A stretch of 64,000 nucleotides of DNA from Microbacterium foliorum (GTDB lineage: Bacteria > Actinomycetota > Actinomycetes > Actinomycetales > Microbacteriaceae): NCBI RefSeq assembly GCF_003367705.1, contig NZ_CP031425.1:3100001-3164000 (forward strand), in the 5' to 3' direction. Both the position numbers and the translations under genes were made by a program. The notes beneath the pieces are model-generated. The model searched no databases. It was not told where the DNA came from and saw only the letters and a program-made list of their open reading frames with translations. Each line of letters begins with the position of its first letter. Position 1 is the first letter of the stretch. Shown piece after piece: positions 1-64,000 of this stretch.

Positions 1-409
1 CCGGATCGGGGGTGACGTCGATCGCACGGTGCAGCGTCACCGACGCACCGCCGGCCGCATCGCGCAGCCGCGCCATCGCATCGAGGTCGAGGCGGCCGTC
101 GGCGTCCAGGGCTCCGATCACGACCCCGTGCGCTCCGGCGTCGACGGCCCGGCGCACGTCGCGCTCGGACAGCGCGATCTCGTCGCCGTCGTAGCGGAAG
201 CCCCCCGCTCGGGGCCGGATGAGCACGTGCACCTCGAGTCCGTCTGCGCGGGCCGTCTCCACGGCCAGCTCGACGGTGGCGATCGAGGGCGTCAGCCCGC
301 CGAGCGGCAGCGCCTGAGCGAGCTCCACGCGCGCGGCGCCCACGGCTCGGGCGATGCGGACGCCGGCGGGATCCTGGACGGCGATCTCGATCGCGGGGGT
401 TCGGGTCAC
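1..409 (-). CDS. cutC: CutC family protein (copper homeostasis), 3' end missing
   Basis: This is the N-terminal part (about 136 codons) of a CutC-family TIM-barrel protein; the C-terminus lies beyond the window edge. I read a GTG start at 409. The family signature blocks are visible in order: RVELAQAL, GGLTPS, LIRPRAGGFRY, GVVIGALDADGRLD and LHRAID. CutC proteins were first linked to copper tolerance, but their biochemical role is not firmly established, so the function should be taken as a family name only. The gene is divergent from the MarR gene that starts at 508, so the 98 bases between them carry both promoters. Confidence 0.85.
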   Translation of the reverse strand, partial: MTRTPAIEIAVQDPAGVRIARAVGAARVELAQALPLGGLTPSIATVELAVETARADGLEVHVLIRPRAGGFRYDGDEIALSERDVRRAVDAGAHGVVIGALDADGRLDLDAMARLRDAAGGASVTLHRAIDVTPDP

Positions 410-487
410 CCGACCATTGTGCCCGAGCCGGACTCGCGACCTGGCAGCGTGCGGATCTCCAGCATCGCGGCCCTGTGCGGATTCGGA

Positions 488-504
488 TTAGATAGACTGT
501 CTAA
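488..504. promoter_or_regulatory. Palindromic operator, probably for the adjacent MarR regulator
   Basis: TTAGATAGACTGTCTAA is a 17-bp palindrome with 14 of 16 paired positions matching. It ends three bases before the MarR start codon at 508. MarR proteins usually bind 16-20 bp palindromes overlapping their own promoter, so autorepression of the marR-MFS operon is the natural reading (inference). Confidence 0.7.
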
Positions 505-507
505 GTA

Positions 508-948
508 ATGCCTGCCTCCAATGATCTCCTCCAGCTCACTGCGACCGATCTGCGCATGGCCACCTTCCGCCTCGCCCGACGTCTTCGCTGCGCCCGCGCG
601 GTCGACGAGATGAGCGACGCGCAGCTCGCCGTGCTCGCGACCCTGCGCATGCACGGGCGCCGCACCATCTCCGCTCTCGCGGAGCGCGAGCGGGTCACCG
701 CGCCGTCCATGACGAGCATGATCAACGGCCTCGAGATGCAGGGATATGTCGCGCGCACGCCCGACAGCGACGACCGCCGCCGCGTGCAGGTCGACATCAC
801 CGACGCCGGCACCGAGATCGTCGCGCAGACGATCCGCCGCCGCGACGAGCTGCTCGCCGCGATGCTCGCCGAACTCGATTTCACCCCCGACGAGCTTTCG
901 ACCCTCCGCGAGGCGAGCGAACTGATGCGCCGGGTGGTCGAGCGATGA
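508..948 (+). CDS. MarR-family transcriptional regulator
   Basis: A 146-residue winged-helix regulator of standard MarR length. The recognition helix region TAPSMTSMINGLEMQGYVAR and the wing DDRRRVQVDITDAG are clear, roughly residues 60-110, with N- and C-terminal helices that would form the dimer interface. Its last bases overlap the start of the MFS transporter at 945 (ATGA), so the two are co-translated. The palindrome at 488-504 sits directly before the start, leaving almost no leader. This is the classic arrangement of a MarR repressor controlling an exporter that removes its ligand; the ligand cannot be told from sequence. Confidence 0.93.
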   Translation: MPASNDLLQLTATDLRMATFRLARRLRCARAVDEMSDAQLAVLATLRMHGRRTISALAERERVTAPSMTSMINGLEMQGYVARTPDSDDRRRVQVDITDAGTEIVAQTIRRRDELLAAMLAELDFTPDELSTLREASELMRRVVER

Positions 949-2297
949 GCGCGATGTTCCGTTCGTTCTCGAACATCAACTACCGCATCTGGTTCGCCGG
1001 CGCACTCGTCTCCAATGTCGGCGGATGGATGCAGGCGACCGCCCAGGACTGGGTGGTGCTCACCGAGCTCACCGACAACGACGCCGCCGCCATGGGTGTC
1101 ACGATGGCCCTGCAGTTCGGTCCTCCGCTCGTGCTCGTGAGCCTGACCGGCTGGGTCGCCGACCGGTTCGAGCGGCGACGGATCCTGCTCGCGACCCAGT
1201 CCGCTCTGCTGCTGCTCGCGATCGCGGTGGGCGTGCTGCTGCTGAACGACGTCATGACCCTCCCGATGATGTTCGGCTTCGCCGCGGCGTTCGGTGTCGT
1301 GAACGCCTTCGACGCGCCCGCGCGCCAGGCCTTCGTGTCCGACATGGTCTCGGCCGGTGACACCTCGAACGCGGTCGCCCTCAACTCGGCATCCTTCAAC
1401 CTCGCCCGCATGATCGGGCCCGCCGTCGGCGGTCTGCTGATCGTGGCGATCGGATCCGGCTGGGTGTTCATCGCGAACGCGGTGACGTTCCTGGCGATGC
1501 TCGTCGCCCTGCTCCTGCTGCGCACCTCCCAGCTCGCGCCCCGCCCGAAGAACCGCCGCCCCGGCGGCCTCGCCGAGGGCTTCCGCTACGTCTGGGGCCG
1601 CAGCGACCTACGCGTCGTGTTCGTGACCGTGTTCCTGATCGGCGCGTTCGGCATGAACTTCCCGATCTTCGCCTCGACGATGGCGCTCGAGTTCGGCGCG
1701 GGGGCCGACGGCTACGGCGTGCTGAGCTCGGTGCTCGCGATCGGCTCGCTCGCCGGCGCGCTGCTCTCGGCCCGCCGCGATCGGGCCCGCGTGCGGGTCG
1801 TGATCCTGGCTGCCGGCGGCTTCGGCATCGCCGCCTTCGTGTCGTCCGCGATGCCGACGTATCTCACCTACGCGATCACCCTGACCTTCACCGGATTCAT
1901 GATCGTCACCCTGTTGACGACCGCGAACGGCTACGTGCAGATGACGACCGCCCCGGCACTGCGCGGACGCGTGCTCGCGCTCTACATGGCCGTGATCATG
2001 GGGTCGACGCCGGTGGGCGCGCCCATCGCCGGATGGGTGGCCGACACCTTCGGCCCGCGCAGCGCGATCATGCTGGGCGGCACGGCGGGTCTCATCGCCT
2101 GCGCGATCGGCGCCGCCTGGGTCATCACCTCCGGCCGCCTGCACCGGGCGGAGGACAGTCGCTTCCTGATGACGCTCGACGAGACGAGACCGCTCGACGT
2201 GGTCGATGAGGCCGCCATGCTCGAGCGCACCGACCCGGTGCAGTTCACCGATGGGGCCGCCGCGACCTCACCGATCCGGCTGCCGAAGAAGGACTGA
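945..2297 (+). CDS. MFS transporter, EntS-like exporter
   Basis: A 450-residue major facilitator with about 12 hydrophobic segments spread over residues 15-410 and a soluble tail. The MFS motif A between TM2 and TM3 reads GWVADRFERRRI (residues 69-80). The sequence resembles the MFS_3/enterobactin-exporter group, proton-driven exporters in the plasma membrane. Translational overlap with the MarR regulator suggests substrate-induced export of a toxic or signalling compound. The substrate is unknown. Confidence 0.92.
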   Translation: MSAMFRSFSNINYRIWFAGALVSNVGGWMQATAQDWVVLTELTDNDAAAMGVTMALQFGPPLVLVSLTGWVADRFERRRILLATQSALLLLAIAVGVLLLNDVMTLPMMFGFAAAFGVVNAFDAPARQAFVSDMVSAGDTSNAVALNSASFNLARMIGPAVGGLLIVAIGSGWVFIANAVTFLAMLVALLLLRTSQLAPRPKNRRPGGLAEGFRYVWGRSDLRVVFVTVFLIGAFGMNFPIFASTMALEFGAGADGYGVLSSVLAIGSLAGALLSARRDRARVRVVILAAGGFGIAAFVSSAMPTYLTYAITLTFTGFMIVTLLTTANGYVQMTTAPALRGRVLALYMAVIMGSTPVGAPIAGWVADTFGPRSAIMLGGTAGLIACAIGAAWVITSGRLHRAEDSRFLMTLDETRPLDVVDEAAMLERTDPVQFTDGAAATSPIRLPKKD

Positions 2298-2367
2298 CGG
2301 GCCTCCCGCGCGGATGCCGTTTGTCAATCCCCTGCACGGAGCCTCAGGAGCGACGTAGCGTCGGCTC

Positions 2368-2796
2368 ATGGACCAGAACACAGGACGCACCCCGCACCCC
2401 GAAGAGCCCGCCGAGGGCTCGCCCGAGCAGAACCCGGCGCACAACACCGCCCCCGACGGCCAGTCCTCCTCCGAGCGCGACGAGCTCGAGGGCAACGCCC
2501 AGGGCTCGGCCCAGGGCGGCGCCATCCAGGGCGACAGCTCGCACGGCGAATCGCCCCGCGGCGCGATCCAGGGCGAGGCCGAGGACGGCGACCCCCAGGG
2601 CTCGGCCCAGGGCGGCGCCATCCAGGGTGACAGCTCCCACGGTGAATCTCCGCACGGTGCGATCCAGGGCGATGCGAGCCCCGATCGCGGTGCCGCTCTC
2701 GGGGGCGACGAGACCACCGAGGATCAGCTCACCGCCGAGACCGACGTCGAGCGCGACACCCTGCGCACTCTCGATCCGGACGACTCCCCGGCCTGA
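2368..2796 (+). CDS. Hypothetical acidic repeat protein (GAIQGD repeats)
   Basis: A 142-residue protein that I do not recognise. It is hydrophilic, acidic and rich in Gly, Gln, Ser and Asp, has no signal peptide or membrane segment, and is predicted by composition to be disordered. A 32-residue block containing GSAQGGAIQGDSSHGESP is repeated twice in tandem (96 bp at DNA level, from about 2503 and 2599). An AGGAG sits 17 bases upstream of the ATG, an unusually long spacing. It stands alone between the MFS gene and the convergent rocD gene. Such small disordered proteins are often stress- or desiccation-related in actinobacteria, but nothing here proves that. Confidence 0.65.
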   Translation: MDQNTGRTPHPEEPAEGSPEQNPAHNTAPDGQSSSERDELEGNAQGSAQGGAIQGDSSHGESPRGAIQGEAEDGDPQGSAQGGAIQGDSSHGESPHGAIQGDASPDRGAALGGDETTEDQLTAETDVERDTLRTLDPDDSPA

Positions 2797-2810
2797 CGCC
2801 GAAGAGCCGT

Positions 2811-2843
2811 CGGTGCGGCCCGCGAGGAACGCGGACCGCACCG
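2811..2843. terminator. Hairpin between convergent genes
   Basis: An imperfect stem (CGGTGCGG..CGCG pairing with CGCG..CCGCACCG, 5-base loop) lies between the end of the repeat protein at 2796 and the end of rocD at 2906. It could terminate transcription from both sides; no T-run is present, as is common in high-GC genomes. Confidence 0.5.
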
Positions 2844-2905
2844 CGGAAACGAGGCGCGGGAGTCGAGCCGCCGCAGTCGATGCGCCGCAGTCGAGACGCG
2901 GAGGG

Positions 2906-4108
2906 CTAGGCCCCGAGAACCAGCTTGAGCTGCTCGACGGCCCAGTCCAGTTCCGTCGCGCGGATGACGATCGGCGGCGCGATGCGGATGGTCTGGCCGT
3001 GCGTGTCCTTCACCAGGACGCCCCGGTCGAGGAGCCTCTCGGCGATCTGCCGTCCCGTCCCCCTGGCGGGGTCGATGTCGACTCCGGCCCAGAGTCCCGC
3101 GATGCGCACCTCGGTCACACCGTGGCCGATCAGCGGCTCGAGAGCGGCGCCGAGGTGGGCGCCGAGGGCACGGGCGCGCTCCTGGAACTCCCCCGATTCG
3201 AGCATCTCGACGACCCGCAGGCCCACGGCCGCCGCGAGCGGGTTGCCCCCGAACGTCGACCCGTGCTCCCCCGGGCGGATCACGCCGAGCACGTCGGCAT
3301 CGCCGACGACGGCCGACACCGGAAGGATCCCACCGCCCAGCGCCTTGCCCAGCAGGTACAGATCGGGCACGACGCCTTCGCGGTCGCACGCGAACGTCTC
3401 GCCCACGCGCCCGAGACCGGACTGGATCTCGTCGGCGATGAACAGCACGTTCTTCTCGTCGCAGATCTCACGGATGCGGCGCAGGTATCCCTCGGGCGGG
3501 ATCACCACGCCGCCCTCGCCCTGAATGGGCTCGATGAGCACGGCGGCGGTGTCGTCGGTGATCGCGGCGGCGACGGCATCCGCATCTCCGTACGGGACCG
3601 TGTCGAACCCCGGCGTGTACGGGCCGAAGTCCGCGCGCGCCTCCGCGTCGTCGCTGAAGCTGACGATGGTGGTCGTGCGTCCGTGGAAGTTGCCCGCCGC
3701 GACGATGATGCGCGCACGGCCGTCCGCGATGCCCTTGACCCGGTAGCCCCAGGCGCGGGCCACCTTGATGCCGGTCTCGACGGCCTCGGCGCCGGTGTTC
3801 ATCGGCAGCACCATCTCCTTGCCGGCCAGCGCCGCGAGCGCGGCGGCGAACGGCTCGAGACGGTCGCTCCGGAAGGCGCGGCTGGTCAGCGCGACCCGTC
3901 CGAGCTGTTCCGTCAGTGCCGCCACGAGAGCCGGATGCCGGTGCCCGAAGTTCACGGCCGAATACGCGGCGAGCAGGTCGAGGTAGCGCTTGCCCTCGGC
4001 ATCCGTCACCCAGGCACCCTCACCACGCGCGATCGTGACCGGCAGCGGGTGATAGTTGTGGGCGACGTGCGGCTCGGCCTGCGGCGTGGTCTCAGGGGTC
4101 GCCGTCAT
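2906..4108 (-). CDS. rocD: Ornithine aminotransferase
   Basis: Class-III PLP aminotransferase of about 400 residues that moves the delta-amino group of ornithine to 2-oxoglutarate, giving glutamate-5-semialdehyde/P5C. The PLP lysine lies in LLGKALGGG (about residue 255), the aspartate before it in FIADEIQSG, and the glycine-rich NTGAEAVET loop binds phosphate. An ATG at 4108 is one base after the stop of the upstream hydrolase gene; a GTG at 4117 would add three residues with an overlap. Placement directly after the dimethylargininase-like gene and near putA makes a pathway from guanidino compounds through ornithine to P5C and glutamate. Confidence 0.93.
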   Translation of the reverse strand: MTATPETTPQAEPHVAHNYHPLPVTIARGEGAWVTDAEGKRYLDLLAAYSAVNFGHRHPALVAALTEQLGRVALTSRAFRSDRLEPFAAALAALAGKEMVLPMNTGAEAVETGIKVARAWGYRVKGIADGRARIIVAAGNFHGRTTTIVSFSDDAEARADFGPYTPGFDTVPYGDADAVAAAITDDTAAVLIEPIQGEGGVVIPPEGYLRRIREICDEKNVLFIADEIQSGLGRVGETFACDREGVVPDLYLLGKALGGGILPVSAVVGDADVLGVIRPGEHGSTFGGNPLAAAVGLRVVEMLESGEFQERARALGAHLGAALEPLIGHGVTEVRIAGLWAGVDIDPARGTGRQIAERLLDRGVLVKDTHGQTIRIAPPIVIRATELDWAVEQLKLVLGA

Positions 4109-4109
4109 G

Positions 4110-5036
4110 TCACTCACCGGTTCCTGAGCGCGCGGACGAAGGGCGCAGTTCGAGCGTGCAGCACTTGATGCCGCCGCCGCCGAGCAGCAGCTCCGACAGG
4201 TCGACCATGATCGGGTTGTAGCCGCGCTCGCGCAGCTGCTTCTCGAAGCCCTTGGCGCGGGGGGAGATCACGACGTTGTAGCCGTCGCTCGCCGAGTTCA
4301 GGCCGAAGACCGACCCGTCCTCGTCGGACACGAGGATGGCGTCGGGGAAACGCTCCTCGAGGATCCCGCGGCTCGCGTCGTCGAAGGCTCCCGGCAGATA
4401 GGCGATGTTGGCGCGCTCGGGGCCGCCGTTCTCGACGCCCTGCACCGGATCGAGCACGGCGATCGCGGTGTCGAGGTGGTAGAAGCGGGGATCGACGAGG
4501 TTGAGCGACACGACCTCGCGGTCGAAGACCTCGCCGACCTCGCGGTGGCTGTCGCCGGTGGAGCGGAAGCCGGTGCCCGCGAGGATCACGTCGCCGACGA
4601 GCAGGAAGTCGCCCTCGCCCTCGTTGACCTCTTCGGGGATGACGGTGTCGTAGCCGGCCTCGCGGAACCAGTCGGCGAATGCGGGCGCCTCACCCTGCCG
4701 CTCGACGAAGCGGAACTTCGGCACGTACGCGCGGCCGTCGATCACGAATCCGCCGTTCGCGGTGTAGACCATGTCGGGGTAGTCCGCGAGCGGATCGATC
4801 AGCTCGACCTCGTGCCCCAGCTCGAGGTACAGGTCATGCAGCTTCTGCCACTGGGCGACCGCGTTCGCGGTGTCGGTCGGGCGCGAGGGCTCCATCCACG
4901 GGTTGATCGAGTAGTTGACCGTGAAGTGCGACGGCGTGCACATCAGGTAGCGACGGTGATGGGCGGTGCGGACCGGGGTGGTCTCGGACGTCGACGGGGT
5001 GGTCTCGGACGTCGACGTGGTGGTCTCGACAGACAT
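4110..5036 (-). CDS. ddaH: Dimethylargininase / arginine-deiminase superfamily hydrolase
   Basis: A 308-residue amidinotransferase-fold enzyme. Catalytic residues expected of dimethylarginine dimethylaminohydrolase are present: acidic pair in EGEGD (141-143), His187 in RFYHLDT, and Cys292/Cys293 in GGGGIKCCTLE. It would split methylated arginine to citrulline and an amine, or act on arginine/citrulline-type substrates. The start at 5036 is chosen because GAGGAG lies just upstream; the longer in-frame extension lacks any support. The first 20 residues are a Ser/Thr/Glu duplicate (TSETTPSTSETTP). Tight coupling to rocD suggests the product enters ornithine metabolism. Confidence 0.85.
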   Translation of the reverse strand: MSVETTTSTSETTPSTSETTPVRTAHHRRYLMCTPSHFTVNYSINPWMEPSRPTDTANAVAQWQKLHDLYLELGHEVELIDPLADYPDMVYTANGGFVIDGRAYVPKFRFVERQGEAPAFADWFREAGYDTVIPEEVNEGEGDFLLVGDVILAGTGFRSTGDSHREVGEVFDREVVSLNLVDPRFYHLDTAIAVLDPVQGVENGGPERANIAYLPGAFDDASRGILEERFPDAILVSDEDGSVFGLNSASDGYNVVISPRAKGFEKQLRERGYNPIMVDLSELLLGGGGIKCCTLELRPSSARSGTGE

Positions 5037-5231
5037 GGGGCTCCTCGAACGGATGCGGCGGACGCTGTCCAGGGGCCCGACGGTCCTTCGACCCGCGCCG
5101 CTCGATGAGAGCCGGCGCCCGGGGAAGATGCGACTCGGGCACGCCAGGCTCCATTGTGTCATCCGCCCCTGGACGCCGCCAGAGCCGAGCGGTGTCTCCG
5201 CACGCGCTCATGCGGTTCGAAAGTGCATCGC

Positions 5232-5590
5232 CACGCGCAGCCGGGGTCAATAGTGCACCAGTGCACCGCCGCACGCAGGCGGGGTCGATAGCGCATCACC
5301 AACGCCCGATTCCGGTGCGTTTCTGACCCCGCCCAGTTCGCAGGTGCGTTTCTGACCCCGCATGGAAGGCGCGGACAGCGGATCGCCGGGGATGCCGCGA
5401 CCGAGGCGGATGCCGCGGATGCCGCGGCGGACGTGAGCGCTCAGGCGGGGTCGAAAACGCATCGCCGCACGCAGGCGGGGTCACTAGTGCATCGCCAACG
5501 CCCGATTCCGGTGCGTTTCTGACCCCGCCCAGTTCGCACGTGTGTTTCTGACCCCGCCCAGTTCGCACGTGTGTTTCTGACCCCGCACCG
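5232..5590. repeat. Inverted 29-bp repeat array, locus 1 (two modules)
   Basis: The 600 bases between ddaH and putA contain no gene. Instead there are forward copies of GGCGGGGTC (GGGG at 5243, 5281, 5447, 5477) and inverted copies TTTCTGACCCCGC (GACCCC at 5325, 5354, 5521, 5550, 5579). Inverted copies step by exactly 29 bases. The innermost forward and inverted copies span exactly 50 bases in both modules (5281-5330 and 5477-5526), with CCGATTCCGG-like sequence between them. The same design recurs at about 26 kb and 31.8 kb. Confidence 0.85.
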
Positions 5591-5636
5591 CAGGCGCCGA
5601 GGCGCTTTTCCCACCCCGCACGGCACGACGCAGCGC

Positions 5637-8600
5637 TCAGATGACCGAGGCGCTCCAGTCGTCGGGGTTGCCGTACCGGTGCGCGGTGATCGCGATCGCC
5701 TGCTCGTGCACGAACGGCAGCAGCTCGATGCGTCCGGCGGAGGTGACCTCGCCGTCGTACACCGCGAGGTCGGGGTCTCCCTCGACCGCCTCCGCCAGCG
5801 CCCGATGCAGCGCGGCGACGGAGGTCCGCGGTCCGACCAGGCGCACGCGGCCGGGCCGGGTGTCGGCGTCGAGCAGTTCCGACGCCGCGTCGGAATCGGC
5901 GCCGCGGCCCCGCATCCGTGCGATCCACTCGTCGTCGCTCTCCATGTACACGACCGCGCCGAGGTCGCCGAGCGCGCGACGCACCTCTGCCGGCAGCCCG
6001 ACCGGGGTCGACAGCACGAATGCCGCACCGGCTCGCACGGCGGCGATCACGACGCGCAGGAGCTCCTGCCATCCGGCATCCGCCGTCGCCCTGATCGAGA
6101 CGGGCACGGGCCGGTAGCGGAACAGGTTGCGCTCCACGCCCAGTCGCGACACGTCGCGCACCTGGCCGAACTCACGGTCCCAGGCCAGGGCGTCCGACAG
6201 CGCCGAGCGACGAAGCCACTCGAACGACTCGTAGTCGAGCGACGGCTGCGCCGACTCGATCAGCTCGGTGATGCGGGAGTCGAGGCCGCGCAGGTGCAGC
6301 GTGCTCGACACCGGCCCCGATCCGCTCGACCGCCACGACCCGAGGCCGATCAGGTAGTTCGGTCCTCCTGCCTTCGCGCCGGGACCGACCGATGAGCGCT
6401 TCCACCCGCCGAAGGGCTGCCGCTGCACGATGGCGCCGGTGATCCCGCGATTCACGTAGAGGTTGCCGGCCTGCACGCGGTCGAGCCAGAGCGCGAGCTC
6501 TTCAGGATCCTGCGTGTGCAGCCCCGCCGTCAGCCCGTAGGCCACGGCGTTCTGCAGCTCGATCGCCCGCTCCAGCGTCGGCGCGTGCATCACCCCGAGC
6601 ACCGGGCCGAAGAACTCCTCGAGGTGGAAGCGGGATCCCGGCTGCACACCGACGCGGATGCCGGGACGCCACAGCCGCCCGCTCGGGTCGTCGGCCGACA
6701 CGGCCGGCTCGATGAGCCACTTCTCGTCGCCCTCGAGTTCGGTCAGAGCCCAGGCGAGCTTGCCCTGCGGCCGTTCGATCACCGGCCCCACCTCGGCGAG
6801 CGGATCCGAGGGCCAGCCCACGTGCAGCGAGCGCGTGGCATCGGCCAGCTGACGGGCGAAGCGCTGCGAGCGGCCGACCGGCCCGACGAGGATCGCCAGC
6901 GACGCGGCCGAGCACTTCTGCCCCGCATGTCCGAACGCGCTGCGCACCAGGTCGGAGACGGCGAGGTCGAGATCGGCCGACGCCGTGACGATCATCGCGT
7001 TCTTGCCGCTCGTCTCGGCGAGCAGCGGCAGGTCGGGGCGCCATGAGCGGAACAGCGCGGCGGTCTCCCACGAGCCCGTGAGGATCACGCGGTCGACCGC
7101 ATCGTGTGTGATCAGCGTGCGGCCGAGCTCGCCCTCCTCGATGTCGACGAGGGCGAGCACATCACGAGGCACGCCGGCCTCCCACAGCGTCTCGGCGATC
7201 ACCGCGGCGCAGCGGCGCGACTGCGGAGCCGGCTTGAACACCACTCCGGACCCGGCGGCGAGCGCCGCCAGCACGCCGCCCGCCGGGATCGCGAGCGGGA
7301 AGTTCCAGGGCGGGGTCACGACGGTCACGCGCGCCGGCTCGAACGCGGCGCCGGCGACGGCATCCAGCTCCCTGGCCTTGGCGGCGTAGTAGCGCGCGAA
7401 GTCGACGGCCTCGCTGACCTCGACATCCGCCTCGGCGAAGACCTTGCCGGTCTCGGATGCGGCGACCTCGATGAGCTCGCCGCGCCGGCCCTCGAGTGCG
7501 GCTGCGGCCCGCAGCAGCACCTCGGCCCGCTCGGTGGCCGGACGCGACCCCCACTGTGCGCCGGCATCGTGCACCTCGGAGATCGTGCGCTCGAGCACCT
7601 CGGGGTCGTCGATGCGGGCGGCCTCGATGGTCGCGATGCCGAGCGGGGACTCCGCGATGCGCGCGTGGATGCCGCGCGCCCATTCGCGGTTGGCCGGCAG
7701 CGAGGGGTCGCTGTCGGGGGTGTTGGCGAAACCCGGAGCACCGCCGGTCCCCTCCTCCACCTCCCTGGGCGCGTACACCGCGGTCTCGAGGAACGGCCCC
7801 GTCGTCTCTGCAGACCCCCGGGAGATACCGAGCACGGCCTTGGTGAGCCCCTCCTCGGGGGCGGGGGCCACGGGTACGGGGCGCATCGACTCGTGCACGG
7901 GAGCGAGCCGGTCCTGGGTGCGCCGTGCTCCCTCCCACAGGGTCGGCGATGCGGAGCGCTCGACGGCGTCGAGGAAGCGATCGCGCTCGCGGACGAAGAG
8001 CGTCTCCTCCTCGCCGAGGCGGAAGGCGGCGGAGAGGAAGTTGTCGGTCGACGCGTTCTCCTCGAGTCGTCGCACGAGGTAGCTGATCGCGACGTCGAAC
8101 TCGTCGGGCTTCACGACCGGCACGTACAGCAGCACCTCGCCGACCTCGCGCGAGACCGCCTGCACCTGCCCCTGCGCCATGCCCAGGAGCATCTCGAACT
8201 CGATCGGGGGCTGCCCCGCCTCGGCCACCGCGGTGAGATCCCGCAGTCCGCGTTCTGCGGCGAGCAGCCAGGCGTAGGCGATGCCGAACAGGTTGTGCCC
8301 GGCGATGCCCAGGTGCACGGCCTCGATGTGCTCGAGCTGCAGCGCCCAGTCGAGGCAGCGCAGGTAGTTGGCGTCGGTGTCGATCTTGGTGTCGTAGGTC
8401 GCGGGCGTCCAGCCGTGCATGCGCGCCTCGACGTTCTCCATCGCGAGGTTCGCGCCCTTCACCAGGCGCACCTTGATGGGCGCGCCGCCGTGCTCGACCC
8501 GCTCGCGCGCCCACGCGGTGAGCTGCTGCAGGGCGGGCAGGGCGTCGGGCAGATACGCCTGCAGCACGATCCCCGCCTCGAGTCCGGCCAGACGCGGATC

Positions 8601-9341
8601 CTCGAGGATGCGGGTGAACACGGCGATCGTCAGATCGAGATCGCGGTACTCCTCCATGTCGAGGTTGATGAAGGTGCGGTCCGTGGCCGCCGTCGTGTAG
8701 AGCGGAAGAAGGCGCTCCACGACCGCGTCGACGACCTCGTCGAACGCCCACATCGAGATGTGGCTGATGATCGCCGAGACCTTGACCGAGACGTAGTCGA
8801 CATCGGGCCGACGGATCAGCTCGTGGATGCCGTCGAGCCGGCGCTGCGCCTCGGCCTCGCCCAGCACGGCCTCACCCAGCAGATTGAGGTTGAGTCTGGC
8901 GCCGGATTCGCGGATTCTCGCGATCGCGGGGCCGAGCTTCGCGGGGCGCGCATCGACGATGAGGTGCCCGACCATCTCGCGCAGCACCCGCCGCGCGATG
9001 GGGACGACCGGGGTCGGCAGCACCTGTGCGATCCCCCCGCCGAGCCGCACCGCGGAGCGCAGGTACCAGGGCAGGAACTCCGGCACGATCGGCGCGATCC
9101 GGTGCAGCTGGGAGGCCGCCGCGCTCAGGCTCTCCGGACGCATCACCCCGTCGACGAATCCCAGCGTGAACGGGAGCCCGTTGGCATCCTGCAGCACGCC
9201 CGCCAGACGCTCGGCGGCCGGGTCGACCTCGGCGGCGGCGGCTTCGACAGCCCAGCGGCGCGCGAGCGCGACGGCGCGGGCCTCGAGAGAGTCGGATGCG
9301 GGATCCGTTCCGGATTCCGTGGAGGGCATCGGGTCGGCCAT
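5637..9341 (-). CDS. putA: Bifunctional proline dehydrogenase / P5C dehydrogenase
   Basis: A 1234-residue PutA. The FAD-dependent proline dehydrogenase barrel spans about residues 45-490 (SVKVSAI, NLDMEEYRDL, RLVKGANLAMEN, GIAGHNLFG). The aldehyde dehydrogenase part spans about 560-1040 with Glu776 in LAETSGKN and catalytic Cys810 in GHAGQKCSA; the remaining 190 residues form the C-terminal domain. There is no N-terminal DNA-binding ribbon-helix-helix, so it is not a PutA repressor. The enzyme oxidises proline to P5C and on to glutamate, channelling the same intermediate made by RocD. Confidence 0.95.
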   Translation of the reverse strand: MADPMPSTESGTDPASDSLEARAVALARRWAVEAAAAEVDPAAERLAGVLQDANGLPFTLGFVDGVMRPESLSAAASQLHRIAPIVPEFLPWYLRSAVRLGGGIAQVLPTPVVPIARRVLREMVGHLIVDARPAKLGPAIARIRESGARLNLNLLGEAVLGEAEAQRRLDGIHELIRRPDVDYVSVKVSAIISHISMWAFDEVVDAVVERLLPLYTTAATDRTFINLDMEEYRDLDLTIAVFTRILEDPRLAGLEAGIVLQAYLPDALPALQQLTAWARERVEHGGAPIKVRLVKGANLAMENVEARMHGWTPATYDTKIDTDANYLRCLDWALQLEHIEAVHLGIAGHNLFGIAYAWLLAAERGLRDLTAVAEAGQPPIEFEMLLGMAQGQVQAVSREVGEVLLYVPVVKPDEFDVAISYLVRRLEENASTDNFLSAAFRLGEEETLFVRERDRFLDAVERSASPTLWEGARRTQDRLAPVHESMRPVPVAPAPEEGLTKAVLGISRGSAETTGPFLETAVYAPREVEEGTGGAPGFANTPDSDPSLPANREWARGIHARIAESPLGIATIEAARIDDPEVLERTISEVHDAGAQWGSRPATERAEVLLRAAAALEGRRGELIEVAASETGKVFAEADVEVSEAVDFARYYAAKARELDAVAGAAFEPARVTVVTPPWNFPLAIPAGGVLAALAAGSGVVFKPAPQSRRCAAVIAETLWEAGVPRDVLALVDIEEGELGRTLITHDAVDRVILTGSWETAALFRSWRPDLPLLAETSGKNAMIVTASADLDLAVSDLVRSAFGHAGQKCSAASLAILVGPVGRSQRFARQLADATRSLHVGWPSDPLAEVGPVIERPQGKLAWALTELEGDEKWLIEPAVSADDPSGRLWRPGIRVGVQPGSRFHLEEFFGPVLGVMHAPTLERAIELQNAVAYGLTAGLHTQDPEELALWLDRVQAGNLYVNRGITGAIVQRQPFGGWKRSSVGPGAKAGGPNYLIGLGSWRSSGSGPVSSTLHLRGLDSRITELIESAQPSLDYESFEWLRRSALSDALAWDREFGQVRDVSRLGVERNLFRYRPVPVSIRATADAGWQELLRVVIAAVRAGAAFVLSTPVGLPAEVRRALGDLGAVVYMESDDEWIARMRGRGADSDAASELLDADTRPGRVRLVGPRTSVAALHRALAEAVEGDPDLAVYDGEVTSAGRIELLPFVHEQAIAITAHRYGNPDDWSASVI

Positions 9342-9450
9342 GACCTCAGCCTAGGACTGCGATGCGCACGTTCCCGGGAACGACGGCACGTCGGATCGTC
9401 CCCGGGGTGGCCCAGGTCGTTCGGGGTGCTGTTCCGGGTGTCGTGCGGGA

Positions 9451-10275
9451 TCAGCGGGCGGCGATCATCTCGTCATACCCCTCGCGGAAGGTCGGGTAGT
9501 CGAGAGCGCCGAGGAACTCCTGCAGCAGGTGCCCGTCGAGCACGGTGCCGCCTCCCTCCTCGGGATCCGCGTGCGGCGGGGGCGCCACGCCGAGTCGCGC
9601 GGCGATGTGCGCGGCGACCTCGCCCAGCAGCACCGGCTCCCGGTCCACCGCGTGGATCAGCGGCGGTGCGGAATCCGCCCGCAGCACCGCCTCGAGCAGC
9701 CGCACGAGGTCGGTCTCGTGGATGCGGTTCGTCCGGCGCGTGTGATCCACGGGTGCCTGCTCGAGCACGCGGCGGATGAGGTAGTCGCGGCCGGGACCGT
9801 AGATGCCGGCGGGGCGGACGATGCGTGCGCCGAAGAGTTCGGTCGCCAGCAGCTCCCCCTCGACGAGGTCGCCGCCACGTTCGGTGGACACCTTCGGGGC
9901 GTCGCGCTCGGTCAGCGGTGTGCCACCGGGGCGGCCTTCGAACACCCGGGTCGACGAGACGAACACCACTCTGTCGGGCAGGGCGGGCAGCGCTCTGGCG
10001 AGGCCGCGCAGCGCGGGCGGATAGATCGACTCCCCCTCGGTGCTCGGCGGCAGCGTGATCACGACCGAGTCGAAGGCAGGCAGCGACTGCTCGAGCGGAT
10101 GCCGCAGATCGGCCTCGATCGTCGCGAAAGGCACCGCGCCCGCCTGGCGCCGCATGGCGGTGACCTCCGAGCCCTGCGCGATCAGCCGTTCGCCGAGTCG
10201 CACGCCGAGCTTGCCGCATCCGACCAGCAGCGTCGCGCCGGGCGTGCGCGTTCCGAGACCCCAGGGATCCGTCAC
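9451..10275 (-). CDS. NAD(P)-binding SDR, YeeZ-like sugar epimerase family
   Basis: A 274-residue atypical extended SDR. The N-terminal nucleotide-binding glycine motif is LLVGCGKLGVRLG, followed by VVITLPPS, FVSSTRVF and RPAGIYGPGRD, and the RTNRIHETDL stretch typical of YeeZ-like proteins. No full YxxxK catalytic pair is obvious, consistent with this group. Its substrate is unknown. The start is GTG at 10275 with GGAG eight bases upstream, four bases after the stop of the thioesterase gene, so the two form an operon. Confidence 0.82.
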   Translation of the reverse strand: MTDPWGLGTRTPGATLLVGCGKLGVRLGERLIAQGSEVTAMRRQAGAVPFATIEADLRHPLEQSLPAFDSVVITLPPSTEGESIYPPALRGLARALPALPDRVVFVSSTRVFEGRPGGTPLTERDAPKVSTERGGDLVEGELLATELFGARIVRPAGIYGPGRDYLIRRVLEQAPVDHTRRTNRIHETDLVRLLEAVLRADSAPPLIHAVDREPVLLGEVAAHIAARLGVAPPPHADPEEGGGTVLDGHLLQEFLGALDYPTFREGYDEMIAAR

Positions 10276-10279
10276 GGCG

Positions 10280-10840
10280 TCAGCTCCACACGCTCGGCGC
10301 CGGGGTGCGCACAGGCGGCAGCGCGGAGGCCGCCGCCCAGTCGTGCACCCACGGGTCGATCTCCGGCACGCCCTCGGGTCTGCCGACGGCGGCGAACAGC
10401 TCTTCGTTGCTGACCGTGCCGCCGGTGCGGCGCAGCATGCGCGACCGCACGATCACCCGTGCGTAGATCTCGCCGTCGACGACGGCCCTGTGCTCGAGGA
10501 ACACCGCCTTGTCGTCGTGCCCGACGAAGCGCGATTCCACATCGAACCGCTGCCACAGCTGCAGCGACTTGCGGAAGGTCACCGTCTCGCTCGACACGAC
10601 CGCGTACCAGCCGCGCTCGGTCATCGCGTCGAGCAGCCCCGTGCGGATGAGCAGATCCCAGCGTCCGAGGTCGAACAGCGAGAGGTACCGGCCGTTGTTC
10701 ATGTGCCGGAGGATGTCGATGTCGGTGGGGAGCGTCGTCAGCCGGATGCGTCCGACGGATGCGACGTCGAGCGTCTTCTCGCGACGCACGCGGCGGCGGG
10801 CACGGAGGATGACGAGGAGGGTGCGCCAGATCACGTTCAC
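10280..10840 (-). CDS. Acyl-CoA thioesterase-like hotdog protein
   Basis: About 186 residues with a hotdog (4HBT-like) fold signature: TTLPTDIDILRHMNNGRYLS, then VSSETVTFRKSL and LEHRAVVDGEIYARVIVRSR. DIxxHMNNGRY is the hallmark of this thioesterase group, which hydrolyses acyl-CoA or acyl-ACP. A short hydrophobic N-terminus (VIWRTLLVIL) may contact the membrane. I place the start at GTG 10840; a longer frame would run into the divergent acetyltransferase gene. No good ribosome site is visible, so the exact start is uncertain. Confidence 0.8.
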   Translation of the reverse strand: MNVIWRTLLVILRARRRVRREKTLDVASVGRIRLTTLPTDIDILRHMNNGRYLSLFDLGRWDLLIRTGLLDAMTERGWYAVVSSETVTFRKSLQLWQRFDVESRFVGHDDKAVFLEHRAVVDGEIYARVIVRSRMLRRTGGTVSNEELFAAVGRPEGVPEIDPWVHDWAAASALPPVRTPAPSVWS

Positions 10841-10958
10841 GAGGATCGATCGTAGCCATCGCGGAAGATATCGCGAACATCGTTGTGCGAATCCTCCACT
10901 GGCGGGATCGGCCTCCGCAAGGGTCCCCGCTCGATTTCCGGTTCCCCGGGGCCGCGCG

Positions 10959-10964
10959 TAGAGT
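10959..10964 (+). promoter_or_regulatory. -10 box of a leaderless promoter
   Basis: TAGAGT lies six bases before the acetyltransferase ATG at 10971, the spacing expected when transcription begins at the start codon itself. Confidence 0.5.
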
Positions 10965-10970
10965 CGCGCT

Positions 10971-11477
10971 ATGAGCGCCGAAGCCCAGCCTGAAGTCATC
11001 GTCCGTCCGGTCCGTGATGTGGATGCGGAGGCTCTGGGTCGCGTGCACGCGCAGTGCTGGCACGAGACCTACGACCACCTGATCAGCAAGGCCGCTCTCG
11101 AGAAGGTCTCGCCTCGTCGTATGGCGGAACTGTGGACGCACTGGGCGTCGCAGGGCCCCGAGTTCACGATGCGCGCCGCGCTCGTCGACGGCGAGATCGT
11201 CGGCTTCGTCGGCTCCGGCCCCGCCCGCGACAAGGATGCCCCCGCCTTCCGCGAGCTCTACTTCATCTACCTGCTCGACGCGTACCACTCCACCGGCATC
11301 GGACAGAAGCTGTTCGACGCCGCGGTCGAGAAGGACGAGTCGCTCTACCTCTGGGTCGCCGAGGACAACCCCCGCGCCCACCGCTTCTACACCCGCAACG
11401 GATTCACGCTCGACGGCGCCAGCCACACCGAGCCGTTCCTGGGCGAGACGCTGACCGAGGTGCGATTCACCCGCTGA
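10971..11477 (+). CDS. GNAT-family N-acetyltransferase
   Basis: A 168-residue GNAT protein. The acetyl-CoA binding region is seen in YLLDAYHSTGIGQKLFDAA (a Q/RxxGxG/A-like loop), followed by LWVAEDNPRAHRFYTRNGF, the conserved motif B of RimI-like enzymes. It transfers an acetyl group to an amine of unknown identity. It reads away from the thioesterase gene and probably has a leaderless transcript. A strong symmetrical hairpin follows 38 bases after the stop. Confidence 0.9.
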   Translation: MSAEAQPEVIVRPVRDVDAEALGRVHAQCWHETYDHLISKAALEKVSPRRMAELWTHWASQGPEFTMRAALVDGEIVGFVGSGPARDKDAPAFRELYFIYLLDAYHSTGIGQKLFDAAVEKDESLYLWVAEDNPRAHRFYTRNGFTLDGASHTEPFLGETLTEVRFTR

Positions 11478-11498
11478 CCGGCGCCTCGCGAACCGCGC

Positions 11499-11627
11499 GT
11501 TCACGACTCAGCATGGAACGGCCCCCGGATTCCGATCCGGGGGCCGTTCCGCGTCCCCGACAGTGTCGATGCTGAGTACGGAACGGGCGATGCTGAATAC
11601 GGAACGGTCGATGCTGAGTACGGAACG
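11499..11627. repeat. GTTCACGAYTCAGCA repeat family, locus 1
   Basis: GTTCACGACTCAGCA at 11499-11513 faces three inverted relatives, TGCTGAGTACGGAAC at 11570, 11591 and 11612, spaced exactly 21 bases. A hairpin (11515-11550) sits between the two arms. The element fills the space between the convergent acetyltransferase and cytochrome b genes. Two further members are at 16848-16933 and 31641-31746. Confidence 0.75.
11515..11550. terminator. Bidirectional hairpin terminator
   Basis: GGAACGGCCCCCGGAT, a TCCG loop and its exact reverse complement form a perfect 16-bp stem between convergent genes. The stem's strength and position favour termination in both directions. Confidence 0.75.
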
Positions 11628-11629
11628 GC

Positions 11630-13480
11630 TCAGCGACCCGACACGCTGCCGAACAGCTTGGCGATCGGGGCGATCACCAGCGGACGCGCCGCCGCCCAGC
11701 CGAGAGCGATGACCGCCATCGAGGCGACGAACACCCAGAATCCGGTCCAGCCGACGGCATCCGACGAGGCGTACATGTGGTTCAGGTTGCGCAGGAACCC
11801 GGTGAGGAACACGAGCGCCACGTGGCCGATGATGAACACCACGAAGTAGATCATCACCGGGAAGTGCAGGGCGCGGGCCCACTCGATCGGATACGCCTTC
11901 GACAGGCGCTCTGCGCGCTTCGGCCACATGCCCGACATGCGGAAGCCGGTGGCCGCGGCCAGCGGCGCGGCGATGAAGACCGTCACGAAGTACGCCAGCT
12001 GCTGCAGGCTGTTGTAGTTGACCCAGCCGTGCTCGGTCGGCCAGTCGAACGAGACGTACTGGAGCGCCGCCGACAGAGCGTTCGGCAGCACCTCCCAGCT
12101 CGTCGGCACGATGCGCACCCAGTGCCCGGTGACGAAGAGCAGCACGACGAAGACGGCGCCGTTCAGCAGCCACAGGATGTCGAGTGCCTGATGGAACCAG
12201 ATCGTCAGGCTGACCTTGCCCTTGGGGTTGTTGCGCGGGGTCCAGAACGCGGTCGGCCGCTTCTCGTTGCGGATGCGCAGACCCGACCGGATGATCAGCA
12301 CGATCAGGAAGGCATTGAAGAAGTGCGCCCAGTTGACCCAGGGCGCGAATCCCGGTTCGACCGCGATGGCCGGGGTGTACTCCCCCGGGAACGCGGCGAG
12401 GAAGTCCTGCATGAACGGGAAGCTGAGCAGTGCGCGCACGAAGGCGACGGCCGCGGCCGCCAGGATCCCGAGAGCCGCGGCCCCGAGCAGAACGGCGATC
12501 GCCTGGGTCCACGCGGGTCTCGGCCGGCCGGTCGTCGCCGTCGTGTCCGCCGTGATGTGTCGCGGGGCGCTGCCGTTCCAGACCGTGCGGGGGGCCGGCA
12601 GCGGCACCGACGGGTCGCCGAGAACGGACACGCGGGCCGGGGCGGCGGACACGGCGACGTCGACGTCACGGGAGGTCTCGACCTCTCGGGCCGTGTCCGC
12701 CGCGTCGTGGGCGGCGTCGGTGGTGAGAGAGGACGCAGCGGTCGCCGGCGCGGTCGTGTCCGTCGCGGACGCCGTCGTGGCCTGTGCCGTCGTGTCCTGT
12801 GCCGTCGTGTCCTGTGCCGTCGCGGCGATCGCCGGCACGATGCCGGCCGGAGGCCACGGCTCGCCGCCTGCGACGCGGGGCAAGCCTCGGCGGACCGACG
12901 ACGATGTCGTCGTCCGGCCTGCGTCGTCTCGTCGCTCCGCTCCACGCTCGGTGAAAGGGGACGCAGCCTCACGTGCGACCTCCGAGGAAACGCCCCCACG
13001 CTCGTTGAGCGAAGAGCCACCCCCACGCTCGTTGAGCGAAGAGCCACCCCCACGCTCGTTGAGCGAAGAGTCACCCCCACGCTCGTTGAGCGAAGACGGC
13101 GAAGCCGACTGAGACGAAACGCGCTCCGCACCGATGACCGCGATATCACCGGGAGGCCAGGCCTCGCCGCCGCGTACACGCGGAAGACCGCGTCGGAGCG
13201 ATGGGACCGTCGCGGCGGACGTTTCGTCTCGTCGCTCCGCTCCTCGCTCAACGACCGGGGAATCAACGACCGGGGAATCAACGACCGGAGACGAAACGAC
13301 CGGAGACGAAACGACCGGAGAGGAATCGACTGGAGACGCAGTCCCCTGCCCGTTGAGCGAAGACGGCGGAGCCGACGGAGACGAGACGCGCTCCCCCTCA
13401 TCGACAGCGATGTCGCCGGGGGGCCAGGGCTCCCCGCCGCGCACGCGCGGCAGGCCGCGCCTCAGCATCCGCGTCGCCAT
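11630..13480 (-). CDS. Membrane cytochrome b/b6-like protein with repeated N-terminal region
   Basis: A 616-residue protein. Residues from about 315 on hold several membrane helices with histidines placed for haem binding: [23 protein letters not shown] and [17 protein letters not shown], as in di-haem cytochrome b561/ferric-reductase-like proteins. The first 310 residues are cytosolic and odd: RRGLPRVxGGE.WPP occurs three times (residues 7, 96, 197), separated by SPVVD pentapeptides (about 53-77) and four SSLNERGG nonapeptides (129-163). The gene starts three bases after etfA ends, so it shares the ETF operon and may carry electrons between ETF and the membrane (inference). Confidence 0.82.
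12926..13392. repeat. Intergenic-type repeat carried inside the cytochrome b gene
   Basis: On the plus strand, CTCGTTGAGCGAAGA repeats at 13001, 13028, 13055 and 13082 (27-bp period), and TCAACGACCGG-type units repeat about six times with a 15-bp period at about 13240-13330. Inverted flanks (CGTCTCGTCGCTCCGCTC at about 12926 and 13226; GAGCGAAGACGG...GAGACGAAACGCGCTC at about 13088 and 13354) give two inverted modules. All periods are multiples of three, so the reading frame stays open. Confidence 0.75.
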
Positions 13481-13482
13481 GG

Positions 13483-14454
13483 CTACTTGTTCCGCGCCTC
13501 GAGTGCGGCGATCACCTTCGGGACGACGGTGAACAGATCGCCAACGATGCCGAAGTCCGCGACGTCGAAGATCGGCGCCTCCGCATCCTTGTTGATCGCC
13601 ACGATGTTCTTCGCGGTCTGCATACCCGCCCGGTGCTGGATCGCACCCGAGATGCCGAGCGCGACGTACAGCTGCGGCGACACCGAGACTCCGGTCTGGC
13701 CGACCTGATGCGACTGGGGGATGTAGCCGGCGTCGACCGCCGCACGGGAGGCGCCGACGGCGGCTCCCAGAGCATCGGCGAGCTCCTCGACCAGCACGAA
13801 CTTCTCTTTCGAGGCGAGTCCGCGTCCGCCCGAGACCACACGCGTCGCGCCCCGGAGCTCGGGTCGGGACGACGTCGCCTCGACGGCCTCGACCGCGCCG
13901 ACGGTCGCGCTCGGCGCACCGGATGCCTCGACCTCTAGCGTCTCGACGGTCGGCGAGGACACAGCCTCGGCGCGGGCCTCGACCGCACCCTGGCGCACCG
14001 TGATCACCGGCGCACCGAACGTGGGCGCCGAGTCGGTGAGGTACGCCCCGCCGTATACGGAGTGGTGGGCGAGCACCCCCTCCTCATCGCGCGAGATGCC
14101 GACCGCGTCGACCGAGAGCGCCAGACGTGCGCGCACGGCGAAACGTCCGGCGATGTCGCGACCGGCGATCGAGTTCGAGATCAGCACGGCGTCGGGATGC
14201 ACACGGGCGAACGCGGCCTGCAGCGCATCGACGACCGGCACCGTGAGGACGGTCGCATCGGCGTCGGCGGTCAGCACGACCGAGGCGCCGAGGGCGGCGA
14301 CCTTCGCGGCCGCCTCTGCGGATCCGCCGACCACGAGGGCGACGGGTGCTCCGACGGTCGAGGCGGCGCCGATCAGGGCCGCCGTGCTGCTCGCGGGGTC
14401 GCCGGCCGGGTCGAGGTCGACCACGACGAGGATGGGGTTCTCGGGATACGACAT
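13483..14454 (-). CDS. etfA: Electron transfer flavoprotein alpha subunit
   Basis: A 323-residue EtfA/FixB. The C-terminal FAD-binding half carries [30 protein letters not shown] and [15 protein letters not shown], which are near-invariant in the family. Together with EtfB it forms the heterodimer that accepts electrons from acyl-CoA dehydrogenases such as the one encoded at 18789-19970. It follows etfB by one base and precedes the cytochrome b gene by two, so the three are one operon. Confidence 0.95.
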
Positions 14455-14455
14455 G

Positions 14456-15232
14456 TCACACCAGCCTGTTCTGCACGAGGTACTCGACGAGCTTGTCGGC
14501 GGCGTCGCCCTCGTCGACGATCTTGACGCCGGCCGCGCGCGGCGGCTTCTCGGCCACCGCGGTCATGATCGTGCGCGGAGCGGCGGCGGGATCCGCCGAG
14601 ACCCCGAGGTCGTCGAGGGTGAGCACCTCGAGCGGCTTCTTCTTCGCCGCCATGATGCCCTTGAAGTTCGGAAAGCGCGCGTCGGGCAGCGCCTCGGTGA
14701 TCGAGATCACAGCGGGCAGCGATGCGGAGATCGGCTGGCCGCCGGCATCCGCCCCTCGCACGCCCGTGACCGAGTCGCCCGTGATCTCGACGCTCGTGAG
14801 GGCCGTCGCCTGCGACCAGCCGAGATGCTCGGCGAGCATCGCCGCCATCACACCGCCCGAGCCGTCGGTCGAGAGGTTGCCGGTGATCACGAGGTCGGGC
14901 TCGGCACGGCGGATCGCGGCCGCCAGCGTCTCGGCGGTCAGGCCGAGATCGGCGCCGGCGAGCTGCTCGTCGGCGATGTGCACGGCGGAGCCGGCTCCGA
15001 TCGCGAGGGCCCGTCGCACCGACGCCGTCGACCCGGCGGGGGCCATCGCGAGCGCGACCACTTCGGTGCCCTCGTTCTTGTCGGCGTGGCTCAGCGCGAC
15101 CTCGAGCGCGCGCTCGGTGATCTCATCGAGCACCAGGTCACCGGCACCGCGGTCGGCGAGCCCGGTCTCGAGATCCAGCTTGCGATCGCCATAGGTGTCG
15201 GGCACCTCTTTGACCAGGACGAAGATCTTCAT
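14456..15232 (-). CDS. etfB: Electron transfer flavoprotein beta subunit
   Basis: A 258-residue EtfB/FixA, AMP-binding subunit of ETF. Typical stretches are [19 protein letters not shown] at the N-terminus, [28 protein letters not shown] and the C-terminal [19 protein letters not shown] precedes the ATG at a normal distance. It is the first gene of the etfB-etfA-cytochrome b operon. Confidence 0.95.
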
Positions 15233-15256
15233 CGATTGCTCCTCACGACTGCCTCG

Positions 15257-15262
15257 ATTCTA
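15257..15262 (-). promoter_or_regulatory. Probable -10 box for the etf operon
   Basis: On the minus strand TAGAAT lies 24 bases before the etfB start, a good actinobacterial -10 match with room for a short leader holding GAGGAG. No clear -35 was found. Confidence 0.4.
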
Positions 15263-15363
15263 GCCCCTTGATACTGAGTCCCAGCCGCCGAGCGACTGAG
15301 GTCCACGCGGTTCGCACAGCCCCGCATCCCCGGGGCGGCGAGCGGATGCCCTACCGTAGAACC

Positions 15364-15900
15364 GTGGTCCGACCCCGCCCCCTGCCCGTCGATCCGCTCG
15401 CCGAGGCGAAGCGGCAGTGGCTCGCGCACGGCTGGTCGGATGCCGCCGAGGGCATGACCGTCGTCACCTCGGTCATGCGCGCGCAGCAGTTGCTTCTCGC
15501 GCGGGTGGATGCGACGCTCAAGCCCTTCGCGCTGAGCTTCGCCCGCTACGAGATGCTGCGGCTGCTGGCGTTCAGCCGGTCGGGCCGTCTGCCTCTGTCG
15601 AGCGTCGTCGCCCGACTGCAGGTGCATGCGACGACCGTCACGAGCACCGCGGAACGACTGGTGCGCGACGGGCTCATCGTGCGCCAGCCCCACCCGCACG
15701 ATGGCCGAGCGGCGCTGCTCGCCCTGACCGAGGCGGGCCGCGAGCTCGTCGACCGCGCGACGAACGCCCTCAACAGCGATGTCTTCGCCGACCCCGGCAT
15801 GACCGGCGCGGATGCCGCCGAGCTCGTCGCGATCGTCGCGCGGATGCGCAAAGCGGCCGGCGACTTCACCGATCCCAGACCTCAACCGGATCCGCTCTGA
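15364..15900 (+). CDS. MarR-family transcriptional regulator
   Basis: About 178 residues from GTG 15364. The winged helix is seen in LSSVVARLQVHATTVTSTAERLVRDGLIVR and PHDGRAALLALTEAG. TACCGT at 15352-15357 is a likely -10 box six bases before the GTG, pointing to a leaderless message and to this start rather than an in-frame ATG at 15268. It is divergent from the etf operon, and precedes two small genes that it may regulate. Confidence 0.85.
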   Translation: MVRPRPLPVDPLAEAKRQWLAHGWSDAAEGMTVVTSVMRAQQLLLARVDATLKPFALSFARYEMLRLLAFSRSGRLPLSSVVARLQVHATTVTSTAERLVRDGLIVRQPHPHDGRAALLALTEAGRELVDRATNALNSDVFADPGMTGADAAELVAIVARMRKAAGDFTDPRPQPDPL

Positions 15901-15901
15901 C

Positions 15902-16390
15902 GTGGCCGAGTTCGTGCTCGAGCGCGTCATCGCGGCGCCGAGGCAGACGGTCTTCGCGCTCGCGCTCGACGCCGGACTGCACCTGCGGTCCATGGCCCGA
16001 TACGGCGAGACGATGATCGAGGCACCGGACGGCGGCGTGTTCACGGAGGGATCGACCGTGACCTGGCGGGCACGGCACTTCGGCATCCCGTTCCGACTGC
16101 GGACGATGGTGTACGACGTCGACGCCCCGAGCGGGTTCCGTGATCGACAGCTCTCGGGTCCGTTCGGGGCATTTCTGCACGTGCACTCTTTCGAGGAGCA
16201 TCCGGTCGGGACGATGCTGCGCGACACCGTGTCCTTCCGCTCGCCTCTCGGCCCGATCGGACGCCTCGTCGACCAGGTGTTCCTGCGCGAGTACATGCGC
16301 AGGCTGATCGAGGAGCGCAACGACCACCTGGCCGCCGAAGCCGAAGCCGAGGCCGAAGCCGAAGTGCACGGGCGTACACTGCCCGCATGA
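15902..16390 (+). CDS. SRPBCC (START-like) domain protein
   Basis: A 162-residue ligand-binding SRPBCC protein: VAEFVLERVIAAPRQTVFALALD at the start and LRDTVSFRSPLGPIGRLVDQVFL near the end, the latter typical of cyclase/dehydrase-like members. The GTG at 15902 lies directly after the MarR stop, so the genes are co-translated. The C-terminus is an Ala-Glu repeat (EAEAEAEAE). Its ligand is unknown; related proteins bind lipids or aromatic compounds. Confidence 0.8.
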   Translation: MAEFVLERVIAAPRQTVFALALDAGLHLRSMARYGETMIEAPDGGVFTEGSTVTWRARHFGIPFRLRTMVYDVDAPSGFRDRQLSGPFGAFLHVHSFEEHPVGTMLRDTVSFRSPLGPIGRLVDQVFLREYMRRLIEERNDHLAAEAEAEAEAEVHGRTLPA

Positions 16391-16830
16391 GCGAACTGCG
16401 CCTGCACGCGACCCTGGAAGGACGCGGCCCCGCCGCCGCGATCATCCTCTCCGACGAGCAGGTCGCCGAGTTCGGCGCCGGAAAGGCGTTCCCCGTCGTC
16501 GTCACGATCGGCGCCCATTCCGGCCGGCTGCGCCTCGCACGCATGGGCGGGCAGAACATGATCGGCTTCAGCAAGGCCGTGCGCGCCGAGTTCGGGGTCG
16601 AGATCGGCCAGGACGTCGATGCGGTCATCCGCGTGGATTCCGCCGAACGCGAGGTCGAGATCCCGCCTGCGCTCGCCGCCGCCCTCGACGCCGACGCCGC
16701 GCTGCGCACCGCGTTCGAGGCGCTGTCGTACTCCGTGCGCAAAGAGCATGCCCGCTCGGTCGCCGAGGCCAAGCAGGATGCGACCCGAGAGCGGCGCGTC
16801 GAGAAGATCGTCGACGCGCTGCGCGGCTGA
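16387..16830 (+). CDS. DUF1905 / YdeI-OmdA family protein
   Basis: A 147-residue protein with an N-terminal DUF1905 barrel (LHATLEGRGPAAAIILSDEQ) and the C-terminal helical YdeI/OmpD-associated motif (FEALSYSVRKEHARSVAEAKQ). It overlaps the previous gene by four bases (ATGA). Homologues are linked to antimicrobial peptide tolerance in enterics, but the role in actinobacteria is unknown. It is the last gene of a MarR-SRPBCC-DUF1905 operon. Confidence 0.85.
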   Translation: MSELRLHATLEGRGPAAAIILSDEQVAEFGAGKAFPVVVTIGAHSGRLRLARMGGQNMIGFSKAVRAEFGVEIGQDVDAVIRVDSAEREVEIPPALAAALDADAALRTAFEALSYSVRKEHARSVAEAKQDATRERRVEKIVDALRG

Positions 16831-16847
16831 GGTCTCGGGCGCCGACC

Positions 16848-16933
16848 GTTCACGATTCAGCATGAACGGGTGCGTCGAGTGCCGGATCGGTGTCGAAGCA
16901 GGCATTCCGCGGCTTCTGTGCTGAATCGTGAAC
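16848..16933. repeat. GTTCACGATTCAGCA repeat family, locus 2 (MITE-like)
   Basis: Perfect 15-bp inverted ends (16848-16862 and 16919-16933) bound an 86-bp element. It fills the gap between the convergent DUF1905 and enoyl-CoA hydratase genes and contains no open frame. No clear target-site duplication is seen. Confidence 0.8.
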
Positions 16934-16948
16934 CCCGACCGGGCGCGT

Positions 16949-17725
16949 TCAGCGGTTCCGGAAGTCCGGTGCACGCTTCTCCCGGAAGGCGGACATGCCC
17001 TCTTTCTGGTCTTCGGTGTCGAACAGCTCGGCGAACGCGCGCTTCTCGTGAGCGAGTCCCTCGGCGAGGGTCGTCTCCATCGCGGCGTCGAGTGCGGCCT
17101 TCGCGGCGAACACCGACGGCAGCGACTTCGCCGCGATCGTCTCGGCGAGCGTCGTGGCCTCCGCCCGCAGATCGGATGCCGGCACGACGCGCGACACGAG
17201 CCCTGAGCGCTCGGCCTCCTCGGCGCCCATGAACCGACCGGACAGCACGAGCTCGGCGGCCTTGTAGTACCCGACCGCGCGGATCAGGCGCTGCGTGCCG
17301 CCCATTCCCGGAATCACTCCGAGGTTGATCTCCGGCTGGCCGAACTTCGCCGTGTCGGCGGCGAGGATGATGTCGCACATCATCGCGAGCTCGCATCCTC
17401 CCCCCAGTGCGAAGCCCGAGACGGCGGCGATCACGGGCGTGCGCACGGCGGCGAAGTCACGCCACACCCCGAAGTGGTCGGTCTCGAGCATTCCGGCGGC
17501 CGACATCCCCTCCATCTCCTTGATGTCGGCACCGGCGGCGAACGCCTTCTCCGATCCGGTGACCACGATCGCCCCGACGCCGTCGTCGAGGTCGAAGGCG
17601 ACGGCCGCGGCCGTGACCTCCTCGGCGAGCCGGCTGTTCAGGGCGTTCAGAGCCTCGGGTCGGTTGAGGGTGATCCACCCGACGCGTCCGCGCTGCTCGA
17701 CCAGGATCGTCTCGTACTCGGTCAT
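16949..17725 (-). CDS. Enoyl-CoA hydratase (crotonase)
   Basis: A 258-residue crotonase. The oxyanion-hole strand AGADIKEM and the two catalytic glutamates in [11 protein letters not shown] (Glu112) and [18 protein letters not shown] (Glu132) identify a true hydratase. In this operon-like row with mmsA, acyl-CoA dehydrogenase and mmsB it likely hydrates methacrylyl-CoA in valine breakdown, although a general fatty-acid role is possible. It lies 167 bases after mmsB. Confidence 0.92.
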
Positions 17726-17892
17726 CGTGAAGCCCTCTCCGTCGTGGTCATCTCAGTATGTCGCGGCAGTGTCCGGCATCCGCCCGCGCCCGTTCTGCGG
17801 ACGTCGTCACATTCTGCGGATGTACTCAGGCGGGCCGCCCGCAGATCGGGGCGGCGTCCGCAGATCGGGACCGGGTGCGGGGCGATTCCCCC

Positions 17893-18792
17893 TCATACGC
17901 GATCGTCGCGGATGTCGGTGATGATGCCCGAGAAATCACGCGTCGCCCCCTCCCCCGCGGCGAAGGCCGCGTAGAGCTGCTGCGCCAGTCGCCCCATGCG
18001 GGCATCGGTCCCGGTCTGCTCGATCGCCTGCAGAGCGAGACCGAGGTCCTTCGCCATCAGTGCCCCGGCGAACCCGGGCTGGTAGTCGCGGTTCGCGGGG
18101 CTCGTCGGCACCGGGCCGGGCACCGGGCAGTTCGTCGTGATCGACCAGCATTGACCGGACGCCTGCGAGACGACGTCGAACAGCGCCTGATGCTCGAGGC
18201 CGAGTCGCTCTCCGAGCACGAACGCCTCGGCCACGGCGATCTGCGACACCGCGAGCACCATGTTGTTGCAGACTTTCGCGGCCTGACCGAGCCCGGGTCC
18301 ACCGCAGTGCACGATGCGCTTTCCCATGACCTCGAGCAGCGGCATCGCAGCGGCGACGTCCTCGTCGGAGCCGCCGACCATGAACGCGAGCGTCCCGTTC
18401 TCCGCCCCGACGACGCCGCCCGAGACCGGAGCATCGATGTTGCGGTGCCCGGCGGCGAGCGCGAGGGCGTGCGCGGCACGGGCCTCGTCGACCGCGATCG
18501 TCGACGACTCGATGAACAGCGTGTCGGGCCGCGCGGCGGCCAGCAGCTCGGTGCGATACGCGTCGATCACGTGGCACCCGGCGGGGAACATCGTGATGAC
18601 GACATCGGCGTCGGCGACGGCATCCGCTCCGCTCGCCGCGATCGGGATGCCGGCGGCCTCGGCCGCCTCGATCGCCGCCGGCACGAGATCGAAGCCGTGC
18701 ACCTCATGGCCTGCCGCGACCAGGTTCTTGGCCATCGGCAGACCCATGTGGCCGAGGCCGAGGAACGCGACCCGGCTCGGCACCCCGATCAT
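17893..18792 (-). CDS. mmsB: 3-hydroxyisobutyrate dehydrogenase
   Basis: A 299-residue beta-hydroxyacid dehydrogenase. FLGLGHMGLPMAKNLVAAGH binds NAD, DAPVSGGVVGAENGTL is the substrate loop, and GPGLGQAAKVCNNM holds the catalytic lysine. It oxidises 3-hydroxyisobutyrate to methylmalonate semialdehyde, the substrate of MmsA. The ATG at 18792 overlaps the acyl-CoA dehydrogenase stop by ATGA, confirming the start and co-translation. Confidence 0.94.
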   Translation of the reverse strand: MIGVPSRVAFLGLGHMGLPMAKNLVAAGHEVHGFDLVPAAIEAAEAAGIPIAASGADAVADADVVITMFPAGCHVIDAYRTELLAAARPDTLFIESSTIAVDEARAAHALALAAGHRNIDAPVSGGVVGAENGTLAFMVGGSDEDVAAAMPLLEVMGKRIVHCGGPGLGQAAKVCNNMVLAVSQIAVAEAFVLGERLGLEHQALFDVVSQASGQCWSITTNCPVPGPVPTSPANRDYQPGFAGALMAKDLGLALQAIEQTGTDARMGRLAQQLYAAFAAGEGATRDFSGIITDIRDDRV

Positions 18793-19970
18793 GAGTCGCT
18801 CCGCATCGACGCGGAGCCGGCGGGCCTCAGCATCTCGCGTCCGACGATCAGGCGCATGATCTCGTTGGTGCCCTCGAGGATCTGATGCACCCGCAGGTCT
18901 CGCACCACCCTCTCGATGCCGTAGTCCTGCAGATAGCCGTAGCCGCCGTGCAGTTGCAGCGCGCGGTTGGCGACATCGAAGCCGGCGTCCGTCGCGAACC
19001 GCTTGGCCATGGCGCATCGCATCGTGGCGTCGGGTGCCTGCTCGTCGACCGCCCGCGCACCGTCGCTGACCATGAGGCGCGCGGCCTGAAGGTCGGTGCG
19101 CATGTCGGCGATCGCGAACAGGATCGACTGCTTCTCGGCCAGGGGCTCCCCGAACGCCATGCGCTCGTGCACGTACTGCACGGCCCGGTCGAGCGCCCAC
19201 TGGGCTCCGCCGAGCGAGCAGGCGGCGATGTTCAGACGCCCGCCGTTGAGCGCCGACATCGCGATCGCGAAGCCGCGACCCTCGTCGCCCAGCACCGCGG
19301 ATGCGGGGATGCGGACACCGTCGAGGATGACCTGGCGGGTGGGCTGCGCGTGCCAGCCCATCTTCTTCTCGGGGGCGCCGAAGCTCAGTCCCTCGGCGTC
19401 GCCCGGCACGAGGAAGGCGCTGATGCCGCGGGCTCCCGGCTCGCCGGTGCGGGCCATCACCACGTAGACGGCGGCTTCGCCGGCTCCCGAGATGAACTGC
19501 TTGACGCCGGTGAGCACGAAGTCGTCGCCGTCGCGGACCGCGCTCGTGGCGATGTTCGCGGCATCCGACCCCGCGCCCGGCTCGGTGAGGCAGTAGCCGC
19601 CGAACTCCTGCATCGCGGTGAGTTCGGGCAGCCACCGTCCGCGCTGCACGTCATCGCCGTAGGTGTCGATCATCCAGACCACCATGTTGTGGATCGAGAT
19701 GTAGGCGGCGACCGCAGGGTCGCCCTTCGCCAGCTCTTCGAAGATGGCGACGGTGTCGGAGCGGCTGAGCCCCGTTCCTCCGAACTCCTCGCGCACGTAG
19801 ATGCCGCCGAGCCCGAGCTCCCCCGCCCGCCCCAGGGATTCGCGGGGGAAGAGGTGCTTCTCGTCGCGTTCGGCCGCGAAGGGGGCGAGCTCGGCATCGG
19901 CGAACTCGCGGACGGCGTCGAGGATGGCCTCGCGTTCTTCGGCGGTGGTGGTGACGGTGGTCATGGTCAT
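18789..19970 (-). CDS. Acyl-CoA dehydrogenase, probably isobutyryl-CoA
   Basis: A 393-residue FAD enzyme. CLTEPGAGSDAANI and FISGAGEA are the family signatures, and Glu366 in HQILEGTNEIMR is the catalytic base in the MCAD-like position. It removes two hydrogens from a short branched acyl-CoA and hands electrons to ETF (etfBA nearby). AAGGA lies before the ATG at 19970; a second ATG at 19964 is possible. The mmsA/mmsB neighbours support a valine-pathway substrate. Confidence 0.93.
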   Translation of the reverse strand: MTMTTVTTTAEEREAILDAVREFADAELAPFAAERDEKHLFPRESLGRAGELGLGGIYVREEFGGTGLSRSDTVAIFEELAKGDPAVAAYISIHNMVVWMIDTYGDDVQRGRWLPELTAMQEFGGYCLTEPGAGSDAANIATSAVRDGDDFVLTGVKQFISGAGEAAVYVVMARTGEPGARGISAFLVPGDAEGLSFGAPEKKMGWHAQPTRQVILDGVRIPASAVLGDEGRGFAIAMSALNGGRLNIAACSLGGAQWALDRAVQYVHERMAFGEPLAEKQSILFAIADMRTDLQAARLMVSDGARAVDEQAPDATMRCAMAKRFATDAGFDVANRALQLHGGYGYLQDYGIERVVRDLRVHQILEGTNEIMRLIVGREMLRPAGSASMRSDS

Positions 19971-19999
19971 CGTGGTTCCTTGCGGGAGGTGTCGCGGGA

Positions 20000-21502
20000 T
20001 CAGTGCATGGTGGGGATCACGAAGCTGGCGCCGTCGCGGATGCCCGCGGAGGGCCAGCGGCTCGTGACCGTCTTGGTCTTCGTGTAGAACCGGAAGGCGT
20101 CGGCACCGTGCTGGTTGAGGTCGCCGAATCCGCTGCGCTTCCAGCCGCCGAACGTGTAGTACGCGATCGGCACGGGGATCGGCACGTTGACGCCGACCAT
20201 GCCGACCTCGACACGGGCGGCGAAGTCGCGTGCGGCGTCGCCGTCGCGGGTGAAGATCGCGACGCCGTTTCCGTATTCGTGCTCCGAGGCCATGCGCAGC
20301 GCCTCCTCGTAGTCGGCGGCGCGGGCGATCACGAGCACGGGGCCGAAGATCTCCTCGCGGTAGATCGCCATGTCGGTCGTGACGTGATCGAAGAGGGTCG
20401 GTCCGAGGTAGAAGCCCTCCTCGTGCCCGTCGACCGTGAAGCCGCGCCCGTCGGCGAGCAGCGTGGCCCCCTCGTCGACACCCTGCTGGATGTACCCGAC
20501 GACCCGCTCGACCGCGGCCCTCGTGACGAGGGGTCCATAATCGACGTCGGCCGCCAGCGATGGGCCGATCCGCAGCTGCGCCACCCGCTCGGTGAGTCTG
20601 GCGGCGAGAGCATCCGCCGTCTCCTTCCCCACCGGGACCGCGACCGAGATCGCCATGCAGCGCTCGCCGGCCGACCCGTACCCCGAGCCGATCAGCGCGT
20701 CGACCGCCTGGTCGAGGTCGGCATCGGGCATCACGATCATGTGGTTCTTCGCGCCGCCGAAGCACTGCGCGCGCTTGCCGTGGGCGGCCGCCGTCGAGTA
20801 GATGTACTCGGCGATCGGCGTCGAGCCGACGAACCCGACGGCACGGATGCGGTCGTCTGTCAGCAGCGCGTCGACGGCCTCCTTGTCGCCGTGCACGACG
20901 TTGAGGACGCCCGCGGGCAGGCCTGCTTCGAGGAACAGCTCGGCGAGGCGCACCGGCACCGAGGGGTCGCGCTCGCTGGGCTTGAGCACGACGGCGTTGC
21001 CGGCGGCGAGAGCAGGGCCCGCCTTCCACAGCGGGATCATCGCGGGGAAGTTGAACGGGGTGATCGCCGCGACGACACCCAGCGGCTGGCGCATGGAGTA
21101 GACGTCGATGCCGGCACCGGCACCCGTGGAGTACTCGCCCTTGAGCAGGTGCGGGGCACCGGCGGAGAACTCGATGACCTCGAGCCCGCGCTGGATGTCA
21201 CCCTTCGCGTCGTCGACCGTCTTGCCGTGCTCGCTCGCGAGCAGTTCGGCCAGCGACTGCATCTCGCGCTGCGCCAGGTCGAGGAACCGCAGCAGCACTC
21301 TCGCGCGCTTCTGCGGGTTGGTCGCCGCCCACGCGACCTGGGCCGCCTCGGCATCGGCGATCACGTCGCGGACCTCGTCGGCGGACGCGAGCGGAACGCG
21401 CGCCTGCACGGCTCCGGTACTCGGATCGAACACATCGGCGAAGCGGCCGCTCTCGGGGGTGAGATGCGATCCGCCTACGAAATGGGGAATGGTGCGAGTC
21501 AT
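20000..21502 (-). CDS. mmsA: Methylmalonate-semialdehyde dehydrogenase (CoA-acylating)
   Basis: A 500-residue aldehyde dehydrogenase of the MMSDH type. Catalytic Cys282 is in GSAGERCMAISV, and the FGGAKNHM stretch replaces the general-base glutamate of ordinary ALDHs, a hallmark of CoA-acylating MmsA. Product is propionyl-CoA. The start at 21502 (MTRTIPHFVGG) has AAGGGA upstream; an in-frame extension upstream lacks support. First gene of the valine operon. Confidence 0.95.
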   Translation of the reverse strand: MTRTIPHFVGGSHLTPESGRFADVFDPSTGAVQARVPLASADEVRDVIADAEAAQVAWAATNPQKRARVLLRFLDLAQREMQSLAELLASEHGKTVDDAKGDIQRGLEVIEFSAGAPHLLKGEYSTGAGAGIDVYSMRQPLGVVAAITPFNFPAMIPLWKAGPALAAGNAVVLKPSERDPSVPVRLAELFLEAGLPAGVLNVVHGDKEAVDALLTDDRIRAVGFVGSTPIAEYIYSTAAAHGKRAQCFGGAKNHMIVMPDADLDQAVDALIGSGYGSAGERCMAISVAVPVGKETADALAARLTERVAQLRIGPSLAADVDYGPLVTRAAVERVVGYIQQGVDEGATLLADGRGFTVDGHEEGFYLGPTLFDHVTTDMAIYREEIFGPVLVIARAADYEEALRMASEHEYGNGVAIFTRDGDAARDFAARVEVGMVGVNVPIPVPIAYYTFGGWKRSGFGDLNQHGADAFRFYTKTKTVTSRWPSAGIRDGASFVIPTMH

Positions 21503-21622
21503 TGTGCGATATCCCTTCGCGCCGTCGTTGGCACTATGACGATGATAGTTCGACCTCCGGATATTTACTAGGGCGTCCATGTACATTTCGACTGCGGCGC
21601 CGCTCCCTTCCGGGCTGCGCTT

Positions 21623-21636
21623 GGAAAGCGCTTGCC
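21623..21636. promoter_or_regulatory. LacI-type operator before the beta-galactosidase gene
   Basis: GGAAAGCGCTTGCC is a near-perfect palindrome centred on AGCGCT, in the style of LacI/CcpA sites. It lies 46 bases before the GH42 start, in the 179-bp gap divergent from mmsA. Which of the local LacI proteins binds it is unknown. Confidence 0.6.
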
Positions 21637-21681
21637 GATAGGCTGGTCGCGCAGATCAACGACGACCTACCCGGGAGATCC

Positions 21682-23730
21682 ATGCATTACGGCGCCGACT
21701 ACAACCCCGAGCAGTGGCCACGAGAGGTGTGGCCCGAAGACGTGCGGCTCATGCGCGAAGCGGGCGTGACACTCGTGAGTCTCGGGATCTTCGCCTGGTC
21801 GCGCATCCAGCCGGCCGAGGGAGAATTCGACTGGGACTGGCTCGACGAGATCATCGGGCTGCTGCACGAGGGCGGCATCGAGGTCGATCTCGCCACCGCC
21901 ACCGCATCGCCTCCCCCCTGGGCCTCGGCCGCGTACCCCGAGATGCTGCCGCAGGATGCCGACGGCTCCACCTTCTGGCCGGGCAGCCGGCAGGCCTTCG
22001 CCCCGTCGTCGCCGATCTACCGCCGCCTCGCCGCCGAGCTCGTCACTGCCCTCGCGGAGCGCTACGCGCAGCATCCGGGCGTCACGCTCTGGCATGTCAA
22101 CAACGAGTACGGATGCCACCTGCACTACGACTACTCCGACGCGGCACGAGACCACTTCCGCACCTGGCTGCGCCGCAAGTACGAGACCGTCGACGCGCTG
22201 AACCACGCCTGGGGAACCGACTTCTGGTCGCAGCGCTACACGGCGTTCGACGAGATCGTGCCGCCACGCAAAGCGCCGTACAGCATCAACCCGACCAGCG
22301 TGCTCGACTTCAAGCGCTTCACCTCCGACACCCTTCTCGAGCTGTACGTGATGGAGCGCGACATCATCCGCGCAGCCGGCGCCACCCAGCCGATCACCAC
22401 CAACTTCATGGGTGCGTTCCCCCCGGCCGACTACTGGAAGTGGGCGGCGGAGGTCGACGTGATCTGCGACGACAACTACCCCGACCCCAACGACCCCGAA
22501 TCGTTCCGCGGCGCGGCGTTCGCCCGTGAGCTCATGCGCGGACTGAAGCCCGGGGTGCCATGGCTGCTCACCGAGCAGTCCACCAACGCCCTGAACTGGC
22601 GTCCGACGAACGCGCCGAAGGCGCCGGGGCAGATGGCCGCGATCAGCGCCCAGGCCGTGGGCCGCGGTGCCGATGCCATCATGTTCTTCCAGTGGCGACA
22701 GTCCCGCCGCGGCAGCGAGAAGTTCCACTCCGCGATGCTGCCCCAGGCGGGTCTCGAGACCCGCACCTGGCGCGAGGTCACGGCTCTCGGCGCCCAGCTC
22801 GCGCAACTCCCCGATCTGCCCGATGTGACCTCGGGAGCGAAGATCGCCCTCGTCTTCGACTGGGAGAACTGGTGGGCGATCGACGGGCGGGACCACCCGA
22901 TCGTGCTCGACTACCTCACCCTCTCCCACCGGTGGCACGCGGCGCTGCACCGCCAGAACCTCTCGGTCGACATCGTGAACACGACATCCGACCTGAGCGC
23001 CTACTCGCTCGTCGTCGCCCCGCAGCAGTACCTGCTCGGCGATGAGGGTGCGGCGAACCTGTCACGCTACGTGGAACAGGGCGGCCACCTGTTCGTCTCG
23101 GCGTTCAGCGACGTCGTCGACCAGGACGACGCGTTCCGCGACGGCGGGTTCCTCGTCAGCCTGCGCGCTGTGCTCGGCGTCGCCCTCGAGGACTTCGGGG
23201 CGCTCGTACCGCCCGCGTCGGTGCGCGGCGCGGACTCGGCAGGAGAGGTCGCCAGCCACGCATCCGTCGGCGGCCCCGGACAGTCCGAGGCGCCGCTCGA
23301 GAGTCCCGCCGGACGCATCGTCGGGCAGTACTTCGCCGAGGAGCTGCTGGTACAGGATGCCGAGGTGCTCGGCCGCTTCACCGAGGGCCGCACGGCCGGA
23401 CGCGCCGCGCTCACGCGCCACACGTTCGGAGCGGGCCTCGGGTACTACCTCGCGACCATCCCCGACGACGACGGCATGGCCGCCGTCCTCGGCTGGCTCG
23501 CCGCAGAGGCCGGGGTCTCCCCTGAGATCGAGGGGCTGCCGGAGCATGTGGAGGTCGCCCGCCGCGGCAGCATCCTCACCGTCATCAACCACAGCGCCCA
23601 GCCGTACGCCGTGGACATCGAGGGGGTCGACCTGCTCGACGGATCGACCGAACCGCGCCGTGAGCTCGACGCCTTCGGGTGGGCGTTCATCGACACGGGC
23701 GCCGGCAGCAGCGCCCGGGGAGGCCGCTGA
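21682..23730 (+). CDS. GH42 beta-galactosidase
   Basis: A 682-residue GH42 enzyme without signal peptide, hence cytosolic. The acid/base Glu142 is in HVNNEYGCH and the nucleophile Glu298 in WLLTEQSTNALNW; the trimerisation and beta-sandwich domains follow (KIALVFDWENWWAI, then a short C-terminal domain). It cleaves terminal beta-galactose, probably from imported galacto-oligosaccharides. GGGAG lies before the ATG at 21682; a long upstream in-frame extension is not believable. A LacI-type palindrome lies in the promoter. Confidence 0.94.
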   Translation: MHYGADYNPEQWPREVWPEDVRLMREAGVTLVSLGIFAWSRIQPAEGEFDWDWLDEIIGLLHEGGIEVDLATATASPPPWASAAYPEMLPQDADGSTFWPGSRQAFAPSSPIYRRLAAELVTALAERYAQHPGVTLWHVNNEYGCHLHYDYSDAARDHFRTWLRRKYETVDALNHAWGTDFWSQRYTAFDEIVPPRKAPYSINPTSVLDFKRFTSDTLLELYVMERDIIRAAGATQPITTNFMGAFPPADYWKWAAEVDVICDDNYPDPNDPESFRGAAFARELMRGLKPGVPWLLTEQSTNALNWRPTNAPKAPGQMAAISAQAVGRGADAIMFFQWRQSRRGSEKFHSAMLPQAGLETRTWREVTALGAQLAQLPDLPDVTSGAKIALVFDWENWWAIDGRDHPIVLDYLTLSHRWHAALHRQNLSVDIVNTTSDLSAYSLVVAPQQYLLGDEGAANLSRYVEQGGHLFVSAFSDVVDQDDAFRDGGFLVSLRAVLGVALEDFGALVPPASVRGADSAGEVASHASVGGPGQSEAPLESPAGRIVGQYFAEELLVQDAEVLGRFTEGRTAGRAALTRHTFGAGLGYYLATIPDDDGMAAVLGWLAAEAGVSPEIEGLPEHVEVARRGSILTVINHSAQPYAVDIEGVDLLDGSTEPRRELDAFGWAFIDTGAGSSARGGR

Positions 23731-23879
23731 CGCCTCGCGTTCGCCGGCCGTTCACCCGCCGGACACGTCGCCCGACTACAACTGCACATGCGCGGACACA
23801 GACTCAGACCGGATCGGGTAGTCACGTCATCCGCGCGACACGGTGAGCCTCTGCTCCCGTCGCGGTGATCGCACCGCGA

Positions 23880-23913
23880 AAGACCCCCGCCGAATCGGGT
23901 CGGCGGGGGTCTT
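23880..23913. terminator. Bidirectional hairpin terminator
   Basis: AAGACCCCCGCCGA and its exact reverse complement form a 14-bp stem with a 6-base loop between the convergent GH42 and thiolase genes. Confidence 0.8.
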
Positions 23914-23935
23914 CTCCGCTCTGGGACGCCGCGGG

Positions 23936-25129
23936 CTACAGGCGTTCGATGATCGTGGCGTTCGCCATGCCGCCGCCCTCGCACATGGTCTGCAGACCGA
24001 ACCGGCCGCCCACCGCGTCGAGCTGATCGATGAGCGTGCCCAGCAGACGGGTGCCGGACGATCCGAGCGCGTGCCCGAGCGCGATCGCGCCCCCGCGCGG
24101 GTTGAGCTTCGCGGCATCCGCCCCCACCTCGGCCGCCCACGCGAGGGGCACCGACGCGAACGCCTCATTGACCTCGTACGCGTCGAGGTCGTCGATCGAG
24201 AGACCGGTGCGCTCCAGGATGCGCCGCGTCGCGGGAATCGGCCCGGTGAGCATCATCAGCGGGTCGTCACCGACCACCGTGAAGGCGTGGAACCGTGCCC
24301 GAGGCGTGAGCCCTAGGGCGTCGGCGCGCTCGGCGCTCATCAGCAGTGCGGCAGACGCCCCGTCGGTGAGCGGCGAGGAGTTGCCGGGGGTGATCCGCCA
24401 GTCCAGCTCCGGGAAGCGGGCCGCGAGCGCGTCCGTGCGGAATGCCGCCGGGAGCCCGGCGAGCCCCGCGGCCGTCGTGCCCGCACGGACGGTCTCGTCG
24501 GCCACGGCATCCGCTGCCTCCGCGACCGGGATGACCGTGCGGTCGAAGAATCCGTCGGCCCATGCGGCGGCGGCGCGGCGGTGCGACTCCGCCGCGTACT
24601 CGTCGAGGGTCGCTCGATCGAGCCCCCAACGGGCGGCGATCAGCTCGGCCGAGACGCCCTGGTTCACGAGCCCCTCGGGGTAGCGCGCGCGCAGACGAGG
24701 CGACATCGGGGAGCCGCCCGCGGCGGACGACCCCAGCGGCACCCTGCTCATCGACTCGACGCCCCCGACGATCACCGCATCGTAGGCGCCGGCGACGATC
24801 CCCTGTGCGGCGAAGTGCACCGCCTGCTGGCTCGACCCGCACTGCCGGTCGATCGTCGCCGCAGGGATCCCCTCGTCGAAGCCCGCGGCGAGCACCGCCT
24901 GCCTGGCGATGTTCGACGACTGGTCGCCGACCTGGCTCACGCAGCCCAGCAGCACGTCGTCGATCTGCCGCGAGTCGAGACCGCTGCGCTCGAGGATCGC
25001 GGCGAGCGCCCCGGCCACGAGATCGACCGGATGCACACCCGACAGGGCGCCGCCCGGCTTGCCCCGCCCGACGGGGGTGCGGACGACATCGATCAGAACG
25101 GCTTCGCTGCGCGTGCTCATGAGACCCAT
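23936..25129 (-). CDS. Thiolase (acetyl-CoA acyltransferase)
   Basis: A 397-residue thiolase. The nucleophilic Cys97 is in DRQCGSSQQAVH, His353 in GGAIALGHALGSSG and Cys383 in MCEGGGMA, so the active site is complete. It could act in beta-oxidation or in acetoacetyl-CoA chemistry. GGGGAG lies five bases before the ATG at 25129; a second ATG three codons on is possible. It is a single-gene unit. Confidence 0.93.
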   Translation of the reverse strand: MGLMSTRSEAVLIDVVRTPVGRGKPGGALSGVHPVDLVAGALAAILERSGLDSRQIDDVLLGCVSQVGDQSSNIARQAVLAAGFDEGIPAATIDRQCGSSQQAVHFAAQGIVAGAYDAVIVGGVESMSRVPLGSSAAGGSPMSPRLRARYPEGLVNQGVSAELIAARWGLDRATLDEYAAESHRRAAAAWADGFFDRTVIPVAEAADAVADETVRAGTTAAGLAGLPAAFRTDALAARFPELDWRITPGNSSPLTDGASAALLMSAERADALGLTPRARFHAFTVVGDDPLMMLTGPIPATRRILERTGLSIDDLDAYEVNEAFASVPLAWAAEVGADAAKLNPRGGAIALGHALGSSGTRLLGTLIDQLDAVGGRFGLQTMCEGGGMANATIIERL

Positions 25130-25232
25130 TCTCTCCCCTCATGGGATGCGGGTCGCGGCCGGGCCCGCACCCGATGAGCGGATGCCGTCTTCGCGCGCCG
25201 CGAAAACAGGGCGGCGACACCGGCATCCGAAA

Positions 25233-25238
25233 TACAAT
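25233..25238 (+). promoter_or_regulatory. Probable -10 box of the monooxygenase-like gene
   Basis: TACAAT 85 bases before the ATG at 25323 matches the actinobacterial -10 consensus in an otherwise GC-rich stretch. Confidence 0.4.
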
Positions 25239-25322
25239 CGATTCTGCGCCCGCACCCTGGCGCGACACCCCCACCGTCGAGGCGTCCGTGACCCGGGCGA
25301 CCGCACTCTCCGAGGACCCACC

Positions 25323-25910
25323 ATGTCCAGCGAACCCATCACCGTCTCCATCCGCCGCGAGGTCGACCCCGAGCATGTGGCCGCAGCCACCGCGTGGGTG
25401 CAGACCGGCGTGAACCTCGCGCACCGGTACCCGGGATTCCTCGGCTCCGGCTGGGTGCGCGACGGCGAGGACTCGCACGTCTGGCACATGCTCTACCGCT
25501 TCACCGACGAGAAGTCACTGATCGCATGGGAGCAGTCGGGCGAGCGCGAGTGGTGGAAGTCGACCGGAGACCAGTTCGTGCGCAGCGAGCGCGTGAAGCG
25601 CCGCACCGGCATCGAGGGCTGGTTCGACGAGCCGACCACCGACACGATCACACTGCCCCGTGCAGACGGATCGACCACCACGGTCGCGATGGTGAGCACG
25701 CCTCCGCGGTGGAAGCAGGCCATCTCGATCTGGCTCGGATTCTTCCCCGTCAACCTGGCCTTCACCTACGCGATGAGCCCGGTTCCCGGCTGGAACGAGC
25801 TGCCCATCTGGCTGCGCGTGCTGACCACGACCGTGGTGCTCACGCCGATCATGGCCTACTGGGTGCTGCCCTTCGTCACCCGGTCGCTGCGTCGCTGGCT
25901 CACCCGCTGA
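25323..25910 (+). CDS. ABM-domain protein with C-terminal membrane helices
   Basis: A 195-residue protein. Residues 5-95 form an antibiotic-biosynthesis-monooxygenase-like ferredoxin fold (SIRREVDPEHVAAATAWVQTG, YPGFLGSGWVRDG, WHMLYRFTDEKSL). Two membrane helices follow at about 130-150 and 165-185 (AISIWLGFFPVNLAFTYAM; LRVLTTTVVLTPIMAYWVL). Such membrane-tailed ABM proteins are common in actinobacteria; their substrate is unknown. Confidence 0.82.
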   Translation: MSSEPITVSIRREVDPEHVAAATAWVQTGVNLAHRYPGFLGSGWVRDGEDSHVWHMLYRFTDEKSLIAWEQSGEREWWKSTGDQFVRSERVKRRTGIEGWFDEPTTDTITLPRADGSTTTVAMVSTPPRWKQAISIWLGFFPVNLAFTYAMSPVPGWNELPIWLRVLTTTVVLTPIMAYWVLPFVTRSLRRWLTR

Positions 25911-25990
25911 CGCGAGACCGCCGCGCGGGCGGCGGCCGGTGCCGCCGCATCGTCTGCGTCCGCATCCGCCGCCGTCCGCATCCGTCGCTC

Positions 25991-26600
25991 CCCCAGGCGG
26001 GGCCACTTGCGCACCTCCCCGCCAGGCGGGGCCACTTGCGCACCGGAATCGGACGATTCGGATGCACAACTGACCCCGCAGAACGTGCGGATGCAGAACT
26101 GACCCCGCGTACGCATCTGCACAGCGCAACTGCGCTCGGAACGCACCGCAGTCACACCCCGCCGCATCCGCCGCCGCATCCACCCCCCGCCGCATCCCCG
26201 CCGCATCCGCCGCCTTGCCCTGCCCGCTCCCCGGCGGGGCCACTTGCGCACCTCCCCCGCCAGGCGGGGCCACTTGCGCAGCGGAATCGGACGATTCGGA
26301 TGCAGAACTGACCCCGCACAGCCGCCGGATGCAGAACTGACCCCGCAGAACGTGCGGATGCAGAACTGACCCCGCGCACGCATCTGCACAGCGCAACTGC
26401 GCTCGGAACGCACCGCGGCCATCCCACGCCACATCCGCCGCCGCATCCGCCGCCTTGCCCTGCCCCCTCCCAGGCGGGGTCATTTGCGCACCTCCCCGTC
26501 AGGCAGGGCCACTTGCGCACCGGAATCGGACGATTCGGATGCGGAACTGGCCCCGCACAATGTGCAGATGCAGAACTGACCCCGCACAACCGCCGGATGC
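25991..26600. repeat. Inverted 29-bp repeat array, locus 2 (three tandem modules)
   Basis: The 732-bp gap between convergent genes holds three copies of a unit of about 238 bp. Each has two forward cores (GGGGCCA or variant at 25999/26028, 26236/26266, 26476/26505), a GAATCGGACGATTC centre, and two or three inverted TGACCCC cores (ending 26077, 26106; 26315, 26344, 26373; 26554, 26583). Steps are 29 bases (one is 30). The innermost pair spans exactly 50 bases in all three. A CATCTGCACAGCGCAACTGCG-like spacer and GCATCCGCCGC runs join the modules. Confidence 0.9.
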
Positions 26601-26642
26601 GCACCCGTCCCGCCCCGCCCCGGATCGGCGCGGGACCGCGCC

Positions 26643-27599
26643 TCAGATCGCGGCGATCCGCCAGGATGCGGAGTGCTGGTCGCCGGGCTCGAGCACGACC
26701 AGGTCGGTTCCGGAGTTGAACGCGTCGGGCGGACAGGTCATCGGCTCGACCGCGAGGCCGATGCGGTGGATCGCGTCGATCCCGGGGTTGTCGGCCGTGT
26801 GCACCTGCACCCACGGGCACCGCTCGTCGAACGTCATCGCGACGCCGGTCCCGGCATCCGTCACCACGCGCACCTCGGCCACACCGCCCTCGCGGGCGAG
26901 GCCCGTGAACGCGTGGTCGATGAAGACGTCGGCGATCGGGCGCGCGGTGCGGAAGTCCCAGTGCGGATGCGCGGTCACGCCCTCGACCGCGACAGGACTC
27001 AACCGGTCGGGGGTCACCGTGAGCACGTCGGATGCCGGCAGCGTCAGCGTCCAGTCGTCGACCCGGCCGGAGCCTGCGACGAGGTACGGATGCGGTCCGG
27101 TGCCCCACGGCGCGGCATCCGCCCCGAGGTTGTGCGCGGTCACGGTCTGATGCAGCCCCTCGGCATCGAGACGGTACTCGGTCTCGACCTCGACACGGAA
27201 CGGGTACCCGGTCTGCGGCTCGATGACGGCGGCGAGCACGACGCGGTCGTCGAGCACGAGACGGTCCTCGAACTCGGTCCACGCCAGGAGCCCGTGCAGT
27301 GCCTGCCCCCGCGTGGGCTCGGTGAGCGCCAGCCGGTGTTCGACCCCGCCGAAGGTGTAGCGGCCGTCGACGATGCGGTTCGGCCACGGCGCGAGTGTGG
27401 TGCCGCGGTATCCGGGGCGCACCTCGTCGGCGTCGAACGGCACGACCAGGTCGCGCCCGTCGATCGTGAGCACGCGCAGCGAGGCGCCGACGCTCGCGAT
27501 GACCGCCTCGTATCCGTGACTCGCGATGCGCAGCTGTCGGCCGGAGCGCAGACGTGCGGCGGTCACGACATCGACGGCCGGTGCGGCGCCCTGCGTCAT
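26643..27599 (-). CDS. Aldose 1-epimerase (mutarotase) family protein
   Basis: A 318-residue galactose-mutarotase-like protein. GTTLAPWPNRI, ALHGLLAW, WGTGPHPYL (catalytic His) and AVEPMTCPPDAFN are family blocks, with the catalytic Glu probably in LAVEPM. It speeds interconversion of sugar anomers, here presumably of arabinose or galactose. The ATG at 27599 overlaps the araA stop (TGATG), making it the last gene of the araDBA operon. Confidence 0.9.
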   Translation of the reverse strand: MTQGAAPAVDVVTAARLRSGRQLRIASHGYEAVIASVGASLRVLTIDGRDLVVPFDADEVRPGYRGTTLAPWPNRIVDGRYTFGGVEHRLALTEPTRGQALHGLLAWTEFEDRLVLDDRVVLAAVIEPQTGYPFRVEVETEYRLDAEGLHQTVTAHNLGADAAPWGTGPHPYLVAGSGRVDDWTLTLPASDVLTVTPDRLSPVAVEGVTAHPHWDFRTARPIADVFIDHAFTGLAREGGVAEVRVVTDAGTGVAMTFDERCPWVQVHTADNPGIDAIHRIGLAVEPMTCPPDAFNSGTDLVVLEPGDQHSASWRIAAI

Positions 27600-29122
27600 C
27601 ACAGCCCCTGCGCGAGTCGGTAGTACGCCTGGTTCCAGCGCACCTGCTTCTGGAACTCGGGCAGAGTGGTGTCGTCGTCGATCACGAGCAGCTCGACCTC
27701 TGCCATCTCGGCGAAGTCCCGGAACGCCTCCAGCCCGACGGCCGTCGACATGACCGTGTGGTGCGCGGCTCCCGCGGTCAGCCAGGCGGCCGCCGAGGTG
27801 GTGAAGTCGGGCTGCGGCTTCCAGACGGCGCGACCGACGGGGAGCTTGGGCAGCGACTGACGCGGCGGCACGTTCTCGACGACGTTCGCAGTGAGGCGGA
27901 ACCGGTCGCGCATGTCGCTGAGCGCGACGACGATCGCGGGACCGGGGTCTGCCGTGAAGACCAGTCGCACCGGGTCGTCCTTGCCGCCGATGCCGAGCGG
28001 ATGGATCTCGAGAGTGGGCTTCGCGGTCGTGAGCGACGGCGAGACCTCGAGCATGTGCGCACCGAGGATCAGCTCGTCACCGGGCGTCATGTCGTAGGTG
28101 TAGTCCTCCATGAGGCTCGCCCCGCCGGGCAGCCCCGACCCCATGACGTTGGCGATCCGCACGAGGATCGCCGTCTTCCAGTCGCCCTCGGCACCGAATC
28201 CGTAGCCCTCGGCCATCAGGCGCTGCACCGCGAGGCCGGGCAGCTGCGTCAGCGCTCCGAGGTCCTCGAACGAAGTGGTGAAGGCGCCGAAGCCGCCCTC
28301 TTCGAGGAACGACCGCAGACCGATCTCGATCGCGGCGCCGTCGCGCAGCGACTGGTGGCGCTCACCACCGCGGCGCAGCTCGGGGACGACCTCGTACAGC
28401 TCCTCGTACTCGGCCACGAGGGCGTCGATCTCGGACGCGGATGCCGCGGCGACCGCATCCGCCAGATCGTTCACGCCCCACGTGTTGACCTGCACGCCGA
28501 AGCGCAGCTCGGCCTCGGTCTTGTCGCCCTCGGTCACCGCGACGAAGCGCATGTTGTCGCCGAAGCGGGCGAGCTTGAGCGAACGCGAGGCGGCGAGCCC
28601 GGCCGCCGCGCGCTGCCACGTGGCGATCTCCTGACGCACCCGGGGGTCGCTCGCGTGGCCTACCACGGTCTTGCGCGGCACGCCGAGACGGGTCTGGATG
28701 TAGCCGAACTCGCGGTCGCCGTGCGCGGCCTGGTTCAGGTTCATGAAGTCGAAGTCGATGTCGGCCCAGGGCAGCTCCACGTTCGCCTGCGTGTGCAGGT
28801 GGGCGAGCGGCTTCTGCAGCGCGTCGAGACCGGCGATCCACATCTTCGCGGGGCTGAACGTGTGCATCCAGGCGATCAGGCCGACCACCTTCTCATCGGC
28901 GTTGGCCTCGAGGGCGGTGCGCTTGATGGCGGCGGAATCGGTGAGCACCGGCTTCCACACGATCTTCACCGGAACCTCCCCCGCCTCGTCGAGGAGGCGG
29001 GCGATCTGCTGAGACTGCTCGGCGACCTGCGCGAGCGTCTCGGGACCGTAGAGGTGCTGGCTGCCGGTGAGGAACCAGACCTCGTAGCCGTCGAGCGAGG
29101 TGGTGAGCGGGGTGCGGGGCAT
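27599..29122 (-). CDS. araA: L-arabinose isomerase
   Basis: A 507-residue AraA of full length. [18 protein letters not shown] at the N-terminus, [21 protein letters not shown] block ([15 protein letters not shown]), [20 protein letters not shown] and the metal-site region [24 protein letters not shown] identify it. It converts L-arabinose to L-ribulose using a divalent metal. AAGGAT precedes the ATG. It follows araB by 29 bases. Confidence 0.96.
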
Positions 29123-29151
29123 GGCGGATCCTTCGGTCTGGCGGGAGGAGT

Positions 29152-30831
29152 TCAGAGAGCGGTGGTGGCGGCGGCTTCGATGGCGAGCCCTGCGCGGTAG
29201 CGGTCGAGGTAGGCGGTGAAGCCGGCGACGTCGGCAGGATCCGGCTCGGCGACCGCGAGGGATGCCGCGGCGAAGACCTCGCCGTCGAGGTACTCCCCCA
29301 GAGTGCGCGTATCGGCATGAGCGAGGTACGAGGCGAGCACCGCGATGCCCCAGGCCCCGCCCTCCGCCGCCAGCTCGCCCACCGAGACCGGGGCGTCCAG
29401 CGCACCGGCGAGGAATCGCTGCGCGACCCCCGCGGTCCGGAACATCCCGCCGTGCGCGAACATGCGGTCGAGCCGCACACCCTCGGCGGTGAGCACCTGC
29501 ATCCCGAGCGCGAGCGTGCCGAAGACGCCGTACAGCTGCGCACGCATGAAGTTCGCGAGCGTGAAGGCGCTGTCGGGGGTGCGCACGAAGAGCGGACGCC
29601 CCTCGGTGAGGCCGGCGATCGGCTCGCCCGCGAGATGGTTGTAGGCGAGCAGGCCACCGGCATCCGCCTCGCCCTCGAGCGCCTCACGGAAGAGCGCGTC
29701 GAACACCGCATCGGCATCGAGCGGCTGCCCGGCCGCGGCGGAGAAGCGCGTGAAGAGACCGGCCCACGCGGCCAGCTCGCTCGCGCCGTTGTTGCAGTGC
29801 ACCATCGCGACCGCGTCGCCGGCCGGCGTCGTGACCAGGTCGAGCTCGTGGTGCACCTGCGCCAGCGGACCCTCGAGGACGACCATCGCGAAGATGCTCG
29901 TGCCCGCCGAGACGTTGCCCGTGCGGGGCGACACCGAGTTCGTCGCGACCATCCCGGTGCCCGCGTCCCCCTCGGGCGGGCACAGCGGGATGCCGGGGCG
30001 CAGCCCGCCGGTCGGGTCGAGCAGGGCGGCGCCGTCGGCGGTGAGCGTTCCGGCATCGGCCCCGGCGGGGAGGACGTGCGGGAGAAGGTCTCCGGCGCTC
30101 GCCGGCAGGCGGTCGGCCGCGAGCGCGTCGTAGGCCTGCAGCATCCGCTCGTCGTAGTCGCCGGTCGCCGAATCGATCGGGAACATGCCGGATGCGTCGC
30201 CGACACCGAGCACGCGACGGCCGGTGAGGGCGGTGTGGACGTATCCGGCGAGCGTCGTCACGAAGTCCAGCCTCGGCACGTGCTCCTCGCCGTCGACGAC
30301 GGCCTGATGCAGATGGGCGATCGACCAGCGCAGCGGGATGTTCACCCCGAGCAGGTCGGTCAGCTCGGCCGCGGCGACGCCCGTGTTGGTGTTGCGCCAG
30401 GTGCGGAACGGCACGAGCAGCTCGCTCTGCGCGTCGAACGCGAGGTATCCGTGCATCATCGCCGAGATCCCGATCGCGCCGAACGACTCGGGGCGCACGC
30501 CGTGCACCCGTTCCGCGTCGGCGACGAGCTCGGCGTACGCGGCCTGCAGGCCCGCCCAGACCTCGTCGAGATCGTAGGTCCAGAGGCCGCCGTCGAGGCG
30601 GTTCTCCCACGCGAACGACCCGGTGGCGAGCACCTCGGTCGCATCCGATCCGATCAGGCACGCCTTGATGCGGGTCGAGCCGAGCTCGATGCCCAGGCTC
30701 GTGCGGGCGGCGACGATGTCGTCGCGGGCGGTGGTGCTGCCGGTCGTGGTGCTGCCGGTCGTGGTGCTGCCGGTCGTGGCGCTGCCGGTCGTGGCGCTGC
30801 CGGTCGTGGCGCTGTGGGTCGTGTCGCTCAT
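29152..30831 (-). CDS. araB: Ribulokinase (FGGY kinase)
   Basis: A 559-residue FGGY-family kinase expected to phosphorylate L-ribulose. The ATPase core starts with [18 protein letters not shown]; later blocks are [28 protein letters not shown] and [15 protein letters not shown]. The first 38 residues are an unusual Thr/Gly/Ser stretch made by about six 15-bp repeats, absent from typical kinases. The start overlaps the araD stop by ATGA. Substrate assignment rests on the araD and araA neighbours. Confidence 0.9.
30733..30823. repeat. 15-bp tandem repeat in the araB 5' end
   Basis: About six copies of GGTCGTGGTGCTGCC (plus-strand reading) encode the TTGST/ATTGS pentapeptides near the AraB N-terminus. 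The period keeps the frame, so copy number can vary without loss of the enzyme. Confidence 0.8.
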
Positions 30832-31547
30832 CGTCGGGCGTCCGAGTTCTGTCCGTAGACGTTCTGGTAGCGGGCGAAGAGGCTGTCGATGGCCTCCTGC
30901 GGGATGGGGATCAGCGGGCCGGCCTCGCGGGCGTGGTGCACGGTGCGGGCGACGTCCTCGACCATGACGGCGGCCTTCACGGCATCCTTCGCATCGGCGC
31001 CGATGGTGAACGGCCCGTGGTTCTGCATCAGGACCGCGCGGCTGCGGTGCCCGGAGAGTGTCTGCACGATGCCCCGGCCGATCGAGTCGTCGCCGATGAT
31101 CGCGAACGGCCCGACCGGGATGGGTCCGCCGAACTCGTCGGCCATCGCCGTGATGACGCAGGGGATCTCTTCGCCGCGGGCCGCCCAGGCGACCGCGAAG
31201 GTCGAGTGCGTGTGCACGACGCCGCCGACGTCGGGCATGTGGCGATAGACGTAGGCGTGGGCCGCGGTGTCGCTGGAGGGCGAGCGGTCACTGCCCGGCG
31301 TTCCGGGGATCACGGCGCCGTCGAGGTCGCAGAGGATCATGTTCTCGGGCGCGAGGTCGTCGTAGCTGACTCCCGAGGGCTTGATCACGAACAGGTCGGC
31401 GCCGGGGACGCGTCCCGAGACGTTTCCGCCGGTCCAGACCACGAGCCCGTAGCGCACGAGTTCGCCGTGCAGGCGGGCGACGTCGTCACGGACGGTCTGG
31501 ATCGATGCGGCGATCTCGGGGGAGAAGGCGGGGGCTTCGTTGCTCAC
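30828..31547 (-). CDS. araD: L-ribulose-5-phosphate 4-epimerase
   Basis: A 239-residue class-II aldolase/epimerase. GGNVSGR and KPSGVSYDDL bind phosphate, HTHSTFAVAWA gives two zinc histidines, and LMQNHGPFTIG the third. It turns L-ribulose 5-phosphate into D-xylulose 5-phosphate for the pentose phosphate pathway. GTG at 31547 is preferred: GAGG lies just upstream, and the longer frame would overlap the operator. First gene of the araD-araB-araA-epimerase operon. Confidence 0.93.
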   Translation of the reverse strand: MSNEAPAFSPEIAASIQTVRDDVARLHGELVRYGLVVWTGGNVSGRVPGADLFVIKPSGVSYDDLAPENMILCDLDGAVIPGTPGSDRSPSSDTAAHAYVYRHMPDVGGVVHTHSTFAVAWAARGEEIPCVITAMADEFGGPIPVGPFAIIGDDSIGRGIVQTLSGHRSRAVLMQNHGPFTIGADAKDAVKAAVMVEDVARTVHHAREAGPLIPIPQEAIDSLFARYQNVYGQNSDARR

Positions 31548-31572
31548 GGGTACCTCGGGTCGTCGGTGGTCA

Positions 31573-31588
31573 CTGTGACCGGTCACAG
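31573..31588. promoter_or_regulatory. Operator of the arabinose operon
   Basis: CTGTGACCGGTCACAG is a perfect 16-bp palindrome with the central CG typical of LacI-family sites, 25 bases before the araD start. A nearby half-like GTGTGTCACG follows. The LacI gene at 32292-33305 is the obvious candidate binder. Confidence 0.75.
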
Positions 31589-31640
31589 AAGTGTGTCACG
31601 GGGTGCGGCGGCGGTCAAGACGCGCGCTGTCGGCGGTCGA

Positions 31641-31746
31641 CCGTTCACGATTCAGCAAGAGAACACCCACGGCTCGACCGGCCGCCGGGATGCCGCGGAA
31701 TTCGGCGGCCCGGCGGCCCGGCGGACGCATCCATGCTGAGTTGTGA
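31641..31746. repeat. GTTCACGATTCAGCA repeat family, locus 3 (MITE-like)
   Basis: A 106-bp element with GTTCACGATTCAGCA at the left end and TGCTGAGTTGTGAAC (12 of 15 matching) inverted at the right end. The left end is identical to that at 16848. Confidence 0.75.
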
Positions 31747-31794
31747 ACGCGGACCAGAGCGCACGACCGGGCGGGGAACGGTCAGCGCGGAGCG

Positions 31795-32000
31795 GCGTGC
31801 GGGGTCAGTTTTGCACCTCGCACCCAGGCGGGGTCAGTTTCGCACCGGATACCCAGGCGGGGTCAGTTCAGCACCGCGCACCCAGGCGGGGTCAGTTCCG
31901 CACCGCGCACCCAGGCGGGGTCAGTTTCGCATCGGATACGGCCGATCAACGTGCGCAATCGACCCCGCCTGCGATTCACGTGCGAAATCGGCCCCGCACC
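31795..32000. repeat. Inverted 29-bp repeat array, locus 3
   Basis: Five forward cores (GGGGTCA at 31801, 31830, 31859, 31888, 31917) step by exactly 29 bases. Two inverted cores (GACCCCGC at 31961, GGCCCCGC at 31990) follow, again 29 apart. The innermost pair spans 50 bases (31917-31966). Between cores, only positions around TTxxGCACC vary. Confidence 0.9.
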
Positions 32001-32290
32001 GCGACGGCAGCGCGACGGCACGGCACGGGTCAGCACGCGACGGGTCGGCGCGGCCCGGGTCAGCACGGCACGCGACGGCACGGCACGCGACGGCACGGCA
32101 CAGCACGGCAGGGCAGCACGGCATCGGCCCCGCACCGCGACGGCAGGGACCGCACGGCACGGGTCAGCACACGACGGCACGGGTCGGCACGCGACAGCAC
32201 GGCAGGGACGGCACGGCACGGCAGGGGCCGCACGGCGGCGCGACGGCACGGCACGGCAGGGGCGCAGCACGGCGCGACGGCACGGCGCGG
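32000..32290. repeat. Degenerate GGCACGGCAC-rich repeat tract
   Basis: About 290 bases made almost wholly of shuffled GCGACGGCACGGCAC and GGGTCAGCAC words. No gene is present. It directly follows the 29-bp array and runs up to the stop of the LacI gene at 32292; it looks like a slippage-prone derivative. Confidence 0.7.
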
Positions 32291-32291
32291 G

Positions 32292-33305
32292 TCAGCGCGG
32301 CGGGGCGACCGAATCGCGGGTCACCAGCACGGGCGCCACGGGAGGGAGATCGGATGCCGGAGCCTCCGCGCTGCCCGCCAGCACCGCCGCCACCGCACGA
32401 CGCGCCAACTCGGCGAAGTCCTGCCGCACGGTCGTGAGCTTGGGCCAGTAGTACGCGGCGTCCGGGGTGTCGTCGAATCCCACCACGCTGATGTCGCCCG
32501 GCACGGTGAGCCCGGCTTCGTGCAGACCGCCGAGCAGCCCGAGCGCCATCTGGTCGTTCGCCACGAACACGGCCGTCACACCGGATCCGCGCACGGCCTC
32601 GACCGCCGCATAGCCCGATCCCGCGGTCCAGTCGCCCTCGAGCACGGGCCCGGCGGCGAGCCCTCTCGCGGCGAGCTCGGCGGCGAACCCCTCGGCGCGG
32701 GACTCGGCCTCGAGCCAGTCGGCGGGTCCGGCGAGGTGCGCGATGCTCGTGTGCCCCGCGTCGGCGAGCGCCGCGACCGCGAGCCGGGCTCCCGCCGCCT
32801 GGTCGACCGACAGGCCACGAGCCCCCCGGTCGGCCGCGTGCAGGGTGACGACCGGAACGCCGATGCGCACCGCGTCGAGCGCGTCGAGGGTGTGGGCGTG
32901 CGGGGCGACGACGACGATGCCCTCGACCCCCTGCATCACGAGGTGGTCGACGGCGGCGACCACGGCATCCGCATCCCCCGCGTCCGCGAAGGCCGCGCTC
33001 AGCCAGTACCCGGCCTCACGGGCCGAGGCCTCGAGCGCGGCGATGCTGCGCGAGGGACCGTAGTGCAGGGCGTCGGTCGCCAGCACCCCGAGAGTGCGGG
33101 AGCGCCGCGTCCCCAGCGCCCTGGCCGCGTTGTTCATGCGGTACCCGAGCTCGGCCATCGCGGCGAGCACCCGCTCCCTGGTCTCGGCCGCGACCTCCGG
33201 ATGGTCGTTGAGCACCCGGGAGACCGTCTGCCGCGACACTCCGGCGCGAGCGGCGACGTCACGCACCCCGACGGTGCGCGGGGGCTCGCTGCTGGTGTCA
33301 CTCAC
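32292..33305 (-). CDS. LacI-family regulator, candidate arabinose repressor
   Basis: A 337-residue LacI protein. The DNA-binding head reads VGVRDVAARAGVSRQTVSRV, followed by the hinge and a periplasmic-binding-like effector domain (TLGVLATDALHYGPSRSI, ISVVGFDDTPDAAYYWPKLT). GTG 33305 is preferred over a longer frame: TACACT, a good -10, lies a few bases upstream, suggesting a leaderless message. It sits next to the ara operon with its TGTGACCGGTCACA palindrome, so it probably acts as AraR; effector unproven. Confidence 0.88.
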   Translation of the reverse strand: MSDTSSEPPRTVGVRDVAARAGVSRQTVSRVLNDHPEVAAETRERVLAAMAELGYRMNNAARALGTRRSRTLGVLATDALHYGPSRSIAALEASAREAGYWLSAAFADAGDADAVVAAVDHLVMQGVEGIVVVAPHAHTLDALDAVRIGVPVVTLHAADRGARGLSVDQAAGARLAVAALADAGHTSIAHLAGPADWLEAESRAEGFAAELAARGLAAGPVLEGDWTAGSGYAAVEAVRGSGVTAVFVANDQMALGLLGGLHEAGLTVPGDISVVGFDDTPDAAYYWPKLTTVRQDFAELARRAVAAVLAGSAEAPASDLPPVAPVLVTRDSVAPPR

Positions 33306-33362
33306 GCCGACGAGTGTATGCCGCACGGCCCCGACTCCCCGTCTTCGTGCCACTCTGGTGAC

Positions 33363-34208
33363 ATGCGCATCGCACTCACCGGATCATCGGGCAAGCTCGG
33401 CAGCGTCGTCGCGCGGGAGCTCCGCGCCCACGGGTACGAGGTCATCGGCATGGATGTCGCGGGCACCCGCGGTCCCGACTTCGTGCAGGTCGATCTCACG
33501 GACTACGGCCAGGTCGTCGATGCCCTCGGCGCCGTCGGCGACCGCCATGACGGCATCGACGCCGTGGTGCATCTCGGCGCGATCCCCGCGCCGGGCATCC
33601 GCAGCGACGTCGCGACCTTCCACAACAACATGCCGGCGACGTTCAACGTGTTCTGGGCGGCGGTGCGCCTCGGCATCCGGCGCGTCGTCTACGCGTCGAG
33701 CGAGACGGTCCTCGGCCTGCCGTTCGATGTGCCGCCGCCCTACGTTCCCGTCGACGAGGACTACCCCGCCCGCCCCGAATCGGTCTACTCGCTCGTCAAG
33801 ACGCTCGAGGAGCGCATGGCGACCGAGCTCGTGCGCTGGCATCCCGACCTGTCGATCACGGCGCTGCGCTTCTCGAACGTGATGAACCCCGCGGACTACG
33901 CGGAGTTCCCGGACTTCGACGCCGATGCCCTTCGTCGCAAGTGGAATCTCTGGGGCTACATCGACGCCCGCGACGGGGCGCAGGCCGTCGAGCGCGCCCT
34001 CGAGGTCGCAGCTCCCGGCTTCGACACCTTCATCATCGCCGCGGCCGACACGGTGATGTCGCGGCCGAACGACGAGCTGCTCGCCGAGGTCTTTCCCGAC
34101 GTGCCGCGCGCCCGCGAGTTCGGTCCGAACGAGACGCTGCTCTCGATCGACAAGGCGCGACGCGTGCTCGGCTTCGATCCGCAGCACTCCTGGCGCGACG
34201 AGGTCTGA
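33363..34208 (+). CDS. NAD-dependent epimerase/dehydrogenase (extended SDR)
   Basis: A 281-residue extended SDR. The cofactor motif is ALTGSSGKLGSVVAREL, the active-site tyrosine-lysine pair is in YSLVKTLEE, and ASSETVLGLPF precedes it. Overall it resembles uronate/aldose dehydrogenases and sugar epimerases. It is divergent from the LacI regulator (57 bases apart), so it may be under its control and act on a plant sugar such as arabinose or a uronic acid (inference). Confidence 0.82.
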   Translation: MRIALTGSSGKLGSVVARELRAHGYEVIGMDVAGTRGPDFVQVDLTDYGQVVDALGAVGDRHDGIDAVVHLGAIPAPGIRSDVATFHNNMPATFNVFWAAVRLGIRRVVYASSETVLGLPFDVPPPYVPVDEDYPARPESVYSLVKTLEERMATELVRWHPDLSITALRFSNVMNPADYAEFPDFDADALRRKWNLWGYIDARDGAQAVERALEVAAPGFDTFIIAAADTVMSRPNDELLAEVFPDVPRAREFGPNETLLSIDKARRVLGFDPQHSWRDEV

Positions 34209-34257
34209 TCGGACGCACCGTGCAGCGCGCACGATCGACCGGACGTGCGGGCACGCC

Positions 34258-35280
34258 TCAGCGTCGGGCGATGGTGGATCCGCGGATGACGAGCCGCACC
34301 GGCAGACGGTGCGTGCCCTCACCGATGTCGATGCCGTCGATCGCGTCGAACACCCGCAGCGCCGCCTCGCGACCCAGCTGCTGCAGGTTGGCGTCGATGC
34401 TGGTCAGCTCGGGTCGGGCGTTGGTGGCGAGCACCTGCCAGTTGTCGTAGCCGATCACCGCGAGGTCGTCGGGAACCGATCGGCCGAGATCCCGCGCCGA
34501 GTCGAGCGCCCCGCGGGCGATCTGATCCGACCCGCAGAACACCGCATCGATGTCGGGATGCCGCTGCAGCAGCATCGCCGCGGCATCGCGTCCCCAGTGC
34601 TCCGTCCACTCCGAGAACATCGGCTCGCCGACGAGCTCGAGTCCCGCGTCGCCGAGTGCAGCTCTGGCGCCGGCGAGGCGGTCCTGCGCCGCGGCATAGG
34701 TCGGGTCGCCCGAGATGTGCGCGATGCGCCGCCGTCCGCAGGCGAGCAGATGCTCGATCGCGAGACGCCCTCCCGCGTAGTTGTCGGGGGTCAGCGACAG
34801 GTCGTGCGGGTCGTCTGACGGCGCGTAGGCGTAGACGACGGGCACGGGGATCTCCTGCCCGAGCGACGGACGCGGATCGGTCTGCCGCCCCACGACGATG
34901 ATGCCGTCGACCCGGCGGCTCAGAAGTTCACGCAGGTGGTGCTGCTCGCGGATGGCGTCACCTCGGGCATCGCACAGGAAGACGTTGATGCGGCCGGCGC
35001 CGAAGGCGTCTTCGGCGCCCATGAGGATCGGCAGCATGAACCGACCCTCGAGGTCGCTGGTGAGCAGACCGACCGTTCCCGTGCGGCCGGCGAGGAGGCC
35101 ACGGGCCATCGCGTTGGGCGTGAACGAGAGTTCGTCGGCGATCGCACGGACCTTGGCCCGCGTCGCCGCCGAGACGTCACCGCGATCGTTCAGCGCCTTG
35201 GAGGCCGTCGAGATCGACACTCCTGCGCGCGCGGCGACATCGCCGAGGGTCACAGCCCGCACTCCGGTCGAATCGCTCAT
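34258..35280 (-). CDS. LacI-family regulator of the sugar ABC operon
   Basis: A 340-residue LacI protein: head VTLGDVAARAGVSISTASKA, effector domain TGTVGLLTSDLEGRFMLPILMG, DLAVIGYDNWQVLATNARPELTSID. GGGAGTGAG precedes the ATG. It is divergent from the substrate-binding protein operon at 35470, whose promoter carries a CCTTTTCGAAAGGG palindrome, so local repression of that operon is likely. Confidence 0.9.
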   Translation of the reverse strand: MSDSTGVRAVTLGDVAARAGVSISTASKALNDRGDVSAATRAKVRAIADELSFTPNAMARGLLAGRTGTVGLLTSDLEGRFMLPILMGAEDAFGAGRINVFLCDARGDAIREQHHLRELLSRRVDGIIVVGRQTDPRPSLGQEIPVPVVYAYAPSDDPHDLSLTPDNYAGGRLAIEHLLACGRRRIAHISGDPTYAAAQDRLAGARAALGDAGLELVGEPMFSEWTEHWGRDAAAMLLQRHPDIDAVFCGSDQIARGALDSARDLGRSVPDDLAVIGYDNWQVLATNARPELTSIDANLQQLGREAALRVFDAIDGIDIGEGTHRLPVRLVIRGSTIARR

Positions 35281-35317
35281 CTCACTCCCTGATGCTGAAA
35301 GGTTATCGGAACAAGGC

Positions 35318-35380
35318 TTGACGACCCCGTCGCAACCACGCTATACCTTTTCGAAAGGGTTTTCGTAAGTTTCGAAAAAT
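35318..35380 (+). promoter_or_regulatory. Promoter and operators of the sugar ABC/GH127 operon
   Basis: TTGACG (35318-35323) and TATACC (35342-35347) form a promoter with an 18-base spacer. CCTTTTCGAAAGGG (35346-35359) is a palindrome centred on TCGA overlapping the -10, and a second TTTCGAAA-like site is at about 35370-35378. Repressor binding there would block RNA polymerase. Confidence 0.72.
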
Positions 35381-35469
35381 CCGGATCCACACCATCTCCA
35401 CACCGGCGCTGCACTGCCGAAGCGCCACACCGCATCCGCTCGAGGAAGAGCCAAGAGGAGCCCCCGCCC

Positions 35470-36765
35470 ATGAACATCATCCGCACACACGCCGCGCGCC
35501 GCGCATCCGCCGCCGTCGTCGCGGCCGGCCTGCTGGTCGGCGGCCTCGCCGCCTGCGCACCCGCCGCAGACGAGGCCTCGAACGAGCCGATCACGGCGGA
35601 GGGGACCGACGACGGCACGACGCTGACGCTGTGGACCCGCGCGCCCATCGAGCGCCAGGCCAAGCTGCTCGTCGACGCCTACAACGCGAGCCACGAGAAC
35701 CAGGTCGAGCTCACGGTCGTGCCCAACGACGACTACGTCGCCAAGGTCGGCGCCGCAGCCGGCTCGGGAGGGCTGCCCGACCTCTTCGCCGCCGACATCG
35801 TCTACGTGCCGAACTGGGCCCAGCAGGGACTCTTCCAGGACATGTCCGAGCAGATCGACGGCCTCGACTTCAAAGACGAGATCAACCCCGGCCACCTGGC
35901 GGCGGGCACGGTCGACGACGCGGAGTACGTGCTGCCGTTCGCCCTCGACCTCTCGATGCTCTTCTGGAACAAGGAGCTCTTCGCCGAGGCGGGCCTCGAC
36001 CCCGAGAAGGCACCCGCCACGCTCGAGGAGTTCTCCGAGGCGGCCATGGCCGTGCAGGCTCTGAACAAGCCCGACACCTACGGCACGGCGACGGGCCTGA
36101 ACTGCGGCGGATGCCTGGTGTTCACCTGGTTCCCCTCGATCTGGGCATCCGGTGACGAGGTCATGAACGACGACGGCACCGAGTCGCTGCTCGACGGAGA
36201 CTCCGCCCAGGCGGTGTACGACACGTGGGCCGGGCTCGAAGAGGCCGGAGCCGTGCTCCCCAGCTCGACGGATGAGGCCGGCCCCACCTGGACGGCCGCG
36301 TTCAGCGAGGGCAAGGTCGGCGTGATGCCCTTCCCCGCCACCCTGCTCCCGTCTCTCGACTTCGACGCCGGCGTCGCCGGCATCCCCGGTGTCGACGGAG
36401 GCGTCTCGACCTTCGTCGGAGGCGACGGGATCGGCATCTCGAAGGACTCGAAGAAGGCGGCGCAGGCCTGGAACTTCCTCAACTGGATGATGTCGGAGGA
36501 CGCTCAGGTCGAGGTGCTCGCGAAAGACGGCAACGCCGTGTCGCGCGGTGACCTCGCCGACAACGAGTACTCCTCCGCCGACCCGAGGCTCGTCACGATC
36601 AACGAGGTGGCGGCCAAGGGCGACACCCCGGTGGCGCTCAACTTCCAGCAGGCCTTCAACGCTCCGGGCAGCCCCTGGCTCACGCTGATCCGCAACGCGG
36701 TGCTCAACGGCGAGGACTCGGTGCCGGCCGACAACGAGGAGATCACCGCGATCCTCTCGCAGTGA
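35470..36765 (+). CDS. Sugar ABC transporter substrate-binding lipoprotein
   Basis: A 431-residue family-1 solute-binding protein. A lipoprotein signal ends at LAAC (Cys29), so it is anchored outside the membrane. LTLWTRAPIERQAKLLVDAYN at the start of the mature part and WAPxIW-like lid segments fit CUT1 oligosaccharide binders. AGAGGAG precedes the ATG. Its permeases and a GH127 enzyme follow, so the ligand is probably an arabinose-containing oligosaccharide. No ATPase is encoded; a shared MsiK-type ATPase elsewhere is expected. Confidence 0.92.
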   Translation: MNIIRTHAARRASAAVVAAGLLVGGLAACAPAADEASNEPITAEGTDDGTTLTLWTRAPIERQAKLLVDAYNASHENQVELTVVPNDDYVAKVGAAAGSGGLPDLFAADIVYVPNWAQQGLFQDMSEQIDGLDFKDEINPGHLAAGTVDDAEYVLPFALDLSMLFWNKELFAEAGLDPEKAPATLEEFSEAAMAVQALNKPDTYGTATGLNCGGCLVFTWFPSIWASGDEVMNDDGTESLLDGDSAQAVYDTWAGLEEAGAVLPSSTDEAGPTWTAAFSEGKVGVMPFPATLLPSLDFDAGVAGIPGVDGGVSTFVGGDGIGISKDSKKAAQAWNFLNWMMSEDAQVEVLAKDGNAVSRGDLADNEYSSADPRLVTINEVAAKGDTPVALNFQQAFNAPGSPWLTLIRNAVLNGEDSVPADNEEITAILSQ

Positions 36766-36769
36766 CCAC

Positions 36770-36807
36770 GGATGCGGGGGCGGAGCGAACGCGCCGCCCC
36801 CGCATCC
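36770..36807 (+). promoter_or_regulatory. Intercistronic mRNA hairpin after the substrate-binding gene
   Basis: GGATGCGGGGGCGG and its exact reverse complement (14-bp stem, 10-base loop) begin four bases after the stop. Such hairpins protect the binding-protein message and reduce read-through to the permeases. Confidence 0.7.
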
Positions 36808-36846
36808 CTCCCGCACGTCCCGCACTCCTGATCGAAAGAGACCGAG

Positions 36847-37752
36847 ATGACCCAGACCGCACCCCTCTTGCGGCGCCGCAGACCGCGCACCGCGTTCGGC
36901 GGCCCGGTGCAGGGCTGGCTCTATGCCGCCCCCACCGCGATCTTCGTCGCCCTGCTGTTCGTCGTGCCGCTGGTGCTGGTGGTGCAGATGTCGGCCTCCG
37001 ATTGGCCTCTGCTCAGCGGCAACCGGGGCATCAACTTCCCCGAGAACTACGCGGATGCCGTCACCCACCGCCTCTTCTGGGACTCGATCCGCTTCACGCT
37101 GCTCTACACCGTCATCACGACCGTCATCCTGATCGGTCTCGGCCTCGGGCTCGCCCTGCTCGTGCAGGAGTCGACGCGGTGGAAGGGCTTCCTGCGCACC
37201 GCCTTCCTGATCCCCAGCGCGCTCGGCCTCGCGTCGGCGTCGCTGCTGTTCTACGTGCTGTACTCCCCCATCGCCGGCCCCTTCGCCGGCCTGATGAAGT
37301 CGTGGGGCATCACGTTCCTCGGCACGCCGGAGGGGGCGCTGTGGTCGACGATCTTCCTCATCGTGTGGCGCTTCGCCGGCTTCTACATGCTGCTGATGCT
37401 CGTGGGCCTGCAGGGCATCCCCGACGACATCTACGAGGCCGCACGCATAGACGGCTCGAGCGCGTGGCAGACCTTCCGTCACATCACGGTGCCGCTGCTC
37501 ACGCCGACGTTCGCGCTCACCACCGTGATGTGCGTGACCGGGTCGCTGCTCGCCTTCGAGCAGTTCTACATCCTCACCAAGGGTGGTCCGGACAACAGCA
37601 CCATGACGGTCGTGCAGCTCATCTACAACGTGGCCTTCCAGGGCCAGAACAGCCTCGGCATCGCCGGAGCCCTCTCGGTGATCGTGCTGCTCGCACTCAT
37701 CGTCATCAACGTCTTCCAGCTGCGCGCGTTCCGCCGCCCCGATGAGAGCTGA
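36847..37752 (+). CDS. Sugar ABC transporter permease (MalF-like)
   Basis: A 301-residue CUT1 permease with six membrane helices. The EAA loop contacting the ATPase reads YEAARIDGSSAWQTFRHITV, near residue 195. It forms the transmembrane channel with the next gene product. It lies 81 bases after the binding-protein gene, separated by a strong hairpin. Confidence 0.93.
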   Translation: MTQTAPLLRRRRPRTAFGGPVQGWLYAAPTAIFVALLFVVPLVLVVQMSASDWPLLSGNRGINFPENYADAVTHRLFWDSIRFTLLYTVITTVILIGLGLGLALLVQESTRWKGFLRTAFLIPSALGLASASLLFYVLYSPIAGPFAGLMKSWGITFLGTPEGALWSTIFLIVWRFAGFYMLLMLVGLQGIPDDIYEAARIDGSSAWQTFRHITVPLLTPTFALTTVMCVTGSLLAFEQFYILTKGGPDNSTMTVVQLIYNVAFQGQNSLGIAGALSVIVLLALIVINVFQLRAFRRPDES

Positions 37753-37757
37753 GAACA

Positions 37758-38648
37758 ATGACCGAAACACTCACCCGCACGATCGTCGCGCCGAACAGCC
37801 AGCCCACCACTCCGCGCTACCGCTCGACGGCGATGCGGGTCATCTTCGGCATCCCGTACTGGGTGTTCACGACCGCACTCGCCGTGATCTTCCTCTACCC
37901 CCTCATCTGGACGGGTGTGTCGTCGCTCAGCCCTGTGGCCGGCACCAGTCAGACCGACGGCTGGGGCTTCGGCAACTACATCGCCCTCGGCGACTACCAG
38001 GCCGGCATCTGGGTGTACCTCGGCAACTCGCTGTTCGTCTCGGTGCTCACCGTCGCGCTCACCCTGTTCATCTCGCTGCTGGGCGGCTACGCGTTCGCGC
38101 GCTTCTCGTTCCCCGGCAAGAACGCGCTGTTCCTGCTGACCCTCGCGATCCTGATGGTGCCGTATGCCACGCTGCTGATCCCGCTGTACGTGATCCTGAA
38201 CGCGGTCGGCCTGCAGAACTCGCTCGTCGGCGTCGCCCTCGTGATCACGATGTTCCAGCTGCCGTTCTCGATGTTCATGATGCGCATCTCGTTCGAGTCG
38301 ATCCCGAAGGAGATGGACGAGGCGGCGATGGTCGACGGATGCTCGAGCTGGGGCGCCCTCTGGCGCGTGCTGCTGCCCGCGGTCAAGCCCGGCCTCGTGA
38401 CCGTCGGACTGTTCGCGTTCCTCACCGCGTGGAACGACTTCATGGCCCCGCTGATCCTCATCAACGACACCAACCGCATGACGCTGCCGCTCGCGGTCGC
38501 GAACCTCCGAGGACAGGTGCAGGGAGTGGTCGACTACGGCGCCACCGAGGCGGGGGTCGTCGTGCTGGCGCTCCCCTGCATCCTGCTCTTCCTGATCCTG
38601 CAACGACACTACGTGCGCGGATTCATGTCCGGCGCCTTCAAGGGATGA
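37758..38648 (+). CDS. Sugar ABC transporter permease (MalG-like)
   Basis: A 296-residue partner permease with six helices. The EAA loop is MDEAAMVDGCSSWGALWRVL at about residue 190. It starts five bases after the first permease, and its stop overlaps the GH127 start, so import and intracellular cleavage are coupled at translation. Confidence 0.93.
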   Translation: MTETLTRTIVAPNSQPTTPRYRSTAMRVIFGIPYWVFTTALAVIFLYPLIWTGVSSLSPVAGTSQTDGWGFGNYIALGDYQAGIWVYLGNSLFVSVLTVALTLFISLLGGYAFARFSFPGKNALFLLTLAILMVPYATLLIPLYVILNAVGLQNSLVGVALVITMFQLPFSMFMMRISFESIPKEMDEAAMVDGCSSWGALWRVLLPAVKPGLVTVGLFAFLTAWNDFMAPLILINDTNRMTLPLAVANLRGQVQGVVDYGATEAGVVVLALPCILLFLILQRHYVRGFMSGAFKG

Positions 38649-40513
38649 CCATGTTCGACACCACCACACCCGCCGCTCCGGTGGTCCCCACCCGCGGACG
38701 CCTGCGCCCTCTCGGCCTCGACGAGGTCTCGATCACCGGTGGATTCTGGGGCGAGCGGCAGGCCGTCAACGGGTCGGCCACGCTCGCGCACATCGAATCG
38801 CGACTCGAATCGGAGGGCTGGCTGCCCAACTTCGACCTCGCGGCCGCCGGCTCGCTGCCGGCCGGACGCCGCGGACGCGAGTTCTCCGACTCCGAGATCT
38901 ACAAGTACCTCGAGGCGCTCGCGTGGGAGATCGGCCGCACGGATGCCGGGGCCGACGACGACCTCGAGCGGCGATTCCGTCGCATCGTCGAGCGGGTCGG
39001 CGCCGCGCAGGAACCCGACGGGTACCTCGACACGATGTTCGGACGCGCGGGTCAGGACGAACGGTGGACAGCGCTGCAGTGGGGCCACGAGCTGTACTGC
39101 CTCGGACACCTGTTCCAGGCGGCCGTCGCGCGGATCCGCACGCGACCCGAGGCGGATGACGGGCTGATCGACATCGCCCGCCGCGCCGCCGACCTCGTCT
39201 GCCGCGAGTTCGGCGCGGACGGACGCGACGCGATCTGCGGGCACTCCGAGGTCGAGGTGGGCCTGGCGGAGCTGGGCCGAGCGCTCGGCGAGAGGCGCTA
39301 CATCGATCAGGCCGCCCTGTTCGTCGAGCGGCACGGCCGCGGCTCGCTGGGCGAGATCGAGTGGGGACGCAGCTACTTCCAGGACGACGTGTCGGTGCGC
39401 GACGCCGAGGCGCTTCGCGGGCATGCCGTGCGGGCGAACTATCTGGCGTCCGGGGCGACCGATGTCGCGGTCGAGCGTGACGACGCCGCGCTGCTCGACG
39501 CGCTGCGGGGCCAGTGGGACCGCACGGTCGAGCGCCGCACCTACGTGACCGGCGGCCAGGGTTCGCACCATCAGGACGAGGCCTTCGGCGACGACTGGGA
39601 GCTGCCGCCGGACCGCGCCTATTCCGAGACCTGCGCGGGCATCGGCTCGGTGATGTTCTCGTGGCGTCTGCTGCTGGCGACCGGCGAGGCGCAGTACGCC
39701 GACCTGATCGAGCGCACGCTGTTCAACGTGGTCGCGACCTCTCCGGGGTCGGACGGCCGCTCGTTCTTCTACGCCAACACGCTGCATCAGCGCACGCCGG
39801 GGATTCCCGCAGACCCGGACGCGACCTCCCCCCGCGCCTCGTCATCGCTGCGGGCACCGTGGTTCGAGGTGTCCTGCTGCCCCCCGAACGTGGCGCGCAC
39901 CTTCGCGAGCCTCGCCGCCTACGTCGCGACGGCCGATGACGACGGCGTGCAGCTGCACCAGTACGCCCCCGCACAGGTGCGCACAAGCTTGCCCGACGGA
40001 CGAGCCGTGGCCTTCGACGTCGCGACCGGGTATCCCGTCGACGGCACCATCCGGATCACGGTCGTCGAGGACGCGGAGTTCGTGCTGACGCTGCGGGTGC
40101 CTTCCTGGGCGTCGGGCGCGGCGCTGCGGGTGACGACGGGAGCGGGGGTTTCGGAGGAGCCGGTGCTGCCGGGGACCGTGGCGGTGGAGCGGGCGTTCCG
40201 CGTCGGCGACGTCGTCGAGCTCGTGCTGCCCCTGGTCGCACGGGTGAGCACGCCGGACCCCATGATCGACGCGGTACGCGGATGCGTGGTCGTCGAGCGC
40301 GGGCCGGAGGTGTGGGCGCTGGAATCGGTCGACTTCGGGGCGGATGTGGCAGAGGCCGTCGTCGCCGGAGACCCTGTCGAGGTCGAGGGACGGGTGGCGC
40401 TGCCGCTGCGGCGCCGGTCGTCGGGCGACGTCGCCACGGTGCCGCTGGTGCCGTATCACGACTGGGCGCAGCGCGGCCCTTCGACCATGCGGGTCTGGGT
40501 GCCGACGGTCTGA
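38645..40513 (+). CDS. GH127 beta-L-arabinofuranosidase
   Basis: A 622-residue GH127 (formerly DUF1680) enzyme without signal peptide, thus cytosolic. The zinc/cysteine active site is visible: Glu and Cys in YSETCAGIGS and the cysteine pair in WFEVSCCPPNVART, matching the thiolate nucleophile system known for this family. It releases L-arabinose from short beta-arabinofuranosides imported by the upstream transporter. ATG 38645 overlaps the permease stop; ATG 38651 has the better AAGGGA spacing. Confidence 0.93.
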   Translation: MTMFDTTTPAAPVVPTRGRLRPLGLDEVSITGGFWGERQAVNGSATLAHIESRLESEGWLPNFDLAAAGSLPAGRRGREFSDSEIYKYLEALAWEIGRTDAGADDDLERRFRRIVERVGAAQEPDGYLDTMFGRAGQDERWTALQWGHELYCLGHLFQAAVARIRTRPEADDGLIDIARRAADLVCREFGADGRDAICGHSEVEVGLAELGRALGERRYIDQAALFVERHGRGSLGEIEWGRSYFQDDVSVRDAEALRGHAVRANYLASGATDVAVERDDAALLDALRGQWDRTVERRTYVTGGQGSHHQDEAFGDDWELPPDRAYSETCAGIGSVMFSWRLLLATGEAQYADLIERTLFNVVATSPGSDGRSFFYANTLHQRTPGIPADPDATSPRASSSLRAPWFEVSCCPPNVARTFASLAAYVATADDDGVQLHQYAPAQVRTSLPDGRAVAFDVATGYPVDGTIRITVVEDAEFVLTLRVPSWASGAALRVTTGAGVSEEPVLPGTVAVERAFRVGDVVELVLPLVARVSTPDPMIDAVRGCVVVERGPEVWALESVDFGADVAEAVVAGDPVEVEGRVALPLRRRSSGDVATVPLVPYHDWAQRGPSTMRVWVPTV

Positions 40514-40561
40514 CTCGGTCGCGGCCGTTCCGCTCGCATTCCGACTCGGTCGCCCGCGGTT

Positions 40562-40616
40562 CCGGTCCCGGAATGGCACCTCTATCGCGCGAGAGGGGCG
40601 CCATTCTGCGCCGGGA
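40562..40616. repeat. Large palindromic element, copy 1
   Basis: GAATGGCACCTCT pairs with AGAGGGGCGCCATTC around an ATCGCGCG loop. It aligns with the larger palindrome at 40871-40924, including the preceding GTTCCGGTC, so both are copies of one element within the same 429-bp gap. Confidence 0.65.
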
Positions 40617-40651
40617 GCGGCGCCGGGGCATCGCAGCGCGACGGGAGGCGT

Positions 40652-40692
40652 CGCATCTGGTCGCATCCACACCGGGAAGGCGACCAGATGCG
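40652..40692. repeat. GCGACCAGATGCG inverted repeat
   Basis: Perfect 13-bp arms (CGCATCTGGTCGC and its complement) flank 15 bases. The arm resembles the GCGACCAGTTGCG core of the 23-bp array at 52.4 kb. Confidence 0.6.
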
Positions 40693-40870
40693 TCCTCTAC
40701 TGCCGCTGGGTGGGCGCGAACTGCCGCCTCACACGCCGCGACCCGACAACACGCGACCACTCCGAGCCACGGCACGGAGTGCGACCGCCAGAGCCGCACA
40801 CGCGGACGTCCCACCCGACCTCAGCGACCGGGCGGACGCGCGGACGGGCGGACGCGCGGACGGCCCCGTT

Positions 40871-40924
40871 CCGGTCGCAGAAAGGCACCCGTATCGACGA
40901 ATACGGGTGCCTTTCTGCGACCGG
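40871..40924. terminator. Perfect 24-bp palindrome between convergent genes
   Basis: Arms at 40871-40894 and 40901-40924 are perfect complements around a 6-base loop. It lies 18 bases after the yjfF stop and downstream of GH127, so it can end transcription on both strands. It is also the better-preserved copy of the element at 40562. Confidence 0.7.
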
Positions 40925-40942
40925 AGATGAATCGAGCGCTCG

Positions 40943-41980
40943 CTACTCCTTCTTGCGCGTCACCACCCGCTGCAGCAGCACGAACACCAGCAGGATGCCG
41001 CCCGTGATGATGGTGGTCATCTCGGGAGGGATGCCGCCGTCGCGCGTGATGAGCACGGTCATGAGCCCGAGCACGAGCGCTCCGACGACCGAGCCGAGCA
41101 CGTAGCCGTAGGCACCGGTGAGGACCGTTCCTCCGATGACCGCGGCGGCGATCGCGTCGAGCTCCCACCCGATGCCGGTGATGTTCTGGGCCGTGCCGAG
41201 GCGGGCCGTGTAGAGCACGGCTGCGAGACCGGCGAGCGAGCCGCTGATGACGTAGACGAGGACCTTGGTGCGCGGCACGGGGAGACCCATCAGCAGGGCG
41301 GAGTTCTCGGATCCGCCGATCGCGTAGACGGTGCGCCCTGTGCGGGTGCGGTGCAGCACGAAGAAGGCGACAAGCACGACGACGATCGCGATGATCACGG
41401 CCGGGGTGATGACGAGGTCGTTCACCTTCGGTCCGTCGATGATCTTGATCTTCTCGGCGATCAGACGGATCGGCGAATCCGCGGGCAGCTGCTCGGGCTT
41501 GGTGCTCAGCAGCGACGCGAGACCGCGTCCGAGGAACATCATGGCGAGGGTCGCGATGAACGGTTGCACGTTGAAGTACCGGATCAAGATGCCCGAGACG
41601 AGCCCGAAGAGCCCGCCGATGACGACCATGAGCACGATGACGAGGAGCGGATTCCACCCGGCGTTCGAGAGCATGACCCCCGCGACGGATGAGACCGCGA
41701 TGACCGAGCCGACCGACAGGTCGATGCCGCCGGTGAGGATGACGAAGGTCAGCGCGACCGCGAGCACGATGAGGTGCGCGTTGTTGATCAGCAGGTTCGA
41801 CAGCGTGCTCGCCTGCACGATCTTCCCGTAGGCGATCTCGCCGTAGACGATCATGCCGACGAAGATGATCACCGAGGCGATGGTCGGCACGACCGAGGGA
41901 TTCGCCGTGAGCTGGCGACGCGCCCGATCCATGAAGCTCGGGCCGGAACTCTGGACTGGTGCTGCTGCGATGACGCTCAT
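40943..41980 (-). CDS. yjfF: Furanose ABC transporter permease (YjfF-like)
   Basis: A 345-residue CUT2 permease with about ten hydrophobic segments; LTFVILTGGIDLSVGSVIA is the ribose/galactose-permease signature and MLGLPVPRTKV-like region (MGLPVPRTKVLVYVISG) follows. AAGGAGG lies before the ATG at 41980, which overlaps the ytfT stop. Pairs with YtfT to import furanose sugars, probably galactofuranose or L-arabinofuranose. Confidence 0.9.
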   Translation of the reverse strand: MSVIAAAPVQSSGPSFMDRARRQLTANPSVVPTIASVIIFVGMIVYGEIAYGKIVQASTLSNLLINNAHLIVLAVALTFVILTGGIDLSVGSVIAVSSVAGVMLSNAGWNPLLVIVLMVVIGGLFGLVSGILIRYFNVQPFIATLAMMFLGRGLASLLSTKPEQLPADSPIRLIAEKIKIIDGPKVNDLVITPAVIIAIVVVLVAFFVLHRTRTGRTVYAIGGSENSALLMGLPVPRTKVLVYVISGSLAGLAAVLYTARLGTAQNITGIGWELDAIAAAVIGGTVLTGAYGYVLGSVVGALVLGLMTVLITRDGGIPPEMTTIITGGILLVFVLLQRVVTRKKE

Positions 41981-43053
41981 GCTGCAGCCTCCTTCACGAT
42001 CTCGACTCGCGGCGAAGGCGTCTGCGCCTTCTTGCGACGTTGGAACCAGCTGCGCACCCGCTCGGACTGCAGCAGGCAGATGGCGACGATCACGATCGCC
42101 TTGAATGCCGGGGTGGCCGACGACGAGACGCCGAGGAACAGCACGGTCTTGTCGAGGGTCGCGATCAGGAGGGCGCCGACGAAGGCGCCGCTGAGCGAGA
42201 ACTTGCCACCCGCGAGCGAGGCGCCGCCGATGACGACGGCGAGGATCGCGTCGAGCTCGAGCTGGTAGCCGGTGCGTGAGATGTCGACCGTCATGACGCT
42301 GCCGACCGACATCACCCCGGCGATGCCCGCGAGGATGCCGCTGAGCACGTAGGTCGTGAGCAGGAGGCCCTTCGGCTTGATCCCGGCCATCCGGCTCGCC
42401 TTGGGGTTGATGCCGATGGCCTCGATCATGAGACCGAGGGCGCTGCGGCGCACCACCCACGCGACGACCAGGACGATCACCACGGCGAGGATGAAGACCA
42501 CAGGGATGCCGATGACGAAACCGTTCGCGATCCAGCGGAAGGGATCGCTCGACGCCGCCGTGTTCTGGCCACCGGTGATGACCTTGGCGATGCCTCGCCC
42601 GGCGAGCATGAGCACGAGCGTCGCAATGAAGGGTTGCAGCCCGACGTACGCGACGAGGATGCCGTTCACCGCGCCGAGGATGGCGGTGACGAGCAGCGCC
42701 AGACCCACAGCCGAGAGGGCGACGCCGACAGAGCCGGAATCGTTGGCTGCCGCGAGGAACTCCATCGACACCGCTCCGGCGACCGCCATCAGCGAGCCGA
42801 CCGAGAGGTCGATGCCACCGGTCGCGATCACGAGCGACATGCCGACCGCGATCATCATGATGGGCGCGGCCTGGCGGAGGATGTCGATCAGGTTGCCGAC
42901 GAGGTTTCCGTTGTTCGGGTTGATCGTGATCGCGAGGTAGGTCGGATCCTTGAGCACGTTCAGGGCGAGCAGTGCGACGATCGCGACGATCCCCCAGAAG
43001 AACGGCTTGCGGATCAGGTCGCGCCATACGGACGCACGAGCGGATGCGCTCAT
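41977..43053 (-). CDS. ytfT: Furanose ABC transporter permease (YtfT-like)
   Basis: A 358-residue CUT2 permease. MSLVIATGGIDLSVGSLMAV and GINPKASRMAGIKPKGLLL mark the family. It overlaps both neighbours by ATGA. A long basic, Gln/Arg-rich C-terminus (FQRRKKAQTPSPRVE) extends into the cytosol. Forms a heterodimeric channel with YjfF. Confidence 0.91.
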   Translation of the reverse strand: MSASARASVWRDLIRKPFFWGIVAIVALLALNVLKDPTYLAITINPNNGNLVGNLIDILRQAAPIMMIAVGMSLVIATGGIDLSVGSLMAVAGAVSMEFLAAANDSGSVGVALSAVGLALLVTAILGAVNGILVAYVGLQPFIATLVLMLAGRGIAKVITGGQNTAASSDPFRWIANGFVIGIPVVFILAVVIVLVVAWVVRRSALGLMIEAIGINPKASRMAGIKPKGLLLTTYVLSGILAGIAGVMSVGSVMTVDISRTGYQLELDAILAVVIGGASLAGGKFSLSGAFVGALLIATLDKTVLFLGVSSSATPAFKAIVIVAICLLQSERVRSWFQRRKKAQTPSPRVEIVKEAAA

Positions 43054-44684
43054 CGGGTCTCCCCCTCGAGGGTCTCGGGCTGCACATCGGAAGCGGCGGC
43101 GGGTGCGACGTGGACGACCTCGATCGCGTCGAGCTCCTGCTCGAGAGTCGTCGCCGCGGCCTCCACACCGTGGGCGGCGATCACGTCGACGATCTCCTGC
43201 GCGGTGACTTCGGGACCGTTCTGGATCTCACCGATCTTGCTGTGGTCCTTGAGCACGACGATCCGCTCGGACAGGCGCACGACCTCTTCGAGCTCGGATG
43301 AGACGAAGACGACGGCGACGCCCTGGTCGGCGAGCTCCGCGACGGCCTCCTGGATCTCGGCCTTGGCACCGACGTCGATGCCGCGGGTGGGCTCATCCAG
43401 GATGAGCAGTTCCGGCTCGGTGGCGAGCCAGCGTCCGAGGAGCACCTTCTGCTGGTTGCCGCCAGAGAGGTTCTTGATCATGCGCTCCGGATCGGCCGGG
43501 CGCACGTTGAGTGCGGCGATGTACTTGTCGACGATCGCGTCCTGCTCCTTGCGCGGCATGGGCCGCGCCCACCCGCGCTTGGCCTGGACGGCGAGGATGA
43601 TGTTCTCGCGGATCGTGAGATCGCCGATGATGCCCTCGTCCCGCCGGTTCTCGGTCGAGAAGGCGATGCGGTGCGAGAGTGCGGCAGACGGCGAGGAGAG
43701 GTCGACCTTGCGCCCCTTGACGGTGATCTGGCCGGACTCGCTGCGATCTGCGCCGTAGAGCAGACGCGCGAGCTCCGTACGTCCGGAGCCGAGGAGCCCG
43801 GCGAAGCCGACGACCTCCCCCGGACGGATGTCGAGGTCGGTGGCGTGCACGGCACCGGAGCGGGAGATGCCGGAGGCCGAGAGGAAGGCCGCTTCGTCGG
43901 CGTCGCGCGGGGTGGTGCGACGGTTGCCGCCGAGGGACTTCAGGGTGTCGAGGTCCTTGCCGATCATCCGGGAGATGAGGGCATGCCTGTCGAGGTCGCG
44001 GGTGAGGTACTCGCCCTCGTACTGTCCGTTGCGTAGGACCGTGAGCCGGTCGCTGATCGCGTAGATCTGGTCGAGGAAGTGCGAGACGAAGAGGATCGCG
44101 ACGCCCTGGTCGCGCAGGGTGCGCATCACGGTGAAGAGTCCTTCGACCTCTGCGGCGTCGAGGCTGGAGGTCGGCTCGTCGAGGATGAGGACCTTGGCCT
44201 TGATCGCCATGGCCCGGCTGATCGCGACGAGTTGCTGCATCGCGATCGAGAGGGTCGAGAGAGGCTGACGGGTGTCGAGGTGGTCCAGCCCGAGACGGGC
44301 GAGCGCCTCGGTGGCGGCGCGATGCGTGGCCCGCCAGTTGACTCCGAAGAGTCCGCGCACTTCGTGCCCGAGCATGACGTTCTCACCGATGGTGAGGTTG
44401 GGGGCGAGGTTCACCTCCTGGTAGACGGTCGAGATCCCGGCGGCCTGCGCGTCGCCCGTGCCGCCGAAGCTGCGCTCCTGACCGGCGACGACGATCGATC
44501 CGGCGTCGATCCGGTAGACACCGGTGAGGGCTTTGATCAGCGTCGACTTGCCGGCGCCGTTCTCACCCATGAGGGCGTGCACCTCACCCTGGAAGAGGCG
44601 GAAGTCGACTCCGTCGAGCGCCTTCACTCCGGGGAATTCGATGGTGATCCCGCGCATCTCGACGATGGGCAGTTCTTCGTTCAT
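43050..44684 (-). CDS. ytfR: Furanose ABC transporter ATPase (YtfR-like)
   Basis: A 544-residue double ATPase of the monosaccharide type. Domain 1 has a full Walker A (MGENGAGKST, 40-48) and VLILDEPTSSLD; domain 2 has the usual degenerate GLLGSGRTEL loop but an intact LSGGNQQKVLLGRWL and LLILDEPTRGIDVG. Powers YtfT/YjfF. The C-terminal 45 residues (Ala/Glu/Val-rich) extend beyond the usual length of about 500. Confidence 0.93.
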   Translation of the reverse strand: MNEELPIVEMRGITIEFPGVKALDGVDFRLFQGEVHALMGENGAGKSTLIKALTGVYRIDAGSIVVAGQERSFGGTGDAQAAGISTVYQEVNLAPNLTIGENVMLGHEVRGLFGVNWRATHRAATEALARLGLDHLDTRQPLSTLSIAMQQLVAISRAMAIKAKVLILDEPTSSLDAAEVEGLFTVMRTLRDQGVAILFVSHFLDQIYAISDRLTVLRNGQYEGEYLTRDLDRHALISRMIGKDLDTLKSLGGNRRTTPRDADEAAFLSASGISRSGAVHATDLDIRPGEVVGFAGLLGSGRTELARLLYGADRSESGQITVKGRKVDLSSPSAALSHRIAFSTENRRDEGIIGDLTIRENIILAVQAKRGWARPMPRKEQDAIVDKYIAALNVRPADPERMIKNLSGGNQQKVLLGRWLATEPELLILDEPTRGIDVGAKAEIQEAVAELADQGVAVVFVSSELEEVVRLSERIVVLKDHSKIGEIQNGPEVTAQEIVDVIAAHGVEAAATTLEQELDAIEVVHVAPAAASDVQPETLEGETR

Positions 44685-44706
44685 CGTTGTCTCTCCGTCT
44701 GTCCGG

Positions 44707-44741
44707 TCTCGAGGGCGGCGCGGTGGGCGCCGCCCTCGAGA
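44707..44741 (-). promoter_or_regulatory. Intercistronic mRNA hairpin after ytfQ
   Basis: TCTCGAGGGCGGCGC and its exact complement form a 15-bp stem with a 5-base loop, between the ytfQ stop and the ytfR start. Same placement as the hairpin after the other binding-protein gene at 36770. Confidence 0.7.
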
Positions 44742-44755
44742 TCACGGGGTGGTGC

Positions 44756-45757
44756 TCAGTACTTGCGGTCCGCCAGAACGGCCTTGGCCGCTTCTGCCGA
44801 GTCGAACGCCTCGCTCGGAACGATGATGTAGGACTCGACCGAGTCGCCGGCAAGAGCCTTCTTGACGACATCGAGTGCGGTCTCACCGAACAGCGGGTTG
44901 TACTCGTGCACGTAGCTGAGCTGACCGTCGGCGAGCGCCTGCATCGCGTTCTTGGTGCCGTCGATCGTGGCGATCTTCACGTCGGTGCCGATGACCAGAC
45001 CGGCTTCCTCTGCAGCCTGGGCTGCGCCGAGACCCATCTCGTCGTTCTGGGCGAAGACGAACTGGATGTCGTTGTTGTTGGCCTTGAGCATGGTCTCGAA
45101 GACGCTCTTGCCCTCTTCTGCCGACCAGTTGGCGGTCTGCGCGTCGACCTTGTTCAGCGTGGAGCCGCCGAGGCCCTCGTCGAAGCCCTGGTTGCGCTCG
45201 TTCACGACGCCGACACCGGCAGGACCCTCGAGGACGACGTAGTTGCCGCCGTCGGGGAACTCGGCCGCTGCCCAGGTTCCGACCTCCTTGGCGACCTCGA
45301 CGTTGTCGGGCGCGATGCGGGTGACGTACAGGCTCGTGTCGTCGGGCTCGATGCCGCGGTCGAGCAGGATCACCGGGATCTCGGCCTCCTGGGCGAGCTT
45401 GAGGGAGTCTTCCCAGCCGCTGGCCTCGGTCGCCGACAGGAGGATCACGTCGACGTCCTCGTCGACGAACGACGTGAACGCGTCGATCTGCGACTTCTGG
45501 TCGAGGTTCGTGGCGGGGGCGTACTTCAGGTTGAAGCCGGCCTCCTCCGTGAACGTGTCCTGGATGTTGCTCTCGTTCGCCTGACGCCATGCCCCTTCGG
45601 GGCCGACGGCGACGAAGCCGACCGTGGTGAGCTCGCCCGAGTCGCCGGGGGCGGCGGCGTCGTCGGTTCCTCCGGTCGAGCATGCGGCCAGACCGAGCGC
45701 GAGCGTTCCGACGGCGACGAGCCCCAGAACTGTACGAGTGCGCTTCATTGCAGACAT
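44756..45757 (-). CDS. ytfQ: Furanose-binding lipoprotein (YtfQ-like)
   Basis: A 333-residue periplasmic-binding-type lipoprotein; lipobox LAAC with Cys26. The mature part (TVGFVAVGPEGAWRQANESN, GWEDSLKLAQEAEIPVILLDR, NNDIQFVFAQNDEMGLGA) follows YtfQ closely. It captures furanose sugars for YtfR/T/YjfF. AGGAGGAG precedes the ATG at 45757. Two operators upstream (45855, 45924) place it under LacI control. First gene of a four-gene transporter operon. Confidence 0.93.
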   Translation of the reverse strand: MSAMKRTRTVLGLVAVGTLALGLAACSTGGTDDAAAPGDSGELTTVGFVAVGPEGAWRQANESNIQDTFTEEAGFNLKYAPATNLDQKSQIDAFTSFVDEDVDVILLSATEASGWEDSLKLAQEAEIPVILLDRGIEPDDTSLYVTRIAPDNVEVAKEVGTWAAAEFPDGGNYVVLEGPAGVGVVNERNQGFDEGLGGSTLNKVDAQTANWSAEEGKSVFETMLKANNNDIQFVFAQNDEMGLGAAQAAEEAGLVIGTDVKIATIDGTKNAMQALADGQLSYVHEYNPLFGETALDVVKKALAGDSVESYIIVPSEAFDSAEAAKAVLADRKY

Positions 45758-45854
45758 TTGATCTCCTCCTCGAGATTCCGGGTCGTTTCCCGGGGGTGGA
45801 CCGTGCCGGTCCGGATGTGATGACAGGACGCCTGGAGGGGCGTCGCGTGGATCA

Positions 45855-45868
45855 TGTTACCGGGAACA
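45855..45868. promoter_or_regulatory. LacI-type operator overlapping the ytfQ promoter
   Basis: TGTTACCGGGAACA, 12 of 14 positions palindromic. On the minus strand TAACAT inside it is a probable -10 box, with a TTGTGT-like -35 about 17 bases upstream. Confidence 0.72.
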
Positions 45869-45923
45869 ATTTTCGGAACACAAGCACTTCCGAAGATTCG
45901 GGGCCGCTTCGTGATGAATTCGT

Positions 45924-45937
45924 TGTTACCGGACACA
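45924..45937. promoter_or_regulatory. Second LacI-type operator of ytfQ
   Basis: TGTTACCGGACACA, 69 bases from the first operator, just after the stop of the upstream ATPase gene. A spacing of 69 bp would allow looping. Confidence 0.6.
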
Positions 45938-45939
45938 CA

Positions 45940-47481
45940 TCAGTCGTCCAGCGGATCCAGTTCCGCGGCGATCAGCTCGACGACGCTGTCTACCGTCACC
46001 GCAGGACCGTTGCTGAGCTCGCCGATCTTGTCGCGGTCCTTGATCACGACGATCCGGTCGCTGAGGCGCACGACCTCTTCGAGTTCCGAAGAGATGAAGA
46101 CCACTCCGACGCCGTCGCCGGCGAGCTGGCTGACCCGTCGCTGGATGTCGAGCTTGGCGGCGATGTCGATGCCACGGGTGGGTTCGTCGAGGATCAGCAC
46201 GTGCGGTCTGGTCGCCAGCGCACGTGCCAGCAACAGCTTCTGCTGCGTGCCCCCGGAGAGGTGGCCCGCCGGTCTCCCGAGATCCGCGGGGTCCAGGTGC
46301 AGGGTCTCGACGTAGGTGTCGGCGAGCGCCGCGATCTCCGACGGCGACAGCGGTCTCGTCCATCCCCGCAGCGCCTGCAGCGAGAGCACGATGTTCTCAC
46401 GCGCGGTGAGGTCCGCGATGATGCCGTCCGCTCTCCTGTTCTCGACCGACATCGCGATCCGGCTCTTGAGCGCAGCCGAGGGGCTCCGCAGCTGCACACG
46501 TTCGCCGTCCACCTTGAGCTGGCCGCTGTCCGCACGGAGCGATCCGCCCAGCAGCGAGGCGAGTTCGGTGCGCCCGGAGCCGCGGAGCCCCGCGAGCCCG
46601 ACGATCTCTCCCCGGTACACGTCGATGTCGGTGGGATCCAGTTCCCCGCGGCGGCCGACGCCCGTCGCCCGCAGGGCAGGTTCACCATCGGCCGCGTAGT
46701 GATGCGCCTTGCGTTCCGAGCCGAGCGCGCGCAGCGCCTCGAGGTCCTTGCCGAGCATCTGCGAGATGAGATCCGCCCGCTCGAGCTCGCGGGTGGGGGT
46801 CTCCGCGATCCGACGCCCGCCGCGCAGCACCGTCATCCGGTCGCTGATCGCGAAGGCCTGCTCGAGGAAGTGCGAGACGAACAGGATCGCGACCCCGCGG
46901 TCGCGGAGCCCCCTGATCACCCGCATCAGCAGGTCGACCTCGGGGCGGTCCAGGCTCGACGTCGGCTCGTCGAGGACGAGGATGCGGGGGTCGTCGACCA
47001 TCGAGCGGGCGAGCGCGACCAGCTGCTTCTGGGCGGGCGACAGCATCGTCATCGGCGTCCGCGGATCCATGTCGTCCAGGCCGAGCCGGGACAGTGCGTC
47101 CGCGGCATCCGCTCTCGTGCGCTTCCAGTCGATGCCGAAGCGTCCGCGGCGTTCCCGGCCGAGCATGACGTTCTCCGCCACGCTCAGAGTCGGGCCGAGC
47201 TGGGTCTCCTGGAACACCGTCGCGATGCCCGCAGCCCGCGCATCGGCGACGCCGGAGAACCGACGCTCCTCCCCTGCGACGACGACGGTGCCGGCGACCG
47301 GGGTGCGCGTTCCGGTGAGCACGCCGATCAGCGTCGACTTGCCGGCACCGTTCTCGCCCATCAGCGCATGCACCTCGCCGGGGAACAGCCGGAAGTCGAT
47401 GTCGTCGAGCGCGACGACATCGGAGAACTCGACGCGGATGCCGGTGAGTTCGACGATCGGGGCGGGGGCGCGCGTCGGCAT
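45940..47481 (-). CDS. Second sugar ABC ATPase, unpaired
   Basis: A 513-residue double ATPase closely related to YtfR. Domain 1 Walker A MGENGAGKST (42-50) and LDEPTSSLD; domain 2 GLRGSGRTEL, LSGGTQQKLLLARALA and LILDEPTRGID. It has no permease or binding protein of its own; the next genes downstream are ytfQ-R-T-yjfF behind separate operators. Its ATG overlaps the LacI stop (TGATG). It may be an alternative motor for YtfT/YjfF, or serve a transporter encoded elsewhere. Confidence 0.88.
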   Translation of the reverse strand: MPTRAPAPIVELTGIRVEFSDVVALDDIDFRLFPGEVHALMGENGAGKSTLIGVLTGTRTPVAGTVVVAGEERRFSGVADARAAGIATVFQETQLGPTLSVAENVMLGRERRGRFGIDWKRTRADAADALSRLGLDDMDPRTPMTMLSPAQKQLVALARSMVDDPRILVLDEPTSSLDRPEVDLLMRVIRGLRDRGVAILFVSHFLEQAFAISDRMTVLRGGRRIAETPTRELERADLISQMLGKDLEALRALGSERKAHHYAADGEPALRATGVGRRGELDPTDIDVYRGEIVGLAGLRGSGRTELASLLGGSLRADSGQLKVDGERVQLRSPSAALKSRIAMSVENRRADGIIADLTARENIVLSLQALRGWTRPLSPSEIAALADTYVETLHLDPADLGRPAGHLSGGTQQKLLLARALATRPHVLILDEPTRGIDIAAKLDIQRRVSQLAGDGVGVVFISSELEEVVRLSDRIVVIKDRDKIGELSNGPAVTVDSVVELIAAELDPLDD

Positions 47482-48500
47482 CAGCGCACCTGCCGTGGAG
47501 CGGCGCTGGAACCGCGGGCGACGAGTTCGGTCGGGATCCGCGTCAGCTTCGGCAGCTCGCGCTCCTCGAGAGCAGCGCGGAGCATCTCGACGACGGCGGC
47601 GCCGAGAGCGGCGAAGTCCTGCCTGACCGTGGTCAGTGGCGGCAGGAAGTGGCGGGCGAGCGGTACGTCGTCGAAGCCGACGACGCTGAGGTCCTTGGGA
47701 ACCTCGAATCCGCGGTCGTGCAGGCCGTGGATGAGGCCGATCGCCATGTCGTCGTTCGCCACGAACACTGCCGTGTAATCGGGCAGCCGGGTGAGACCCT
47801 TCGCGAAGTCGTAGGTGAAGTCGGCCGTCCAGTCGCCGACGACGATGGGGCGCTCGCGGATGCCCCAGGACTTGGCCCTGGTGTGGAACGCGCGTTCGCG
47901 GGCCCTGGCGTCGAGCCAGTCGAGCGGACCGGCGATATGGAGGATGTCGCGATGCCCGAGGGCGACGAGATGATCCACCACGAGCGAGGTGCCCGCGTGC
48001 TGATCGATCGAGACCGTGAGGAAGGTGGGGTCGGCATCCGCCTTGACGACGAGCATGGGAACACTCAGCGAGATGCGCCGGAGCGCCGCCACCGACGATG
48101 ACCGGGGAGCGATCACGCACAGCGCGTCGACCCCCTGGGTGGTGAGGTTGTCGACCGCGTCCTGCGGCGTCAGGGTGTCGCCCTCATGCAGGGCGACGGC
48201 GCTGACCGAGTAGCCCGAGGTGCGCGCGGCCATCTCGACGGCACGCAGGATGCTGGTGGGCCCGAACGACACGGCGCTCTCGATGATGACGCCGATGCGG
48301 TGGGTGCGCTGGGTGGCGAGAGCCCTGGCCACCATGTTCGGGCGGTAGTCGAGCTCTTCGATCGCCTCGAGCACGCGCCGACGCGTGTCGGGCTTGATGT
48401 TCGGATGACCGTTGAGCACCCGCGACACCGTCATGTGCGAGACACCGGCGAGATCTGCCACGTGGCGGATGCCGGGCTTGTCGGAGCCGAGGCTGGCCAT
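47481..48500 (-). CDS. LacI-family regulator of the arabinogalactan regulon (candidate)
   Basis: A 339-residue LacI protein; head GIRHVADLAGVSHMTVSRVL, then NGHPNI; effector domain RIGVIIESAVSFGPTSILRA, LSVVGFDDVPLARHFLPPLT. GGAGG lies five bases before ATG 48500 (GTG 48506 is less likely). A TGTTACCGAGAACA operator precedes it, suggesting autoregulation, and like sites occur before ytfQ, the WxL cluster and GH43 genes. Its recognition helix is the same as in the LacI at 52618. Confidence 0.9.
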   Translation of the reverse strand: MASLGSDKPGIRHVADLAGVSHMTVSRVLNGHPNIKPDTRRRVLEAIEELDYRPNMVARALATQRTHRIGVIIESAVSFGPTSILRAVEMAARTSGYSVSAVALHEGDTLTPQDAVDNLTTQGVDALCVIAPRSSSVAALRRISLSVPMLVVKADADPTFLTVSIDQHAGTSLVVDHLVALGHRDILHIAGPLDWLDARARERAFHTRAKSWGIRERPIVVGDWTADFTYDFAKGLTRLPDYTAVFVANDDMAIGLIHGLHDRGFEVPKDLSVVGFDDVPLARHFLPPLTTVRQDFAALGAAVVEMLRAALEERELPKLTRIPTELVARGSSAAPRQVR

Positions 48501-48530
48501 GAGCACCTCCGTCGGTCCCGCCTGCAGAGA

Positions 48531-48544
48531 TGTTACCGAGAACA
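48531..48544. promoter_or_regulatory. LacI-type operator before the lacI gene
   Basis: TGTTACCGAGAACA. On the minus strand TAACAT within it is a likely -10, with TTGCAC 18 bases upstream as -35. Confidence 0.7.
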
Positions 48545-48576
48545 GCGTCAGGCGTGCAATCGGCGGATGCGACGCG

Positions 48577-48609
48577 CCGGGCCCCGTCGCGCATGTCGAC
48601 GGAGCCCGG
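48577..48609 (-). terminator. Terminator hairpin after the GH30-type gene
   Basis: CCGGGCCCCGTCG and CGACGGAGCCCGG form a 13-bp stem (one wobble pair, 7-base loop) 17 bases after the stop of the large hydrolase gene. Confidence 0.6.
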
Positions 48610-48626
48610 TCTTCCGGTGCATTCGC

Positions 48627-51600
48627 TCAGCGGCAGGAACCCGGCAGGTACGCCACCTGCACGCTCTCGGTGACGCGGGTGCCACCGGCATCCGCGGCCA
48701 GGTCCACCTGCACGCTGCCCGCGGGGAACGAGGCGAGCCTGGTGGCCTGCGCGATCGCCGCGGGGCGGGCGCCCGGCTCCACTCCGACGAGCGACTTCGT
48801 GCCGTACGGCGTCGTCAGCGTGATGTCGGTGGCGACGTCTCCCGTGTTGGTGACCGAGAGCACCAGCTGCGCCTTGCCGGCGACACAGCGCACGGTGCTC
48901 GCGACGGTCGCGCTGAGCGACGGCTCCACGGCCTCCACGAAGGCGAGCGTGTAGGTGCGCGTCGCACCGGACGGCGCCGTGACGACGATCGTCGCCTCGC
49001 TGTCGGCCTCCGGCTGCGAGACCTGCACCGACGCGGCACGGTCGACGGCGACGGCACGCACGACCGGTCGCTCGTCCGCGGCCCACGGCACCTCGTACTC
49101 GGTGGTCTCGGGCGAGAACGCGGACAGCGGCGTGCCGTCGAGCGACACCGCGGCGAGCGCGGAGACCACGGAGACCCCGGGCGCCGAGGCGGAGAGCTCG
49201 ACCTCGGACACGACCAGGTGGGTCGCGGAGCGGGCGTTCATCACGACCCGAACGGCATCCGCCTGCACGCCCTTCATCGGCACCTCGACGATCGGTGCCG
49301 TGCCGTCGGCGGGCACGGGCACATCGACGGCACCGAGCGACGTCCATGCGCCGGTTCCCAGGCGGTACTCGACCGACAGCGACTGGGGCCAGGTGTTCGA
49401 CGAGCCGTCCTTGTAGAAGAAGAGCTTCGCGTTCTGCATGGTCGAGCTCGCGGCGAGCGCGTAGGTCAGCGTGTCCTGCGCGTTCTTGGTGCCGGACTTC
49501 CAGTTCGACCAGCCCTTGTCGGTCGTCACCCCGTTCTTGGTGCGGTCGACGCCGTAGCTCGAGCTTTCGGTGAACGTGGCGGATGCCGTGCTCGCCGGCG
49601 CCACGTTCGCCGCGGTCGGCTCGGTGACGATCACCGACAGCGTCGCCGACAGTGCGGCGCCGCCCGGCGCCTGCGCGGTTCCGGGAACCGTGACGACGCC
49701 CGGGTTCGCGAACGACGCGGTCGAGATGTCGCCCCAGTTCCAGGTCACGGCGGTGTCGATCCGCTGATCGGTCGCGCCGATGAGCGCGGGCACCGTGGCG
49801 GGAGCGGACGCCTGCACGGTCGTGAGCGGCGCTCCGGCGTAGGTCGTGACGGACACGGGCTCGGTGAAGCCGACACTGCCGATCTCGATCGTCGCTGTCG
49901 CCTGGAAGGACGCACCGAACAGGTCGGTGCCGGAGCCGACCACGGTGCGGGTGCCCGGCGTCGCCCAGTCGACCCCGGTCGTCGCCCACGACACCGCGGC
50001 CGTACGCTCGATGCCGCCGCGGTACACCAGCGTGACGGTGGCGGGGAGCGCGGGGGCGACGCCGGTCGCCGTGCCCGTCGCGACGTCCTTCACCGAGAGC
50101 ATCTCGGTGTCGGCGAGGGTCCACCGCTGGTTCGAGCCGTCGTTCGACGTCCACAGCCCCACGCTCGCACCGTCGGCGCTGCTCTGACCATTGACGTCGA
50201 GCACCCGCTCGTTCGAGACGCTGAGCAGTGAGAACGTGGTGCCGTCGGTGGTCGACGAGATCCACTGCAGAGCCGGGTCGGATGCCGCATCCTCGGCACT
50301 CGCGCTGACGACGGCGACCGCGCCACCGGACTCGGCGAGGTAGCGCCCGTCGCCCGCGCGCAGCGCGAACCGATGACGGTCGGTGCCCTCGCCCGCGAGG
50401 CTCTGCACGGTCCAGGTCTGCGCGGCGGCGGCATCCGCAGTGGTGGCCGAGGTGCGGATGACCGCACCCGCACCGCTCGCAGCCAGCGCCTTGCCGCTCT
50501 GCACGCCGAAGAGCTGGTAGCTGTGGCCGTCGCGCAGCGCCGTGGCGGACTCCGCGACGCCCGAGACGCCGGCGACGAGGAGCGTGGTGACCGATTTCGC
50601 GGGCACCGTGATCGTCGCGGTGCGGGTCGTGGAGTCGACCGCCACGGCGGTGCCCTGCACCAGCGCGTTGCTCTCGGGGTCCTCGGTCGTGGACTGCGTG
50701 GTCACGATCGGGGTCACCGTGGCACCGGCATCCACGGAGCCGAAGCGCGAGAGGTCGACCGTGATCCGACGCTCGGTGGGCTCGGAGTTCACGTGCACGA
50801 GCGTCAGACCGTCGCCGTCGGCGTCGACCGCAGCGGTGGTCTGCGTGTTGTCGGTCGGGATCAGCGCGTCACCGGGCTGGATGTAGTGCGTGAAGTTGCG
50901 CACGGTGTTGTACTTCGCATTGGTCTGCACCTGGCAGCTCGGGTCGGCCTCGCCGTCGGCGATGCGTCGCTCGGAGTCGCCGTCGGCATTGCAGTCGAAG
51001 TCGACGAACACAGAACCCCAGTTCTTGTCCTCGACCTTCTCCATGTTGTACGTGTCCTCGACCGGCTGCCAGAAGACCCAGGCGTTCGGCTCGAGCTCGC
51101 GCAGGTCGTCGACGATGCGACCGGCCATGCCGAGACCGTTCTCGATGTTGGTGAGGTTGTACCCGGTTCCGTCCCAGTCGCCCTCGACCTCGCTCATCCA
51201 GAGCGGCTTGCCCGCACTCTTCGCGATATCACGCACCACGAGCCGGCCCGAGGTGCCGTAGGTGTGCACGTTCAGCTGTGCGACCTCGGACTTCGCCTCA
51301 TCGCTCCAGGCGTTCCAGTTCGTCGCAAAGATGCCGGGGTTGGTCTCATCCATCGCCGAGATCGGAACGTCGGTGGTGGTGCCGGCCTCGGCCAGCCGCG
51401 CGGCGAGGACCTTGATCATCTGGTCCTGCGCGACGGGCCCGACATGCGCGCCCTCCTGGCGGCTCGCCGAGGTGGGCCAGCCGTTGCCGCCCAGCGTCGT
51501 GGACCAGTAGTTCGTGTTCGGCTCGTTGAACGGGTCGAGGCTCTCGAAGTCGATCCCGTGCTCCTGCTCGATGCGTTCGACCACCGTGACGAGGTAGTCG

Positions 51601-52199
51601 GCGAACGCCTCCATGTCGGCCGGTGCCAGCTGCTCGCTGGTCCCGTTGCCGATGCCACCGGACACGTAGCCGCTCTGGGTGAGGAAGTAGGGCGGGGAGT
51701 TGCTGAACGCCTCCCAGTGCGTGATCTTGTCCTTGAGCGCGTCGATCCACCAGCGCTGCGTGGCATCCGCCTCGAAGTCGTAGCTCGCCGGGTCGTCGCC
51801 ATTCCAGGCCGCGCGGTAGTCGGCACGGTCGGCGTAGGTCGAGCTGGCCAGATCGGGGTTCCACCAGCCGTCGACCGCCCCGCCGGGACGCAGGTAGCCG
51901 GGCACATCGGTGGCGTTGCCCCCGCCGATGTTGTACCGGGCGATGTTGAGGTTGAGCCCGTCCTCGCCGAAGACCTTGTCGAGCAGGTCCTGACGGACGT
52001 CGTCCGGATAGCCGCCCGTGGCGTTGGCGAACCAGACCAGGCTGGTCCCCCAGCCCTCGAAAGGCTCGGAGGCGTACGCCGGGTTGGGCGTGATCGTCAG
52101 GGGGACGGCGGCCGCGACGGCCGCGGGGCTGCCCGCGACCAGCATGCCGGCGGCGATGACGCCGATCCCGAACGCGGAAATGGTTCTCTTCGACTTCAT
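48627..52199 (-). CDS. Secreted multidomain GH30-type hydrolase (beta-1,6-galactanase-like)
   Basis: A 1190-residue secreted enzyme. Signal peptide about 1-30 (ends AAVAAA). The catalytic barrel (about 35-560) starts FEGWGTSLVWFANATGGYPD, as in GH30 endo-beta-1,6-galactanases; acid/base Glu226 is in DPFNEPNTNYW and nucleophile Glu337 in LWMSEVEGDW. A ricin-type trefoil follows (about 570-720, DVNGQSSADGASVGLWTSN), then two Ig-like domains, a galactose-binding-like domain (about 905-1050), a cadherin-like strand domain and a C-terminal RCVAGK module (about 1110-1190) shared with both GH43 enzymes. Probably trims arabinogalactan side chains. Confidence 0.88.
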   Translation of the reverse strand: MKSKRTISAFGIGVIAAGMLVAGSPAAVAAAVPLTITPNPAYASEPFEGWGTSLVWFANATGGYPDDVRQDLLDKVFGEDGLNLNIARYNIGGGNATDVPGYLRPGGAVDGWWNPDLASSTYADRADYRAAWNGDDPASYDFEADATQRWWIDALKDKITHWEAFSNSPPYFLTQSGYVSGGIGNGTSEQLAPADMEAFADYLVTVVERIEQEHGIDFESLDPFNEPNTNYWSTTLGGNGWPTSASRQEGAHVGPVAQDQMIKVLAARLAEAGTTTDVPISAMDETNPGIFATNWNAWSDEAKSEVAQLNVHTYGTSGRLVVRDIAKSAGKPLWMSEVEGDWDGTGYNLTNIENGLGMAGRIVDDLRELEPNAWVFWQPVEDTYNMEKVEDKNWGSVFVDFDCNADGDSERRIADGEADPSCQVQTNAKYNTVRNFTHYIQPGDALIPTDNTQTTAAVDADGDGLTLVHVNSEPTERRITVDLSRFGSVDAGATVTPIVTTQSTTEDPESNALVQGTAVAVDSTTRTATITVPAKSVTTLLVAGVSGVAESATALRDGHSYQLFGVQSGKALAASGAGAVIRTSATTADAAAAQTWTVQSLAGEGTDRHRFALRAGDGRYLAESGGAVAVVSASAEDAASDPALQWISSTTDGTTFSLLSVSNERVLDVNGQSSADGASVGLWTSNDGSNQRWTLADTEMLSVKDVATGTATGVAPALPATVTLVYRGGIERTAAVSWATTGVDWATPGTRTVVGSGTDLFGASFQATATIEIGSVGFTEPVSVTTYAGAPLTTVQASAPATVPALIGATDQRIDTAVTWNWGDISTASFANPGVVTVPGTAQAPGGAALSATLSVIVTEPTAANVAPASTASATFTESSSYGVDRTKNGVTTDKGWSNWKSGTKNAQDTLTYALAASSTMQNAKLFFYKDGSSNTWPQSLSVEYRLGTGAWTSLGAVDVPVPADGTAPIVEVPMKGVQADAVRVVMNARSATHLVVSEVELSASAPGVSVVSALAAVSLDGTPLSAFSPETTEYEVPWAADERPVVRAVAVDRAASVQVSQPEADSEATIVVTAPSGATRTYTLAFVEAVEPSLSATVASTVRCVAGKAQLVLSVTNTGDVATDITLTTPYGTKSLVGVEPGARPAAIAQATRLASFPAGSVQVDLAADAGGTRVTESVQVAYLPGSCR

Positions 52200-52216
52200 C
52201 GTCTGTCCTCAGAGTG

Positions 52217-52277
52217 TGTTGACGTCAACAGTGAGCGGTAACAATGAGCATAGAGAAGCAGTGTGTCGACGTCAACA
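52217..52277 (-). promoter_or_regulatory. Promoter with three operators for the GH30-type gene
   Basis: On the minus strand TTGACG (52270-52275) and TATGCT (52247-52252) make a promoter with a 17-base spacer. Three operator-like palindromes lie here: TGTCGACGTCAACA (52264-52277, over the -35), a TGTTACCGCTCACT site (52230-52243) and a perfect TGTTGACGTCAACA (52217-52230). Confidence 0.75.
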
Positions 52278-52385
52278 GTCGGCGCAGGGCAGGTCGCGAG
52301 TCGCCGCATCCGCCCGCCCGAAGCGACAAGTCGCGACGTCTACGCCGCAGGACAGGACGCGAAGCGCCGCATCTGCAGAGTCGAA

Positions 52386-52592
52386 GCGACCAGTTGCGAC
52401 GTGCGTAAGCGACCAGTTGCGACGTGCGGAGGCGACCAGTTGCGACGTGCGTAGGCGACCAGTTGCGACGTGCGTAGGCGACCAGTTGCGACGTGCGGAG
52501 GCGACCAGTTGCGACGTGCGGAGGCGACCGGTTGCGACGTGCGGAGGCGACCAGTTGCGACGTGCGGAGGCGACCAGGGGCGACGGGCCGCG
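52386..52592. repeat. Nine-copy 23-bp tandem array
   Basis: GCGACCAGTTGCGACGTGCG begins at 52386, 52409, 52432, 52455, 52478, 52501, 52524, 52547 and 52570; the last copy decays. Only the base or two before GGCGACC varies (GTA or GGA). Degenerate relatives extend up to about 52310. It lies between the LacI gene end and the operators of the GH30-type gene; no gene is present in this 418-bp gap. Confidence 0.88.
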
Positions 52593-52617
52593 ACCGGGTG
52601 GACGCGGCGGCGAGAGT

Positions 52618-53643
52618 TCAGACCCGAGGTGCGGCTGTCGAGGCCCGCACCCGGAGCTCGGGCTGGATCAGCTCGCGCTCCCCGGTCTCCTCGCCCTCGA
52701 TCGCGGCGAGCAGCTCGCCGATGACGACCTCACCCAGCAGCGCGAAGTGCTGACGCACCGTGGTGAGCGGGGGCTGGTAGTGCCGCGCGTCCGGCACGTC
52801 GTCGAACCCGACGACGCTCACGTCCTCCGGCACACGGATGCCGCGCTCGGCCAGCCCGTGCATGAGCCCGAGCGCCATCTGGTCATTGGCGACGAAGACC
52901 GCGGTCGCCTCCCCGAGTTCCAGCTCGCGGCCGAAGGCGTATCCGGAGTCCGACGACCAGTCGCCGATGAGCGGCGGCACGACGGGCAGCCCCTCCTCCT
53001 CGAGCGCCGCCTGCCAGGCCTCGGTGCGGGCCTTCGCATCGAACCAGTCGGGTGGGCCCGCGATGTGCAGGATCGTGCGATGTCCGAGGTCGATCAGATG
53101 ACGCACCGCCGCCGTCGCCCCGGCGCGCTGGTCTACGGATGCCGTGTGCATCTGCTCGTCCGGCTCCTCCTTGACGACCAGTGTGGGCAAGGCGATCGCC
53201 TGCTGGCGCAGCAGATCGAGGGAAGAGGCGCGCGGCGCGATCACGCACAGGGCGTCCACACCCTGGGTGACGAGTTCGACGACGCCCGCATCGACCCGGC
53301 GACCGTCGGCATCGCCCACCGAGAAGCTGCTCACGGCATAGCCATTCTGCCTCGCGGCGACCTCGATCGCTCGCAGGACGCTGCTCGGTCCGTAGAAGCC
53401 GGGGTTGTCGACGATGACGCCGATCCGCATGGCCCGGTTGGTCGCGAGGGCACGGGCGATCGAACTGCGCGTGTAGTGCATCTCGTCGATCGCCGTCATC
53501 ACCTTGTCCCTGGTGGATGCGCGGATGTTCGGGTGACCGTTGAGCACGCGCGACACCGTCATGTGCGAGACACCTGCGCGATCGGCGACGTCGTAGATGC
53601 TCGGCTTGCGTGGCCCGCCGGCAGATGCGGAATCGGTGGTCAT
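52618..53643 (-). CDS. LacI-family regulator, paralogue of the 47481 LacI
   Basis: A 341-residue LacI protein: head SIYDVADRAGVSHMTVSRVL then NGHPNI, effector domain RIGVIVDNPGFYGPSSVLRA, VSVVGFDDVPDARHYQPPLT. GGGGGG-rich leader precedes ATG 53643. It lies between the WxL cluster and the GH30-type gene. The helix-turn-helix is the same as in the LacI at 47481-48500 across GVSHMTVSRVLNGHPNI, so the two may share operators while sensing different sugars. Confidence 0.9.
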   Translation of the reverse strand: MTTDSASAGGPRKPSIYDVADRAGVSHMTVSRVLNGHPNIRASTRDKVMTAIDEMHYTRSSIARALATNRAMRIGVIVDNPGFYGPSSVLRAIEVAARQNGYAVSSFSVGDADGRRVDAGVVELVTQGVDALCVIAPRASSLDLLRQQAIALPTLVVKEEPDEQMHTASVDQRAGATAAVRHLIDLGHRTILHIAGPPDWFDAKARTEAWQAALEEEGLPVVPPLIGDWSSDSGYAFGRELELGEATAVFVANDQMALGLMHGLAERGIRVPEDVSVVGFDDVPDARHYQPPLTTVRQHFALLGEVVIGELLAAIEGEETGERELIQPELRVRASTAAPRV

Positions 53644-53756
53644 GAAGCCCCCCTCGCACGATGACCGCGAACGGTACAACGATAGTGCGCGAGGGGCGCG
53701 TTCGCCGGATGCCGGCCACGGCGACTTTCGACGGACCGGCGCACCAGAGTGAGGGC

Positions 53757-53978
53757 TCAGCCCGTGGGTCGCCTCCTGATCCGTCGGACGAGGAGGAGCG
53801 CCCCGATGACGAGCAAGGCGACGCCGGTGGCGATCAGCAACGTCGGCAGATCCGCACCGGTACCGGCGAGGCCGTCGACGGGCGGCGGCGTGGTGAGCGG
53901 CAGTATCTCGACGTGGATCCGCACACCGCCGATGACTTCGGCATCCGTGTCGTCGATGAGCGCGAGGGGGAACGTCAT
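53757..53978 (-). CDS. Small LAxTG sortase-substrate-like protein (CscD-like)
   Basis: A 73-residue protein ending in a sorting signal: LAGTG (37-41), a membrane helix (about 45-64) and RRIRRR. ATG 53978 overlaps the stop of the DUF916 gene, so it is the third gene of the WxL cluster. Firmicute csc clusters also carry a small LPxTG protein (CscD). Oddly, no N-terminal signal peptide is present; the N-terminus reads like a folded strand, so export may depend on the C-terminal helix. Could be a remnant. Confidence 0.68.
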   Translation of the reverse strand: MTFPLALIDDTDAEVIGGVRIHVEILPLTTPPPVDGLAGTGADLPTLLIATGVALLVIGALLLVRRIRRRPTG

Positions 53979-55051
53979 CCGGCGACCTTCTCTCGGTCGT
54001 GGTCAGAGACAGCAAGAGCTTCTTCGCGGCCGCGCTCGACGGCCTGCGAGATCAGGTCTTCGACACGACGACGGGAGCGGATGCGGTTCCAGAGCAGCGC
54101 GAACACGAGCAGCGCGACCCCGGCGACGACGAGCAGTTGCGGCCAGGGCATCGCCCACGCCGTGACCTGTGTCGTCGAGGACTCCACGGCGAGCGTGTCT
54201 CCGTCGAGCGATGCGGCGACCGGTGCGACCGTCAGATCTCCCGCGAGGAAGACGAGGGGCCAGACGCCGGTCATCGTGAGCGTGAACGAGCGCGTCTCAC
54301 CGGGGAGCAGCACCTGCGGGCGCTGACCTTCGGTGGGGAAGGCGACCTGCTGACCGGCGATGCTCAGGGTGCCGGCGGTATCCATCCGTGCGTTCCCGGT
54401 GTTCTCCACGTCGAAGGTGACTGTGAGCTCTCCTGCTTCGAAGGGGTTCGCCTCGACCCGGAAGTCGGCCTGCACCCCGCCGACCGCGAAGGCCGGAGTG
54501 ATCGCTCCGGCGACGCGGGTGATGACCTTGACCCCGACGCGGCTCTCCACGCCGACACCGGTCGTCCCCGCATCGTCGGTCTTGACCGAGATGACGGATG
54601 CCGCGACCCCGGCCGCATGATCGCCGGGCTCCGCGTTCTCCGGCACGGTGATCGTGAAGGGGATCACCGCCGAGCCGCCCGCGGGGATCTCGACGTCGTC
54701 GGGGATGGCGATCCAGGTGCCGGCGCCCGTCGACTCCTGATCGGAGGCGAGCATGTCGAACCTGCCCGCCTCCGTGTAAAAGCCGTCCGCGGCGGAGAGC
54801 GAGAACACGACATCACTCGCGCCGAGGTTGCGCACGAGCACGTGTTCCTCGACGCTTTCGCCGGGATCGAGCTCGTGCTCGATCGCGACGCGACCGTCCG
54901 CGCCGGCATCGTCCGCCGGAGACACCGACCAGGAGACCGCGTCAGCCTGCGCGTCGTCGGCGAGCGCGCTCGAGGGGAGCGCCAGGCTTCCGAGCGCCGC
55001 GAGCAGAGCGACGGCGGTCACTGCGATCCGGCTACGGGGGCGGGTGATCAT
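53975..55051 (-). CDS. DUF916 (WxL-interacting) surface protein
   Basis: A 358-residue membrane-anchored protein. Signal peptide about 1-34 (ends SSALADD), then a DUF916 domain (VSWSVSPADDAGADGRVAIE, LDPGESVEEHVLVRNLG, IPFTITVPENAEPGDHAAGV), a second beta domain, and a C-terminal helix (LLVVAGVALLVFALLW) with basic tail. DUF916 proteins bind peptidoglycan and WxL partners. Start 55051 has GGAGA upstream; longer frame rejected. It follows the WxL gene by 26 bases. Confidence 0.85.
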   Translation of the reverse strand: MITRPRSRIAVTAVALLAALGSLALPSSALADDAQADAVSWSVSPADDAGADGRVAIEHELDPGESVEEHVLVRNLGASDVVFSLSAADGFYTEAGRFDMLASDQESTGAGTWIAIPDDVEIPAGGSAVIPFTITVPENAEPGDHAAGVAASVISVKTDDAGTTGVGVESRVGVKVITRVAGAITPAFAVGGVQADFRVEANPFEAGELTVTFDVENTGNARMDTAGTLSIAGQQVAFPTEGQRPQVLLPGETRSFTLTMTGVWPLVFLAGDLTVAPVAASLDGDTLAVESSTTQVTAWAMPWPQLLVVAGVALLVFALLWNRIRSRRRVEDLISQAVERGREEALAVSDHDREKVAG

Positions 55052-55077
55052 GATGTCTCCGGCGGACGAGGGGGAAC

Positions 55078-55704
55078 TCAGTACGAGTCTTCGAACAGCG
55101 ACAGAGTCAGCGTCGAGGTGTAGGAGCCGGGAGCGACCGTGACCGGAGTCTTCAGCACGAGGTTCGCGTTCGCGGTCCATTGTCCGGATGTCGCCTGCGC
55201 GTCAGCAGAGTCGAGGGCGAGGGCGAGCAGCTCCTGGCCGACCAGGCCGACGCCGTTCACTCCGCCGTCGATCGAGGTGCCGACCGCGTCTCCTTCGGCG
55301 ACTTCGCCGTCGTTGGCGGTCAGGACGCTCGGCGTCCAGCCGAGGTGGTCGGGGGTGATGCTCGCCTGTCCCGCGGCGCCGACGAAGTCGCTCGCCTGCC
55401 CGGTGACGTACCAGAACACTCCGGCGCCGACATCCTCGCGGGTGTCCGTCACGGTGACGTTCGGCAGGGCGCCGGTGAACTGACGGAACGACGCGGTCGA
55501 CCCGGTCTCCGTGAGGGTCGTCTCGGTTCCCGCGACCGTGAGGCTCAGGGCGCCGGTCTCGGTGGAGGCGATGTCGACCGTGACATCGACGTCGCCGGAT
55601 CCGTTCTCGCTCGGGTCGGCGAAGGCGGCGACGCCCACACCGGCGAGCATCAGGCCGCCGAGGACTCCGACAGCGCAGCGCGCTGCCATGCTCTTCTTGC
55701 TCAT
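55078..55704 (-). CDS. WxL-like surface protein
   Basis: A 208-residue secreted protein with signal peptide (cleaved near AAFADP, about 30). VTVTDTREDVGAGVFWYVTG, QASDFVG and the C-terminal YTSTLTLSLFEDSY match WxL-like domains, which attach non-covalently to peptidoglycan. It heads the WxL-DUF916-LAxTG operon and is divergent from the GH43 genes, with an operator at 55852. It may help hold enzymes or cells on plant polymers (inference). Confidence 0.78.
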   Translation of the reverse strand: MSKKSMAARCAVGVLGGLMLAGVGVAAFADPSENGSGDVDVTVDIASTETGALSLTVAGTETTLTETGSTASFRQFTGALPNVTVTDTREDVGAGVFWYVTGQASDFVGAAGQASITPDHLGWTPSVLTANDGEVAEGDAVGTSIDGGVNGVGLVGQELLALALDSADAQATSGQWTANANLVLKTPVTVAPGSYTSTLTLSLFEDSY

Positions 55705-55851
55705 GTTGGTCTCCAGTTCCTCGGCCGGCGGGTACCGCGCCGAATCGATGATCAGCCTGTGGCTGTCGGGTTCGCTTCAGGCATCGGGCAGGAACTGCGT
55801 GGGCGCCCTTGCCCGGCGCACTCCCCCAGTGGAGTGCAGCCGTCCCCAGAT

Positions 55852-55865
55852 TGTTAGCGGGAACA
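55852..55865. promoter_or_regulatory. LacI-type operator facing the WxL cluster
   Basis: TGTTAGCGGGAACA; on the minus strand TAACAA overlaps it as a possible -10. Lies in the 355-bp divergent gap between the WxL and GH43 genes, which is otherwise without genes. Confidence 0.68.
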
Positions 55866-55964
55866 TCGATACCCTACGATCCCGGTCATCTGCGCGTCAA
55901 GTAGCGACGGGCGACGCGGAGTCTCCACCCCGCGGTTTTCCGATCACGCCTGTATTTCCGGCAT

Positions 55965-55978
55965 TGTGTCCGCTAACA
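55965..55978. promoter_or_regulatory. LacI-type operator facing the GH43 genes
   Basis: TGTGTCCGCTAACA, the reverse complement of TGTTAGCGGACACA. On the plus strand TAACAT overlaps it as a likely -10 for the GH43 operon, 82 bases before the GTG start. Confidence 0.68.
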
Positions 55979-56059
55979 TTCCGAGGAGCCCGCCCGAAGG
56001 GCACCCCCGGATGACCGCGTCGGCGGCGCATTCAGTCAACGACGACAGGAGATCCCGCT

Positions 56060-59023
56060 GTGAGCGCATCCCGCCCCTCCCCACCCCCGCGCAGGCGGCT
56101 GACGGCCGCAGCCATCGTCGGGACCCTCGCCGCATCGCTGTGCGCATTCACCCCCTCAGCCGCGTTCGCCGCCGACGTGCCGACACCCAGCGCGCACTAC
56201 GACATGTCGCACTCGGGCACCACGCTGCTCGACGTCTCGGGCAACGGGCGCAACGCGACCCTGACCGGCTTCACGGACGCCTCGTTCGTCGACGCCGGCG
56301 GCGACGATGTGCTGCGCTTCAAGAAGGACGGCTACGCAGCGCTCCCCCAGGGCCTCGTCACCGGCGCCGACAACGACTTCACGGTCGAGTACACCGTGGC
56401 CACGCAGACCGCGGGCAACCAGTTCGGCTGGGTGATCGGCGACGGCGTCGGCGCATGGAACACCACCGCGCTGGGCAACCACGTCTTCGTCAACCCACGC
56501 TCCAGTGAGGGCGGGTACAGCAACCAGGTGCTCTCCGGCATCCGGGTCAAGACCCCCACGGGCAACGGCGAGACCCGCCTGCCGGCCGGCGGCGGACTCA
56601 ACCCCGGCTTCACGACACTCACCATGGTCGGCAGTGGCAGCACCCTCACGCTGTACCGCGACGGCCAGGTCATCTCGACGACCACGCACAGCGTGAATCT
56701 CAGCTCCATCGTCCCCGCGACCGGCACCCTCGGCTACCTGGGCCGCTCGCTCTACACGGGTGACGCGCTGCTCGCCGCGGACGTCACCGATGTGCGGTTC
56801 TGGGACACCTCGCTGACCGCAGACCAGGTGTCGGCGAGCATGCCGACCGCGTCGGAGAAGTCCGCCACCACGCAGGCACTGCTCCGCGGCGATCTGCTGC
56901 CCGTCGTCAAGGGAGCCAACGCCACCCTCGACGCGGTGCGCAGCAACCTCACTTTCCCGTCATCCTCGAACGGCGTGGCCCTCACCTGGTCGTCGTCCGA
57001 CACCTCGGTCATCTCGAACACCGGTGTGGTGTCGCGCGCGATCACGACCGACACCACGGTGACGATCACCGCCACCCCCGCCTCCGGGTCGCCGATCACC
57101 TTCACCGTGACCGTGGCCGCGGCCTCCGCTTCCGCCGATCTCGACGCGATCGACCTGTCCGAGCGCACCACCGAGAACCTCCCGTTGGTGACGAGAGGGG
57201 CGGTCGACGGCTCGACCATCGCCTGGTCGTCTTCGGACGAGGACCTGATCACACCGACGGATGCGGCCTACGTCGCCCCCTCCGTCGGCGCGGCCGACGC
57301 CTACCGCGGTGGCGGCATCGTGGAGCGCCCCGCATACGGCACGGGCGACCGCGATGTCACCCTCACCGCCCGCGCCACGCTGAACGGCACGACCCTGTCG
57401 CGCGAGTTCACGGTGACGGTCGCCGAGCACGCCCGCACGGCGCCGGATGCCGGGTACGCCAGCGCCTACTTCAAGTCGGACGGCGACGAGAAGATCTACC
57501 AGGCCGCGACGAGCGGCAACGACTTCTTCACCTTCTCCCCCGTGAACGACGGCAAGGCGGTGATCACGTCGACCGCCGACACCACCGGTCTGCGCGACCC
57601 GTACATCCTGCGCTCGCACGACGGCGACAAGTACTACATGATCGCCACCGATCTCTGCATCAGCTGCGGCACCGGCTGGGGTCCTGCGCAGTCGCAGGGC
57701 AGCCTCAAGGTCGAGGTCTGGGAGTCGACCGACATGGTCTCCTGGACGCGCACCAACGGCGAGAACACCGGCATCACGATCAACCAGCCCGAGGCGGGCA
57801 TGACCTGGGCGCCGGAGGCGTACTGGGACGACGACCTGGAGTCGTACGTGGTGTTCTTCGCCTCGCGGAAGTACTCAGACGCGAGCCACACGAACAGCGA
57901 CAACCTGTACGCGCAGATGTTCTACGTGACCACCCGTGACTTCAAGACGTTCACCTACCCGCCCACCAGCTGGCAGGACACGGGCTACGCGCGCATCGAC
58001 TCGACCGTCACGAAGATCGGCGACTACTACTACCGCTTCACCAAGAACGAGGAGTCCGGGGCCGCCGGCACCCTCGAGGCCGGCAAGGACATCTTCCTCG
58101 AGCGCTCGACCGTGCTGACCGCGCCGACGACCTCGTCGAACTGGACCGCCGATCCGACGAAGACCTGGCAGCTCACCGACACCCGGATGACCACTCTCGA
58201 GACCGGCCAGGCGGGTGAAGGCCCAGAGATCATCAAGCTCAACGAGGGCGACCCGAACAACACCTCGGGTGACGGCTACGTCTTCCTCGTCGACAACTAC
58301 GCGGCGGGCGGCTACCGCGCGTTCCTCACCACGGGTGCGGAGATCGCCTCGAGCAGCCAGTCCGACCGCCTCTCGCAGCGCTCGACCTGGAACGTCCGCC
58401 CCGCCGGCGGGCTCCCGGCGAGCCCGCGCCACGGCGCATTCGTCAGCGTTCCGCAGACCGTGCTCACCGCGATGCACGACTGGACGTCGATCGAGGCCGT
58501 CACCTCGACCACCGCGCTCGCGCTCGACGGACGCCGTGCCACGGCCTCCGTCACCGCGGCCGACGGAGGCGACGTGGCAGGCACCGTCACGTTCACGGGT
58601 GGCACCTGGAGCGAGACGGTCACCCTCTCCGAAGGAGCGGCAGCGGTCGACGTCCCCTCCGAGGTCACCGCGGTCACCGCGACCTACGACGGGTACCGCG
58701 ACGGCCTGGTCACCACCTCGACCTCGGCCGAGGTCCCCGTCAGCACGCTGACCATCACCACCACCTCGAGCCTGCGCTGCGTGCTCGGCAAGGCCCAGGT
58801 CGTGGTCAATGTGCACAACACGGCGACGGTCGCCGCATCCGTGACGGTCTCGACGCCCTACGGCTCCAAGACGCTGTCGCTCGCCGCAGGGGCCTCGTCC
58901 TCGGCGTCGTTCGCCAGCCGCCTCGCCACCGTTCCCGCCGGCACCATCACGGTGACGGCGACCGCACCGGGCGACCAGACCTTCACTGGTTCCGCCCCTC
59001 TCGCCGCAGGCACCTGCAACTGA
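56060..59023 (+). CDS. Secreted GH43 enzyme with LamG and Ig-like domains
   Basis: A 987-residue secreted protein. Signal peptide about 1-39 (ends SAAFAAD), LamG-type domain about 40-265, two bacterial Ig-like domains (about 270-470), a five-bladed GH43 propeller (about 480-800) and a C-terminal RCVLGK module (about 906-987). Catalytic Asp in GLRDPYI (about 513) and acid Glu in GEGPEI (about 720) are kept; TWAPEAYWD is also typical. Start is GTG with AGGAG nine bases before. Likely an arabinosidase or galactosidase of the arabinogalactan set. Confidence 0.88.
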   Translation: MSASRPSPPPRRRLTAAAIVGTLAASLCAFTPSAAFAADVPTPSAHYDMSHSGTTLLDVSGNGRNATLTGFTDASFVDAGGDDVLRFKKDGYAALPQGLVTGADNDFTVEYTVATQTAGNQFGWVIGDGVGAWNTTALGNHVFVNPRSSEGGYSNQVLSGIRVKTPTGNGETRLPAGGGLNPGFTTLTMVGSGSTLTLYRDGQVISTTTHSVNLSSIVPATGTLGYLGRSLYTGDALLAADVTDVRFWDTSLTADQVSASMPTASEKSATTQALLRGDLLPVVKGANATLDAVRSNLTFPSSSNGVALTWSSSDTSVISNTGVVSRAITTDTTVTITATPASGSPITFTVTVAAASASADLDAIDLSERTTENLPLVTRGAVDGSTIAWSSSDEDLITPTDAAYVAPSVGAADAYRGGGIVERPAYGTGDRDVTLTARATLNGTTLSREFTVTVAEHARTAPDAGYASAYFKSDGDEKIYQAATSGNDFFTFSPVNDGKAVITSTADTTGLRDPYILRSHDGDKYYMIATDLCISCGTGWGPAQSQGSLKVEVWESTDMVSWTRTNGENTGITINQPEAGMTWAPEAYWDDDLESYVVFFASRKYSDASHTNSDNLYAQMFYVTTRDFKTFTYPPTSWQDTGYARIDSTVTKIGDYYYRFTKNEESGAAGTLEAGKDIFLERSTVLTAPTTSSNWTADPTKTWQLTDTRMTTLETGQAGEGPEIIKLNEGDPNNTSGDGYVFLVDNYAAGGYRAFLTTGAEIASSSQSDRLSQRSTWNVRPAGGLPASPRHGAFVSVPQTVLTAMHDWTSIEAVTSTTALALDGRRATASVTAADGGDVAGTVTFTGGTWSETVTLSEGAAAVDVPSEVTAVTATYDGYRDGLVTTSTSAEVPVSTLTITTTSSLRCVLGKAQVVVNVHNTATVAASVTVSTPYGSKTLSLAAGASSSASFASRLATVPAGTITVTATAPGDQTFTGSAPLAAGTCN

Positions 59024-59037
59024 TCGGAGAAGCGACC

Positions 59038-61941
59038 ATGACGAGTCTGCTCACCAGAAGCATCCGCAAGGCGACGGCCGTGGCCGCGGCTGCCGCGACC
59101 GTGGTGGCGATCGGAGCCGTGTCGACGCACACGGCCTCGGTCGCCGCCGAGGGCCCGACACCCCTCATCCACTACACGTTCGATGCCGCCTCCGGCACGA
59201 CGGTCAGTGACACCACCGGCAACGGTTACGACGCCATGATCAAGCAGAACGGCGCGAAGGTCGAGAACGGGCAGCTCTCACTGCCTGGGGGCAGCGCGTC
59301 GAGCGCCGGCTACCTGGATATCCCGACCGCAGGTCTCGTCGGCAAGAAGACGCTGACGGTCTCGACCTGGCTGAGCGGACGCACAGGTCCCGCCAACACG
59401 GCGGCCGCGTTCCTCGGAGCCCCCGTCGCATCGGGCGCGAGCTACTCCAGCGGCTACTGGCTGCTCAACCCGGCCAACCCGAGCGGCTACGTGAAGGCCG
59501 TCGTGACGAACGCCACGAACGCCGGAGCACCGTGGGGCACAGAGGTCGGTGCCGGCGCGACGAACGCCGCGACCTCGGGGGCACGCACACCCGCCGGGAT
59601 GTCGCTGTACACGAGCGTGATCGACGGCACCGCAGGCACCCTGACGACGTACGTCAACGGCGCGCAGATCTCGTCGGTCGCGATCGCGCGCGACGTGTCG
59701 TCGTTCGGCTCGGCCCTGGTCGGTTACCTCGGACGCTCGACGTACAACGACGCCGGCTGGGCGGGTGACGTCGACGACTTCGCCGTCTACGAGAGCGCAC
59801 TCGACGCCGCGCAGGTGCAGCAGCTCTTCTCGGATCAGGCGCTCGAGCGGGCCGTGGCCTCGGTCACCGTGCCCTCGACGGCGACCGAGGCGTTCACGCT
59901 GCCGACCACGACCAGCGGCGTCGCGATCTCCTGGGCCTCCGACAACGCGGCCATTCAGATCACGGGGGGTGCCGCGGCTGTGCTGCGCCCCACCCCCGGG
60001 TCGGCGGATGCCGTGGCCACCCTCACCGCGACGTTCACGGTCGGCGGCGCGCTGACCACTCGGACGTTCACGGTGACGGTTCCCGCCGCTCTCTCCGATC
60101 AGGCCAGGGCGGATGCCGATCTGGCTGCCGTCGCGGTGGCCGATGCCGACGACCTCAGGGCGTCGTTCTCGGTGCCGACGACCGGTGCGAACGGCTCGAC
60201 CCTGAGCTGGAGCGTCACGAGCGGATCGGCGTCCGCTACTCTCCGCGCGGGTGTGCGCGACGGATCCGCGACCGTGTCGATCACCCGCCCGGCCGCCGGC
60301 GCGGCGTCGGCATCCGCGACGCTCTCGGTCACGGCATCCGTCGGCGACGCCACGGCCACCCGCACGTTCGCGCTGACCGTGCGCCCTCAGCCGGCGGGAG
60401 ATGCCGAGAAGGAAGCCTACGTCTGGACGTTCTTCACCGGCGAGGGTGCTGGCGCGGAGCGCGTGAGCCTCGCCGCCTCGAAGGGCGACGACGCGCTGCG
60501 CTGGAACACGCTGAACGGCGGCGAGCCGATCTTCACCTCGACGCAGGGCACGCAGGGTCTGCGTGATCCGTTCATCATCCGCTCGCACGAGGGCGACAAG
60601 TTCTACATGCTCGCGACCGACCTGAAGATCGACGGCCTCGCCGGCGGCTTCACGACCTCGCAGATCTCGGGATCGCAGCACATCGAGGTGTGGGAGTCCA
60701 CCGACCTCGTGAACTGGTCCGCGCAGCGCCATGTGCAGGTGTCGTCGGCGTATGCGGGCAACACCTGGGCGCCGGAGGCGTACTGGGACGACGAGATCCA
60801 GCGCTACGTCGTCTTCTGGGCGTCGAACCTCTACCCGACGACGGATGCCTCCACCCGCACCGCCGTGACGTACAACCGCATGATGTACGCGACGACGGAT
60901 GACTTCGTGACGTTCTCCGAGCCGCAGATCTGGTCGGACGTGCGGCGGGGAACGGGCCTCGGGCTGATCGACTCGACCGTCGCCGAGGAAGACGGCGTCT
61001 ACTACCGCTTCACGAAGGACGAGGCGTCGATGACGATCCGCGAGGAGAAGTCGACCGACCTGCTCGCCACGATCAGCGGCGCACTGCCCGGCACCAGCGG
61101 CAGCTCCGACGAGTGGACCCTCGTGAAGGAGCGGATCGCGACCGGACTGCCGAACGGTGAACCAGGCGGCACCTACTCCAGCGGCGAGGGACCGAACATC
61201 TTCGCAGCGAACCCCGGCGACGTGAACGGCCTCTCCTGGTACCTGTTCATCGATCAGCCGTCGTACCACGGAGGACCGAACCACTACATCCCGTTCGGAT
61301 CCGACGACATCACCGACGGATCGTCGTGGCAGGCGCTCGGCTCGACCCTGCGCGCGAACCTGCCGCAGAACAGCGACGGCGGAAAGCCACGGCACGGCAC
61401 CGTGATCCCGGTGACGCGCGCCGAGTACCAGACGGTGCTGGAGGGCTTCGCGCCCGAGATCGCGGTGACCGATGTCGCTCCGATCGCCGTGTCGACTCGC
61501 GCGGGCAGCGCTCCCGTGCTGCCGAAGGCGACGCTGACGACGGCGAGCGGCACCACCGCGACGGTCGATGTCGCGTGGGAGGGCGTCGACCCCGCCGACT
61601 ACGCGAGCGCCGGCACTTTCACGGTGCGCGGCGTCGCACAGGATGCCTCTCGGATGCCGGTCACGGCAACGGTCACCGTCACCCCTGGCATCGGAGTCGA
61701 CCTGTCGACACGCTGCGTGGCCGGCAAGGTCGTGGTCACCGCGAAGGTCGCCAATGCCGGAACGGATGCCGCACGCGTCACAGTGTCGTCCTCATACGGT
61801 ACACAGGTCGTCGACCTCGCCGGAGGCAAGACCTCGACGGTGACCTTCAGCACCCGTGCGGCCTCGGTGGCCTCGGGTGAGGTGCAGGCGACGGTGTCGG
61901 GCTCGACGGTCACGGGGACGTTCGCCGCCAAGACCTGCTGA
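59038..61941 (+). CDS. Secreted GH43 enzyme, tandem paralogue
   Basis: A 967-residue protein built like its upstream neighbour: signal peptide about 1-37 (ends SVAAEG), LamG about 40-265, Ig-like domains about 275-455, GH43 propeller about 460-790 with GLRDPFI and GEGPNI active-site motifs and TWAPEAYWD, a short Ig-like domain and a C-terminal RCVAGK module. It starts 14 bases after the first enzyme, GGAG upstream. Sequence divergence in the substrate blades suggests a different bond or linkage preference. Confidence 0.88.
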   Translation: MTSLLTRSIRKATAVAAAAATVVAIGAVSTHTASVAAEGPTPLIHYTFDAASGTTVSDTTGNGYDAMIKQNGAKVENGQLSLPGGSASSAGYLDIPTAGLVGKKTLTVSTWLSGRTGPANTAAAFLGAPVASGASYSSGYWLLNPANPSGYVKAVVTNATNAGAPWGTEVGAGATNAATSGARTPAGMSLYTSVIDGTAGTLTTYVNGAQISSVAIARDVSSFGSALVGYLGRSTYNDAGWAGDVDDFAVYESALDAAQVQQLFSDQALERAVASVTVPSTATEAFTLPTTTSGVAISWASDNAAIQITGGAAAVLRPTPGSADAVATLTATFTVGGALTTRTFTVTVPAALSDQARADADLAAVAVADADDLRASFSVPTTGANGSTLSWSVTSGSASATLRAGVRDGSATVSITRPAAGAASASATLSVTASVGDATATRTFALTVRPQPAGDAEKEAYVWTFFTGEGAGAERVSLAASKGDDALRWNTLNGGEPIFTSTQGTQGLRDPFIIRSHEGDKFYMLATDLKIDGLAGGFTTSQISGSQHIEVWESTDLVNWSAQRHVQVSSAYAGNTWAPEAYWDDEIQRYVVFWASNLYPTTDASTRTAVTYNRMMYATTDDFVTFSEPQIWSDVRRGTGLGLIDSTVAEEDGVYYRFTKDEASMTIREEKSTDLLATISGALPGTSGSSDEWTLVKERIATGLPNGEPGGTYSSGEGPNIFAANPGDVNGLSWYLFIDQPSYHGGPNHYIPFGSDDITDGSSWQALGSTLRANLPQNSDGGKPRHGTVIPVTRAEYQTVLEGFAPEIAVTDVAPIAVSTRAGSAPVLPKATLTTASGTTATVDVAWEGVDPADYASAGTFTVRGVAQDASRMPVTATVTVTPGIGVDLSTRCVAGKVVVTAKVANAGTDAARVTVSSSYGTQVVDLAGGKTSTVTFSTRAASVASGEVQATVSGSTVTGTFAAKTC

Positions 61942-61960
61942 CCCCTCCCGCTCCGCGACG

Positions 61961-62018
61961 CTCCCGTCGCGATACGTCAGTCGAGACCTCGGTCGCGGCT
62001 CTCGTATCGCGGCGGGAG
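61961..62018. terminator. Long-loop inverted repeat after the GH43 genes
   Basis: CTCCCGTCGCGATACG and CGTATCGCGGCGGGAG pair over 16 bases with one wobble pair around a 26-base loop, 20 bases after the second GH43 stop. Likely a terminator or a repeat-family member. Confidence 0.5.
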
Positions 62019-62133
62019 TCGTCGCATAAAGCCGCATCCGCGCCAGGACAGCGACCATCTGCGCCCTCTTCCCGAGCCGAGCGGTCGCGAATGGACGCAT
62101 CACGCGCCGCGAGGCGACGAAATGCGACGACTC

Positions 62134-62213
62134 GGAGGCGAGGCGAGGCGAGGCGAGGCGAGGGCGAGGGCGAGGGCGAGGGCGAGGGCGAGGGCGAGGG
62201 CGAGGGCGAGGGC
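62134..62213. repeat. GAGGC to GAGGGC microsatellite
   Basis: About five GAGGC pentamers switch to about nine GAGGGC hexamers. It lies in the 471-bp gap between convergent hydrolase genes, with GCGACCATCTGCGCC-like words of the 23-bp array family at about 62050. No gene is present. Confidence 0.85.
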
Positions 62214-62327
62214 GACATTCGTTGTCCCACACCCACATGAGGTGTCTCGCGCCCCGCGAGGTGCCTGCTCGCCCCGCGGATGAGCCCGTGATCGTCAATG
62301 CCGTCGCTGACCGGGTGCACGCGAAAA

Positions 62328-62371
62328 AGCCCGCCCCTTCCTGCTGTGGGGGCAGCAGGAAGGGGCGGGCT
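62328..62371 (-). terminator. Intrinsic terminator of the anchored GH43 gene
   Basis: A perfect 18-bp stem (starting AGCCCGCCCCTTCCTGCT) with an 8-base loop; on the minus strand it is followed by TTTTT. A classic rho-independent signal, 42 bases after the stop at 62413. Confidence 0.88.
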
Positions 62372-62412
62372 GTGGGAGAGGTCGGTCGCCGTGGGGAGAC
62401 GGCGACCCCACC

Positions 62413-64000
62413 TCACTCCGTCTCGGTCTCCACGACCGAGCGGCTTCGACGGCGCAGGATCCAGACCGCGGATCCGAGCGCCAGGAGGAGAGCGCCGAGC
62501 GATGCCGCTGTCAGCGACGCACCCGCATCCCCTCCGGTCTTCGCGAGGGAACCGTCGGTGCCCACGCCCGTGCCCACGCCGGTGGACGGACCGCCGCCGG
62601 TCGACGTGCCGCCGCCGGTCGACGGAGTACCGGGGCCAGCGCCATCGGTGCCGCCGTCGGTACCACCATCGGTGCCGCCATCGGTCCCACCATCAGTGCC
62701 ACCATCGGTCCCACCGTCAGTGCCACCATTAGTACCGCCATCGGTCCCACCGTCCGTCCCGCCATCGGTGCCACCATCGGTCCCACCATCGGTCCCACCG
62801 TCAGTGCCACCATCGGTCCCACCATCAGTGCCACCGTCGGTCCCACCATCGGTGCCGCCGTCCGTGCCACCATCGGTGCCGCCGTCGGTGCCACCATCAG
62901 TTCCACCATCGGTACCGCCATCAGTGCCACCATCAGTGCCACCATCGGTACCGCCATCGGTACCGCCATCGGTACCGCCATCGGTACCGCCATCGGTACC
63001 GCCATCGGTACCGCCGTCGGTGCCACCGCCGGTGTCGGCGCGGGCGACGGTGAGCGGCAGTCGTGCGAGCTCCGTCTCACCGTCGCGGAGCACGATGTGG
63101 TGCGCACCCGCCGTCGTATCGGCGGGGATCACCACGGTCGCCTCGATCCAACCGTCGGCGACGGTCGCGGTGGCGAGCGGGCGATAGGTGCTCTCGATGC
63201 CGATCTCGACCTCGTCGACCGTCACCCCCGTGGCCGTCACGGTGACAGAACCACCCGCGGCGACCTCCGAGACCGAGAGCTGAGCCTCCAGCTCCACCTC
63301 GGGGCTGTCGTCGATCGGGGCGAACGCCCAGTTGTCGACCTCGAACAGGTCGGTCTCGGCATCCGCGCCCTCGGCGCCGGCGAAGACGAAGAACACATCG
63401 TGCTCGCCCGCGGCGCCGGTGACGTCGGCCTCGACCGTCGCCCACTCTCCGACCGCGCCGTCGACGGGGATCTCCGCCACGACGGGACCGTCGACGTCAT
63501 CCAGACGAACCTGGATGCTGCTTCCGGCGACCAGCGGCTTCACCGTCGCCGACACCTTCTGGGCGCCGGCACCGAAGTCGACACCCGCGATGCCCGAGAA
63601 GTCTCCGTCATCGACGCTCGAGAGCACCATGTTCCCCGACCCGTTGTGCTCGGGGAACTCGACCGAGACGGCATCCGTCGTGGCCGTGGCGATGCCGAGC
63701 TGCCAGGCGAGCGTCTCCGCCTCGAAGGTGCGGTACGGGTCGAAGCTCTCGACCTGCTCCACGCCGGCGCGGGTGCCGACGATCGGCTTGATGGTGCCGT
63801 CGTCGTTGAACTCGAGCTTGTCGATGTGCACCGAGCGGTAGCCCTGCGTCGCACCGGGGGTGCCGAGGGCCTCCGCCCACGCCGCACCGCGCGTCTGCGC
63901 ATGGTAGGTGAAGTACGTCTCGCCCTTGTAGTCGAACATGTCGGAGTGGTTGTTGCCGCCGTTGCCCGCACCGAAGAACGTGCCCTGGTTCTGGAACGCC
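62413..64000 (-). CDS. Cell-wall-anchored GH43/CBM6 protein, 5' part missing
   Basis: The last 529 or so codons of a large surface hydrolase; the start is beyond the window. First visible residues (GNNHSDMFDYKGETYFTYHAQ region) belong to a GH43 propeller. A CBM6 follows (FEAETLAWQLGIATATTD to VDNWAF), then an Ig-like domain, about 32 TDGG tetrapeptides as linker, and a sorting signal LAKTGG, membrane helix (LTAASLGALLLALGSAVWIL) and RRRSR tail. Sortase would attach it to the wall with the enzyme held away from the cell. Probably an arabinofuranosidase or xylosidase. Confidence 0.88.
   Translation of the reverse strand, partial: AFQNQGTFFGAGNGGNNHSDMFDYKGETYFTYHAQTRGAAWAEALGTPGATQGYRSVHIDKLEFNDDGTIKPIVGTRAGVEQVESFDPYRTFEAETLAWQLGIATATTDAVSVEFPEHNGSGNMVLSSVDDGDFSGIAGVDFGAGAQKVSATVKPLVAGSSIQVRLDDVDGPVVAEIPVDGAVGEWATVEADVTGAAGEHDVFFVFAGAEGADAETDLFEVDNWAFAPIDDSPEVELEAQLSVSEVAAGGSVTVTATGVTVDEVEIGIESTYRPLATATVADGWIEATVVIPADTTAGAHHIVLRDGETELARLPLTVARADTGGGTDGGTDGGTDGGTDGGTDGGTDGGTDGGTDGGTDGGTDGGTDGGTDGGTDGGTDGGTDGGTDGGTDGGTDGGTDGGTDGGTDGGTDGGTDGGTDGGTNGGTDGGTDGGTDGGTDGGTDGGTDGGTDGAGPGTPSTGGGTSTGGGPSTGVGTGVGTDGSLAKTGGDAGASLTAASLGALLLALGSAVWILRRRSRSVVETETE

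What the first reader, a model, noticed from the sequence alone, without database searches (positions are those of the whole stretch)
25991..26600. A new-looking repeat architecture: 29-bp units mirrored around a fixed 50-bp core
Seen directly: GGGGTCA/GGGGCCA cores repeat every 29 bases on the left, TGACCCC cores every 29 bases on the right, and the innermost left-right pair always spans exactly 50 bases. This holds for three modules here, two at 5.2-5.6 kb and one at 31.8 kb (6 of 6). The whole 238-bp module is itself tandem three times. The number of arms varies (2 to 5) but the spacing does not. Fixed spacing under sequence drift suggests selection on geometry, for example protein binding on DNA faces, cruciforms or nested RNA hairpins, in the manner of mosaic REP/BIME elements. 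All three loci lie at gene 3' ends.
Basis: seen in the sequence. Interest (0 to 1): 0.8.

Follow-up and report, generated by a model that had tools for sequence, protein, structure and literature searches.

The report
Nuclease-partnered palindromic repeat arrays
A bacterium carries dozens of precisely spaced mirrored DNA repeats at the ends of genes, and they match the repeats on both sides of a gene for a DNA-cutting enzyme, which suggests an enzyme-and-repeat partnership that may spread the repeats.

Summary
The repeats are real and the geometry is exact: the inner mirrored pair spans 50 bp in 6 of 6 window modules, and adjacent inverted pairs in fetched arrays span 50 bp in 59 of 60 (own genome) and 38 of 39 (a relative; many of those loci were found by the 50-bp pattern). 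Half-sites do not covary across the dyad, which favours DNA-protein sites over RNA hairpins. Forty-five kb outside the window, matching arrays bracket a ~306-aa gene with a C-terminal EDxHD (Vsr/DUF559-like) nuclease domain. Among homologous genes of Microbacterium and its order, 48 of 99 have an inverted pair of one shared motif in both flanks, against 0 of 150 control genes. The motif differs between genes and tracks the N-terminal part of the protein. Two further motifs taken from nuclease flanks are dispersed in other genomes with near-identical geometry. The 22 fetched arrays of the own genome avoid divergent promoters (0 of 22). Best reading: cognate dimer sites of a palindrome-bracketed nuclease, spread REP-like. 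The association is well supported; binding, cleavage and mobility are inferred. REP/RAYT membership fails. No published description was found in the searches made.

The parts
5243..5584 (.). Array A: 9 half-sites (++--++---) in two modules; between a proline/aldehyde dehydrogenase gene (3' end) and the start of the next gene
5281..5330 (.). 50-bp palindromic core, array A module 1
5477..5526 (.). 50-bp palindromic core, array A module 2
25999..26583 (.). Array B: 13 half-sites in three tandem modules (238/239-bp period) between convergent genes
26028..26077 (.). 50-bp palindromic core, array B module 1
26266..26315 (.). 50-bp palindromic core, array B module 2
26505..26554 (.). 50-bp palindromic core, array B module 3
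31801..31995 (.). Array C: five left half-sites at exact 29-bp spacing, 50-bp core, second right half-site
31917..31966 (.). 50-bp palindromic core, array C
25323..25910 (+). left neighbour of array B (antibiotic biosynthesis monooxygenase domain), 3' end faces the array
26643..27599 (-). right neighbour of array B (aldose 1-epimerase), 3' end faces the array
5637..9341 (-). right neighbour of array A (proline dehydrogenase / aldehyde dehydrogenase), 3' end faces the array
32292..33305 (-). right neighbour of array C (LacI-type regulator), 3' end faces the array

Best explanation
The 16-17-bp half-site (GGGGYCR-N5-GCAY-C) is the recognition sequence of a DNA-binding nuclease, and the 50-bp palindrome is its dimer site. 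The nuclease is a ~306-aa protein with an N-terminal DNA-binding region and a C-terminal EDxHD (Vsr/DUF559-like) endonuclease domain; its gene (G000:C1:3054267-3055184, 45 kb before the window) carries the same palindromes upstream and downstream. Extra direct half-sites at 29-30 bp (sometimes about 10.5 bp more) extend the complex along one face of the helix. The dispersed arrays are non-autonomous copies, spread in trans by the nuclease (break or nick at palindromes, then copying repair) in the manner of REP/BIME elements, kept where they do least harm (gene 3' ends), and locally multiplied by tandem duplication. Shown: geometry, no pairing selection, bracketing of the gene, motif tracking the protein, conserved catalytic residues, dispersal of three sequence-distinct motifs. 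Inferred: binding by this protein, cleavage, spreading.
For: Geometry: 59 of 60 and 38 of 39 adjacent inverted pairs span 50 bp; direct spacing 29 or 30 in 102 of 125 pairs of the own genome. Bracketing: inverted pair of one shared motif in both flanks in 48 of 99 nuclease genes vs 0 of 150 controls; four or more shared copies in 63 of 99 vs 1 of 150. Own up/down half-sites share 15.2 of 17 bases on average (one gene only 4), 8.2 with other genes; own is the best match or tied in 15 of 18 genes. In 33 genes motif distance tracks protein residues 1-75 and 76-200 after removing the nuclease domain (partial r 0.36 and 0.30, P 0.0005); the nuclease domain after removing the middle part does not (0.08, P 0.21). 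Dispersal: GGGGYCA type enriched in 6 of 198 genomes; RGATGGAAAACGYC 4 to 27 copies in 8 of 198, beyond the nuclease flanks in 7 of these, and all 8 have a nuclease homologue above 300 bits; GGTCGCA type 8 to 42 copies in 11 of 198. Catalytic E207, H256, D266 in all 102 aligned rows, D239 in 98%; profile hits in PDB 3hrl (E 2.8e-4) and 3r3p 'Mobile intron protein' (E 0.019). The nuclease unit lies between an LLM-type monooxygenase gene and a 69-aa gene in some genomes, elsewhere in others; in 8 genomes these neighbours are 81-225 bp apart without it.
Against: No binding, cleavage or movement has been measured. No target-site duplication or exact insertion boundary was recognised. In the first family the repeat-rich genomes are close relatives by a core gene too, so co-occurrence alone is confounded. 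36 of 99 nuclease genes fall below the copy score and 51 of 99 lack the full bracket by the test used; many genomes hold a homologue without many repeats. Several arrays sit at the same genes in several species, which fits old vertical sites as well as spreading. One assembly has GGGGYC palindromes, while the nuclease flank of what appears to be the same genome (equal contig length) carries another motif. The lowest counts of the third motif (8) are close to the highest control (7), and presence of the matching paralogue in its genomes was not tested. The N-terminal region could not be assigned to a family. No structure model was obtained.
Confidence: 0.6

Rival explanations
1. Domesticated binding sites: the nuclease-type protein (or a partner) now serves the host by binding arrays at gene 3' ends, as transcription roadblocks, insulators or chromosome-organising sites near the replication origin.
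For: Arrays between the same convergent gene pair in 7 of 13 sources; in the own genome no exact half-site is listed between 0.86 and 2.73 Mb, while parS lies at 3.56 Mb; 10 of 22 arrays between convergent genes against 10% of background gaps.
Against: Catalytic residues are kept throughout the aligned family; copy number and motif differ sharply between relatives; three palindromes of G001 lie outside its origin half (1911, 2737, 2852 kb); REP elements show a like location (PMC3733652 passages).
Confidence: 0.2
2. Operator plus decoy: the palindromes upstream and downstream of the gene autoregulate it, as AbiEi does, and dispersed copies merely titrate the protein.
For: The best upstream palindrome of the subfamily mostly ends about 100-200 bp before the start codon; AbiEi binds two 23-bp inverted repeats 3 bp apart, 49 bp in all (PMC7319586 section 14).
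Against: Does not explain the matching downstream copy, nor how dozens of arrays arose and multiplied.
Confidence: 0.11
3. RNA elements: the arrays are transcribed and fold into hairpins (terminators, stabilisers).
For: 3'-end location; partly palindromic sequence.
Against: No covariation across the dyad, with excess mismatch at some positions (8/43, 16/35, 25/26); arms also occur as direct repeats; no Rfam match.
Confidence: 0.05
4. The repeats are unrelated minisatellites and their presence beside the nuclease is accidental.
For: Local tandem growth is evident.
Against: 48 of 99 vs 0 of 150; sequence-different motifs beside related genes, found dispersed in their own genomes.
Confidence: 0.04

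Closest known systems
REP/BIME elements with RAYT transposases (REPtrons; TIRtrons where RAYT-like genes are flanked by long inverted repeats)
   Same: Short palindromic intergenic repeats, mostly between tandem or convergent genes, multiplied in mirrored arrays; a nuclease gene flanked by members of the family (PMC3733652, passages seen; BIME recalled).
   Different: Partner is an EDxHD endonuclease, not a Y1 HUH tyrosine enzyme; no GTAG/CGTC tag in the consensus; half-sites show no pairing selection; strict 50-bp inverted geometry plus about 30-bp direct arms.
EDxHD homing endonucleases (I-Bth0305I)
   Same: Same catalytic signature and a weak profile match to 3r3p; I-Bth0305I dimerises on a target of nearly 60 bp (PMC3943268, passages seen). 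That 3r3p is I-Bth0305I is recalled.
   Different: Gene is bracketed by its own palindromes, chromosomal in actinobacteria; many target-like copies persist in the same genome.
AbiEi / Rv2827c antitoxins
   Same: DNA-binding N-terminal domain acting on long inverted repeats; the AbiEi pair is 23 + 3 + 23 bp (PMC7319586 section 14 read).
   Different: Only 1 of 39 members matches an AbiEi Pfam model, weakly; nuclease domain instead of antitoxin domain; no toxin gene recognised beside the G000 gene.

Membership tests
REP/RAYT | 20-40 bp hairpin repeat tagged GTAG or CGTC | tested here: not met
   consensus of 73 unique cores has no such tag; no pairing covariation in 92 unique cores
REP/RAYT | associated Y1 HUH transposase | tested here: not met
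   the bracketed gene carries an EDxHD nuclease domain; a Y1 gene elsewhere in the genome was not looked for
REP/RAYT | partner gene flanked by repeats of the family | tested here: met
REP/RAYT | intergenic, between tandem or convergent genes | tested here: met
   22 fetched arrays of the own genome: 10 convergent, 12 tandem, 0 divergent; less clear for the second motif
EDxHD homing endonuclease | E-D-H-D catalytic residues | tested here: met
   E207, H256, D266 in all 102 rows (two are duplicates), D239 in 98%
EDxHD homing endonuclease | sequence kinship to I-Bth0305I catalytic domain | tested here: inconclusive
   3r3p E 0.019, 3hrl E 2.8e-4
EDxHD homing endonuclease | cuts an allele lacking its gene and homes into it | not testable with these tools
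   empty and occupied sites exist but no cleavage data
AbiEi type IV toxin-antitoxin | AbiEi DNA-binding domain | tested here: inconclusive
   AbiEi_4 in 1 of 39 at E 0.007, 1 of 32 at E 0.011
AbiEi type IV toxin-antitoxin | adjacent AbiEii nucleotidyltransferase toxin gene | tested here: inconclusive
   downstream neighbour in G000 is a 69-aa protein without Pfam match; the upstream one looks like a luciferase-like monooxygenase by eye; other loci were not examined for a toxin

The most novel reading that the evidence does not exclude
A new class of selfish genetic element: a palindrome-bracketed EDxHD nuclease that moves as [palindrome]-gene-[palindrome], whose sequence specificity drifts together with its palindromes, and which seeds non-autonomous 50-bp dimer-site arrays at gene 3' ends; different paralogues drive different repeat families throughout the Micrococcales.
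Probability: 0.45. Interest if true: 0.92.

Novelty: new variant of a known kind. Interest (0 to 1): 0.8.

Why it matters
Many bacterial intergenic palindromic repeats have no known maker. Here a maker is proposed from an enzyme class unrelated to RAYT, with a testable link between protein residues and half-site bases, several sequence-distinct families, and a fixed geometry that predicts the shape of the complex. If true it would explain a layer of intergenic repeats in actinobacteria and supply a natural set of long-site, palindrome-specific nucleases.

Tried and rejected
RNA hairpin or terminator reading: set aside on lack of covariation and no Rfam match. Strict TT-type half-site pattern as a measure of presence: too narrow, because many arms carry AA or mixed bases in the middle; genome G145, which has one strict match, is the same DNA as assembly C5A9 in the stretch compared, and C5A9 holds six 50-bp palindromes in fetched loci. 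My notes that speak of G145 as outside the repeat-bearing set are superseded. Co-occurrence of nuclease and repeats in the first family as proof: rejected, since a core gene gives nearly the same ranking. Target-site duplications: none recognised. Family assignment of the N-terminal region by Pfam and PDB profiles: no result. Phage and plasmid origin: no relatives in viral contigs, 1 distant hit in phages (28% identity) and 5 in plasmids (27-35%). Structure prediction: the machine was busy at every attempt, so no fold evidence. I-Bth0305I original paper: not held. NCBIfam no match, PADLOC only E 0.043 (two proteins).

Full report
Observation. The three loci, the mirrored half-sites and the constant 50-bp inner pair are as described. 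Spacing within arms is 29 bp for most and 30 or 38 bp for some. The large module of the 26-kb locus recurs at 238 and 239 bp. In the whole genome (3.57 Mb, one contig) the half-site pattern occurs 142 times against 4 for the reversed control, and the 50-bp palindrome pattern with up to 2 mismatches 63 times against 0.

Geometry. In fetched stretches of the own genome (253 clustered sites), adjacent + then - sites at most 70 bp apart span 50 bp in 59 of 60 cases; in relative G001 (156 sites) in 38 of 39. Conditions: a cluster had to hold two sites 26-45 bp apart; 14 own-genome stretches were chosen by half-site or BLAST hits, 2 more and most of the G001 stretches by the 50-bp pattern. Same-strand neighbours are 29 or 30 bp apart in 102 of 125 cases (own) and 52 of 69 (G001); of the others 11 of 23 are 38-41 bp (own) and 6 of 17 are 41-43 bp (G001), about one helical turn more. 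Minus-then-plus distances are broad. In loci of named assemblies (found with the 50-bp pattern) 24 of 86 clusters are a three-site module of exactly 80 bp (30 + 50).

Not a hairpin. The consensus of 73 unique cores is GGGGTCAnTTnCGCAYC, a loosely palindromic middle, and the mirror image. In 92 unique cores, complementarity of opposite positions is never clearly above the shuffled expectation (largest z 0.6) and is below it at positions 8/43, 16/35 and 25/26 (z -2.9, -3.8, -3.0). Central TT can be AA on either side. This is what duplex-DNA half-sites look like, not RNA stems.

Distribution. Of 198 genus genomes, six hold 14 to 142 copies of the strict half-site and the rest 0 to 5. The strict form undercounts: G145 has one strict match but is the same DNA as Microbacterium sp. 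C5A9 where compared, and C5A9 has six 50-bp palindromes in fetched loci. In a scan of the collection of 84,980 species genomes with a 50-bp pattern, all 69 stretches found bear Microbacterium titles, from 11 assemblies. Arrays recur at the same genes: one convergent pair in 7 of 13 sources (L030, L078, L083, L085, L087, L099, L129), the 3' end of one 67-aa gene in 8 of 13 (6 with the same second neighbour), and the 3' ends of the window's monooxygenase and epimerase genes in 5 of 13, with two more genes between them in 3 of these. The 13 sources are G000, G001 and the 11 assemblies; G000 and G001 share few 60-mers with the others (at most 17 of 9061 and 13 of 5936).

Place. The 22 fetched arrays of the own genome lie between convergent (10) or tandem (12) genes and never between divergent ones; three loci where the automatic call met an overlapping ORF or a stray site were read by eye. 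Background gaps of at least 60 bp are 35% divergent and 10% convergent, giving P 7e-5 and 3e-5 by binomial. Over all loci 7 of 111 are divergent (own 0 of 22, G001 3 of 21, named 4 of 68; the 18 edge or overlapping clusters and one edge cluster dropped); orthologous loci are counted more than once. No exact half-site is listed between 0.86 and 2.73 Mb, while parS marks the origin at 3.56 Mb (the list runs in order up to 3.06 Mb). Arrays cluster, so they are not independent. In G001 palindromes at 1911, 2737 and 2852 kb lie outside the origin half (list truncated).

The partner gene. In six sources sites stand on both sides of one gene (L036, L044, L051, L057, L073, L095). It encodes about 306 residues; the C-terminus matches REase_MTES_1575 and DUF559 (35 of 39 members each at E up to 0.01; for the query below Pfam's cut-offs). 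E207, H256 and D266 are present in all 102 aligned rows and D239 in 98%, an EDxHD signature. A profile finds PDB 3hrl (E 2.8e-4) and 3r3p 'Mobile intron protein' (E 0.019). The N-terminal 200 residues have no confident family.

Bracketing is general. In 99 homologous genes (40 at 50% identity or more to the query, 59 below, the latter partly from other genera of the order; two duplicates and one gene with a short flank left out), 63 reach the score of four copies of one 15-mer (up to 2 mismatches) shared between upstream and downstream 260 bp in both orientations, or five or more, against 1 of 150 control genes; an inverted pair in both flanks is found in 48 of 99 against 0 of 150. The controls are random Microbacterium genes (150 of 330) that lie away from known arrays. 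A first, smaller control gave 2 of 41 at the same score. Examples with equal pair offset on both sides: 19/19, 32/32, 37/37, 39/39, 44/44, 61/61; so the offset varies between distant paralogues. At a fixed span of 50 bp, a palindrome of at least 13 of 17 pairs lies upstream in 27 of 42 and downstream in 21 of 42 subfamily genes, in 8 and 11 of 32 more distant ones, and in 5 of 94 flanks of window genes, arrays included.

The motif follows the protein. In 18 genes with such palindromes on both sides, own flanks share 15.2 of 17 bases on average (one gene only 4), flanks of other genes 8.2; in 15 of 18 the own flank is the best match or tied. In 33 subfamily genes, with the motif taken automatically as the best palindrome, motif distance correlates with residues 1-75 (r 0.49), 76-200 (0.44) and 201-306 (0.35). 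With the nuclease domain held fixed the first two remain (partial r 0.36 and 0.30, P 0.0005); the nuclease domain with the middle part held fixed does not (0.08, P 0.21).

Further families. RGATGGAAAACGYC, taken from nuclease flanks of other genomes, occurs 4 to 27 times in 8 of 198 genomes and 0 to 1 times in the rest, control 2 in all; all 8 have a nuclease homologue above 300 bits. In one of them (G098) the four copies are the nuclease flanks themselves; in the other seven there are copies elsewhere. In 20 fetched loci of two of them, 41 of 48 inverted pairs have the same 34-bp offset. GGTCGCANWWNCWGC, from the flank of a 36%-identical paralogue, occurs 8 to 42 times in 11 of 198 genomes and 0 to 4 times in the rest; controls are 0 to 7 per genome, so the lowest counts are weak. 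In 20 fetched loci of three of these genomes 12 of 14 inverted pairs span 51 bp, and 5 of 8 direct neighbours are 31 bp apart. Whether each of the 11 genomes has the matching paralogue was not tested. The place of the second family is unclear: 17 of 32 clusters met a called ORF, 5 were convergent, 7 tandem, 3 divergent; third family 6 convergent, 8 tandem, 2 divergent, 3 in ORFs, 3 at edges (one mismatch allowed, so some are chance).

Mobility. Of 30 subfamily loci, 18 have the LLM-type monooxygenase gene within 1.5 kb upstream; 10 lie between it and a 69-aa gene, one (L139) beyond the 69-aa gene, two (L156, L159) beside it in the other orientation. Of 30 loci of that monooxygenase gene, 8 show the two neighbours 81-225 bp apart without the nuclease. 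At the window's monooxygenase-epimerase pair the gap is 10 bp in G145, 186 bp with one +-- module in G166, 620 in G157 and 732 in G000. No target-site duplication was recognised. Presence or absence at these places can be gain or loss.

Confounding. A core gene (aldose epimerase) ranks the same genomes closest to G000 (G157, G150, G145, G166, G001, G148). The co-occurrence in the first family is therefore not independent evidence; bracketing, motif tracking and the further families carry the case.

Promoter. A DnaA-box-like T[TGC]NTCCACA lies within 160 bp upstream of 52 of 101 nuclease genes (one duplicate), often near -70, -87 or, reversed, -45 to -53; none of 101 downstream flanks and none of 48 window genes has one. 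That it resembles a DnaA box is recalled knowledge. It may tie expression to replication.

How it most likely works. A dimer binds the 50-bp palindrome, one N-terminal region per half-site; further monomers may add at about 30-bp steps on one helix face. Sites beside the gene allow self-regulation and mark the ends of the unit. Cutting at palindromes and copying repair would spread unit and sites, and tandem duplication would enlarge arrays. AbiEi binding two 23-bp repeats 3 bp apart (PMC7319586, section 14 read) and I-Bth0305I dimerising on nearly 60 bp (PMC3943268, passages) show that such geometry is possible. Only the sequence facts are shown; binding, cutting and spreading are inferred.

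Compared with the known. It works like REP with RAYT (PMC3733652, passages) but is not a member: no HUH partner gene at the bracket, no GTAG tag, no hairpin selection. Paper searches (listings, with passages of three papers and one section read) gave no description of repeats partnered by a DUF559 or EDxHD nuclease; the library holds open-licence papers only.

Changes on checking against the calls: direct-spacing total 125 (not 124), shared gene positions recounted, one of the eight genomes has flank copies only, the toxin-neighbour row lowered to inconclusive.

Noticed in passing
L130-L257, 160 bp upstream of nuclease genes (e.g. L134 1414-1439): DnaA-box-like T[TGC]NTCCACA upstream of 52 of 101 nuclease genes, often at set positions; 0 of 101 downstream, 0 of 48 window genes.
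   Followed up: partly
window 12993-13096 and 13221-13360: 27-bp tandem repeat (CTCGTTGAGCGAAGA...) ending in GACTGAGACGAAACG, with related pieces nearby on both strands; another possible repeat family.
   Followed up: no
window 52386-52585: 23-bp tandem repeat GCGACCAGTTGCGACGTGCGGAG, 8.7 copies, between called genes, resembling the GGTCGCA motif in reverse.
   Followed up: no
window 62642-63027 and 62137-62215: 12-bp repeat with 32 copies inside a called gene on the minus strand, and a GGCGAG run close by.
   Followed up: no
window 32004-32290: Low-complexity ACGGC-type stretch directly after array C.
   Followed up: no
   Followed up: partly
G000:C1, arrays at 0.15-0.86 and 2.73-3.44 Mb: The listed arrays of the own genome lie in the origin-proximal half.
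   Followed up: partly
L265, L277, L279, L287, L214: Other intergenic inverted repeats of different sequence near gene ends in genomes without the GGGGYCA family, seen by eye, possibly further nuclease-linked families.
   Followed up: no
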